Source: Chitinophagaceae bacterium (GTDB lineage: Bacteria; Bacteroidota; Bacteroidia; Chitinophagales; Chitinophagaceae). Taken from it: a stretch of DNA of 48,564 nucleotides. The stretch spans positions 1-48,564 of the forward strand of contig CANGQQ010000002.1 in the NCBI GenBank assembly GCA_947456025.1. The letters run 5' to 3'. Below are positions 1 to 48,564 of the stretch, piece by piece (the stretch's first letter is position 1; every line of letters starts with the position of its first letter). Under the pieces are notes generated by a model. The model ran no database searches and had not been told where the DNA came from. It saw only the letters and a program-made list of their open reading frames with translations. Both the position numbers and the translations under genes were made by a program.

Positions 1-2830
1 CCATAGCCCTGCGTACACTCTCTTCCGTTGGTGTTGTGATCGCTTCATCGTAGGCATTGGTATGCAAGCTGTTGCAGTTATCGTAAATGGCATAGAGTGC
101 CTGCAATGTGGTACGGATGTCGTTAAAATCAATTTCCTGCGCATGCAGAGATCTTCCGGACGTTTGAATATGATATTTCAACATCTGGCTCCGCTTGTTC
201 GCCTTGTACTTGTACTTCATGGATTTCGCCCAGATGCGACGCGCCACTCTGCCAATAACACTGTATTCCGGATCCATCCCGTTGCTAAAAAAGAAGGACA
301 GATTTGGTGCAAAATCATCAATGTTCATCCCCCTGCTTAAGTAATATTCCACATAGGTAAAACCATTCGCCAACGTAAAAGCCAACTGGGTGATCGGGTT
401 CGCACCGGCTTCTGCTATATGATAGCCGCTGATACTGACGCTATAAAAATTCCGAACGTTTTGTTCAATGAAATAGGCCTGAACATCGCCCATTAACTTC
501 AATGCAAACTCTGTAGAAAAAATACAGGTATTCTGAGCCTGATCTTCTTTCAGGATATCTGCCTGCACCGTACCGCGCACCTGTTGTAAAGCGGCTATTT
601 TACATTGTTCATAAACAGCGGGCGGCAACACCTCATCCCCACTCAGGCCAAGTAATCGCAAACCCAATCCATCGTTCCCCTCAGGCAAGGTACCCGGAAA
701 GGATGTGTTATTGTAAACCGGTTGTGGCTGGTTTTTGTACTTTTCTGTTGCAACTTTTTTGACATCGTCCCATTTTTGATGAGCCTCAATCCATTTTTCA
801 CACTGCTGGTCAATGGCCGCATTCATAAAAAATGCAAGCAGAATGGGCGCAGGCCCGTTAATGGTCATACTCACCGAGGTCTTGGGATCACAAAGATCGA
901 ATCCACTGTATAATTTCTTTGCATCATCAACCGTAGCAATACTCACACCGCTGTTCCCCACTTTCCCATAGATATCGGGACGGTGGGCCGGATCTTCGCC
1001 ATACAACGTAACACTGTCGAAAGCAGTAGAAAGTCGTTTCGCCGGCTGTCCGGCAGAAACATAGTGAAACCGCTTGTTGGTACGTTCAGGGCCACCTTCA
1101 CCTGCAAACATCCGGGTTGGATCTTCGCCTTCGCGTTTCAAAGGAAACACGCCGGCTGTAAATGGAAAACTACCGGGAACGTTTTCCTGAGCCTGCCATT
1201 TGAGTAGATCTCCCCAATCTTTATATTTCGGCAACACGACTTTTGGAATACGTGTGCCGCTTAAACTGGTACTCACCATAGGTTGACGAATCACTTTATC
1301 ACGAACCTTGTATTCATAATAATCCTGTTGATACGCTTTCAATTTTTCAGGCCAGTGACGAACCAGTTTTTTAGCCACCGGTGTTTGCTGTTCCGTATAA
1401 AAATCAATTTGTTTTTGAATGGTTGCAATCAAATCTTCATTCCCTTTTTCCTTAAGGATTTCCAATGCCCCCTGTAACCGGTATATTTTAGAAGCAATTG
1501 CCGACTGGTCTTCTACCAATTGGTTATACTCCTTGATTGTATCTGCAATTTCGCTGAGATAGCGAACCCTTGCAGGAGGAATAATCATTGATTTGCTTAC
1601 TGTATCTCCGTGTGCAAAATGTTCGACTTCTCCAAAAACAATCTGTGTTTTTGCTTTAGTGGTTTGAATGATTTTTTCAAACAATTCATTTACACCGCCG
1701 TCATTGAACTGAGAGGCGATGGTTCCCACAACCGGTAATTCCTCGTCTTTGGCAGTAAACAGTTTGTGGTTGCGTTTGTATTGCTTTCTCACATCGGCTA
1801 TCGCATCCAGTGCCCCGGCTTTATCAAACTTGTTGATGGCAATGAGATCGGCATAATCCAGCATATTGATTTTTTCCAACTGCGAAGCGGCACCGTATTC
1901 CGGTGTCATGACGTACAGACTCAGGTTGCAATACTCGAGTATAGACGCATCGCTCTGGCCCACCCCTGCACTTTCTAAAATGATGAAGTCAAAGCCGGCT
2001 TCCTTACAAATATCGATGGCTTCCTGAACGTAGGCACTCAATGCACGGTCACTTTCTCTTGTTGCCAAGCTGCGCATGTACGCTCTTGGATTGGAGATCG
2101 AATTCATTCTGATACGATCCCCCAGTAAGGCTCCGCCTGTTTTTTTCTTGGAAGGATCCACCGATATAACCGCAATGGTTTTGTCCTGAAACGTATTCAG
2201 GAAACGACGAACGATTTCATCTGTAACCGATGATTTACCGGCCCCACCCGTCCCGGTGATGCCCAGAACCGGGATGGAGCGTTCATTTTTTTGTATGGTA
2301 GCAGTCTGTCCGTTTTCCGCATTGGTAATTTTCCGGGCAATGGTCCGCACATCCTTAACTTCGCCCAGCGTCATGGGGGCCGTATAGGTTCCGTTTCCAT
2401 TCAGGCAAACATCACATTGACGAATCACATCCTCGATCATGCCTTCCAATCCAAGTTTTCGGCCGTCATCGGGTGAATAAATACGAGTGATGCCATATTG
2501 GTGCAACTCTTCAATTTCGGAAGGAAGGATCGTACCTCCGCCTCCTCCAAATATTTTAATGTGCCCACAGCCGTTCTCTTCCAAAAGGTCTTTCATGTAT
2601 TTGAAAAACTCTACATGCCCCCCCTGATAACTGGTGATGGCAATACCCTGTGCATCTTCCTCAATGGCACATTCTACGATCTCATGAACACTTCGGTTGT
2701 GCCCTAAATGAATGATTTCCGCACCCAGACTTTGCATGATACGTCGCATGATGTTGATCGCCGCATCATGACCATCAAAAAGAGAAGCTGCGGTTACTAT
2801 ACGGACTTTATTCTGTGGGGTATAACTCAT
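1..2830 (-). CDS. icmF: Fused isobutyryl-CoA mutase IcmF (B12-binding domain, MeaB/ArgK-like G-protein chaperone, mutase domain); 3' end truncated by window edge
   Basis: Manual minus-strand translation from ATG at 2830: [33 protein letters not shown] (B12 motif DGHDAA), [16 protein letters not shown] (P-loop), then [55 protein letters not shown] (mutase domain). No stop before position 1, so the ORF track omits it. Confidence 0.93.
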
Positions 2831-2852
2831 AACAAGCAAATTTTCAAGACGG

Positions 2853-2860
2853 CAAAGGTA
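2853..2860 (-). promoter_or_regulatory. Bacteroidota -7 element TACCTTTG upstream of icmF
   Basis: + strand CAAAGGTA, reverse complement TACCTTTG, matches TAnnTTTG exactly; no clear -33 element. Confidence 0.4.
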
Positions 2861-2900
2861 CAATAAGGCCGATAAAAGTTAATACCTGTTAGTCAACAAT

Positions 2901-2924
2901 AAAAAAGCCCCCAAATGGAGGCTT
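2901..2924 (-). terminator. Intrinsic terminator downstream of the yugP-like gene
   Basis: Minus strand AAGCCTCC-ATTT-GGGGGCTT followed by TTTT; one G-U wobble. Confidence 0.7.
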
Positions 2925-2944
2925 AATCTATTGTTTATCAATCA

Positions 2945-3637
2945 TTAATCTCTTCGATTCAGATAAATCAAAATATATTGAACCAATGTAACGACCGACG
3001 CAAGAGCGGCAACTACATAAGTCGCTGCGGCCCATTTCAACGCATCACGAGCACCGGGATGCTCGTTAGTATTCGTAATTTTGGCATGATCGAGCCAAGC
3101 CAACGCCCTGTTACTCGCATCAAACTCAACCGGTAATGTGATTAAAGAAAAGACGGTTGTAGCGGCAAAAAACAGAATCCCGATCAATAAAATGGTAGGA
3201 TTACCGCCGCCGAAACCCAGCATCCCTACACCAATTGCCAGGATCCATTGCGACAAAGTCGTGCTCACCTGTACCAGTGGCACCATACGAGAACGCATCA
3301 TAAGCCATTGATATCCAGTTGAATGCTGAACTGCATGGCCACATTCGTGTGCCGCAACGGCAGCCGCAGCTATGGAGTTGCCGTTGAAAACTTCCGGACT
3401 AAGGTTCACCGTTTTTTTAAGGGGATTGTAGTGATCGGATAAGAATCCATCAACCGAAACCACCTGTACATCGTAGATTCCGCTTTCTCGGAGCATTTTT
3501 TCAGCAACTTCCCTGCCGGTGAGTCTGCTTTGGAGCGGTACTTTGCCGTATTCCTGAAACTTACTTTTTAAACGCATTTGAACCAAAAAACCAATACCCA
3601 TAAAAAGGAGCGAAACAAATAAAATTCCGGGTGTCAT
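2945..3637 (-). CDS. Zinc metallopeptidase, YugP family
   Basis: HECGHAVQ motif, N-terminal TM, C-terminal TMs; 230 aa. Confidence 0.88.
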   Translation of the reverse strand: MTPGILFVSLLFMGIGFLVQMRLKSKFQEYGKVPLQSRLTGREVAEKMLRESGIYDVQVVSVDGFLSDHYNPLKKTVNLSPEVFNGNSIAAAAVAAHECGHAVQHSTGYQWLMMRSRMVPLVQVSTTLSQWILAIGVGMLGFGGGNPTILLIGILFFAATTVFSLITLPVEFDASNRALAWLDHAKITNTNEHPGARDALKWAAATYVVAALASVVTLVQYILIYLNRRD

Positions 3638-3906
3638 GTCTTAATTTTTTCAATGTTACCATCAAAACTATGACCAAAAAAGCGAGACTGCCTATTTTTT
3701 TCTTGAACCTATAAAGAATTGACGAAATGGCAGAAGCGAAGATTTATTGCAAGTAGAAATTGAGTAAAAGAATCGTTGCCGTGATTCCAAATATAATTCA
3801 TATATCGCTGATTTACAGTCTTTTAAATGCTTAATAACGAATGTTTTTTGGTACTGTCAGTTAAGGCTTTCTTAAAAAATAGTTATTCACACAGGGCAAA
3901 AATAAT

Positions 3907-3936
3907 TTTGAAATCTAACTGCAATTTGTAATTTAG
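3907..3936 (+). promoter_or_regulatory. Predicted promoter of intergenic small RNA 1
   Basis: TTTG (3907-3910), 18-nt spacer, TAATTTAG (3929-3936); close to TTTG-N19-TAnnTTTG. Confidence 0.4.
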
Positions 3937-3939
3937 CAA

Positions 3940-4001
3940 CAGAATTTAATGGGTTAGTAAGTACAAAGGGTTGAAAGCAATTTCAGCCCTTTTACTTTTT
4001 T
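3940..4001 (+). ncRNA. Candidate small RNA 1 (about 60 nt)
   Basis: Sits between a predicted promoter and a strong terminator; no ORF; contains ATGGGTTAGTAAGTAC (3949-3964), complementary to the segment at 28368-28383. Confidence 0.4.
3965..4001 (+). terminator. Intrinsic terminator (candidate sRNA 1)
   Basis: AAAGGGTTGAAA-GCAA-TTTCAGCCCTTT (12-bp stem with one U-G) then TACTTTTTT. Confidence 0.75.
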
Positions 4002-4156
4002 AAACCCATCGCATTTACACACGCCGCCATCAACCTGTTGTCGTTTTCAAGTTCCTGTAAATTCAAGATCCCGAAATTTCATCTACGTTTTTTTGATTAT
4101 TTTTTTCAACGTGTTCGTTCCGTTTGATTGATTTTCTTATCGATTATCTTTACCGC

Positions 4157-5545
4157 ATGGCTAAATTGAAATCCGCTTTTTTCTGTCAGCATTGTGGTTA
4201 TGAATCGGCGAAATGGCTGGGAAAATGTCCGGCGTGTAATGAATGGAATACATTTGTTGAAGAACTCATCACGAAAGATAAAAGTGAATTCCAAAAACAA
4301 TCATGGAAAGAAACACCGGCACACGGTACCATGAAAACAATTTCCATTCTGGATGTTAAGAGCAGCGAAGAAAAAAGAATTTATTCCTCTGATCAGGAAT
4401 TGAATCGCGTACTTGGAGGAGGAATTGTTCCCGGAAGCATTGTACTGGTTGCCGGCGAACCCGGTATTGGAAAATCAACTTTGTTTTTACAACTGGGGCT
4501 TCAACTGGAAGGGATTCGCACCTTGTACATCAGTGGTGAAGAAAGTGAACAACAAATAAAAATGCGCGCAGACCGTATTCAACTGGTCAATGACGATTTT
4601 TATCTGCTAACAGAAACCTCGACCAATATCATTTTTCAGGAAATCAAAAAATTAAAACCTGATTTAGTTATTATTGATTCCATTCAAACATTGCAAACGC
4701 CCCACGTTGAATCGGGACCCGGAAGCATTTCTCAAATTCGGGAAACAGCCGCCGAATTGCAGCGCTTTGCTAAAGAAACGCAAACGCCGGTATTTTTAAT
4801 TGGACATATAACAAAAGACGGTAGCATTGCCGGTCCAAAAATTTTGGAGCACATGGTTGATACCGTTCTGCAATTTGAAGGCGACCGTCATTATGCCTAT
4901 CGCATCTTAAGAACCATGAAAAACAGATTTGGATCCACATCCGAGCTGGGAATCTATGAGATGCGGGAAAACGGAATGCGCCCGGTAACCAATCCCAGTG
5001 AAATTTTAATAACACAAAAAGAAGATCAACTCAGCGGCATTGCAATCGCCGCTACAATGGAAGGGATGCGACCCATGCTTATAGAAGTTCAGGCATTGGT
5101 AACACAAAGCGTTTATGGAACACCACAACGAACCGTAACCGGCTTTGACCTGAGACGCTTGCAATTGCTTCTCGCCGTTTTGGAAAAAAGAGGAGGCTTT
5201 CATTTTGGCATGAAAGATGTTTTTCTGAATATCGCCGGCGGACTTAAAGTTGAAGATCCCTCGATCGACCTGGCCGTTTTATGTGCGTTGCTTTCGAGTT
5301 ACGAAGACACACCTCTCCATCCAAAAATCTGTTTCGCCGGAGAAGTAGGGCTCAGTGGTGAGATCAGAGCTGTCAATCGCATTGAACAGCGGATTTCAGA
5401 AGCCGAAAAACTTGGATTTGATAAAATGATTATCAGCAAATACAATCAATCAAATCCGAAAGAGGGAAAACAAAAAGCCCCCAAATTTAATATTGAAGTC
5501 GTTCCTATGGGAAAAGTTGAAGAGCTTTACCAATATTTGTTTTAA
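4157..5545 (+). CDS. radA: DNA repair protein RadA
   Basis: CQHCGYESAKWLGKCPACNEWNTF zinc finger, GEPGIGKST Walker A, KNRFGS motif. ATG at 4157 preferred over the ORF-track start 4124. Confidence 0.97.
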   Translation: MAKLKSAFFCQHCGYESAKWLGKCPACNEWNTFVEELITKDKSEFQKQSWKETPAHGTMKTISILDVKSSEEKRIYSSDQELNRVLGGGIVPGSIVLVAGEPGIGKSTLFLQLGLQLEGIRTLYISGEESEQQIKMRADRIQLVNDDFYLLTETSTNIIFQEIKKLKPDLVIIDSIQTLQTPHVESGPGSISQIRETAAELQRFAKETQTPVFLIGHITKDGSIAGPKILEHMVDTVLQFEGDRHYAYRILRTMKNRFGSTSELGIYEMRENGMRPVTNPSEILITQKEDQLSGIAIAATMEGMRPMLIEVQALVTQSVYGTPQRTVTGFDLRRLQLLLAVLEKRGGFHFGMKDVFLNIAGGLKVEDPSIDLAVLCALLSSYEDTPLHPKICFAGEVGLSGEIRAVNRIEQRISEAEKLGFDKMIISKYNQSNPKEGKQKAPKFNIEVVPMGKVEELYQYLF

Positions 5546-5547
5546 CC

Positions 5548-6255
5548 ATGATTCACACCTTACAATCCTGGGGAAAAGACCTGATGCATTTTTTCTTCCC
5601 CCACATCTGTGCCGGTTGTGGCAGCGATTTGATTTTGCAGGAACAAACCGTATGCATTCAGTGCCATACTTCGATTCCGGAAACCGGCTTTGCTACGATC
5701 GCCGGAAATCCGATTGAAAAAATATTTTACGGCCGCCTCCCGGTTGTTGCAGCGACAAGCAGCTATTTCTTTACCAAAGATGCTGCCTTACAAAATTTGA
5801 TACACGCTTTAAAATACAAAGGCCAACAAGAAGTGGGCTTCCAACTGGGAAAATGGATGGGACTACAACTCAATGCAAGTGGTCGCTTTAACACCATTGA
5901 CGCACTGATCCCTATGCCTTTGTTTCCGGAACGAGAACGAAAAAGAGGGTACAATCAGGCCGCAGTATTGTGTCATGGGATTGCGGAGATTACAGGCATC
6001 CCTGTTGAAACAAATTGGTTTGGCCGTAACAAAGCAACTGCAACTCAAACGCGCAAAGGAAGAAATGAACGATGGGAAAATGTGCACGATAGCTTTAGTG
6101 TAATGGACCTGCAAAAACCTCAAGGGAAACATATTTTATTGGTTGATGATGTCATTACAACGGGTGCAACGCTGGAAGCATGCGGTACATGCATCACCTC
6201 CATTCCCCAAACAAAACTCAGTATTGCAACATTGGCATGGGCCAGCGATGATTAA
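5548..6255 (+). CDS. ComF family protein (phosphoribosyltransferase)
   Basis: CAGCG..C..C zinc-binding N-term, ILLVDDVITTGATLEACG PRPP motif. Confidence 0.93.
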   Translation: MIHTLQSWGKDLMHFFFPHICAGCGSDLILQEQTVCIQCHTSIPETGFATIAGNPIEKIFYGRLPVVAATSSYFFTKDAALQNLIHALKYKGQQEVGFQLGKWMGLQLNASGRFNTIDALIPMPLFPERERKRGYNQAAVLCHGIAEITGIPVETNWFGRNKATATQTRKGRNERWENVHDSFSVMDLQKPQGKHILLVDDVITTGATLEACGTCITSIPQTKLSIATLAWASDD

Positions 6256-6316
6256 GTAGACGGGTTTAACAACTTGTCATCTCAGATTCCAATCACCTTG
6301 CTTATTTTTACACCTC

Positions 6317-7708
6317 TTGAAACAATTCCTCACCATATTATGCTTCCTTTTTTCTGCAGGATTTTTTTCCTGCAAAAAAGATCTGATCAATACGAGTAGC
6401 GAAGCCCGGTTGGACATTGGTACAGACAGTATTCAATTTGATACCGTTTTTGTATCGGCCGGTTCTGTAACACAATACTTCCTGATAAAAAATAACAACA
6501 AACAAACCATACGCATTTCCAATCTTCAACTCATGGGAGGAACCGGTTCCAATTTTAAAATCAATGCAGATGGAACTGCCGGCACACAATTTAAAAATCT
6601 CGAAATTGAAGGGAATGACAGCATGTATGTATTTGTAAGCGTTAATGTTGACCCAAACAACGACAAGCTTCCCTTTATTTTAAAAGATAGCATACGGATA
6701 GATTGCAACGGGAATACCTACTTCAAACAACTTGAAGCATGGGGACAAAATGCATATTACTACAGAAATCAATTACTGGAAGGAAACATTACCTGGTCGA
6801 ACGATCTCCCGCATGTCATTTTGGGAGGTTGCATCGTTGATACAAATGCCATTTTAACGATAGAGGCAGGAACTCGAATTTATCTGAATGCAGATGCACC
6901 TTTTATTGTTGACGGCACCGTTCGGGTTGAAGGAACCAAAAGCGATAGTGTTGTATTCAAAGGAAATCGTTTGGATGCTCCCTACAATGATTATCCGGGT
7001 GCATGGCCCGGCATCTACTTCAGAGGAAGCAGCATCAACAACCAATTAACGTATGCACACATTTTAAACGCCTACCAGGGTATTATATCGGAACAACCGG
7101 CTTCCAATTCGAACCCCAAAGTAGTATTGAACAACTGCATACTCGACAACATCTATGACATTGGATTGTTTGGCATCAACAGCAGCATCGAAGCTTCCAA
7201 TTGCCTAATCAGTAATTGCGGGAACAATGTTGCATTGATCTACGGAGGCAATTATCGCTTCACACATTGCACATTTGTTTCTGTATCGAATGCGTTCATT
7301 CAGCACAAAAACCCGGTAATGACACTTACCAATTTCGTGAAAGCCAACAACCAACTGTTCACTTCACCTCTTACCACTACGCTTACCAATTGCATTATTT
7401 GGGGCGACTTTGGATTTGTAGACAATGAACTCATCGTACAGAAAGAAGGAACGGATCCCGCAAACATCACGCTTGACCATGTTTTATACCGGGCCAAAAC
7501 AGATCCCGGTCATACGACTTTTACAAGTGTCATTCGAAACATGGATCCTGTATTTGATAGTATCGATGTTAGCAAACGCTATTACAACTTCCGATTAAAA
7601 AACAATTCACCTGCTGTCAACAGCGGAAAGGTCACTTCGTTACTGACCGATTTAGATGGACATCCGAGAATCGGATTGCCGGATCTTGGTTGTTATGAAT
7701 TCCCATAA
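6317..7708 (+). CDS. Lipoprotein with right-handed parallel beta-helix repeats
   Basis: MKQFLTILCFLFSAGFFSCKKD lipobox; repeated NCxLxN patterns; C-term NSPAVNSGKVTSLLTDLDGHPRIGLPDLGCYEF. TTG start. Confidence 0.75.
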   Translation: MKQFLTILCFLFSAGFFSCKKDLINTSSEARLDIGTDSIQFDTVFVSAGSVTQYFLIKNNNKQTIRISNLQLMGGTGSNFKINADGTAGTQFKNLEIEGNDSMYVFVSVNVDPNNDKLPFILKDSIRIDCNGNTYFKQLEAWGQNAYYYRNQLLEGNITWSNDLPHVILGGCIVDTNAILTIEAGTRIYLNADAPFIVDGTVRVEGTKSDSVVFKGNRLDAPYNDYPGAWPGIYFRGSSINNQLTYAHILNAYQGIISEQPASNSNPKVVLNNCILDNIYDIGLFGINSSIEASNCLISNCGNNVALIYGGNYRFTHCTFVSVSNAFIQHKNPVMTLTNFVKANNQLFTSPLTTTLTNCIIWGDFGFVDNELIVQKEGTDPANITLDHVLYRAKTDPGHTTFTSVIRNMDPVFDSIDVSKRYYNFRLKNNSPAVNSGKVTSLLTDLDGHPRIGLPDLGCYEFP

Positions 7709-7780
7709 CAGAATTTCTACTTAGACAAATGAACTTTATCCTTTTCTTTTTGTCATACTCATACATTTAATTTTCTTAAA

Positions 7781-8335
7781 ATGATACGTTTCCTGTACTT
7801 ATCGATTCTCTTGTTATCGTGCGCCTTTACTCCTTCGCAACCCAAAATTGAAACAACCATGCAAGAAGCATCCATCTATGATTTTAAAGTACCCGGACTT
7901 GACGGAGATACCATTGACTTTGCACAGTTTAAAGGAAAGAAAATTCTGCTCGTAAATACAGCTTCCGAATGCGGCTATACGCCCCAGTATGCCGAACTGG
8001 AACAACTGTACAAACGTTACAAAGAAAATCTGGTCGTTGTAGGCTTTCCGGCTAATGACTTTCTGGGTCAGGAACCAGGCTCCAATGAAGAAATCCGATC
8101 TTTCTGTTCCCGTAATTACGGCGTTTCCTTCCCTATGGCCACTAAAATTCATGTCAAAGGATCCAAAATCCATCCCATTTACCAATGGCTTACCCATAAA
8201 GAGAAAAATGGTGTAATGGACGCCAATGTAAAATGGAATTTCAATAAATTTCTGATTGATGAAAAAGGATTGCTGATAGCCTATTTCCCCAGCAGCGTTA
8301 AACCCTTAAGCGAAGAATTGCGCTCAAAACTGTAA
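7781..8335 (+). CDS. Glutathione peroxidase family protein (paralogue 1)
   Basis: NTASECGYTPQYAELEQLY, FPANDFLGQEPGSNEEI, KWNFNKFLID. Confidence 0.93.
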   Translation: MIRFLYLSILLLSCAFTPSQPKIETTMQEASIYDFKVPGLDGDTIDFAQFKGKKILLVNTASECGYTPQYAELEQLYKRYKENLVVVGFPANDFLGQEPGSNEEIRSFCSRNYGVSFPMATKIHVKGSKIHPIYQWLTHKEKNGVMDANVKWNFNKFLIDEKGLLIAYFPSSVKPLSEELRSKL

Positions 8336-8412
8336 AACACAGATCTGTCAAATTTGAACTTGCAAGCCGGATCATCGGCTCAATTCCGTGGATCAAAGCG
8401 TATCTTCGCTCA

Positions 8413-9585
8413 GTGGAATTTCAAGATATTATAGGTCAAAAAGAGTCTATCCACCTGCTAAAAGAACTGGTGGATCAAAATCGCCTGAGCCATGCACTGC
8501 TTTTTATTGGCAAAGAAGGTTCCGGTGCCCTTCCACTTGCCTTGGCGTTTAGCACGTATGTGGTTACACAAAGTGAAAAGAAAACCGAAGCAACATCCGC
8601 ACTTTTTCAAGAACAAGCAGGAATCGCTCAAAAAACCGGCCAGGAGACTTCCTTAGCCCTTCAATACATTCACCCGGACATTCATTACAGCTATCCGGTT
8701 ATTTCAAAAAAAGGAAAGGACAAGCCCATAAGTACAGATTATATCCAGGAATGGCGCGCGTTCATCCAACAAAACCCATACGGCAACGTGTATGATTGGC
8801 TGCAATTTATTGAAGCCGATAACAAGCAAGGCAATATCTCTGCTGCAGAATGTACAGACATCATTCGCAAACTCAATCTCAAAAGTTTTGAAAGCGAATA
8901 CAAAATACTGCTCATCTGGATGCCCGAATATTTGGGAAACGAAGGCAACAAATTGCTGAAACTTATCGAAGAACCACCACCCAATACTTTATTTCTTTTG
9001 GTGGCAGAAAATGAAAGTTTGCTGTTGCCCACAATTATAAGCAGGTGTCAAACCATCCATGTACCGCCAATCGACCTGCATGAAGTATCTAGCGCATTAA
9101 GAGAACGCCATCAACTCCAAACAGAGCAGGCCAACCAAATTGCGGGAATCAGTGAAGGGAATTTTCGGGAAGCATTGCAACTGATACAACATTCCGAGGC
9201 CGATTGGCAGTCTCTTTTGCGGGAATGGCTCAATGCCATTTTAAAAACAGGCCCTGTAGCTCAGGTAAAATGGGTGGAACAGGTTTCTGAACTTGGGCGG
9301 GAAAAACAAAAGCAATTTTTACGGTATTTTAATCACTTGCTGGAACAAAGTATCCGGCTGCGTACCATGGGCGAGGAACAGCTTCCTTTAACCGGTACTG
9401 AAAAAGACTTTTCGGTTCGCCTCAACAAATTGTGCGATATCAGTCAAATGGAAGCGATCACCGGAGAACTGGATAAAGCAGCCTACTATATTGAACGAAA
9501 TGCCAACGCCAAAATGCTTTTCATGGCTTTAACCCTGAAACTCTACCATATCATTGCAAATAAAGCTGTGATTGAAGTACAATAG
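8413..9585 (+). CDS. DNA polymerase III subunit delta' (HolB-like)
   Basis: MEFQDIIGQKESIHLLKELVDQNRLSHALLFIGKEGSG; LKLIEEPPPNTLFLLVAENESLLLPTIISRCQTI. GTG start. Confidence 0.9.
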   Translation: MEFQDIIGQKESIHLLKELVDQNRLSHALLFIGKEGSGALPLALAFSTYVVTQSEKKTEATSALFQEQAGIAQKTGQETSLALQYIHPDIHYSYPVISKKGKDKPISTDYIQEWRAFIQQNPYGNVYDWLQFIEADNKQGNISAAECTDIIRKLNLKSFESEYKILLIWMPEYLGNEGNKLLKLIEEPPPNTLFLLVAENESLLLPTIISRCQTIHVPPIDLHEVSSALRERHQLQTEQANQIAGISEGNFREALQLIQHSEADWQSLLREWLNAILKTGPVAQVKWVEQVSELGREKQKQFLRYFNHLLEQSIRLRTMGEEQLPLTGTEKDFSVRLNKLCDISQMEAITGELDKAAYYIERNANAKMLFMALTLKLYHIIANKAVIEVQ

Positions 9586-9677
9586 TAAGCTCTTGAAGTC
9601 CAGGTATAACGCCTTTCGACTCAAGCAACACAGATCCCACTTACAGAACAAGGATTCATCCTTTCGCCAGAATTCAT

Positions 9678-9685
9678 TATTTTTG
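9678..9685 (+). promoter_or_regulatory. Bacteroidota -7 element TATTTTTG in the holB-ricT gap
   Basis: Exact TAnnTTTG match with a weak TTC at the -33 position (N20). Confidence 0.35.
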
Positions 9686-9875
9686 ACTAATTGACCCGTA
9701 GGGAAGGATTCAGGTGAAAAGGACGGTCAAAAGGAAAACCGCTCAACAATCGGGTTCCGAGATCAATAGCAGGCAACGTATAGTACATCTTAATACTGAT
9801 TCATCTACCGGAAAACCATTCCGTTTTATGGAAAAGAGTTACAACAGCTTACAGCAGTTTTGTTCCGGGTTTTAT
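9686..9875 (+). ncRNA. Candidate structured ncRNA or long structured 5' leader of ricT
   Basis: 5' ACTAAT-TG-ACCCG pairs with 3' CGGGT-TTT-ATTAGT; internal CCGGAA/TTCCGG; no ORF. Confidence 0.2.
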
Positions 9876-9979
9876 TAGTATCTATACCAAAAGCCTCCTA
9901 GCGTTTCACGAATCGCTTGTTCAGTGTTGAACCATTTTTTCATATTCGTCCGTTTGACTACGGATCAAAGTTTATAATA

Positions 9980-11308
9980 ATGAGTTGTACAAGTTGCGGA
10001 ACAGGAAAACCTAATGGGTGCAAAAGTAATGGTGGGTGCAGTACGGGCGGTTGCAATCGCTTAAATGTACACGATTGGCTGGCCAATTTGCCGTTCAGCG
10101 ATCCCGGTAGTGACTGCCGAATCGTTGAAATATCCTTCAATAACGGAAGCAGAAAAGAATTTTACAGAAACAATACCCTTCAAACATTCATGAAGGGCGA
10201 TATGGTTACCCTTGAAGGGGTAAGCGGATTTGATGTGGGGATGGTGAATTTGAGTGGCGAACTGGTTCGTCTTCAGTTGAAAAAGAAAGGAGTAAAAGAA
10301 GACAGCGCGGAGATTAAAAAAATCATGCGTCGTGCCAATGAACTGGACCTGCAAAAGTGGAAAGAAAGTAAAGAACGCGAAAAGCCTTCGCTTGTAAGAG
10401 CAAGAGCCATTATCATCCAATTGAAATTGGACATGAAGCTGATTGAAGTGGAATTTCAGGCCGATGGACGCAAAGCAACTTTTTATTATACAGCCGAAGA
10501 TCGTGTGGATTTTCGTGAATTGATAAAAATCTATGCCGGTGATTTCAAGGTCAAAGTAGAAATGAAACAAATTGGCATTCGTCAGGAAGCCGCAAAAATA
10601 GGCGGAATCGGAAGCTGTGGAAGAGAACTGTGTTGCAGCACCTGGTTGAGCGATTTCAAAAGCGTTACCACCACAATTGCACGATATCAAAACTTATCCA
10701 TCAATCAAACAAAACTCAGCGGACAATGCGGCCGTCTTAAATGTTGTTTGAATTTCGAACTGGATACGTATCTGGATGCGCTGCAAAATTTCCCGAACAA
10801 TGCCGACTCATTAGAACTCAGTCGGGGAACCGCGCAACTCATTAAAAAAGATATCTTTAAAAATCTGATGTGGTATATTTTACCGGATAGCAACAAACAA
10901 TATCCGGTACCCATTGATCGGGTAAAAGAAATACGTGCTTTAAATGCAAAAGGCCAAAAGCCCGATGAACTGGGAGCAATTGAACTCTCTCCGGCCAAAG
11001 CGGAGGAGAAAGAAATGGCCCATGTGGAACTTGTAGGTCAAATCAGTTTAAAAACACTGGAACGTAACAGTCGTCGCAGAAGAGACCGCGAACAAGGTCA
11101 ACAACAAGCACAACGACAACAACAAAAACCCGGTGGGCCACAACAAAAAAGCACACAAGCAAAAAAACCTCGTCCGCAGGGTTCTCATCCGCAAAACAAA
11201 ACCGGACAAGGCGCACAGCAAAGACCCGGTCAACCAAAACCGCAAGAACAAAATCGACCCAAAATCGATGTAACAAAAAAACAACCACCGAAAAAGGATA
11301 ACGGATAA
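9980..11308 (+). CDS. ricT: RicT/YaaT-like PSP1 C-terminal domain protein with long basic Q/P/K-rich tail
   Basis: Cys-rich N-term MSCTSCGTGKPNGCKSNGGCSTGGC; IGGIGSCGRELCCSTWL and LSGQCGRLKCCLNFE. ATG at 9980. Confidence 0.9.
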   Translation: MSCTSCGTGKPNGCKSNGGCSTGGCNRLNVHDWLANLPFSDPGSDCRIVEISFNNGSRKEFYRNNTLQTFMKGDMVTLEGVSGFDVGMVNLSGELVRLQLKKKGVKEDSAEIKKIMRRANELDLQKWKESKEREKPSLVRARAIIIQLKLDMKLIEVEFQADGRKATFYYTAEDRVDFRELIKIYAGDFKVKVEMKQIGIRQEAAKIGGIGSCGRELCCSTWLSDFKSVTTTIARYQNLSINQTKLSGQCGRLKCCLNFELDTYLDALQNFPNNADSLELSRGTAQLIKKDIFKNLMWYILPDSNKQYPVPIDRVKEIRALNAKGQKPDELGAIELSPAKAEEKEMAHVELVGQISLKTLERNSRRRRDREQGQQQAQRQQQKPGGPQQKSTQAKKPRPQGSHPQNKTGQGAQQRPGQPKPQEQNRPKIDVTKKQPPKKDNG

Positions 11309-11377
11309 CGCTTCGGAAAATCAAGTAAGTTTTCGGGAGCCAAGTCGTTGCAACCCCTAAACAACCGAATCAGAAAC

Positions 11378-12571
11378 ATGCAACAACCGAACTTTTCGAA
11401 TGCGGGAGACAAAACAAATCACAAGTTGTCGCAACCCAACGGTACAAAGCATGTTGCATTGCTGCTAAATAAAACACTTCAAAAACATCCTATCGCAGCC
11501 ATTGTTTTTACCTGGACGGCAGTGCAACTGATTTCATGGGCTATCTTTGGAATTGTAACCGAACTTGAAGGACTTAAATACATCCATGCAGCCGATTATT
11601 TACTTCAAAACGGGGACTTTCCCGAAACAAGATACTGGTTTTACAGTGTCACAACCGGACTCATCGCATTATCCAAACTCTTGCATACCGGATACTGGCC
11701 GGTATTTTTTATACAATTGATCTACAGTCTCACGGCTCATTTATTTTTTTACAAAAGTTTAAAATCACTCAGTCCCGGAGAGGATATAGCGCCATTGTTA
11801 ACGACACTGCTTTTATGTTGCATCCTTCCCTATCAAAGATGGAACCTTACACTTTATACCGAATCTGTTTTTTACAGTTCCGTGTTATTGTTCTTCGCTT
11901 CGTGTATTTTAGTTCAAAAAATCTCTTTTAAAAGCAGTATGATTCAACTGCTGTTATTGTTACTGGTGATTTTATCAAGACCGCTTGGTATCTTAATATT
12001 GATACCCTGGATCGTTTATCTTTTCTTAAGATCGCCCGCCAGATACAGAATTTACTTTTTGATTTTAATAGCGGCAGGTGGAATAATTCTTCTAACGGTC
12101 TCGAATTTGATTTTGTCGAGTATTGGCGACTGGAATATTCTTGCACCTTTTCAGGAGGGCTATATTATCTGCGATCTCAGTTCTTCAGACACTATAAGAC
12201 TCCATTCCAACCCGGAAGGAACACCTTTGCAACAACTCTTCTCCTACCTGCAACAACATCCCGGACATTTTTTTCGTATGAGTCTTAAAAAAACAGCTGC
12301 GTTCTTTTTGCTTACACGTCCTTATTACAGCACATTTCATAATCTCGCTTTGTACCTGCTGGCGGCGTTGCTTTACATACCGGTTCTGATTGTATTCCTT
12401 AAAAAGAAATTTACCACGCTCTCCATAACTGCTTTATCGATCGTACTTATTGTATGGGCAGCCGTCATCCTTCAATGCGATGATTATCACAGCAGGTTTC
12501 AATTGATGCTGATTCCGGTTTTTCTGTTTCTTGGAATCTTCACCTTACTGCAGAGCAGAGCCCATAAATAA
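11378..12571 (+). CDS. Multi-pass membrane protein, glycosyltransferase family 39-like
   Basis: About 10 hydrophobic segments; YQRWNLTLYTESVFYSS region. Alternative TTG start at 11348. Confidence 0.55.
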   Translation: MQQPNFSNAGDKTNHKLSQPNGTKHVALLLNKTLQKHPIAAIVFTWTAVQLISWAIFGIVTELEGLKYIHAADYLLQNGDFPETRYWFYSVTTGLIALSKLLHTGYWPVFFIQLIYSLTAHLFFYKSLKSLSPGEDIAPLLTTLLLCCILPYQRWNLTLYTESVFYSSVLLFFASCILVQKISFKSSMIQLLLLLLVILSRPLGILILIPWIVYLFLRSPARYRIYFLILIAAGGIILLTVSNLILSSIGDWNILAPFQEGYIICDLSSSDTIRLHSNPEGTPLQQLFSYLQQHPGHFFRMSLKKTAAFFLLTRPYYSTFHNLALYLLAALLYIPVLIVFLKKKFTTLSITALSIVLIVWAAVILQCDDYHSRFQLMLIPVFLFLGIFTLLQSRAHK

Positions 12572-15484
12572 TTGATAAAAGGCCTCCTGTAATTTACCCC
12601 GAACATTCAGATTCATGAGTTTTTTATTATCACCTCCATCCGGATGAATGCGGTTACTCAAGAAAACGAATACAAACTCATGCGCAGGATCAGCCCATAC
12701 ACAAGTTCCTGTAAAGCCGGTATGCCCGAAGGTAGAAGGAGATGCCGACAAAGCAGGATATGGATCTTTTCGGGAAACATTGTCTTTCTCCGGTTTATCA
12801 AAACCCAATCCACGTCGGCTGATCGAGCTTTGATAAGAAGTAAACAAATCCACGGTCTCCTTTTTGAACAAAGTATGAGAGCCTATTGTTCCTCCATTAA
12901 GCAACATTTGCATCATCACCGCCAGTTCGTAGGCAGAACTGAAAAGGCCGGCATGTCCGCTCACGCCACCAAACATAGCAGCAGCAGGATCATGAACATC
13001 GCCTTGCAATAATTGAAAACGAAATTGAGAATCCTGTTCGGTAGGCACCAGCAGGTTCGCGGGTAAATGAAAACGGGGTTTGAAAAACGTAGACCGGAAC
13101 TGCAATGGCTTATAAACGATTTGTTGTAAATAATCATCCAATGGAAGTCCCGAAAGTTGTTCTACTATTTTTCCAAGAAGAATGAAATCATTGTCGCTGT
13201 ATACATATTTACGTGGCAGTTCGGGTTCGCTCGAAAGAATTCGTTTCCAAAGTGTATCAGTCCAGTCGGTTCGGAGATAAACACCTTTTGCTACTTCTAT
13301 CCGAAACGAATCGGTACAATGCTTTGAATAAAGCCCGGGCAGCAACTGTCCGTTTGCATCCAGCGTTTCTTTGTAAAACGGAATCCATGCTTTCAATCCA
13401 GCTTCATGCAGCAGCAAATCTTTTAGCACCAGATTGGCCTTAGGTGTTCCCTTCACAAAAGGAAGATAGTATCCAATCGTTTGTTGCAAATCCAATTTTC
13501 CTTCCTCGTACAATTTCATAACAGCAAGGGTTGTTGCACAAATTTTTGTAATGGAAGCAACATCAAAAACGGATTGTGGAGTAACAGGATTCGTTTTTTC
13601 ATACGTATGATACCCATAAGCTTTTTCAAAAACGATTTGACCATTTTTTACTGCAAGGACCGCACAACCCGGAAAAGCTTTTTGACGAATTGCATCGTTT
13701 ACTATTGAATCAATGACTGCTGTTTTAGACGAATCGAGTATATGGACTTGGGGCAGCAATCCGGAACCGTAATAAGATCTGCCGGTTCCATAAAGGAGGT
13801 CCGTATGTACTGTAACCGGCAAAACACCTTTTGGATCGCGCTTCCCGGTTATCATTTCAAATGCAACAGACTGCACCATTTCGTGGTCTTCATAACACGC
13901 CAGAATACTTCCGGCACCGGAGAAATATTTAATGGCATAAGGATTTCCAAACAACAAAAGTGCCGACTTTGGAAACTGTAACAAAGATTGCGTCAACAGT
14001 ACTGCAGGCGCACTGATTCCGAAATTGTTCGCCGGCCTGCGACTATAACCATGTACACCCACAAACACCTGCTGGTAATTGTTACGGATCTGTTCGGTTA
14101 ATGAACGCACATTTCCTGCATCCTGCTTGTAATGAAAGAAAAAGACATCCGCATTCAGTTCTTCACGCATTTTACGTGTGATGAAATTATCTGTCTTTAT
14201 TCCAATAGCAATATATGCAATACGTATCTCCTGTTTTTTAACCCGCTTCAAAAACGATACGGCAGCGGGAACAACCGGCAGCATTTGATTGTCGTTACGC
14301 ACTAGCGTTATGGCATTTTGCGCAATCTCCTCAATGAATGCTGTTGTTTGGGCATTGAGATCTTCGGTAAGATTTTGTATTTGAACAGGTTGTTGATCCC
14401 ACAAACCATATAAATACTTTGCAATGAGTACATTTCGTACGCGTTGATTCAAATCGGCTCTTTTGAGGGTTCCCTTTCGAATGGCTCTTTTTATCTTTTT
14501 AATTGCCGATGGAATGTCGTCGGGTAAACAAAGCAAATCGCTACCGGCTCTCAAAGCCATAACACTTGACATTCCGTTGGGAAAATAATTTTGTACCCCT
14601 TTCATTTCAAGTGCATCTGTAATCGCGAGTCCTTGAAAGTTCATTTCGTTGCGTAATAATTTTGTCACAACATTATGAGAAAGTGAAGAAGCAACATGTT
14701 GTGTAGAATCCAGTGACGGGATAAATAAATGAGCAATCATGATGGAGGCCACTCTTGCTTCAATCAATTGACGGAACGGATAGAGTTCAAGCGAATCAAG
14801 TCTCGAACGCGTATGATGGATGAGGGGTAAAGCGAAGTGGCTGTCTGTTTCGGTATCTCCATGTCCGGGGAAATGCTTGGCACAGGCCATCACACCTGCA
14901 TGCTGCAAACCCTTCATATATTGTATGGCATAAAGCGCCACTTTAAAGGGATCTTCACCAAAGGAGCGATCGTTGATAACAGGATTATTGGGATTGTTGT
15001 TGATATCCGCAACGGGAGCAAAATTCAAATGGATTCCCATTCGTTTGCATTGCCGCCCAACCAAATTTCCGTAACGATAGATCAGTTCTGCATCTTTAAC
15101 GGCGCCCAGCATCAACTGTCGGGGTAAGGATGTTACACTGTCCAAACGCATGCCCAAACCCCACTCTCCATCGATACTGATCAAGAGCGGTGTTTGTGCC
15201 AATTGCTGATAATAATTGGTTAGTTGTGCCTGACGTACAGGGCCTCCCTGGAAAAAGCAAAGACCGCCAATGTTGTAGGCTCGAATCAGTTTGGCAACCC
15301 GTTCCACATGCTCAGGTCCCAAATTGGAATGTGCCCGGATGATCATCAACTGGGCGATACGCTGTTCTTTTGTTAAGGTTTGAAAAACACTGTCGGCCCA
15401 GATGCGGGCTTTCTCCATTTTTGACTGCGCACTACCCGCGGTAGCAAAAAGCAATAAAATAATCCCCCAAAGAATGCTTCTCAT
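12545..15484 (-). CDS. Glycoside hydrolase family 3 (beta-N-acetylglucosaminidase-like) fused to serine hydrolase (beta-lactamase/class C PBP-like)
   Basis: KHFPGHGDTETDSH and AITDALEMKGV (GH3/NagZ); SVFDVASITK (SxxK), YSDND (YxN), HTGFTG; N-terminal signal peptide. Confidence 0.93.
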   Translation of the reverse strand: MRSILWGIILLLFATAGSAQSKMEKARIWADSVFQTLTKEQRIAQLMIIRAHSNLGPEHVERVAKLIRAYNIGGLCFFQGGPVRQAQLTNYYQQLAQTPLLISIDGEWGLGMRLDSVTSLPRQLMLGAVKDAELIYRYGNLVGRQCKRMGIHLNFAPVADINNNPNNPVINDRSFGEDPFKVALYAIQYMKGLQHAGVMACAKHFPGHGDTETDSHFALPLIHHTRSRLDSLELYPFRQLIEARVASIMIAHLFIPSLDSTQHVASSLSHNVVTKLLRNEMNFQGLAITDALEMKGVQNYFPNGMSSVMALRAGSDLLCLPDDIPSAIKKIKRAIRKGTLKRADLNQRVRNVLIAKYLYGLWDQQPVQIQNLTEDLNAQTTAFIEEIAQNAITLVRNDNQMLPVVPAAVSFLKRVKKQEIRIAYIAIGIKTDNFITRKMREELNADVFFFHYKQDAGNVRSLTEQIRNNYQQVFVGVHGYSRRPANNFGISAPAVLLTQSLLQFPKSALLLFGNPYAIKYFSGAGSILACYEDHEMVQSVAFEMITGKRDPKGVLPVTVHTDLLYGTGRSYYGSGLLPQVHILDSSKTAVIDSIVNDAIRQKAFPGCAVLAVKNGQIVFEKAYGYHTYEKTNPVTPQSVFDVASITKICATTLAVMKLYEEGKLDLQQTIGYYLPFVKGTPKANLVLKDLLLHEAGLKAWIPFYKETLDANGQLLPGLYSKHCTDSFRIEVAKGVYLRTDWTDTLWKRILSSEPELPRKYVYSDNDFILLGKIVEQLSGLPLDDYLQQIVYKPLQFRSTFFKPRFHLPANLLVPTEQDSQFRFQLLQGDVHDPAAAMFGGVSGHAGLFSSAYELAVMMQMLLNGGTIGSHTLFKKETVDLFTSYQSSISRRGLGFDKPEKDNVSRKDPYPALSASPSTFGHTGFTGTCVWADPAHEFVFVFLSNRIHPDGGDNKKLMNLNVRGKLQEAFYQLFMGSALQ

Positions 15485-15552
15485 GTCTGTTGCGTTCCGT
15501 TCAATTCGGTTAAAGGTAACGAATTATCCTTCCGGAGTTGAGCGAAGAACTG

Positions 15553-15576
15553 TAATTTTGACGCTTCAAAAGGAGG
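15553..15576 (+). promoter_or_regulatory. mutL -7 element TAATTTTG and strong Shine-Dalgarno AGGAGG
   Basis: TAATTTTG at 15553-15560; AGGAGG at 15571-15576, 8 nt before GTG 15585. Confidence 0.5.
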
Positions 15577-15584
15577 AAGCGGAC

Positions 15585-17411
15585 GTGCCGGATATCATAC
15601 AATTATTACCCGATCATATTGCCAACCAGATTGCAGCCGGAGAAGTCATACAACGGCCTGCAAGTGCTGTTAAAGAGTTGCTTGAAAATGCGGTGGATGC
15701 AAAAGCAACTTCGATTCAATTGATCATAATCGATGCGGGAAAGCAATTGATACAGGTGATTGACAATGGCTCCGGAATGAGTGAGATGGATGTGCGTATG
15801 GCGTTTGAACGACATGCAACTTCCAAGATCCGTGCAATTGATGATTTATTCCGCATTCAAACGATGGGCTTTCGGGGTGAAGCGCTGGCTTCCATTGCTG
15901 CCGTAGCCCAGGTAGAAGTTAAAACAAAAAGAGCAGAAGACGCGGCAGGAACCTATCTCGAAATCGAAAACAGTGTGGTGCAAAAACAAGAACCGGTGGC
16001 CACCTCCAATGGAACCAGTATTGCAATGAAAAACCTGTTTTTCAATGTGCCCGCCCGGAGAAATTTTTTGAAAAGCAATGCGTCCGAAATGCGGCACATT
16101 GTGGATGAGTTCATCAGGGTAAGCATGGCGCATCCGGAGATCTTCTTTTCACTTACATCAAACGGTCAACAACTTTATCATCTCGAAAAAGGAACGCTTA
16201 AACAACGTATCGTTCAATTGCTGGGCAATCAATACAACTCCAAGTTGGTTAGTGCTGAAGAGCAAACCGACTATATGAATATTTACGGATTTATTGGCAA
16301 GCCCGAGATCGCAAAAAAGACAAGAGGTGATCAATACTTTTTTGTCAACAAACGTTTCATCAAAAGTCCTTACCTGAATCATGCCGTCGCAAATGCATTT
16401 CAGGAAATGATCGCTTCGGACAGTTACCCATCCTATGTGCTATTCATTGATCTGGATCCTTCACAAGTGGATATTAATGTGCACCCTACCAAGCAAGAGA
16501 TCAAATTTGAAGACGAAAAAATTATTTATGCATTTGTTCAGGCAGCCGTCAAACATGCACTGGCACAATTCAGCATTACTCCAACTCTTGATTTTGATCT
16601 GGATCCATCGATACAACAATTAGATGCAGTAAACAAACCTTTTACAGAGGCTCAAAAGAATGCCATCTCCTCTTCATCTATCTATCAGGCATTTACGCAG
16701 AAACATGCAGCCCATAAAATCGATCCGCAGTACAAAAGCGAACTGAAGCACTGGAAAAGTTTTTATGAAGCCGGACAACCAAAACAGGAAGCAATTGAAA
16801 CGAATGAAACAACAACTCAATCGGCTTTCCAAAAGGCAACGATACCGGATCAAACCTATACTCAATTGTTTGCGACTTATATTCTGGTAACAACAGAAAA
16901 AGGAATTTTACTGGTGCATCAGCAAAATGCACACGAACGAATCTTGTTTGAACAGTTTCAAAGCGCTTTTGCAGGCAAAGTCATGCCTGTGCAAAAGAGT
17001 TTATTTCCGGCAACTATTCAACTCTCACTGCAAGATGCATTACTGCTGGACGAAATGCTTCCCGATTTACAACAGCTGGGTTATCTGATTGAACCTTTTG
17101 GAAAAGAAACCTTTATCATACAAGGTACTCCGGCAGATGTTGAAGAAGGCAATGAAAGTTTTGCGATTGAATTGTTACTCGAACAGATCAAACATTTTAG
17201 CAACGACATTAAATATTCAAAAAGAGAAAAACTCATACGATCGCTTGCTCAACAAAGAGCTGTTAAAGCCGGGAAAACATTAGGACAAACAGAAATGAAA
17301 CAATTGGTTGAGTCCTTGTTTCAATGCGAACAACCCAACAGTACCGCAGGCGGTTACCCCACTTATACGGAATTAAAGAAAGAGGATCTGCAGCGATTGT
17401 TTGGGAGATAA
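15585..17411 (+). CDS. mutL: DNA mismatch repair endonuclease MutL
   Basis: PDIIQLLPDHIANQIAAGEVIQRPASAVKELLENAVDA; GFRGEALASIAAVA. GTG start with SD; the ORF-track start 15402 is over-extended by 61 codons. Confidence 0.96.
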   Translation: MPDIIQLLPDHIANQIAAGEVIQRPASAVKELLENAVDAKATSIQLIIIDAGKQLIQVIDNGSGMSEMDVRMAFERHATSKIRAIDDLFRIQTMGFRGEALASIAAVAQVEVKTKRAEDAAGTYLEIENSVVQKQEPVATSNGTSIAMKNLFFNVPARRNFLKSNASEMRHIVDEFIRVSMAHPEIFFSLTSNGQQLYHLEKGTLKQRIVQLLGNQYNSKLVSAEEQTDYMNIYGFIGKPEIAKKTRGDQYFFVNKRFIKSPYLNHAVANAFQEMIASDSYPSYVLFIDLDPSQVDINVHPTKQEIKFEDEKIIYAFVQAAVKHALAQFSITPTLDFDLDPSIQQLDAVNKPFTEAQKNAISSSSIYQAFTQKHAAHKIDPQYKSELKHWKSFYEAGQPKQEAIETNETTTQSAFQKATIPDQTYTQLFATYILVTTEKGILLVHQQNAHERILFEQFQSAFAGKVMPVQKSLFPATIQLSLQDALLLDEMLPDLQQLGYLIEPFGKETFIIQGTPADVEEGNESFAIELLLEQIKHFSNDIKYSKREKLIRSLAQQRAVKAGKTLGQTEMKQLVESLFQCEQPNSTAGGYPTYTELKKEDLQRLFGR

Positions 17412-17413
17412 TA

Positions 17414-17448
17414 AGTAAGGGTGTCATTAAACATGACACCCTTACTTT
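17414..17448. terminator. Bidirectional intrinsic terminator between convergent mutL and PKD gene
   Basis: AAGTAAGGGTGTCAT-taaac-ATGACACCCTTACTT, perfect 15-bp stem. Confidence 0.85.
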
Positions 17449-17461
17449 ATATGCTACTATT

Positions 17462-19852
17462 TTAATTCAACTTCTGAAACCGCCCTTTACAAATCCGATT
17501 ACCGGCCCGTACTTCCAGGTAATAATATCCCGTTGGCAATGCACTTACCGGTAATGTAAACGTATTTATTCCCGCTGCGGCCGTCAGGTAGAACGTCGAT
17601 TTCCGAACACCAGTAAGATCGATAATGGATGCCGTGATTGTTTGTGCGGCGGAAACTTCATACCGGAAAGTAATGTAAGTAGTTGCCGGGTTGGGCGTAA
17701 CAGGGAGAATGCAGACATCAGGCACGTATTGAACACGAACCATTTCACAATATTCTTTAACACAATAATTAGCCGTTACAGCCTGTAAACAAACCTTATA
17801 CCATCCTGTATCCTGAAAGGTATACGTTGGGTTGGATGTATAAAGTACTTGCGGCATCGTTCCTGTGCTTTTTTGGATGATCCATTTCTGTGATACAATG
17901 TTTTGATTGCTCACCGCATTGAATTTTAACGTATTCCCTGCTGTGTTCAAGTAACTATACTCGTAACGCAAATAGGTTTGTTCGCACGAACTTGTCCCGG
18001 CACCCACATACACTTCTTTGCAAGTTGTGGAAGCACACTGATCGTTTTTATAGGCTGTAAGGCAAACGGTATAACGTCCCGGTTGCTTGTATGTATGCGA
18101 GGCTTGGGGACCCAATGCACCCGTTCCATCTCCAAAGGTCCATGTGTATTTAAAATCAGACTGTATTACTTCTGCAACAAATCCCAATGCATTCGCTATT
18201 TGCATGGATTGATTCAAAATCCTGAACCCACTGGCATGAACACAATCAGCAGGCGGATTGATTACAATCGTTTTACATTTTTCACGGACACATCCTGCAA
18301 AGAATTCAATCCGCAGACAAACATTATAGCTGCCGGGTTTGCTATATTGATGCACCGGATTCAGTTCAGTACTGCTTGTGCCGTCACCAAAGTTCCAACT
18401 GATGCGTACAGGATTGCTGAGTGCAGGTGCTGTTGTGTTTTTAAATTTTACAACTTGTTTCGCATCTACCGTATCAAAACTCCAACTGAAATCAGTTTGT
18501 TGATCACAAAAACGTACTACCACCTCTTTACAAATTTCTTTCATACAGTCGTTACTGAGCATAACCCGTAAACAAACATTATATGTTCCTGATTTTGTAT
18601 AAACATGTGATGGGCTCCATTCTGTACTGTATGTTCCATCGCCAAAACTCCAGTTAGCTTGTACACCCAAACCGGAAGCCCAGGTTGTTAAATTGGCAAA
18701 GTTTAATTTGTTAATGGCAGTGGCTGAAACACCCCAATTGAAATCTGTTTTGATCTCACAGGATTTTACCGTTACTTCTTTACACACTTCCCGAATACAG
18801 TTGTTGGCAGTTGTGATCAACAAGCACACTTTGTACACGCCATCTTTTTCATAAGAATGTGCTGTATTGTAGTCCGAGCTTGATGTTCCGTCGCCAAAGG
18901 ACCAACGCACTTTTATATCTGAACCGGGAGCTAAAGTTTTATTCGTAAAATGAATCGTTCGTTGAATAAAAGAATCTATAACCCATTCAAAATCCGGCCT
19001 GATCTCACAACCCTGAATGGTTACCTCCTTGCAATACTCACGGATGCAACCTCCGCCGGCGTCAACAATTAAACATACTTTGTACAAACCCGGCGTGTTG
19101 TATACATGCAAGGGATTGAGCTCATTACTATACGTGCCATCGCCAAAACTCCATCTGAGTTGCACGCCGATGGTTGGCAGCACTGTTTTATTGGTAAACC
19201 GTATTGCATATGGACTTGACCCCTGCTCAAGTGACCAAATAAAATAAGGCTGAATAGCGCATGGTTTCTTTACAACTACTTCACTGCAATAGGTTTTTAC
19301 GCAAGTGGAGTTTAGGTATTGTACAGTCAAACAAACTTTGTAGGTTCCCGAGTTGGCATACTGATGGGATGGATTGAACTCATTCGAAAAGCTGCCATCA
19401 CCAAAATCCCATTTAACTTGCGCATTTGTCGAAGCCAATGTTGGTGCTGTAACATTATAAAACCGAACCAGAGTAGGATTCCCTGCAACAGTATCCCATT
19501 CAAAACGCGGCATCAAACGATCACAGGGATTCGAGGTCGTAAGTGTTATCTCTTTTACCGTAGAATCGTAACAATTGAGCTCCTTATCTTTTATATAATG
19601 TACAACACGTAAAACCCCTCCTGCAAGATAGGTGTGAACCGGATTCGGCAAATCGGAGGAAGTGCCGTCTCCAAATTTCCAAAGATGGGAGATATTGGTT
19701 GCCGTAGGGTTGATCGAGTAAAAACTAACGGTAGACCCATTTACAACAAATTGAAAATTCGATTTCCCATAACAGGGATTGTCATTAACCTGAGCAAAAT
19801 TGCTATGGGTACCAACGAAGAATACAAGCAACAAGAAAAATAGCTTTTTCAT
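17462..19852 (-). CDS. Secreted PKD-domain protein with T9SS type A C-terminal sorting domain
   Basis: Signal peptide; about eight repeats with W.FGDGT...NP.H.Y...G.Y.VCL.......C....CKEV.V; C-term TPNPATTYITFRYE...LPTGYYYLEVRAGNRICKGRFQKLN. Confidence 0.9.
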   Translation of the reverse strand: MKKLFFLLLVFFVGTHSNFAQVNDNPCYGKSNFQFVVNGSTVSFYSINPTATNISHLWKFGDGTSSDLPNPVHTYLAGGVLRVVHYIKDKELNCYDSTVKEITLTTSNPCDRLMPRFEWDTVAGNPTLVRFYNVTAPTLASTNAQVKWDFGDGSFSNEFNPSHQYANSGTYKVCLTVQYLNSTCVKTYCSEVVVKKPCAIQPYFIWSLEQGSSPYAIRFTNKTVLPTIGVQLRWSFGDGTYSNELNPLHVYNTPGLYKVCLIVDAGGGCIREYCKEVTIQGCEIRPDFEWVIDSFIQRTIHFTNKTLAPGSDIKVRWSFGDGTSSSDYNTAHSYEKDGVYKVCLLITTANNCIREVCKEVTVKSCEIKTDFNWGVSATAINKLNFANLTTWASGLGVQANWSFGDGTYSTEWSPSHVYTKSGTYNVCLRVMLSNDCMKEICKEVVVRFCDQQTDFSWSFDTVDAKQVVKFKNTTAPALSNPVRISWNFGDGTSSTELNPVHQYSKPGSYNVCLRIEFFAGCVREKCKTIVINPPADCVHASGFRILNQSMQIANALGFVAEVIQSDFKYTWTFGDGTGALGPQASHTYKQPGRYTVCLTAYKNDQCASTTCKEVYVGAGTSSCEQTYLRYEYSYLNTAGNTLKFNAVSNQNIVSQKWIIQKSTGTMPQVLYTSNPTYTFQDTGWYKVCLQAVTANYCVKEYCEMVRVQYVPDVCILPVTPNPATTYITFRYEVSAAQTITASIIDLTGVRKSTFYLTAAAGINTFTLPVSALPTGYYYLEVRAGNRICKGRFQKLN

Positions 19853-19960
19853 ACAATTGTTTTAAGGATGACCGCAGGTATGGGAAACCGCCTGTGACAA
19901 AGAGTTACTTAAAGTTAGTCCCCATTCATACAAAAAGTGCTGCCTTGACTCAAAAGAATT

Positions 19961-21319
19961 TTAGAGATGACTGATCTCCGTCAAAAACCGCTCCAGAGCA
20001 CGCTTTACGGAAGTTGACGACCCTCCATAATGATTGACCATGATGGAAAAGGCAAACAACCGATTCGATTGGGTATACAGGTACCCGGTCAAAGCGGTAT
20101 GTCCGGACAAGGTTCCTGTTTTAGCAAAGACCCTGAGATTTGGGCTGATAAAGAAGTTACGAAGCGTTCCTTCCTGTATTCCCGGAAAAATTCGCCTGAG
20201 CCGTTCCATTCCAAACTCTTGTTTCAATTTGGATAACAGCCAGACAAAATTTTCGGGAGTCATCAAATTGTAACGACTCAAACCACTGCCATCGACCCAT
20301 ACCGGTTGTTGTGGCATGCTTTTTAAAATCGTTTGTGCGAATGTATCAAGCAAGATATGTTCATTCATGTATCCCAAGACCTGATTGCTGACCATTAACA
20401 GCGTTTGCTCAGCAAACAAATTATCACTGTAATGCATGAAATACCTGAAAAGCGAATCGGAAGGATGTGATTGAATAAACCGGAATGAATTTGTGTCTGA
20501 AAAAGAACCCACGAATATTTCTTTGTGTAGTGTGTCTTTCAGCAATTCAATAGCGGCTTCCAAATTTCGGGTTGAAAAAGGAATGGACCGTTCAACCTCC
20601 ATTTCCGGTCCGGCCGTAACTTGATACTGATTTTCACACAAGCTACGTTGAATTTGAAATCGTAAACCTGTGTGACTTGACAATTGTACATTCCAATTGA
20701 TTTCCGGATCAGATAGAATGACTGTGGCTGTATCGAAATACCCTTTACTGGAATCAACCGTGCGTAATTGCGACCACCTGATGGTATTTCCATAAACCGG
20801 CATCGAACTTCGTTCAGCCATATAACCGGCCCGATAATCATCCCAGGACCAGCCTTTCCCCCAGGCTTCCGTTTTCCAGTTGCGGTTTGAAACCAGGATG
20901 ACTTTTTGTTGCTGTTTCAAAAAATCAATCACCGGCTGATCTTGAAATGCACGATGCAGCAATGTAGGATCGCCTGTAGGAATTAAATAAAGTGTATCCT
21001 GGATTTCCTTGTAACGTATGCCGGGCAAAACGGTTGGTAAAAATTTCAATCCTGCATAGAGCGTTAATAGCTTAACATTACTTGCAGGTACAAAATAACG
21101 GGAGGCATTGTGCGAAAATAAGGTATCGTTGCTGTTGCAATCAACAACCAATACACCCAGATGCGCATGCACAACGGACGTATCTGAAAGCAATGTTCGG
21201 CTCGCTTTCCGAATCACCTGTTGCTGAAGCGAACAGGACCCCAACAGAAAGAGCATCAAGATCAAGTGCATCGATGACCTGTATCCAAAAAGAACGATCC
21301 TGTACCCGTCGCATTTCAT
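19961..21319 (-). CDS. dacB: D-alanyl-D-alanine carboxypeptidase/endopeptidase (PBP4, peptidase S13)
   Basis: RYFVPASNVKLLTLYAGL (SxxK), HYSDNLFAEQ (SxN), AKTGTLSGHTALTGYLYT (KTG). ATG 21319 preferred to 21334. Confidence 0.88.
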   Translation of the reverse strand: MKCDGYRIVLFGYRSSMHLILMLFLLGSCSLQQQVIRKASRTLLSDTSVVHAHLGVLVVDCNSNDTLFSHNASRYFVPASNVKLLTLYAGLKFLPTVLPGIRYKEIQDTLYLIPTGDPTLLHRAFQDQPVIDFLKQQQKVILVSNRNWKTEAWGKGWSWDDYRAGYMAERSSMPVYGNTIRWSQLRTVDSSKGYFDTATVILSDPEINWNVQLSSHTGLRFQIQRSLCENQYQVTAGPEMEVERSIPFSTRNLEAAIELLKDTLHKEIFVGSFSDTNSFRFIQSHPSDSLFRYFMHYSDNLFAEQTLLMVSNQVLGYMNEHILLDTFAQTILKSMPQQPVWVDGSGLSRYNLMTPENFVWLLSKLKQEFGMERLRRIFPGIQEGTLRNFFISPNLRVFAKTGTLSGHTALTGYLYTQSNRLFAFSIMVNHYGGSSTSVKRALERFLTEISHL

Positions 21320-21351
21320 GAAATAAATATACAAGTTTCTACTTTGCAGTT

Positions 21352-21381
21352 TTGTTATCCGTTTGATCCTGCGTAATTTTA
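21352..21381 (+). promoter_or_regulatory. Promoter of the K+ channel gene, immediately abutting the start codon
   Basis: TTG (21352-21354)-N19-TAATTTTA (21374-21381), AAA, ATG at 21385. Confidence 0.6.
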
Positions 21382-21384
21382 AAA

Positions 21385-22377
21385 ATGTACTGGTTAAAAC
21401 AGTTAAAATACTTCAAAGGTCTCCTGATTCCGCTGGGATTGTTTTTCTCATTAATCTTCATTGGAACAATTGGATATATTTTGATCGAAGATTACAGTCT
21501 GCTTGAAGCATCGTACATGACTGTAATAACCATTGCAACCGTTGGATTTATGGAAATACGTCCCTTGTCGGATGCCGGCAGAATATTTACCATTATCATT
21601 ATCCTGATTAACGTAGGCGCATTTACTTTTTTTGTAACGTACTTAACCCGCTATCTTTTGGATGGCGAGTTTCTCAGAACCTTTAAACAGATGAAAATGG
21701 ACAATGCAATCAGTCAATTACAAAATCATGTTATTGTTTGCGGTTTTGGTCGTAACGGCACAGAATGCGCTCATGTGTTACATCGAAACGGAATTCCATT
21801 TGTAGTTGTAGAAGAAAAAAATGATCTGCCGGCCGATCTTGGTTTTGAAGTGAATTATTTTATGAAAGGCGATGCTACAAAAGATGAAGTGCTGAAAGAA
21901 GCCGGTATTTTAAAAGCAAAGGCAATTATTATGACCATGCCTATTGATGCCGATAATCTATTTACCGTTTTAACAGCCCGGCAATTACACCCCAATGTTA
22001 CAATCATCAGCAGAGCTTCTCATGACAGCAGCGTCAATAAACTCAAAATTGCGGGAGCCAATAATGTGATCATGCCCGACAAAATCGGAGGAGCCCAAAT
22101 GGCTACATTGGTTTTAAATCCGGACATACAGGAAATGATCTCCCTTTTGGCAACACGCAGTAATTCCCGCTTCAGAATCGAAGAGTTACAGGCTACAAAA
22201 AATATTTCATTAAACGATATGAACTTGTGGGCCCGTACAGGCTGTACGTTACTAGCCGTGAAAAACGGGAAAGACTACATCCTGAATCCCGGCCCTTCAT
22301 TTGTCATTCATGGAGGAGAACGCCTGATTATTATGGGGAGCGACGAACAAATACAAGTCGCCAAAAGTCTGATTTGA
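21385..22377 (+). CDS. Potassium channel protein with TrkA-N (RCK) domains
   Basis: Two TM helices, pore-like TVITIATVGFMEIRPLSDAGR, HVIVCGFGRNGTECAHVL Rossmann motif, TrkA-C region. Confidence 0.9.
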   Translation: MYWLKQLKYFKGLLIPLGLFFSLIFIGTIGYILIEDYSLLEASYMTVITIATVGFMEIRPLSDAGRIFTIIIILINVGAFTFFVTYLTRYLLDGEFLRTFKQMKMDNAISQLQNHVIVCGFGRNGTECAHVLHRNGIPFVVVEEKNDLPADLGFEVNYFMKGDATKDEVLKEAGILKAKAIIMTMPIDADNLFTVLTARQLHPNVTIISRASHDSSVNKLKIAGANNVIMPDKIGGAQMATLVLNPDIQEMISLLATRSNSRFRIEELQATKNISLNDMNLWARTGCTLLAVKNGKDYILNPGPSFVIHGGERLIIMGSDEQIQVAKSLI

Positions 22378-23514
22378 TCATTCCCGTTCCTGAGCCCGCA
22401 ACCAGCGTTCAGGAATTTCATTTAAACTGGCCGATCTGTAATCGGCAGCGCTGCATGGAATAAATTTCTGATTGGGCAACTGCATCCACCAACGTCCCGT
22501 CTTCTTGCTTTGCAAAAACAAGGTATCAACATCTGCAAACAATGTATGATACTCATTGAACGCATTCCGGTTCGACAGTTGTGCCTCCGTTTTTGACTTG
22601 CTTTTGCCATCAATATAGTACCAGATCATTTGTGCAGCCTGCATGGCCGTGAGTTCATCTTTATCTGTTCGCGTATTGTATCCGTAGATGCCGAGGGTAC
22701 TGACGCGGTCGCTCAAGCCGGCAAAGCGTGTGAGTGTACAAATTTCTTCTCCATTAAACCCATTGGGAGAGAATCGGTTAGACGGAGCATAGGCGCTTGC
22801 AATGGAAGCCATATCGATAGAAACCATATCGGAACTTCGCAACACCGGCTCCATTTCTTCGATTTTATCCTTTACAACACCCAAACGAAAGCAGTCGAAC
22901 CGCAATTTATCCATCGTTTGCAACATATTGGGATGGGCATAATAAATCTGAAATCCTACATGATTGTACTGCCGTATGTAATTGGGATCCCCGGTTAGCA
23001 TTTCCATTAAAAAATTCTCACTCCGGATCGAAGAGCCGGTGCCAAGATCAATAAGGGCATCGATACAGGATGCTTCGATGATTTGCTGGTGTTGAACGTA
23101 AGCTCCGTACTGAGCGAGCGTAAGATCGTGACTGCCACCAATGATCACAACCGCTTTTTTGAGATGGAGCAGTTCGGCAATGACCGTTTTTGCAGCAGCA
23201 TAGGTATCCTGTAGGGTTGCGCCGGATTGCACATCGCCGATATCGGCCACTAAAACTTCTTTATGCCAATTGTACAGTTGGTATAACTTTTTGCGAATGG
23301 CAACAGGAGCTGCCCCCGCAGAAACGCCATTTCCCGTTCCACGTTCTTCGCCAATACCCAGAAGTACAACATCTGCAAGTTCCAGATCCGGGAACTGATC
23401 GGTATAAGATTGTATGCAGGAACCCAGTTGAGCTTCATTCAACTCTTCATCTCCCATTAATTGAATCCGATCTATGGGTTGCAAAAAATCCTGAACTAAA
23501 AGTGCATCAATCAT
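22378..23514 (-). CDS. Ureohydrolase (arginase/formimidoylglutamase) family protein, probably with incomplete metal site
   Basis: IGIGEERGTGN-type start, IIGGSHDLTLAQYGAY, IDALIDLGTGSS, VSIDMASIASAYAPSNRFSPNGFNGEE. Start 23514. Confidence 0.8.
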   Translation of the reverse strand: MIDALLVQDFLQPIDRIQLMGDEELNEAQLGSCIQSYTDQFPDLELADVVLLGIGEERGTGNGVSAGAAPVAIRKKLYQLYNWHKEVLVADIGDVQSGATLQDTYAAAKTVIAELLHLKKAVVIIGGSHDLTLAQYGAYVQHQQIIEASCIDALIDLGTGSSIRSENFLMEMLTGDPNYIRQYNHVGFQIYYAHPNMLQTMDKLRFDCFRLGVVKDKIEEMEPVLRSSDMVSIDMASIASAYAPSNRFSPNGFNGEEICTLTRFAGLSDRVSTLGIYGYNTRTDKDELTAMQAAQMIWYYIDGKSKSKTEAQLSNRNAFNEYHTLFADVDTLFLQSKKTGRWWMQLPNQKFIPCSAADYRSASLNEIPERWLRAQERE

Positions 23515-23636
23515 ATGGTATGGTTTCGTTGGCAAACATAATAAAAGATAGCTGATGTTCGCAGAGAGTTTCCATAAGTTCTCAAACATCCGTTATCACC
23601 GCCTTAATGCCCTGTACAGCCAACGATGGCATCCCT

Positions 23637-23644
23637 TATCTTTG
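23637..23644 (+). promoter_or_regulatory. -7 element TATCTTTG 4 nt before pheS start codon
   Basis: Exact TAnnTTTG; CGTA then ATG at 23649. Confidence 0.45.
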
Positions 23645-23648
23645 CGTA

Positions 23649-24677
23649 ATGGAACAGGTAATGGAACAAATCCTGCAGCACAAACAGGAAATTGAAAATC
23701 TTCAAATTGCAGATGTCAAAGCATTGGAAGAGTACCGCATTAAATATCTGGGCACAAAAGGAATTGTAAAAGCCCTGATGGGGGAAATGAAACAGGTGCC
23801 CGTCGAAAAAAAGAAAGATTTTGGTCAACTGCTCAATGAATTCAAGCAGTTCACAGAAAGTAAATATGAAAGCTGGAAAGAAACGATTCAAGATCGTTCG
23901 AATCATCTTTCCGGGTTGGACCTTACGCTTCCCGGAGATGCTGTTCCTGCCGGAAGCCGCCATCCGATCAGCTTAATGCGAAACCGAATTGTATCTATTT
24001 TTCAACGGCTGGGATTTGCAGTTGCAGAAGGTCCTGAGATCGATAACGATTGGAACAATTTTACGGCACTGAATTTACCCGAAAATCATCCGGCAAGAGA
24101 CATGCAGGATACTTTTTACATCAGTACCGATCCCGCATGGCTGCTGCGTACACACACCAGCAATGTTCAGATTCATGAAATGTCGAAAGGGAAGCTCCCG
24201 ATTCGAATCATTACACCCGGCCGTGTGTATCGTAATGAAACCATCAGTGCAAGAAGCCATTGTTTTTTTCATCAGGTAGAGGGACTCTATATTGCTGAAA
24301 ATGTAAGTTTTGCCGACCTGAAGCAAACCCTTTACTTTTTTGTACAGGAAATGTTTGGCAAAGATGTAAAAGTGCGCTTCCGTCCGTCGTATTTCCCTTT
24401 TACCGAGCCCAGCGCCGAAATGGACATCAGTTGTCTGCTTTGTCATGGAGACGGTTGCAGTGTATGTAAAAAAACAGGCTGGCTTGAAATATTGGGCTGC
24501 GGAATGGTACACCCAAAAGTTCTGGAAAATTGCGGCATTGACAGCAACAAATATTCGGGTTTTGCATTTGGAATGGGCATTGAGCGCCCCGCATTATTGA
24601 AATATGGCATTAAAGACATTCGTCTGTTTAGTGAAAATGATGTGCGATTCCTGAAGCAATTCACAGGTGCGATTTAA
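23649..24677 (+). CDS. pheS: Phenylalanine--tRNA ligase alpha subunit
   Basis: HPARDMQDTFYI, LLRTHTSNVQIHEM, FRPSYFPFTEPSAEMDI, GMGIERPALLKYGI. Confidence 0.97.
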   Translation: MEQVMEQILQHKQEIENLQIADVKALEEYRIKYLGTKGIVKALMGEMKQVPVEKKKDFGQLLNEFKQFTESKYESWKETIQDRSNHLSGLDLTLPGDAVPAGSRHPISLMRNRIVSIFQRLGFAVAEGPEIDNDWNNFTALNLPENHPARDMQDTFYISTDPAWLLRTHTSNVQIHEMSKGKLPIRIITPGRVYRNETISARSHCFFHQVEGLYIAENVSFADLKQTLYFFVQEMFGKDVKVRFRPSYFPFTEPSAEMDISCLLCHGDGCSVCKKTGWLEILGCGMVHPKVLENCGIDSNKYSGFAFGMGIERPALLKYGIKDIRLFSENDVRFLKQFTGAI

Positions 24678-24756
24678 TCAACGGTTTTCATCTTTGAAGT
24701 AATTCCCTGTTGGACCTTCACTTCAAATCAAACCGAAACCCATTCAAAACATCTGC

Positions 24757-25749
24757 ATGATACTTGTAACCGGAAGTACGGGCCTGGTAGGATCTGCTTT
24801 ACTGAAGCAATTAATACTTCGTAAAGAACTGCCTATCGTTGCGCTGTACCGAACAACAAAACCGGTCTTACTAACAAAAGAAGAGCAAGATCAGATTCAA
24901 TGGATACAAGGGGATATACTGGATACGTCGCTTCTTTATGATCTGATGAATGGCTGCAAACAAGTTTACCATTGTGCAGCCATCGTTTCGTTTCATCCAA
25001 GCAGGAGAAAACGGATGGAGGCAATCAATATTCAGGGCACAGCCAATGTTGTGAACGCTGCACTTGAAAATCAGGTTACCAAACTTGTACATGTAAGTTC
25101 GGTTGCAGCCATTGGTCGTTCCCGAACCGGCGAACCTGCCAATGAAAAAAACAAATGGCAGGAAGAAGCCGGCCTTTCACATTATGCTTTAACCAAACAC
25201 TTTTCCGAATTAGAAGTATGGCGTGGAATTGGAGAGGGACTTCGGGCTGTTATCATCAATCCGTCCATCATTCTGGGGGAAGATACCTGGGAAGATGGAT
25301 CGGCAGCGCTGTTTAAAAAAGCGTATCACGAATTTCCATGGTATACAGAAGGATCTACCGGTTTTGTGGACGTGAAAGATGTTGCACGTATCATGATCGA
25401 ATTCATGGATCACGACATTCACTCGGAACGATTCATTGTAAGCAACGAACAGTTGAACTATCGTGAATTGCTTACTAAAATCGCTGTCGCTTTCGGAAAA
25501 AAACCTCCGCGCTATAAAGCACCAAACTGGATGATTGATATACTTTGGCGCCTGGAACGAATTAAATCGATAATCAGTAATGAAGAGCCGGTCATTACCA
25601 AAGAGACCGCGCAAACGGCAAAATCAATTCGTCGTTTCGACTCTTCTCACTTGCAATCTGCCCTTCCCGATTTCAGGTTTACACCCATTGACGAAACGAT
25701 CCGGCGTACAACCGAATTCTTAACGAATTTGTATGATTTAAACGAATAG
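24757..25749 (+). CDS. NAD-dependent epimerase/dehydratase family protein (extended SDR)
   Basis: MILVTGSTGLVGSALL Rossmann, VHVSSVAAIG, YALTK catalytic YxxxK. Confidence 0.9.
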   Translation: MILVTGSTGLVGSALLKQLILRKELPIVALYRTTKPVLLTKEEQDQIQWIQGDILDTSLLYDLMNGCKQVYHCAAIVSFHPSRRKRMEAINIQGTANVVNAALENQVTKLVHVSSVAAIGRSRTGEPANEKNKWQEEAGLSHYALTKHFSELEVWRGIGEGLRAVIINPSIILGEDTWEDGSAALFKKAYHEFPWYTEGSTGFVDVKDVARIMIEFMDHDIHSERFIVSNEQLNYRELLTKIAVAFGKKPPRYKAPNWMIDILWRLERIKSIISNEEPVITKETAQTAKSIRRFDSSHLQSALPDFRFTPIDETIRRTTEFLTNLYDLNE

Positions 25750-25943
25750 CTTTATACTTTCTGAGATAAAGAGAAAACAACCGGAATGCTCATACATGAT
25801 GATTCCCTGTTAATTTTGAAAACAATTCAGATGCCACTCATTGCCCTGATATGTACGCAAGAAAATCCATAACATATTCCGGATGACCTCTGCGGATGTA
25901 TTTGAAGGGTACGATCTGTGGTAATCGAAAAAGTAATACAATC

Positions 25944-27035
25944 ATGAAATCAATCCTTTTCTTCTTAGTGCTTTCATTATTTGCACATTCTCTGTCAGCA
26001 CAAAACACATTGACCATAAAAGGAAGAGTACTGGACGACAGTACTCGTACACCACTGGAAGGCGCATCGGTACTTTGTCAGAATTCAACCCGTGGCACGA
26101 CCACCGACAAAGAAGGTTTTTTCCGCATCGATTTACAAGCCGGAGGACATCAATTGGTGTTTACATTCACAGGATATGAAAACGAAAGTATCCGAATCAC
26201 TTCTTCACAAGACAATGGCACGGAACTCACAATTTTGATGAAGAAGAAAGAAAAGAAACTGGAAGATGTCGTTGTGCAGGCCAGTAATGAAGTTAAAGAC
26301 GGACTGCAAAAATACGGCAGCCATTTCAAAGACTTCTTTATAGGAGCCACCCCTTTCGCTTCTCAATGTAAAATCGAAAATCCTGAAGTCCTGAAATTTT
26401 TCTATTCCAAAAAGAAAAACCGCTTAAAAGTGAAAGCAGAGCAACCGGTCGTTGTATTGAACTATGCACTCGGTTATAAAATCCAATACCAGCTCGACTC
26501 CTTTATCTATGAATACAACACCAAATACAGTGCCTATACAGGTGTTGCCTTTTATACCGAACTGGATTCAACCGCAGAGCAGAAACAACAATGGAAATTC
26601 AATCGGGAAAAAACCTATTACGGTTCCCGACTGCATTTCATGCGCTGTTATTACGACAGTACCCTTACAGAAAATGGTTACACACTGGAACGATTGACAA
26701 CCGACACTGCAACCCGACAATTCAAAGTAATGGAACTCAAAAATCCATACGATTCGGCTCTTTATACAATTACAGACAGTACAGACAAAGAGATCAATCT
26801 CTTTGGAAAATTCCGGCTAACATACAAATTGGCCCCGATGGAAAAAGAATACCTCATAGCCAATAAATATCCACTCACGGCAAAAGAACAAGTTTCGACC
26901 ATTGAATGCATCAATGGATTTGTGATCACCGAAAACGGATTTTTTTATGAGCAAACAGAAGTGATCAATAGTGGTTATTGGGCCTGGAAGATTTTGGCCG
27001 ATCAACTGCCTTATGATTATTGGCCCGAACAATAA
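25944..27035 (+). CDS. Carboxypeptidase-like regulatory domain-containing secreted protein
   Basis: Signal peptide; TIKGRVLDDSTRTPLEGASVLCQNSTRGTTTDKEGFFRIDLQAGGHQLVFTFTGYE. Confidence 0.8.
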   Translation: MKSILFFLVLSLFAHSLSAQNTLTIKGRVLDDSTRTPLEGASVLCQNSTRGTTTDKEGFFRIDLQAGGHQLVFTFTGYENESIRITSSQDNGTELTILMKKKEKKLEDVVVQASNEVKDGLQKYGSHFKDFFIGATPFASQCKIENPEVLKFFYSKKKNRLKVKAEQPVVVLNYALGYKIQYQLDSFIYEYNTKYSAYTGVAFYTELDSTAEQKQQWKFNREKTYYGSRLHFMRCYYDSTLTENGYTLERLTTDTATRQFKVMELKNPYDSALYTITDSTDKEINLFGKFRLTYKLAPMEKEYLIANKYPLTAKEQVSTIECINGFVITENGFFYEQTEVINSGYWAWKILADQLPYDYWPEQ

Positions 27036-27038
27036 AGA

Positions 27039-27986
27039 TTACGATTGCTTTTTCAAACGATCCCACAACTCAGGAATACGTTTAATCCAAACCAATTCCT
27101 TAATTTTTTCTTTTGCTTCGGAGACAGGGCTTCCAAAATAAACTTTTCCGCCCTCAAGCGATGCAGGAACGCCACTTTGAGCATACACAACCGCGCCTTT
27201 GCCAATCGTAAGCGTTTTACTGACACCTACCTGCCCCCACAAGACCACTTCATCTTCAATGGTTGTGGCGCCTGCAACACCTACCTGCGCAGCAAAAAGA
27301 CAATTCTTTCCTATTATACAATCGTGACCGATATGAACCTGATTGTCAAATTTGGTTCCTTTCCCAATAACGGTATCATGACTAACCCCCCGGTCAATCG
27401 TGCAACATGCACCCAATTCAACATCATCTTCAATTACAACACGACCGCAACTTTCCATTTTTTTATACCATACCTCACGATGCTTCTTCGTGTTATAATA
27501 AAACGCATCACTGCCAATTACAGTTCCGGAATGAATAACAACACGATCTCCAATTACTGAATGATCGTATACTACAACATTGGGATGGATTATACAATCT
27601 TTTCCAATTACAACATGGTTCCCGATGATAGCACCCGGCATGATCACCGTGCCTTCACCCATGACGGCACTCGTACTGATTGCTTGAGCAGATGGAGAAA
27701 AGGGACGAAAATGTTTTACAATTTTTAAGTACGCCTCAAACGGCTCTTCGCACACCAGCAATGCTTTTCCTTCCGGCACTGTGGTTTCCTGATTGATGAT
27801 GATAAAACTTGCTGCTGATTGAATGCAACGATCATAATACTTGGGATGATCCACAAAAACCAAATCACCGGTTTCTACTTTATGAATTTCATTGATTCCT
27901 GTTGCCATTCCCTCTTTGTTGCCAATAACAGAAGCACCAATCAAATCAGCCACCCATGTAACAGATACCGGAGCAGGAAATTTCAT
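27039..27986 (-). CDS. lpxD: UDP-3-O-(3-hydroxymyristoyl)glucosamine N-acyltransferase (LpxD-like)
   Basis: Left-handed beta-helix hexapeptides [58 protein letters not shown]. Confidence 0.88.
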
Positions 27987-28338
27987 ATTTATTTTTTTTC
28001 AAAGGTACAGTGCTTTATCATTTGCCTCATTAGAATTTCAGTAAGGAATCCATTCCTGTGAAGCAATAACAACAATCAACTGAATCCATCTTTTCATTGA
28101 TCTTTATTGCATCACGATTCAATAAACAAGAATCATGATACATATAAAAAACAATTTGATCCGAACGTTTAAATGAAAACAACAACATCAATCAGGACAA
28201 AAAAACAGGATGATTCTGTTTTAAAATTCAACTGTTGCTTGGCCATGACAGAAAAAGATGGATGCCCTTTTCCACAAACAATAAAAAAATGTGAATAAAA
28301 TAAATTGAAAATTTTTTCTTTATAGAAATAATTTATTT

Positions 28339-28346
28339 TAATATTG
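28339..28346 (+). promoter_or_regulatory. Weak -7-like element TAATATTG for candidate sRNA 2
   Basis: One mismatch to TAnnTTTG; no convincing -33. Confidence 0.2.
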
Positions 28347-28349
28347 TGC

Positions 28350-28418
28350 AAGGAAATTTATTTCCCGGTACTTACTAACCCATCCATTCTAAAAGCTCGG
28401 TTTCTTCCGGGCTTTTTT
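28350..28418 (+). ncRNA. Candidate small RNA 2 (about 70 nt)
   Basis: GGAAATTTATTTCC hairpin, then GTACTTACTAACCCAT (28368-28383), then intrinsic terminator; no ORF. Confidence 0.35.
28391..28418 (+). terminator. Intrinsic terminator (candidate sRNA 2)
   Basis: AAAAGCTCGG-TTTCTT-CCGGGCTTTTTT. Confidence 0.75.
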
Positions 28419-28528
28419 ATTTCCCGTTTTTGAAATCAATTCTTGAATTACAACACAAGACAAATGGCTTTGTCCCGAATAGTTGATCGAATGAAATCGA
28501 AATACATTACTTTGCTAAAAAAACAGTT

Positions 28529-29407
28529 ATGCTCAAATCAATGACAGGCTTTGGAAGGATCGAAGCGACAGCCGGTGATAAAACTTTTTTAGTCGAAATC
28601 AAATCACTGAATGGAAAACAATTTGAGCTCAACTTACGACTCACTCCACTTTTGAAACCCTATGAATTTGAAATTCGGTCTATGTTATCCGATCAACTTC
28701 TGCGTGGTTCTATCGAATGCACGATTTCTTTAAAACAAAACAGTGGCAGCGGTGCTATCACAATCAACAAGGAAATGGCAAAAGCCTATTTTCAACCCTT
28801 GAAAGAAGTTGCCGATGATTTGCAGATTCAAGTGAGCGAATATGTACTAGGCGCCTTGCTTCGATTGCCGGATGTGGTAGTGCCCAATACAGACGTCCTC
28901 AGTAATGAACAATGGAAACAGTTTCAAGGTATTCTCATCAATACGATTCAGGCCATCAACACCCACCGCAACATCGAAGGAGCCGCACTAGAAAAAGACC
29001 TGATTGAACGAATCCATAATATTCTTGCTTATCAGGAAAAGATCAGCGAACTGGAGCCCTTACGTCAACACAAAATGAAAGAAGACCTCCGAAGAAAAAT
29101 GGAGGAGCAACTGGGAAAAGAAAATTACGACACCAACCGCCTGGAGCAGGAAATGATTTACTATATCGAAAAAATCGACATCAGTGAAGAGCAGGTTCGT
29201 TTGCGTAACCATTGCGACTATTTTTTGAACATTTTGAAAGAAACGGATGAAGCCAAAGGAAAGAAGTTGGGCTTTGTAATACAGGAAATTGGACGGGAAA
29301 TCAACACCACCGGTGCAAAAGCATATGATTCCGGCATCCAAAAACTGGTGGTACTGATGAAAGATGAATTGGAAAAAGCAAAAGAGCAGGTCTTAAATGT
29401 TTTGTAA
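28529..29407 (+). CDS. yicC: YicC family endoribonuclease-like protein
   Basis: MLKSMTGFGR start, FVIQEIGREINTTGAKA. Confidence 0.95.
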   Translation: MLKSMTGFGRIEATAGDKTFLVEIKSLNGKQFELNLRLTPLLKPYEFEIRSMLSDQLLRGSIECTISLKQNSGSGAITINKEMAKAYFQPLKEVADDLQIQVSEYVLGALLRLPDVVVPNTDVLSNEQWKQFQGILINTIQAINTHRNIEGAALEKDLIERIHNILAYQEKISELEPLRQHKMKEDLRRKMEEQLGKENYDTNRLEQEMIYYIEKIDISEEQVRLRNHCDYFLNILKETDEAKGKKLGFVIQEIGREINTTGAKAYDSGIQKLVVLMKDELEKAKEQVLNVL

Positions 29408-29461
29408 CAGCTACCTCTAAATGAAACGGAACTTTTAATTTTACATCTAAACAGAGTACGC

Positions 29462-29947
29462 TTGAAACCATTGTCTACCGCCGTTACGGCATTGCTCATA
29501 TCTTTCTTATTTCTTTCCATTGTGTCGTGCAACACCGTCGATACATTCGAAAAAAATAGTGAAATCCCCAAACATCAATGGTATCATAATTATGAACCCG
29601 AAATCAGTTTTACCATTACCGACACAACCGCTGTTTACAATTTATTCATAACTCTGCGGCACACACACGCTTACGCTTATCAGAACCTCTGGCTCTTTGT
29701 CTCAACACTGCAACCCGGCGATACCACCTTTCGTAAAGAACGTATTGAGTTGACCCTGCAACAACCGGACGGAACCTGGATTGGATCCGGACTGAACGAT
29801 ATTTGGGAAGTGCGTTACCCGTTGTTTACCGATGTGCGGTTTCGGAAACAAGGAAATTATATTGTTAAACTCAAACAAACCATGCGCGACAATCCCTTGT
29901 TGCACATCATGAATGCAGGCATTCGAATTGAAAAAGTAAAATCATGA
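29462..29947 (+). CDS. gldH: Gliding motility lipoprotein GldH
   Basis: Lipobox SIVSC; W....P.F....D....YN.....RH...Y.Y.NLW; GIRIEK end. TTG start. Confidence 0.85.
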   Translation: MKPLSTAVTALLISFLFLSIVSCNTVDTFEKNSEIPKHQWYHNYEPEISFTITDTTAVYNLFITLRHTHAYAYQNLWLFVSTLQPGDTTFRKERIELTLQQPDGTWIGSGLNDIWEVRYPLFTDVRFRKQGNYIVKLKQTMRDNPLLHIMNAGIRIEKVKS

Positions 29948-30936
29948 GCAGTGCCGCCAAGAAAAGAACGCGACCGGGAAACTTTACCATATGGTTCTGG
30001 ATCCTGCTCATCTACATTGTAGCCGCACTGGTTTGGTGGTTCATCTCACTTGAAATACAGAATGCAGAAATGGCGACCCTTAAACTCCGCCAACTCGACA
30101 AGCAGGATCCGCACTATATCATCAAGGCCAACGCAGTTTTGAATGAGAAAAGAAGAGGTACCGCCAAGTACATGGGTGAAGGCATCACTTTTCTGGCACT
30201 CATATTGGCAGGAGCATTCATTGTTTACCGTTCCATCCGAAAACAAATGGCGCTTTCATCCTTACAGCGCAATTTCATGATGGCGATCACACATGAATTA
30301 AAAACGCCCATTGCAACAACCCGATTAACACTGGAAACCCTTCAAAAAAGAAAACTGGATGAAATCCAGCAGCAAAAATTACTCACCAATGCACTTTCTG
30401 AAACCAACCGACTCAATATTCTGACCAATAACATTTTACTGGCCGCTCAGATGGAAGAAAAAAAGTTTCGTAGGGAGAACGAACCGCTTTTACTTACAAA
30501 CCTGGCCAATTCCATTGTAAATGATTACAGAAACAGATATCCAAAACGTACCATCGAGTGCCACATTGAAGAAGGGATTTATCTGAATGGCGATGAACTC
30601 TTAATCCAGATTGCCTTGAGTAATCTTATTGACAATGCAATCAAATATTCGCCCACTCAAGCAACGGTTGTGATTGATTTGATTCAAAGCAATCAATACA
30701 TCGAATTAAAAGTAACAGATTCGGGGCCCGGGATCAAGGATGCAGAGAAAAAACTCATTTTTCAAAAATTTTACCGGTCGGGCGACGAAACAACCCGTAA
30801 AACGAAAGGAACCGGCCTGGGGCTTTACCTCACAAGAAAAATCATTGAGCATCATAATGGTGACATTTTTGTGATCGACCATAAACCACATGGAAGTATT
30901 TTTGTAATCCGGCTTACAGAAGGAACAAAAAACTAA
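29944..30936 (+). CDS. Sensor histidine kinase
   Basis: Two TM helices; MMAITHELKTPIATTRLTLE (HisKA), NLIDNAIKYSP, DSGPGI, GTGLGLYLT. Confidence 0.94.
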   Translation: MSSAAKKRTRPGNFTIWFWILLIYIVAALVWWFISLEIQNAEMATLKLRQLDKQDPHYIIKANAVLNEKRRGTAKYMGEGITFLALILAGAFIVYRSIRKQMALSSLQRNFMMAITHELKTPIATTRLTLETLQKRKLDEIQQQKLLTNALSETNRLNILTNNILLAAQMEEKKFRRENEPLLLTNLANSIVNDYRNRYPKRTIECHIEEGIYLNGDELLIQIALSNLIDNAIKYSPTQATVVIDLIQSNQYIELKVTDSGPGIKDAEKKLIFQKFYRSGDETTRKTKGTGLGLYLTRKIIEHHNGDIFVIDHKPHGSIFVIRLTEGTKN

Positions 30937-30970
30937 TCACTTCTGCGGGCAATCCTAAAACAAAGCAAGT

Positions 30971-31678
30971 ATGTCCGAATCCAAAGCATCGATTCTTTTA
31001 GTGGAAGACGAAGAGCATTTACTGGAAGCCTTAAAACTGAATCTGGAACTGGAAGGGTATGCCGTTACAACGGCTATGGATGGAGCTACTGCCATAAAAG
31101 CAATTGAACAAGAATATTTTGACCTGATCATCATGGATGTCATGCTCCCCGAGATGGATGGCATTAGTGTTATAGAAAGTATTCGTCTTCGAAAAAACGA
31201 AGTGCCGGTTTTAATATTAAGCGCAAAAAACGCTTCTGCCGATCGCGTTCTGGGACTGAAAAAAGGAGCAGACGACTACCTCACGAAACCATTTGACCTG
31301 GAAGAACTGCTGCTGCGTATCGAAAAACTCATCGATAAAAATAAAAAAATACAGGAAAAAGATACCATCGGGGACACCTACGAATTTGGAAACAACCGTA
31401 TTGATTTCAAAGCACAAACTGCCGTAAATTATAAGGGGGAACAGATGGAGTTAAGTAAAAAAGAAAGCATGTTACTGCAATTGCTTATAGAAAATAAGAA
31501 TGAAGTGGTAACGCGTGAAAAAATATTACAGGCAGTATGGGGCTATAATGTATATCCCACTACACGCACGATCGATAATTTCATTTTAAGCTTCAGGAAA
31601 TATTTTGAGAAAGACAGCCGGAATCCACACTATTTTCACTCAGTTCGTGGTGTTGGCTATCGTTTTCTTGAAAATTAA
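30971..31678 (+). CDS. Response regulator transcription factor, OmpR family
   Basis: LIIMDVMLPEMDGI, ILSAK, KGADDYLTKPF; winged helix VWGYNVYPTTRTIDNFILSFRKYFE. Confidence 0.95.
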   Translation: MSESKASILLVEDEEHLLEALKLNLELEGYAVTTAMDGATAIKAIEQEYFDLIIMDVMLPEMDGISVIESIRLRKNEVPVLILSAKNASADRVLGLKKGADDYLTKPFDLEELLLRIEKLIDKNKKIQEKDTIGDTYEFGNNRIDFKAQTAVNYKGEQMELSKKESMLLQLLIENKNEVVTREKILQAVWGYNVYPTTRTIDNFILSFRKYFEKDSRNPHYFHSVRGVGYRFLEN

Positions 31679-31699
31679 ATACCGAATCTGAATCAACGA

Positions 31700-32401
31700 T
31701 TAAAGATCCCCCAATTGAGGCCTCAAAACAATGTCTTCTACGCAAGCCTGCGGTGACAGTTGTGTGGCAGCATATACCATTTGAGCCACATCTGTAGCTT
31801 CCATGATACGACCTGTTGAATTATCGAAATCGCCCCAGGAATCCGTTAATACGGCACCGGGAAAAACAGAAGTTACCCTGATTCCGTCCGGCTTCAACTC
31901 TTCCCGCAAATTGGTACTGAACCCATACAAAGCATATTTGCTGATTCCATAAGCGCCTCCCTGGGGATAGGCCTTCAAAGAAGCAATAGAACAAATATTA
32001 AAAATATGCCCGTTCTTTTGAGATTTCATGACCGGCACAAGTTTCCGGGTCAAATGATAGGCACTGTACAGATTGATCTGCAGCATGGACTCCAAAACAC
32101 CTTCTTGTTCCAGACAGATGGAGCCCGGCAGAAAACTTCCGGCATTGTTGATCAATACATCAACAGAACAACGATTGTCAAGCATCCAATCGGCAAAACT
32201 TTCTACCCCCTCTTTGGTAGACAAGTCTCTTGCCTTTGCCTTGATTTTGACTCCGGGATAACGTACTTGCAATGCATCTACAGTTTGGTTCAAATGCGTT
32301 TCGTTTTTGGAACACAAAAAGAGATGATGCCCGTTCGAGGCAAACAAATCGGCAATTGCTTTGCCAATTCCTCTGGAGGCGCCGGTAATGACTACATTCA
32401 T
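31700..32401 (-). CDS. SDR family NAD(P)-dependent oxidoreductase
   Basis: MNVVITGASRGIGKAIA, NNAGSF, YGISKYAL. Start 32401. Confidence 0.92.
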   Translation of the reverse strand: MNVVITGASRGIGKAIADLFASNGHHLFLCSKNETHLNQTVDALQVRYPGVKIKAKARDLSTKEGVESFADWMLDNRCSVDVLINNAGSFLPGSICLEQEGVLESMLQINLYSAYHLTRKLVPVMKSQKNGHIFNICSIASLKAYPQGGAYGISKYALYGFSTNLREELKPDGIRVTSVFPGAVLTDSWGDFDNSTGRIMEATDVAQMVYAATQLSPQACVEDIVLRPQLGDL

Positions 32402-32555
32402 TGTGTATGGGTTTGTGATGCGAAGTACGAACATTTTTTGATTACACGATACATCCCTAACAACCTGATAAAAACAGTTATGCACAACCATTAGCCGTTC
32501 CTTGAAGTATCGGTATTCATTCACAAGTTGCCTTTTAATTTGCGTAATTTGCGTT

Positions 32556-33251
32556 ATGCCTTATCGTCATTTATTTTTTGACCTTGACCATACATTATGG
32601 GATTTCGATACCAATGCGCTGGAAACGCTTGCCGATCTTTACCGTGACCTGAAATTAGCAGATGCCGGAATCGATGATTTTGATCGCTTTTGCAAACAGT
32701 ACTTGCACCACAATGCTATTTTATGGGACCGGTACCATAATGGCTATTTAACCGGGGAGGAGTTAAAGTGGAAACGGATGTGGCGCACCTTACTGGATTT
32801 CAAAATTGGAAGTGAAGAGCTGGCACGAGCTATGAGTAATTACTTTTTGGAACACCTGCCTTCCAAACAAAATTTATTTCCTTACACTCATGAGATCCTA
32901 AAACACCTCAAGGAAAAAGGTTATGTCATGCACCTCATTACCAATGGATTCGAAAAAACACAATGGAAAAAACTGAATAACAGCCAACTTGGGCAATACT
33001 TTGAAGAGGTCATAACAAGTGAAGGAAGCAACAGCGTCAAACCCAATAAAGAAATTTTTGAATACGCATTAAAAATTACAGGTGCCCACTTGCAGGAAAG
33101 CATTATGATTGGCGATAACCCAAAAGCAGATATTTTAGGCGCAATCAATATCGGTATGGACTCTGTTTTTGTAAACCATCTGAAAATCGAACCGGCATTT
33201 CATGCAACTTTTACGATTTATCACTTACAAGAACTGGAAACAATATTTTAA
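32556..33251 (+). CDS. YjjG family noncanonical pyrimidine nucleotidase (HAD hydrolase)
   Basis: LFFDLDHTLWDF, LITNGFEKTQWKKL, SVKPNKEIFEYAL, MIGDNPKADILGA. Confidence 0.92.
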   Translation: MPYRHLFFDLDHTLWDFDTNALETLADLYRDLKLADAGIDDFDRFCKQYLHHNAILWDRYHNGYLTGEELKWKRMWRTLLDFKIGSEELARAMSNYFLEHLPSKQNLFPYTHEILKHLKEKGYVMHLITNGFEKTQWKKLNNSQLGQYFEEVITSEGSNSVKPNKEIFEYALKITGAHLQESIMIGDNPKADILGAINIGMDSVFVNHLKIEPAFHATFTIYHLQELETIF

Positions 33252-33322
33252 GTAATTCAAAAAAGAAGGTGTTGTTCAATACCTTTGCATTGAATATTCA
33301 CTCAATCCTTTAATTGTTACAT

Positions 33323-33616
33323 ATGCGTAACTTATCATTCATTTTGTTTTTTTTGATGTTGGCCTTCCTTTCCTGCAAGGAAACAAAACACAACTCCGAA
33401 ACAACAATTCAACGGGAAACAACAGCTACAGAGGAAAACAAATACAAGAATGTAAAATTTGATTCCGATAAAGACTTCATCTGCGGCATGCCTGTTTCTG
33501 CAGGAGTAAGTGACACTGCACATTACAAAGGGAAAGTATATGGATTCTGTGCCGCTGAGTGTAAAGCTGAATTCCTGAAAAATCCGGAAAGTTACCTGAC
33601 ACAGAACAAGCCATAA
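33323..33616 (+). CDS. YHS domain lipoprotein
   Basis: Lipobox LAFLSC; ICGMPVSAGVSDTAHYKGKVYGFCAAECKAEFLKNPESYL. Confidence 0.85.
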   Translation: MRNLSFILFFLMLAFLSCKETKHNSETTIQRETTATEENKYKNVKFDSDKDFICGMPVSAGVSDTAHYKGKVYGFCAAECKAEFLKNPESYLTQNKP

Positions 33617-33647
33617 AAAAGGTTGTATCGAATACGACACAACCCTT
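33615..33647 (-). terminator. Intrinsic terminator downstream of psd
   Basis: Minus strand AAGGGTTGTGTCG-TATT-CGATACAACCTTTTTT, about 13-bp stem with G-U pairs. Confidence 0.75.
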
Positions 33648-33667
33648 CATGTATTGTTCTGTTTTGA

Positions 33668-34324
33668 TTAATACTCGGCCAAAACGGTAACGCCGGCTTG
33701 TACTTTTTCGTTTAACTGCACTTTAATTTTGGCATCCGGTGGCAATAACAAATCCACGCGCGAACCAAATTTGATAAATCCTAATTCTGAACCTTGTTCC
33801 ACTTTTTGTCCGGGTTGCAGATAGTTGACAATTCGTTTTGCCAATGCGCCTGCAATTTGTTTTACAAGAATGGTAACACGCTCGTTTTTCAGCACAACGC
33901 TATGCCGTTCATTTTCGGTCGAAGACTTCGGATGCCAGGCAACCAGGTACTTCCCCTTGTGATATTGTGAATACAGAACTTCTCCGGTTATTGGGCTGGT
34001 GTTCACATGAACATTGGCCGGACTCATAAAAACACTTAACTGTATTCTTTTGTCCTTAAAATACTCTACATCGGTTACTTCTTCAATCACAACCACCTTG
34101 CCATCACAGGGACTTGTTATGGCAGTTGCACTTTTCGTTAAAGTACGAGCAGGAATTCTGAAAAATGAAATAATAAACAACAGAAGAAACAGTGTTGCTG
34201 CCAAAACCACCCACGCGATTACAGGAAAATCGGAAGATAAAAACTTAAATGCTAGCAAATTGATCAATATAAACAGAATGGCTGCAATAGAAATACTCTT
34301 AAATCCTTCTCTGTGAATTGTCAT
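33668..34324 (-). CDS. psd: Phosphatidylserine decarboxylase family protein
   Basis: SPCDGKVVVIEEV, MSPANVHVNTSPITGEV, GFIKFGSRVDLLLP (GS processing site). Confidence 0.94.
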   Translation of the reverse strand: MTIHREGFKSISIAAILFILINLLAFKFLSSDFPVIAWVVLAATLFLLLFIISFFRIPARTLTKSATAITSPCDGKVVVIEEVTDVEYFKDKRIQLSVFMSPANVHVNTSPITGEVLYSQYHKGKYLVAWHPKSSTENERHSVVLKNERVTILVKQIAGALAKRIVNYLQPGQKVEQGSELGFIKFGSRVDLLLPPDAKIKVQLNEKVQAGVTVLAEY

Positions 34325-34392
34325 GAATTGTAATTAAAAAACGAAAGTACAAATTATCAGCCGAAACTGTTCTTATCGAACAGATTCGATCA

Positions 34393-35061
34393 CTAGCGCT
34401 TATCTGCTTGTGTAATCGTTCCAAACCGGCTCCAATGTTTTCTTGCAAAATCAAGAAAGGGTGCCGGACTCTTCTCAAATCCTGAATCATTAAGAATCAA
34501 ACCTCCGATTGTATCCTCCTGCACAACCACCTCTTCTTCTCCTGTCAATGTATAATTCTGTTTCCCTTCATAAAGCAAGAGCTTCTTTTCCAATGGCATG
34601 CCGTTTGCCTTACACCCCATCACATAGACAAAAGTAATTTCTGCAAGTGCATCTTGATCCAGATCCGTAATTGATAAATGATTGGGATAAAATATGCACA
34701 AGGGTTCCTGCTTACAATTTACAAGTTCATCAGTCATAATCCATTGTTGTACAAAACCACTATCGGTTTTCAAGAATAAAACTGCTGAAATTTTTGCAGT
34801 TGAAAAGGCGTTCCCTTTTTCAATATAGGGACCGGTTTCATATAAAACCAACCAGTTTTCTCCTGCCGCATCATGCCATTTTTGAGCCTGTTTCAATTGA
34901 AATGCATTAGGCGCCGGCAACAACTCACTAACCGCAACCGTGATATCTTCCACCGTTGAAACCGTAGCTACATCACCTGTTGTAACAACGTTTTTTCGCT
35001 CTGCCCGTTCTTTACAGGAGAAGAAGATCAAAAGCAAACAAACAAGAATAAGACGCTGCAT
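34393..35061 (-). CDS. Lipoprotein, possibly of the M949_RS01915 surface polysaccharide biosynthesis-like family
   Basis: Lipobox IFFSC; LSITDLDQDALAEITFVYVMGCKANGMPLEKKLLLYEGKQNY. Family assignment from memory. Confidence 0.5.
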   Translation of the reverse strand: MQRLILVCLLLIFFSCKERAERKNVVTTGDVATVSTVEDITVAVSELLPAPNAFQLKQAQKWHDAAGENWLVLYETGPYIEKGNAFSTAKISAVLFLKTDSGFVQQWIMTDELVNCKQEPLCIFYPNHLSITDLDQDALAEITFVYVMGCKANGMPLEKKLLLYEGKQNYTLTGEEEVVVQEDTIGGLILNDSGFEKSPAPFLDFARKHWSRFGTITQADKR

Positions 35062-35063
35062 TC

Positions 35064-35972
35064 TTAATCAATAATTTTTAAAAACAACCAAACAAAAGGT
35101 GTCGCCAGTAACAGCGAATCAAACCGATCGAGAAACCCACCGTGCCCCGGCAAAATAGATCCACTATCCTTAATTCCGGCCAACCGTTTCAACTTGCTTT
35201 CCAGCAGGTCACCAAATGTACCACTAACGGATGCTATGAACGCAATGAAAGACCAAATATAAACAGCGGAGGATTGACTCCAAAAGCCGAGCAGGCTCAT
35301 GATGGCAACCGAACATACAATGCCGCCAATTGTACCTTCCCAGGTTTTTTTGGGCGAAACGGGACTCAAGGGCCGCTTACCAATTAAAGAGCCTATGATG
35401 TAGGCCATTGTATCGTTGATCCAAATTGATGCAATGATGATTAAGGGAATGGTATAGGCACTGATTGAAGCCAGAATCGTAGAAACTCCTCCCAAAATCG
35501 TATTCCCATTTTTGGGTATCCACATGGCACCGCTGCGGATGTGTAGCAGAAGCGCCCAACTCAGGGAAATATAAATAAGGCCCAATAAGGAATAACCAAT
35601 ATTCTTGAATTGTAAGGAACGGGAAAACAACACTTCTGTAACAGGTAACAAGAAAAGTCCGGTCAATCCTAAAATCCATCCAATCGAGTAAAGTGAAACC
35701 TCTGTTCCGGGAATAAACCAGTCTTTTGTACAAAACAACATCAAGCCATAACCGGCCAGCATGGTACCGTATCGGTGAAACGGATTGATGGATGCATAAT
35801 CGTTATCGATTAATGCAATGATTTTCTGGTATTCGAACCAACAACCAAAATGGATGACGGTGAACAAGACAAGGAAACTCCATTCGTTGTACAATAAACC
35901 GAGAAACATAATACCAACGAACAGCAATGCCGAGAGAGCCCTTGTGTTAAATGTTTTCCAATTCCAGGCCAT
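35064..35972 (-). CDS. cdsA: Phosphatidate cytidylyltransferase
   Basis: SPKKTWEGTIGG and GDLLESKLKRLAGIKDSGSILPGHGGFLDRFDSLL. Confidence 0.96.
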   Translation of the reverse strand: MAWNWKTFNTRALSALLFVGIMFLGLLYNEWSFLVLFTVIHFGCWFEYQKIIALIDNDYASINPFHRYGTMLAGYGLMLFCTKDWFIPGTEVSLYSIGWILGLTGLFLLPVTEVLFSRSLQFKNIGYSLLGLIYISLSWALLLHIRSGAMWIPKNGNTILGGVSTILASISAYTIPLIIIASIWINDTMAYIIGSLIGKRPLSPVSPKKTWEGTIGGIVCSVAIMSLLGFWSQSSAVYIWSFIAFIASVSGTFGDLLESKLKRLAGIKDSGSILPGHGGFLDRFDSLLLATPFVWLFLKIID

Positions 35973-36919
35973 CAGGAGATAGAATTTGAGTGATCAGAAT
36001 TATCTGCAATACTATCCGGTGCAACTTTTGTGGCTGAGAATCCTTTCAGCAAAGCAATTAATCCTGCTACTACGAAGGCGCTGATCAGTCCTCCCCACCA
36101 GGGTGCACTATCCCCAAACTCCGTATCAATTTTATTGTACTTCACTTGCTGCCAGTAAAAAACGGAAACAGTAAGCGCATTGTTCACAAAATGAGCAAGG
36201 ATGCTGTACCATAAATTTCCGGAAACATAAAAAATAACGCCAATGACAAAGCCAAGCAACATGCGGGCTAGAAATCCATACCATGAAAAATGAATCGCAC
36301 TGAATATAAAGGCTGTGACAAAAATAGCCACCCACGGATTTTTAAACCAGCGAATGAAAATCTGTTGCATACTCCCTCTAAAGAAAACTTCTTCAACAAG
36401 TGCCGGTATAAAAGCAATCACAACAAGTGCAACAAAATAATCGATCGGCGATTTGAAAGAAGCAATCAGCTTAACCTGATCGTAATACTTCGACTCCATA
36501 GTATCAAACATCTTTCTTAAAGCAGAGGAAACAGGGATTGCTTTGTTTAAGTCGGCCAAATAACCAACCAATGGAATTACAGTCAGCATAATCAACGCCA
36601 CAGTAAGCGCCCGGTTGAAATGCAGTCTGCGGTGAAAGCCCAATTCTGAGAACGGTTTTTGACTATAGACTCTTGCCGTAATATAGGCCGGCAGCAAAAA
36701 ACTTACAGTCGCAGAAACGATCGATATCATTTTTATAGCATGGATGTATGCCGGATTCAGCATATCGGTTTCAAACGTAAAAAGAGATCGGCCCGTCATG
36801 AGTGACCAAACTGCTACAGCCGACAGGTTTCCGGCCACAAAACAGGCGACCCATAAGCCCATTAAGGTCAAAAATTGTGCGGAAGGATTCGGCTTGCTGT
36901 CAAATACAAAATCGCTCAT
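35972..36919 (-). CDS. CPBP family intramembrane metalloprotease
   Basis: ALVEEVFFRGSMQQIF, FSAIHFSWYGFLARMLLGFVIGVIF. Start 36919, not the ORF-track 37129. Confidence 0.9.
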   Translation of the reverse strand: MSDFVFDSKPNPSAQFLTLMGLWVACFVAGNLSAVAVWSLMTGRSLFTFETDMLNPAYIHAIKMISIVSATVSFLLPAYITARVYSQKPFSELGFHRRLHFNRALTVALIMLTVIPLVGYLADLNKAIPVSSALRKMFDTMESKYYDQVKLIASFKSPIDYFVALVVIAFIPALVEEVFFRGSMQQIFIRWFKNPWVAIFVTAFIFSAIHFSWYGFLARMLLGFVIGVIFYVSGNLWYSILAHFVNNALTVSVFYWQQVKYNKIDTEFGDSAPWWGGLISAFVVAGLIALLKGFSATKVAPDSIADNSDHSNSIS

Positions 36920-36955
36920 AGTTAGAAAGTGGCTATTTTTGCCTTTTAAAACGAT

Positions 36956-37996
36956 TTGGTAAAGATAGGCAACATATCGCTTCCTGAATTTCCGCTCATC
37001 CTCGCACCTATGGAGGATGTAAGCGACCCGCCCTTTCGTGTCGTATGTAAAGATAACGGTGCCGACCTGATGTTCAGCGAATTCATCAGTAGTGAAGGAT
37101 TGATACGGGATGCGATCAAAAGCAGACAAAAACTGGATTTTGATGAAGAAGAACGTCCTTTTGGAATCCAGATTTTTGGAGGAGATGAAGAAGCTCTGGG
37201 ATTGAGTGCAAAAATTTGCGAAACCGTTAACCCCGATCTGGTAGATATCAACTTCGGTTGCCCTGTAAAAAAAGTCGCACTCAAAGGAGCCGGTGCCGGT
37301 GTACTGAAAGACATTGATTTGATGATCCGTCTTACCGAATCGGTCGTGAAATCAACATCGCTGCCGGTAACCGTTAAAACAAGATTAGGCTGGGACGAAA
37401 GCACCAAAAACATAGAAGAAGTTGCGGAGCGTTTGCAGGATGTGGGCATCCGGGCTTTAAGTATTCACGGAAGAACCCGTATGCAAATGTACAAGGGTGA
37501 GGCCGACTGGACCTTGATTGGAAAAGTGAAAAACAATCCCCGTATTACCATTCCCATTTTTGGAAATGGCGATATTGATTCACCGCAAAAAGCACTGGAA
37601 TATAAAAACCGGTATGGTGTGGATGGCATTATGATCGGTCGCGCAGCCATCGGTTATCCCTGGATCTTCAATGAGATCAAGCATTTCATTAAAACCGGGG
37701 AATTGCTTCCGCCACCAACAGTAGAACAACGTGTGGAGGTGTGCCGGAAACACTTGCATAAATCCTTCCAATGGAAAGGACCCAAAATCGGCATCTTTGA
37801 AATGCGTCGCCATTATGCCAATTATCTGAAAGGATTACCCAACATCAAGGAGTACCGCAGTAAATTGGTCGTTTTACCTACAGTGGAAGAAATCGATGCA
37901 GTTCTTGACGAAATCCTCGTACAGTTCAAAGGCTTTGAGTTTGAACGTTCCAAAATTGAGTTGATCAATTACCACGAAAAGTGTCCGATCAATTAA
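36956..37996 (+). CDS. dusB: tRNA dihydrouridine synthase DusB
   Basis: LILAPMEDVSDPPFR, DINFGCPVKKVALKGAGAG, TVKTRLGWD, GNGDIDSPQKAL, GIMIGRAAIGYPWIF. Confidence 0.95.
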   Translation: MVKIGNISLPEFPLILAPMEDVSDPPFRVVCKDNGADLMFSEFISSEGLIRDAIKSRQKLDFDEEERPFGIQIFGGDEEALGLSAKICETVNPDLVDINFGCPVKKVALKGAGAGVLKDIDLMIRLTESVVKSTSLPVTVKTRLGWDESTKNIEEVAERLQDVGIRALSIHGRTRMQMYKGEADWTLIGKVKNNPRITIPIFGNGDIDSPQKALEYKNRYGVDGIMIGRAAIGYPWIFNEIKHFIKTGELLPPPTVEQRVEVCRKHLHKSFQWKGPKIGIFEMRRHYANYLKGLPNIKEYRSKLVVLPTVEEIDAVLDEILVQFKGFEFERSKIELINYHEKCPIN

Positions 37997-38050
37997 CCAA
38001 CCCATTCTTTATCTGCTGTCATTTCAATCAAGAATTCTGTGACTGTAATG

Positions 38051-38629
38051 CTAAGAAAGAATTGCAGTTCTCATCTTTGAATCCATTGGATCGATTCCTG
38101 GATCCATATAATGTGTCAGTTGTCCGGAAGCGTTGATTACGTATTTGGTAAAATTCCATTTCGGAGCCCGATTGTTCCATCCGTTTTGTTCGGCATCACT
38201 CAACCAGCGAAATACAGGATTTTGCAAAGAGCTTTTCACGACAGAAGATTTTTTCATCAATGGAAACCTGACTCCGTAATTGAACGAACAGAATGCGGCA
38301 ATTTCTGCGTCAGTTCTCTTTTCCTGTTCTTTAAAATCATTGGAAGGGAAAGCTATAACCACCAGGTTTTCTTTGTGTGCATCTGCCAACATTTGGAGTC
38401 GTTCATACTGGGACGTATATCCGCAATCACTTGCCGTGTTTACAATTAAAACGCTTTTGCCTTTCAAACTTGAAAAATCCAGTAAGGACCCATCTGTAAG
38501 CTCTGCCGTAAGGGTATAAAACGATATGGCGGGCACAGTTGTTTGATTGTGATACACACGCGCATTCCTTTGAACCAGCCTCATCAACAACGGATAAAGG
38601 AGTTTTAATATTTTTTGTCTGACTGTCAT
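38051..38629 (-). CDS. Glutathione peroxidase family protein (paralogue 2)
   Basis: NTASDCGYTSQYERLQML, FPSNDFKEQEKRTDAEI, KWNFTKYVI. Confidence 0.92.
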   Translation of the reverse strand: MTVRQKILKLLYPLLMRLVQRNARVYHNQTTVPAISFYTLTAELTDGSLLDFSSLKGKSVLIVNTASDCGYTSQYERLQMLADAHKENLVVIAFPSNDFKEQEKRTDAEIAAFCSFNYGVRFPLMKKSSVVKSSLQNPVFRWLSDAEQNGWNNRAPKWNFTKYVINASGQLTHYMDPGIDPMDSKMRTAILS

Positions 38630-38657
38630 AAACGTTATTCGATCGCTGCTTGATCTG

Positions 38658-40088
38658 TTATTTTCTACCTAACAAGAAACGCCACAGTTTTGTTTTCATC
38701 GGATGGAAGGGTGCATGCCGGAAAAAAGGTTCAAACCAGGTAGCACGCTTTACAATGCCTTTGTAGTGTGTGAACGTATCAAAGGAGTATTTGCCCAAGT
38801 AACGCCCGTGGCCGCTATATCCCACTCCACCGTAGGGAAGCGCACTGTTTGCAAGCTGCAGGATGGTTTCATTCACGGCACCGCCTCCAAAACGAAGCCG
38901 TTCCATGAAATATCTTTCCGTTGTTGTACTGGATGTAAAAAGATAAAAAGCCAGCGGATAGGGATTCCTGTCTATGAAATCGAGTGCCTCTTGCTTGTCT
39001 TTGTAGGTGAACACCGGCAACAAAGGACCAAACAGTTCATCCTTCATGATACCGGCATCGGGATGTATATTCTCCAGAATCGTAGGCGCAATGTATAAAT
39101 CCGAAGCATCATACTGTCCTCCATACACAATTGTTCCCTCTTGTAAATAAGTCAGCAGTTGATTAAATCGCTTTTGATTGATGATGCGTGCATAACTGCT
39201 GCTCTTTTGCGGATTCGTTCCAAATCCTCGTTCGATTTCCTTGATCAGGGTTTCGATGAAAACAGTTTTTATAGATTCATGAACGAGTATGTAGTCGGGC
39301 GCAACACAACTCTGACCTGCATTGATCAGTTTTCCCCATACGATTCGTTTGGCGGCAATTTTAAGATTTGCATCGGGTTCCACAACACAAGGACTTTTAC
39401 CACCCAATTCCAGCGTAACAGGACTTAACTGTTTTGCAGCCATTGCCATAATCTTCTTTCCTACACTTGTGCTTCCTGTGTACATCACATGGTCGAAATG
39501 AAAATGCTCAAGTAAACCGGGTAATACGGTTGCGCCCTCACCCAAGAGAACGTGCAGATATTCTTTAGGAAAAGCCTCATTAAGTATTGAGGCCATGAGT
39601 TCAGAAGTATTCGGACTCAACTCAGAGGGCTTTATGATGAGAGTATTCCCTGCTGCAATGGCGCCTGCAACAACACGTAAGGTCAAAAGAATCGGATAAT
39701 TCCAGGGGGAAATAACCAGCACCGTTCCCAATGGATCCGGAACGATGTAGGAATGTGCCGGAAAAAGAAAAATCGAAGAGGTAACTGTTTTAGGACGCAT
39801 CCATGCTTTTAAATTACGCAACTGTACTTTAATCTCTTCCAGCACCGCACCGGTTTCGGTCATGTAGGCTTCCTGCGGATGCTTTCGCAAATCTTTATAC
39901 AATGCCGCTGCAATCTGCGATTCGTTCTCGCGTATGATGGATTCCAGTTTTTTTAGTTGCGTTCGGCGAAATTCATACGTTCTCGTGATTCCGGTTTTAA
40001 AATACGCCGACTGAGCATCGTACAAAGGACGGAAGGTTTCAGCCGTTATTTGCGATTGGCTTTCCAAATGAGCAACAGACATATTCAA
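38658..40088 (-). CDS. Aldehyde dehydrogenase (class 3-like)
   Basis: ISPWNYPILLTL, TLELGGKSPCVVE, INAGQSCVAPDY, membrane-anchor-like C-term. Confidence 0.95.
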   Translation of the reverse strand: MNMSVAHLESQSQITAETFRPLYDAQSAYFKTGITRTYEFRRTQLKKLESIIRENESQIAAALYKDLRKHPQEAYMTETGAVLEEIKVQLRNLKAWMRPKTVTSSIFLFPAHSYIVPDPLGTVLVISPWNYPILLTLRVVAGAIAAGNTLIIKPSELSPNTSELMASILNEAFPKEYLHVLLGEGATVLPGLLEHFHFDHVMYTGSTSVGKKIMAMAAKQLSPVTLELGGKSPCVVEPDANLKIAAKRIVWGKLINAGQSCVAPDYILVHESIKTVFIETLIKEIERGFGTNPQKSSSYARIINQKRFNQLLTYLQEGTIVYGGQYDASDLYIAPTILENIHPDAGIMKDELFGPLLPVFTYKDKQEALDFIDRNPYPLAFYLFTSSTTTERYFMERLRFGGGAVNETILQLANSALPYGGVGYSGHGRYLGKYSFDTFTHYKGIVKRATWFEPFFRHAPFHPMKTKLWRFLLGRK

Positions 40089-40173
40089 TGTTTAGAACTT
40101 AAAGGTACCTATCATGCTAAACAATACCGAGAAATAATTGGGCGCAAAACAGCAGGAAACGAACTATCCGTCA

Positions 40174-40204
40174 TTGGAACTCGCAACCCCATCCATTAAA
40201 TTTG
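40174..40204 (+). promoter_or_regulatory. Bacteroidota promoter of the MGMT-like gene
   Basis: TTG (40174-40176)-N20-TAAATTTG (40197-40204), 16 nt before ATG 40221. Confidence 0.55.
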
Positions 40205-40220
40205 TAAAAAACGGAATGGT

Positions 40221-40667
40221 ATGTGTGCTTATCAACGTAAAACATGGGTCGAAAAACGCGATCTCAATAAAAAAGCGGTTGTAAAAAAAATTGAAAAGGA
40301 TTTTGCCGACATGCAAGCTGGCGAACGCATGTTCATTGCAACGCCACAAATTGTAGATGCGTACATCCGACAGATACCCAAAGGAACTGAGACAGCCCTT
40401 GCGCAAATGCGTAAAGATTTGGCTGCGGAATACGGAGCAGATAAAACATGCCCTGTTACATCAGGCATTTTTTTACGCATTGTTGCAGAGGCCGCCTATG
40501 AAGAATATCAAAACGGAACAGCCCTTCATAAGATTACTCCTTTCTGGCGTATGCTCAACGAAAAAAACCCTGCTGCAAAAAAGCTTAGTTTTGGAACGGC
40601 CTTTTTGAAGGAACAAAGACAAAAAGAACATTTGGATGGTTCAAAAACCTCCAGACCAAAATCTTGA
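40221..40667 (+). CDS. MGMT (alkylguanine alkyltransferase) C-terminal domain-like protein, no PCHR motif
   Basis: ATPQIVDAYIRQIPKGTETALAQMRKDLAAEYGADKTCPVTSGIFLRIVAEAAYEE resembles the AGT winged helix. Confidence 0.6.
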   Translation: MCAYQRKTWVEKRDLNKKAVVKKIEKDFADMQAGERMFIATPQIVDAYIRQIPKGTETALAQMRKDLAAEYGADKTCPVTSGIFLRIVAEAAYEEYQNGTALHKITPFWRMLNEKNPAAKKLSFGTAFLKEQRQKEHLDGSKTSRPKS

Positions 40668-40674
40668 ATGATAT

Positions 40675-41145
40675 ATGCAAGCTGAAGATCTGCTTACTCC
40701 GGCAAAAACAGATGAGTATTTCATGGAACAGGCCCTGAAAGAAGCCCGGACTGCCTACGAAGAAGGAGAAGTTCCCGTTGGAGCCGTTGTTGTCATCAAC
40801 AATAAAATCATTGCCCGTGGCTACAATCAGGTTGAAAAACTAAACGACCCAACGGCACACGCCGAAATGATTGCACTGACCTCCGCTTTTAGCTTTTTGG
40901 GCAGCAAATATGTTCCGGATGCCACTTTGTATGTTACGGTTGAACCTTGCTTAATGTGTGCCGGTGCGCTGTATTGGAGCAAAATTGGCAGAATTGTATG
41001 GGGCGCCTCGGATGAAAAAAACGGTCATCAACACATAACAGGAACCATAAATCCATTTCACCAAAAAGCATCTGTTACAACCGGCATCTTAAAAGAACCC
41101 TGTGCTCAATTGATGAAGGAGTTCTTCAAAGCCCGTCGTTCCTGA
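40675..41145 (+). CDS. tadA: tRNA-specific adenosine deaminase
   Basis: [24 protein letters not shown]. Confidence 0.95.
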
Positions 41146-41172
41146 ATTTGCAAAACCTGCCTTTTTCTTGCT

Positions 41173-41200
41173 TTGGATCAAGCAAGCTTGCTTATTTTTG
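41173..41200 (+). promoter_or_regulatory. sodA promoter with palindromic operator candidate in the spacer
   Basis: TTTG...N17...TATTTTTG (41193-41200); perfect palindrome AAGCAAGCTTGCTT at 41180-41193. Confidence 0.55.
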
Positions 41201-41224
41201 TGCTTCACTTTAAATATCAAAACA

Positions 41225-41830
41225 ATGTCTTTTACATTAGCCCCTCTTCCTTATGCACATGATGCACTGGAACCGCATATTGACACATTGACCATGCAAA
41301 TTCATCATGGCAAACACCATCAGGCCTACGTCGATAATCTGAACAAAGCAATTGCAGGAACAGAACACGAGCAAAAATCATTGGAACAATTGGTTGCCGC
41401 AGCCGGCAGTATCTCACCTGCAGTGCGCAACAACGGAGGAGGTCACTGGAATCATACTTTTTTTTGGGAATCGCTCGCACCCAATGCCGGTGGAATTCCT
41501 GCCGGAGTTTTGGCAGAAGCCATCAACACTGCATTTGGTTCCTTTGACGCATTCAAAGAAAAGTTTGCCAATGCCGGTATGACACGCTTCGGGAGTGGCT
41601 GGGCATGGCTGCTTGTAAAAGATGGCAAACTGGAAATCTCTTCCACACCCAATCAAGATAATCCACTCATGGATGTGGCCGAAGTGAAGGGAACACCAAT
41701 CCTGGGAGTAGATGTTTGGGAACACGCTTATTATCTGAAATACCAAAACCGTCGTGCCGATTACCTAGGCGCTTTCTGGAATGTAGTGAACTGGAGCAAG
41801 ATTGCCGAACGCTACAGTGCTGCGAAATAA
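41225..41830 (+). CDS. sodA: Superoxide dismutase (Fe/Mn)
   Basis: [52 protein letters not shown]. Start 41225. Confidence 0.97.
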
Positions 41831-41852
41831 TTTTCTGAATGGAATAATTTAA

Positions 41853-41880
41853 AGGCCCGCATACAAGCGGGTCTTTTTTT
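41853..41880 (+). terminator. sodA intrinsic terminator
   Basis: GGCCCGC-atacaa-GCGGGTC then TTTTTTT. Confidence 0.85.
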
Positions 41881-42130
41881 ATGGCAACGGATCATAACCA
41901 CTGCCACCCCAGGGATGACATTTGCTTACTCGTTTCAATGTTAGAAGCAAGCCCTTTAGAGGTCCATATTTTTTAAAGGCCTGCAAGCCGTAACTGCTAC
42001 AGGTGGGCGTAAATCTGCATTTGGGGCCAATCGCGGGACTTATGACTAACTGATAAAAACGGATCAATACAATGAACGGAAGACTCATTAAATAATAAAA
42101 AACAGTTCTTGTTTTTGATTGTTTACTCAT
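41879..42130 (-). CDS. yidD: Membrane protein insertion efficiency factor YidD
   Basis: [52 protein letters not shown]. Start 42130. Confidence 0.94.
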
Positions 42131-42533
42131 ATGATTGATCAATGCGTTGTTCCAATTGTTGCAGTACTGTTTGCATATGCTGGAACAAGAATGAATAATC
42201 CGGTATTTCTTTCCCTGTAAAAATGAAAAAAAGATCCATCCGACCTCCGCGTGCATTCAATTTTTGTACCAGCAATTGCTTTTGCAAACGATAAGCTTCC
42301 CGAATCAGTCGCTTGATCCTGTTCCGGTCAACGGCTTTCTTAAAATTGCGCGTACCTACGCCCACACCAAACACAAGAGGTGGTGTGTGTACTTCCGCTT
42401 TTGATTCACTTGAAAGAATATAATAGACCCTGAAAGGAAAATGAGAGAATGACTTTCCTCCTTTGAATAACGCTTCAAGACGTTTGCGACTTTTCAGTCG
42501 TTCGGTTTTCCCAAGTGTATATGATTTCACCAA
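42123..42533 (-). CDS. rnpA: Ribonuclease P protein component
   Basis: [32 protein letters not shown]; position between rpmH and yidD. Confidence 0.94.
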
Positions 42534-42580
42534 CTCTAAAGTAAACAGTTTGCTCTATAACAAAAAGACATGAAAATAAA

Positions 42581-42611
42581 AAAGTCCCGGTCAGATGAAC
42601 ATCGGGACTTT
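42581..42611 (-). terminator. Intercistronic terminator/attenuator between rpmH and rnpA
   Basis: Minus strand AAAGTCCCG-atgttcatctgac-CGGGACTTTTTT. Confidence 0.7.
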
Positions 42612-42633
42612 AGCTATAATGTTTTACTTGCGC

Positions 42634-42798
42634 TTATTTTTTTGCACCACGCTCATCGCTGATCGTAAGTTTATGGCGTCCTTTTTTACGACGACTTGCC
42701 AATACTTTACGACCGTTTGCGTCTTGCATACGCTTACGGAAACCGTGTGTAGTTTTGCGACGACGTTTTGATGGTTGGTATGTTCTTTTCTGTGCCAT
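42634..42798 (-). CDS. rpmH: 50S ribosomal protein L34
   Basis: [47 protein letters not shown]. Start 42798. Confidence 0.97.
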
Positions 42799-42979
42799 TT
42801 TGAAATTTTTAATCCTTTTTAAATATTCCGGGAGAAGCCGGATTTCATTCATTCAGCGAGAACACCACTTCCCACTGTTTGTGAAAGGACGGCAAAGGTA
42901 AGGAAATTGCAGTATTCAATCGGCTTTTCAGCGAAAAATAACCACCGCCCCGATTAAAAAGCCCTTTCACCAATAGTAA

Positions 42980-43807
42980 CTAAGGAAGAAGTTCTATATG
43001 TTGGGACTGAACATCTTTGCCGTAAAATAAACCCGCATGCAGATTGAACTCTTCGGCCGAGTCGGTCGTAAAAAACAACTGTTTGCCCTCTTTAAGCAAC
43101 CTTTGATCCATATCGGGATGACGTTTCAAATAGTCTTTAAGGCTGGAGGCGACAATAGCCCCCTGTGAAAGCAGTCGGATTCCCTTAGGTAACAATTGTT
43201 CAATTTTCTTTGCCAGCAACGGGTAATGGGTGCAGGCCAGTAAAATAGCATCTATTTCGGGATCCTGCTGCAGCAAATCATCAATGCATTCTTTAATGAA
43301 ATAGTCTGCCCCTGCTGTTTCGTGTCGGTTGTTCTCAATCAAGGGAACCCACATGGGGCAAGCCTGTTGAACGACTTGTACCTCCGGATAAAAATGCTCG
43401 ATTTCAAGGACATAAGAACCCGATTGAACAGTTCCGCTTGTTGCCAGAATTCCTATTTTTTTCGAATGGGTGTATTGTCCTATCACCTCAGCCGTTGGCC
43501 TGATAACACCCAAGACACGATTGGAGGCCTGTAAAAGAGGCAAGTCTTTTTGCTGAATCGTTCGCAAGGCCTTTGCCGAAGCTGTATTACAGGCAAGTAT
43601 GACCAAGGGGCATCCCTGTTCAAAAAACCATTTTACGCATTCAAGTGTGTAACGGTAAACAGACTCATAACTTCGGGTTCCGTAAGGAGCCCGCGCATTA
43701 TCGCCCAAATACATGTAGTCGTATTCCGGAAGCTGCGCTACAATTTCCTTCAGGACGGTCAAGCCGCCATAACCGGAGTCAAATATGCCAATTGCGCCGT
43801 GTTGCAT
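42980..43807 (-). CDS. murI: Glutamate racemase
   Basis: IGIFDSGYGGLTVLKEI, YLGDNARAPYGTRS, LACNTASAKAL, LLACTHYPLL. Confidence 0.96.
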   Translation of the reverse strand: MQHGAIGIFDSGYGGLTVLKEIVAQLPEYDYMYLGDNARAPYGTRSYESVYRYTLECVKWFFEQGCPLVILACNTASAKALRTIQQKDLPLLQASNRVLGVIRPTAEVIGQYTHSKKIGILATSGTVQSGSYVLEIEHFYPEVQVVQQACPMWVPLIENNRHETAGADYFIKECIDDLLQQDPEIDAILLACTHYPLLAKKIEQLLPKGIRLLSQGAIVASSLKDYLKRHPDMDQRLLKEGKQLFFTTDSAEEFNLHAGLFYGKDVQSQHIELLP

Positions 43808-43820
43808 TGTACAAAATAAG

Positions 43821-43851
43821 AAAAAAAATCCCGCCTGAATCGGGGCGGGAT
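43821..43851 (-). terminator. Intrinsic terminator after the second ompH-like gene
   Basis: Minus strand ATCCCGCC-ccgattca-GGCGGGAT-TTTTTTT. Confidence 0.85.
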
Positions 43852-43867
43852 GAATTTAAACCATTCT

Positions 43868-44392
43868 TTATTTTTTGGGAGCCACCGCAGGTGTTTCCGG
43901 AATCTTCAGGTACTTCTTAACAAGTGGTAAAAGATCATCCGAAGCAGGTGCAACGATCAGTGCTTCACGTGTAAACACATAGGCATAACCGTTTGTTTTT
44001 GCAACAACCTGTATGGCTTCCAGTGCAATTTTTTGAACCGGCGCGTACACTTCCTGTTCTTTTTGTTGCAGGTACTGTTGCGCTTCGTTTTGGTAACCCT
44101 GCACCTTTGTATACAAATCACTCAACTCACCTTTTTTAACTTCTCTTTTTGTTGGAGTCCACTTAGCTGAATCAGCAGTAAAGATGCTGTCTTTTTCACG
44201 CAACTCTGTAATCAGTTCAGAGTACACTCCATTCAATGAATCCTGTACGCGTTGTAATTTCTCCTGAGCCTTTTTGGTTTCGGGCATGACGGATAATAAT
44301 TCCGAAGTATTGATATGAGCAATTTTTGTTTGCGCTGTCGAAACGAGGTTGCTGAAAACGGCAACGAAAAGAATAAAAATAACTTTGTTCAT
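43868..44392 (-). CDS. OmpH/Skp family periplasmic chaperone (copy 2)
   Basis: Signal peptide; AHINTSELLSVMPETKKAQEKLQ; coiled coil. Confidence 0.9.
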   Translation of the reverse strand: MNKVIFILFVAVFSNLVSTAQTKIAHINTSELLSVMPETKKAQEKLQRVQDSLNGVYSELITELREKDSIFTADSAKWTPTKREVKKGELSDLYTKVQGYQNEAQQYLQQKEQEVYAPVQKIALEAIQVVAKTNGYAYVFTREALIVAPASDDLLPLVKKYLKIPETPAVAPKK

Positions 44393-44459
44393 GTTTATTG
44401 TGTTTTAAAATTCAAGACTATTCCCTGCTCTGATTCGTTACAAAACGAATGATTTTTGA

Positions 44460-44981
44460 TTAAAGTTTAACGCCCAGGATTTTCAGAACATCATCACTTT
44501 TATCCAGTTTCGGGTCGGCAAATATAACAGTAATTCCCTCACTTTTGTCCAAAATAAAATCATACATACGCTCCGTAGCCAGTTTCTGAACAGCGTTGTA
44601 AACCTTATCCTGTATGGGTTTCACCAACTCTTGTTTTTTCCTGAAATAATCGCCTTCATACCCAAATCGCTTACGCTGCAAATCGCGTACCTGTTTTTCC
44701 TTATTGTAAATTTCATCTTCCCGTTTTTTCAGTAACTCGGGTGTCAACATGGCTTTTTCAGCATCCAACTGACGGTACATTTTATCCAATTCACTTTGGA
44801 TGAGGTCAATTTCTTTTTGCCAGACTTCAGCCGTTTCTTCCAATTGGGCATTGGCATTTTTATACTCCGGTATTTTCTCCAAAATGTATTTAGTATCAAT
44901 GATGGCATAACGCTGTGCCCACCCTGCAAAGGCGCAGGAAAACAAGAAAACAACAACGAAAAGAATTTTTTTGAACGGCAT
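44460..44981 (-). CDS. OmpH/Skp family periplasmic chaperone (copy 1)
   Basis: Signal peptide; YAIIDTKYILEKIPEYKNANAQLEE; coiled coil. Confidence 0.9.
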   Translation of the reverse strand: MPFKKILFVVVFLFSCAFAGWAQRYAIIDTKYILEKIPEYKNANAQLEETAEVWQKEIDLIQSELDKMYRQLDAEKAMLTPELLKKREDEIYNKEKQVRDLQRKRFGYEGDYFRKKQELVKPIQDKVYNAVQKLATERMYDFILDKSEGITVIFADPKLDKSDDVLKILGVKL

Positions 44982-45041
44982 ATACTACGATTTTGAAATG
45001 AGTCTTGGATCAACAAATGGAAGATCGGGATGTTTACACGT

Positions 45042-47774
45042 TTATTCGGGTTCAAATCCTAACATGAAGGTAAAGCTGCTGATGTCACGCATTTTGGCTC
45101 CCGGAAAGGAACGGTCAAAGCCAATACCGTAGTCAAATCCAAGCAGTCCAAACATGGGTAAGAAAAAGCGCATACCCAAACCGGCACTTCTGCGCAGTTT
45201 AAATGGATTGTAATCTTTAAAATCATACCACCCATTGGCCGCTTCAAAAAACGCCAGACCAAAAATCGTACTGCTGGGATTGGTGCTCAACGGATAGCGC
45301 AGTTCTAAACTGTATTTGTTAAACATCGTGAAGAACTGGTTAGCAGAAGTTTGTCCGGAATTGTTGATCCGTGGATTGCTTTTATCATAAACCGGATAGC
45401 CTCTGTGTGCAATGATGTCAAACCCAATGATCCCAAAGTTGTTTTGCATACCCGCATTTCCCACCTGAAAACGTTCAAACGGTGAGATGGGAAGGAAATT
45501 ACTGTACCGCCCCAGAAAACCGAATTTAGCCGCTGCTCTTAAGACAAACTGACGGTTTTTTTCAGCGCCCATTGGCTTGCCGATTGGCACAAACCATTCG
45601 TAGTTCAAACGCCATTTGTGATATTCCACCAACTTGTATTTCTCTGCGGGATTATCATATTTAGCCCTATCCCTGAAGAACGACCAAGGGGGGGTAAAGG
45701 TTGCAGTAAGTGAAAAGTTAGAACCGGAACGCGGAAACATGGGTTGATCCACACTCGAACGAATCAACTGCAAACGAATGTTGAGATTGTTCGATAATCC
45801 ACTGTCCAGCTCCGGAAAGATGGGATAGTTGTTTAATTTATATTGCGTGTAGTTGACCGATGTAATCAGATTAAAATAGTCATCAGGCCATTTCAATTGT
45901 TTTCCCAATGAAATACTGGCGCCCATTGTTCGCAAATACTGTGTATTGGAACGTTTTCTTTCCGGCAAACCGGTGAGTGGATTAAAGGCGTTTGCCAGTT
46001 TGGTACGGAATAAGGAAACCGTAAACGCATTGCGCTTTTTCCCTCCCAACCAGGGTTCTGTGAACGAAAAGTTCTGTGAACTGAAAGAGGGTCCGTTGGA
46101 TTGCACACGTAACGATAACCGTTGACCGTCACCGGAAGGCAATGGCTGCCAGGCCGACTTCTTAAAAATATTTTTCGTTGAGAAATTATTGAAGGTTACC
46201 CCCAGGGTTCCGGTTAAACCGATCAATCCTCCCCAACCGGCACTTAGTTCCAGTTGATCACTTGATTTTTCCTCCAAAGAGTAATTGATATCAACAGTTC
46301 CGTCATCGGGATTGGGCATCGGATTGATTCCAATTTTTTCAGGATTGAAATAATTCAAGGCGGCCAACTCTCTGTTGGAACGTATCAAATCGGACCGACT
46401 GAATTTTTCTCCCGGAACAGTGCGCAATTCACGACGAATCACATATTCCTTGGTTTTGTCATTCCCGCTGATATTGACCGACCGAATCGTAGCCTGTGGT
46501 CCTTCCGAAATCCGAACCTCATAATCAATGGTATCATTGTACACCCTTGTTTCGATAGGCTCGATCCGAAAAAACAAATATCCGTCATCCATGTACAAAC
46601 CACTGATATCACCCCCATCCGGAGAAAGTTGTTTGCCAAGTTTTTTATTAAGATGATCCAGATTATAGATCTCTCCCTTTTTAATTCCAAGTATCGATGT
46701 TAGTACCGAGTCGCCGTACTTGGTGTTCCCCTTCCAGGTGATGTTTCCGAAATAGTAACGACGGCCTTCATTCACCTGCAACTCAATCATCAGATTGCCG
46801 TCTTTGTTGTAATACATCGTATCACGATCAATGGTGGCATCACGAAATCCCAGCGTATTATAATAGGCGAGGATTTTCTCTTTATCCTCATTATATTTCG
46901 AGATGTTGAATTTTGAAGCAGCGAAAAATTTAAACCGAAACCATGGATCTAAAAAGGACAATGTTTTGGAGGGGTGTAAAAACCCAAACTCCTTGAAGTA
47001 TTGTTGCCTCGAAACAGAATCCTTAGTTCCATATTGCGGAACAAATGAACTGGCATGTAACGAAATACGACCTTTTTCTTTAGTCCCCTTCATTTGTTTT
47101 TTGAGTTTGAGATCAGCTACCTGTGTATTCCCTCCAAAAAACAATTCTTCAATTTTTACCTTTTTCCCTTTTGAAACAACAAAGGTCAAATCTTTATAAA
47201 GTGCATTCGTTGGATTATTGGATTCGGTGATAGTAACCAGAACAGCTTTATACCCCTTCTCGATGAAATATTTCTGAATACGTTCAATACTGTTGATCCG
47301 TAAGTTTTCGGTAATGACCTTATTGGGAACCAATCCGATTTTTTCTTTGAGGTCGTCCTGTTCACTTTTACGGATACCGGAAAAATAAAAATTCCCCAGA
47401 CGAACGCGCTCCTTCACCTGAATTTCGATGTAGAGGTTTTCGTCTTCCACTTTGGTAAGGTATATCGTTACATCATCAAAATATTGCTGACGCCAAATGG
47501 AATGGATGGCTTTGCTGAACAAATCACCTCCGGGCAGGTACACCTTATCGTTGAGACTGATTCCAGAAATGGATAACAAAAGAGAGGAGTCGAATGATTG
47601 TGACCCTGTAACCCGAATGCCTGCAATCCGGTATTCCTTCGGCGTTTTTGCGGTAAAGATCGCTTCCAGTTGCGGATCTACCGATACAGGAACAATGGTA
47701 TCGTTGAATTGAGCAAATGCCCGGGCCTGAATAGCAATCAGAAAAAAAACCAAGAAGAAACGATAAATACGCAT
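45042..47774 (-). CDS. bamA: Outer membrane protein assembly factor BamA
   Basis: POTRA repeats (GNTKYGDSVLTSILGIKKGEIYN), Omp85 barrel, terminal FMLGFEPE. Confidence 0.95.
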   Translation of the reverse strand: MRIYRFFLVFFLIAIQARAFAQFNDTIVPVSVDPQLEAIFTAKTPKEYRIAGIRVTGSQSFDSSLLLSISGISLNDKVYLPGGDLFSKAIHSIWRQQYFDDVTIYLTKVEDENLYIEIQVKERVRLGNFYFSGIRKSEQDDLKEKIGLVPNKVITENLRINSIERIQKYFIEKGYKAVLVTITESNNPTNALYKDLTFVVSKGKKVKIEELFFGGNTQVADLKLKKQMKGTKEKGRISLHASSFVPQYGTKDSVSRQQYFKEFGFLHPSKTLSFLDPWFRFKFFAASKFNISKYNEDKEKILAYYNTLGFRDATIDRDTMYYNKDGNLMIELQVNEGRRYYFGNITWKGNTKYGDSVLTSILGIKKGEIYNLDHLNKKLGKQLSPDGGDISGLYMDDGYLFFRIEPIETRVYNDTIDYEVRISEGPQATIRSVNISGNDKTKEYVIRRELRTVPGEKFSRSDLIRSNRELAALNYFNPEKIGINPMPNPDDGTVDINYSLEEKSSDQLELSAGWGGLIGLTGTLGVTFNNFSTKNIFKKSAWQPLPSGDGQRLSLRVQSNGPSFSSQNFSFTEPWLGGKKRNAFTVSLFRTKLANAFNPLTGLPERKRSNTQYLRTMGASISLGKQLKWPDDYFNLITSVNYTQYKLNNYPIFPELDSGLSNNLNIRLQLIRSSVDQPMFPRSGSNFSLTATFTPPWSFFRDRAKYDNPAEKYKLVEYHKWRLNYEWFVPIGKPMGAEKNRQFVLRAAAKFGFLGRYSNFLPISPFERFQVGNAGMQNNFGIIGFDIIAHRGYPVYDKSNPRINNSGQTSANQFFTMFNKYSLELRYPLSTNPSSTIFGLAFFEAANGWYDFKDYNPFKLRRSAGLGMRFFLPMFGLLGFDYGIGFDRSFPGAKMRDISSFTFMLGFEPE

Positions 47775-47883
47775 TACAAGTGGACTTGTTTAAAAATATG
47801 TTTGTGAATGATGCTATTCAAAGCGGAGCAAAATAATGGCTTTTGATGAAACTCTTTGTTAAAATGATTGAATTCTGATTGTG

Positions 47884-48564
47884 TCAGGAAGGCCTCCCTG
47901 TTATTTCTTTTTGAATTTGATCTCCCGTTTTTCCAAATCGGCGTTCCCGTTGCTGGAAATCTAAAATGGCTTCGTATAAATTTTCTTTTCTGAATTCGGG
48001 CCAGCGCACATTTGTAAAATACAGTTCGGCATAAGCCAGTTGATACAACAAAAAGTTACTGATGCGGTATTCACCACTTGTACGGATCATCAGCTCGGGA
48101 TCCGGAAACTCACGGGTTGTTAAATAATCCTTGATGGTATCCTGATCAATTTCAAAGGGTTCCAGCTTTCCTGTTTTTACATCGGCGGCAATGTTTTTAA
48201 TGGCATTGACAATTTCCCAGCGGCTGCTGTAACTGAGCGCCATGATGAGGTTGAGCCCGGTATTCTGACTTAAAAAATCAAGGCTTTCCTGCAATTCTTT
48301 TTGTGCATACTCCGGCAACATGTGAATGTCTCCAATCACATGAAGGCGGATGTTGTTTTTATTCAGTGTAGCCGTTTCCTTTTTGATGGTATCTACTAAC
48401 AGTTCCATCAAGCCGGTAACTTCTTCGATAGGGCGGTCCCAGTTTTCGGTACTGAAAGCATACAACGTAAGGTACTTGATGCCCAACTCCGCCGATCCTT
48501 CTACAATGTTCCGCACGCTCTCCACACCCTGAAAATGGCCAAACAAGCGATCCTGGCCATGTTC
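47884..48564 (-). CDS. uppS: Isoprenyl transferase (undecaprenyl diphosphate synthase); 5' end beyond window
   Basis: Reading through the edge: EHGQDRLFGHFQGVESVRNIVEGSAELGIKYLTLYAFSTENWDRP; PDPELMIRTSGEYRISNFLLYQLAYAELYFT. The ORF-track start at 48546 is an internal TTG. Confidence 0.95.
   Translation of the reverse strand, partial: EHGQDRLFGHFQGVESVRNIVEGSAELGIKYLTLYAFSTENWDRPIEEVTGLMELLVDTIKKETATLNKNNIRLHVIGDIHMLPEYAQKELQESLDFLSQNTGLNLIMALSYSSRWEIVNAIKNIAADVKTGKLEPFEIDQDTIKDYLTTREFPDPELMIRTSGEYRISNFLLYQLAYAELYFTNVRWPEFRKENLYEAILDFQQRERRFGKTGDQIQKEITGRPS

Follow-up and report, generated by a model that had tools for sequence, protein, structure and literature searches.

Two short intergenic genes, 24 kb apart and both on the + strand, probably encode a pair of autonomous trans-encoded small RNAs that pair with each other: a small RNA (RNA1) and its dedicated antagonist (RNA2). 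They lie in a window of 48,564 nucleotides, the whole stretch of Chitinophagaceae DNA that was analysed, and the features of both loci are collected in Table 1. The preliminary description had proposed a 16-nt perfect complementarity between the loci, and sequence comparison in the window bears this out: ATGGGTTAGTAAGTAC in RNA1 is the exact reverse complement of GTACTTACTAACCCAT in RNA2. The surroundings it gave for the match are also present. Each segment is located in a non-coding gap between predicted genes, a + strand terminator (a stem, 3965–3992 and 28391–28416, followed by a T run) is found directly 3' of each, locus 1 has the TTTG-N18-TAATTTAG promoter, and the resemblance extends beyond the core (AGAATTTAATGGG versus AGAATGGATGGG). 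Besides the pair, there are no further sites for the 16-mer in the window at three or fewer mismatches and no copies of the 14-nt core in the 2.37-Mb genome at one or fewer; shuffled windows contain a mean of 0.16 matches, and 0 of 100 shuffles contain two. The match by itself is weak evidence, as had been argued from the outset, an exact inverted 16-mer being only mildly unlikely in 48 kb. It is significant because it is conserved in relatives, where the complementarity spans 11–15 nt and position 16 forms a C-G pair mainly within the window's own genus. A chance match is ruled out by this conservation, and very probably we are looking at a real RNA with a partner or antagonist.

Table 1. Positions of the features of RNA1, RNA2 and their upstream regions in the window
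Feature	Position	Strand	Remarks
DnaA-box-like site TTATTCACA	3883..3891	+	upstream of RNA1 promoter
RNA1 promoter	3907..3936	+	TTTG 3907-3910, 18-nt spacer, TAATTTAG 3929-3936; kept in 30-genome alignment A1
RNA1, predicted ~60-nt small RNA gene	3940..4003	+	start inferred from -7 element; model R1
RNA1 conserved block GAATTTAATGGGTTAGTAAGTA	3942..3963	+	22 nt, after the -7 box; invariant in 30 genomes
RNA1 pairing segment	3949..3964	+	exact reverse complement of 28368-28383
RNA1 intrinsic terminator	3965..4001	+	stem 3965-3992, then T run
DnaA-box-like site TTTTCCACA	28268..28276	+	upstream of RNA2 promoter; similar sites in most relatives
Second, inverted DnaA-box-like site	28290..28298	-	TGTGAATAA on + strand; upstream of RNA2 promoter
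RNA2 -7-like promoter element TAATATTGTG	28339..28348	+	nearly invariant in alignment A2 (30 genomes)
RNA2, predicted ~70-nt small RNA gene	28349..28421	+	start inferred; model R2
RNA2 5' hairpin GGAAA..TTTCC	28352..28365	+	pairing kept in 96.6% of cells; both sides altered in two pairs
RNA2 pairing segment GTACTTACTAACCCAT	28368..28383	+	linker between the two hairpins
RNA2 intrinsic terminator	28391..28421	+	stem 28391-28416, then T run; sequence varies between genera

Among 61 relatives, blastn detects locus 1 in 34 and locus 2 in 36, which amounts to practically all members of the family. Alignments of 30 genomes for RNA1 (A1) and RNA2 (A2) served as the basis of two covariance models, R1 and R2, which detect RNA1 in 225 and RNA2 in 227 of 249 Chitinophagaceae genomes. 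In an order-wide sample, RNA2 is present in 35/35 family genomes and 0/164 others, and RNA1 in 33 of the same 35; weak R1 matches also turn up in the order's remaining families, and most of them have no core and resemble hits to a terminator. The RNA1 21-mer occurs, among the matches listed, in Chitinophaga, Sediminibacterium, Segetibacter, Flavihumibacter, Terrimonas, Niabella, Ferruginibacter, Puia and other Chitinophagaceae. Of 69 RNA1 loci, 63 are upstream of radA, and a zinc-peptidase gene is often the neighbour on the other side; RNA2 is divergent from an lpxD-like acyltransferase gene in 62 of 70. Synteny at both loci indicates that the genes are orthologous, immobile and not bound to one regulated neighbour, and suggests that RNA1 and RNA2 act in trans. 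The DNA context around both genes otherwise diverges among relatives. Loss of the 16-mer with retention of the flanking genes, the finding named in advance as speaking against the pair, was not seen; across the family, both syntenic loci have retained core, promoter and terminator. In the window, RNA2 is followed directly by a yicC-like endoribonuclease gene (28529–29407, +). Such a gene is near RNA2 in 41/70 loci and is not a constant neighbour; a functional link with RNA2 is possible only.

At least eight genomes lack both genes by the models (three in genus g7, three in g48, G068 and G076), versus 2.1 expected under independent loss when genomes are counted regardless of phylogeny. The syntenic sites were read in these genomes except G076, where neither neighbour gene was found, and neither RNA is present at the sites read. 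In G108 (genus g7), RNA1 lies upstream of radA and the RNA2 match is elsewhere; the RNA1 core is altered in G108, where position 13 is now A, and in G102, and the RNA2 genes of these two genomes were sought and not located. The clearest counter-example is locus L151 of genome G370 (2.3 Mb), with an RNA2 that has full core and promoter, and RNA1 not detected.

Both partners are predicted to be independent transcription units, each with a conserved promoter and an intrinsic terminator. Primary-sigma promoters of Bacteroidota have the consensus TTTG near -33 and TAnnTTTG near -7. The RNA1 promoter resembles this consensus; TAATTTAG differs from TAnnTTTG at one base, and a different clade has TACATTTG. 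A -7/-33 motif is described in PMC7366714. The RNA1 terminator stem covaries between genera, seven pairs being altered on both sides with pairing kept. The RNA1 15-mer ATGGGTTAGTAAGTA is identical in 135 of 161 RNA1 sequences, in some relatives with a differently placed promoter, and the GAATTT part of the gene is conserved, though most RNA2 sequences do not match it. For RNA2, alignment A2 contains no clear -33 TTTG, and the -7 region there reads TAATATTG. The order of elements is the TAATATTGTG box, the hairpin, the segment TACTTACTAACCCAT and a variable terminator; the 5' hairpin is shorter or missing in some genera. The RNA2 15-mer is identical in 126/144 RNA2 sequences. Its distance from the -7 element ranges from 11 to 24 nt across relatives while the core is kept, as expected of an element of the transcript.

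Additional RNA1-like genes were observed. Genome G089 has a second one (L159:1581-1677, -) with a different promoter (TAAATTTG) and the same ATGGGTTAGTAAGTA, without GAATTT. Two in genus g33 (L165:1494-1613 and L170:1412-1530) are located away from radA and have a new 5' arm, TACTTAC, which pairs with GTAAGTA so that the core is displayed in a hairpin loop. Another is found on a contig binned as Patescibacteria (L461:703-802; JADZEV010000003.1, labelled Candidatus Nomurabacteria). It consists of CAGAATTTAATGGGTTAGTAAGT and an AAAGGG hairpin terminator behind a sigma70-like TTGACA promoter, lies between the end of dnaK and dnaJ, and scores 46 bits with R1 (E 2e-8); an exact RNA1 21-mer is expected about 0.1 times by chance in the collection. 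Horizontal transfer, mimicry, mis-binning or chance may each account for it.

Is the pairing maintained as the sequences diverge? Among 123 genomes with both RNAs, positions 3–13 (11 bp) are fully paired in 121, G-U pairs included, and all 15 pairs are Watson-Crick in 106. Flanks, hairpins and terminators diverge while the central 11 bp stays paired. The RNA2 core has changed from C to U with retention of a G-U pair at position 4 (G014, G204), position 9 (G054/G142, G196) and position 13 (G190), and in G012 positions 14 and 15 are now U-G and G-U. In G090 and G015, RNA2 is complementary to RNA1 beyond the core as well, reaching the GAATT(T) stretch after a gap. Changes that break a pair occur in G019 (position 4, both RNAs changed), G382 (position 12) and genus g2 (position 2). 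A clean compensatory double change from one Watson-Crick pair to another was found in none of the genomes compared; candidate compensated cores in genera g2 and g34 were rejected, as the RNA1 genes there are not compensated. RNAs from the same genome form 1827 paired cells versus a mean of 1825.2 for shuffled partners, a non-significant difference (155 of 2000 shuffles reach 1827); own partners are barely better than shuffled ones because the core hardly varies. We conclude from the comparison that the pairing is strongly preserved and that covariation in trans is not proven.

The energy of the core duplex is calculated to be -23.9 kcal/mol, with a cofolding gain of -23.5 kcal/mol. In a related calculation with slightly different RNA ends, with 1000 shuffles of each RNA, the observed duplex energy was reached by 1 for RNA2 and 0 for RNA1. 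The conserved complementarity is predicted to sit in accessible segments of both partners. Over 134 RNA2 sequences, the core CUUACUAACCC has a mean unpaired probability of 0.84. GGGUUAG of RNA1 is moderately open (mean 0.65), and the UAAGU part of RNA1 often pairs locally. In some genera, the latter part forms a clear hairpin with the upstream arm (UACUUAC/GUAAGUA in g33, AUUUUA/UAAGAU in g84), suggesting a loop-to-linker contact there.

The preliminary description had offered a small RNA with its antagonist or sponge as one reading, and this is the one best supported, by conservation, synteny and kept complementarity. RNA1 would consist of a conserved, largely unstructured 5' segment, GAAUUUAAUGGGUUAGUAAGUA, followed by the terminator hairpin, and RNA2 of a 5' hairpin, an exposed linker, UACUUACUAACCCAU, and the terminator hairpin. 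Complementarity of this linker to 15–16 nt of RNA1 would let the two RNAs form a stable duplex that hides both segments. RNA1 would be a seed-type small RNA acting on mRNAs through GGGUUAG, and RNA2 a dedicated sponge of RNA1; the roles could also be the other way round. RNA1 appears to be the more sRNA-like of the two, given the conserved block at its 5' end. As judged from sequence, a duplex of two short trans-encoded RNAs is well supported, and its most likely use is antagonism. We infer transcription, duplex formation in cells, antagonism, a regulator and any mRNA target. If the interpretation is correct, nearly every member of the Chitinophagaceae, a large family of environmental bacteria, would have this regulatory RNA pair. 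The sponge would be a conserved gene of its own with a fixed partner over more than 80 genera, offering a clean natural case for the upkeep of sRNA-sRNA pairing. The open literature searched yielded neither a described small RNA for the Chitinophagaceae nor a description of the RNA1-RNA2 pair; one may exist elsewhere.

Several other explanations were weighed against this one. If the 15-mer were a DNA operator for a protein, located by chance within both transcribed regions in opposite orientation, the motif would be conserved in both orientations near two promoters, as it is, and own-pair matching would not need to exceed that of shuffled pairs clearly, which it does not. We consider an operator improbable, given the variable distance between motif and -7 element in RNA2, the retention of the motif in RNA1 genes whose promoter is differently placed, its location, in each gene, within the unpaired stretch of a unit that has both promoter and terminator, and the several C to T changes in the RNA2 core that keep G-U pairs. 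It is likewise improbable that the two are real small RNAs each shaped by selection for other partners, whether mRNAs or a third RNA, with their mutual complementarity secondary. The intact RNA2 core of G370, where RNA1 was not detected, and the conservation of GAATTT in RNA1 without a match in most RNA2 sequences are consistent with such partners. Two reverse-complementary 15-mers kept throughout the family are, however, most simply explained by direct pairing, and the window's genome offers no other copy of the 14-mer at up to one mismatch.

The invariant segment of RNA1 reads AUG GGU UAG UAA after an A/T-rich leader, raising the question whether RNA1 could be a minigene, toxic or regulatory, with RNA2 as an antisense antitoxin, similar to a type I toxin-antitoxin system. 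This is very unlikely. Genus g19 has CUG in place of the AUG, and G402 and G102 have AAG, while GGGTTAG stays, and the two-codon frame encodes no conserved peptide; a type I system was rejected as there is no conserved toxin frame, only AUG GGU UAG. We give almost no credence to inverted copies of a mobile or repetitive element, or to chance. That an exact inverted 16-mer is in itself only mildly unlikely would agree with either, but the genome holds only two copies, which are syntenic across the family and have unrelated flanks. Searches for matches in plasmids returned none, and in phages a single weak one at chance level. The earlier suggestion of two copies of a shared element in opposite orientation thus finds no support as a mobile or repeat element, since the two genes are otherwise unrelated and each holds a syntenic position.

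Turning from these alternatives to the control of the small RNA and its antagonist, we observe DnaA-box-like sites upstream of both genes. The strict form TTATNCACA, on either strand, is found upstream of RNA2 in 106 of 130 cases (expected fraction 0.006) and upstream of RNA1 in 66 of 149 (expected fraction 0.007); a relaxed form is present in 129/130 RNA2 and 105/149 RNA1 upstream regions. An origin of replication, which such boxes brought to mind, was ruled out by GC skew; in G023, the skew switches between 505 and 688 kb, with RNA1 at 496 kb and RNA2 at 966 kb. The presence of these sites at both promoters suggests a possible common regulator of the pair, either DnaA or a different protein recognising this site; this is a lead rather than a result. 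A more elaborate proposal links an RNA switch, present throughout the family, to the replication cycle. Acting through the conserved boxes upstream of both promoters, DnaA would set the ratio of two mutually antisense small RNAs, the free partner would control cell-cycle or other genes, and the look-alike in Patescibacteria would be a transferred or mimicking copy. We hold this to be unlikely as a whole. With such sites in front of both genes, a link to replication can be tested directly.

CopA/CopT and RNAI/RNAII are cis-encoded antisense pairs, transcribed from opposite strands of one locus. RNA1 and RNA2 are similar to them in their perfect complementarity and in the use of loop or linker segments as contacts. 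In contrast to these pairs, the genes of RNA1 and RNA2 are 24 kb apart and complementary over only 11–16 nt; a cis-encoded antisense pair is ruled out, as both genes are on the + strand at that distance. Within the same phylum, GibS of Bacteroides thetaiotaomicron (PMC7366714) and Rfp18 of Flavobacterium psychrophilum (PMC9723704) are, in the available text of these papers, intergenic small RNAs from transcriptome maps described as acting on mRNAs. They resemble RNA1 and RNA2 in being intergenic, whereas a reciprocal small RNA pair was not found for either in the same text. No Rfam family matches the window at the gathering threshold, and the best sub-threshold models are DapZ (25.1 of 56 bits) and SorY (19.7 of 111 bits). 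The enterobacterial sponges, or anti-sRNAs, reportedly include SroC against GcvB and 3'ETS-leuZ against RyhB. By analogy, one of our short RNAs would pair in trans with the seed of the other and titrate it, so that RNA1 and RNA2 would work like a small RNA with its sponge, a likeness that rests on sequence and carries no claim to class membership. Known sponges are often fragments of an mRNA or of a tRNA precursor, or are borne by prophages; RNA1 and RNA2, unlike those, are separate intergenic genes with their own predicted promoters and terminators, kept throughout the family.
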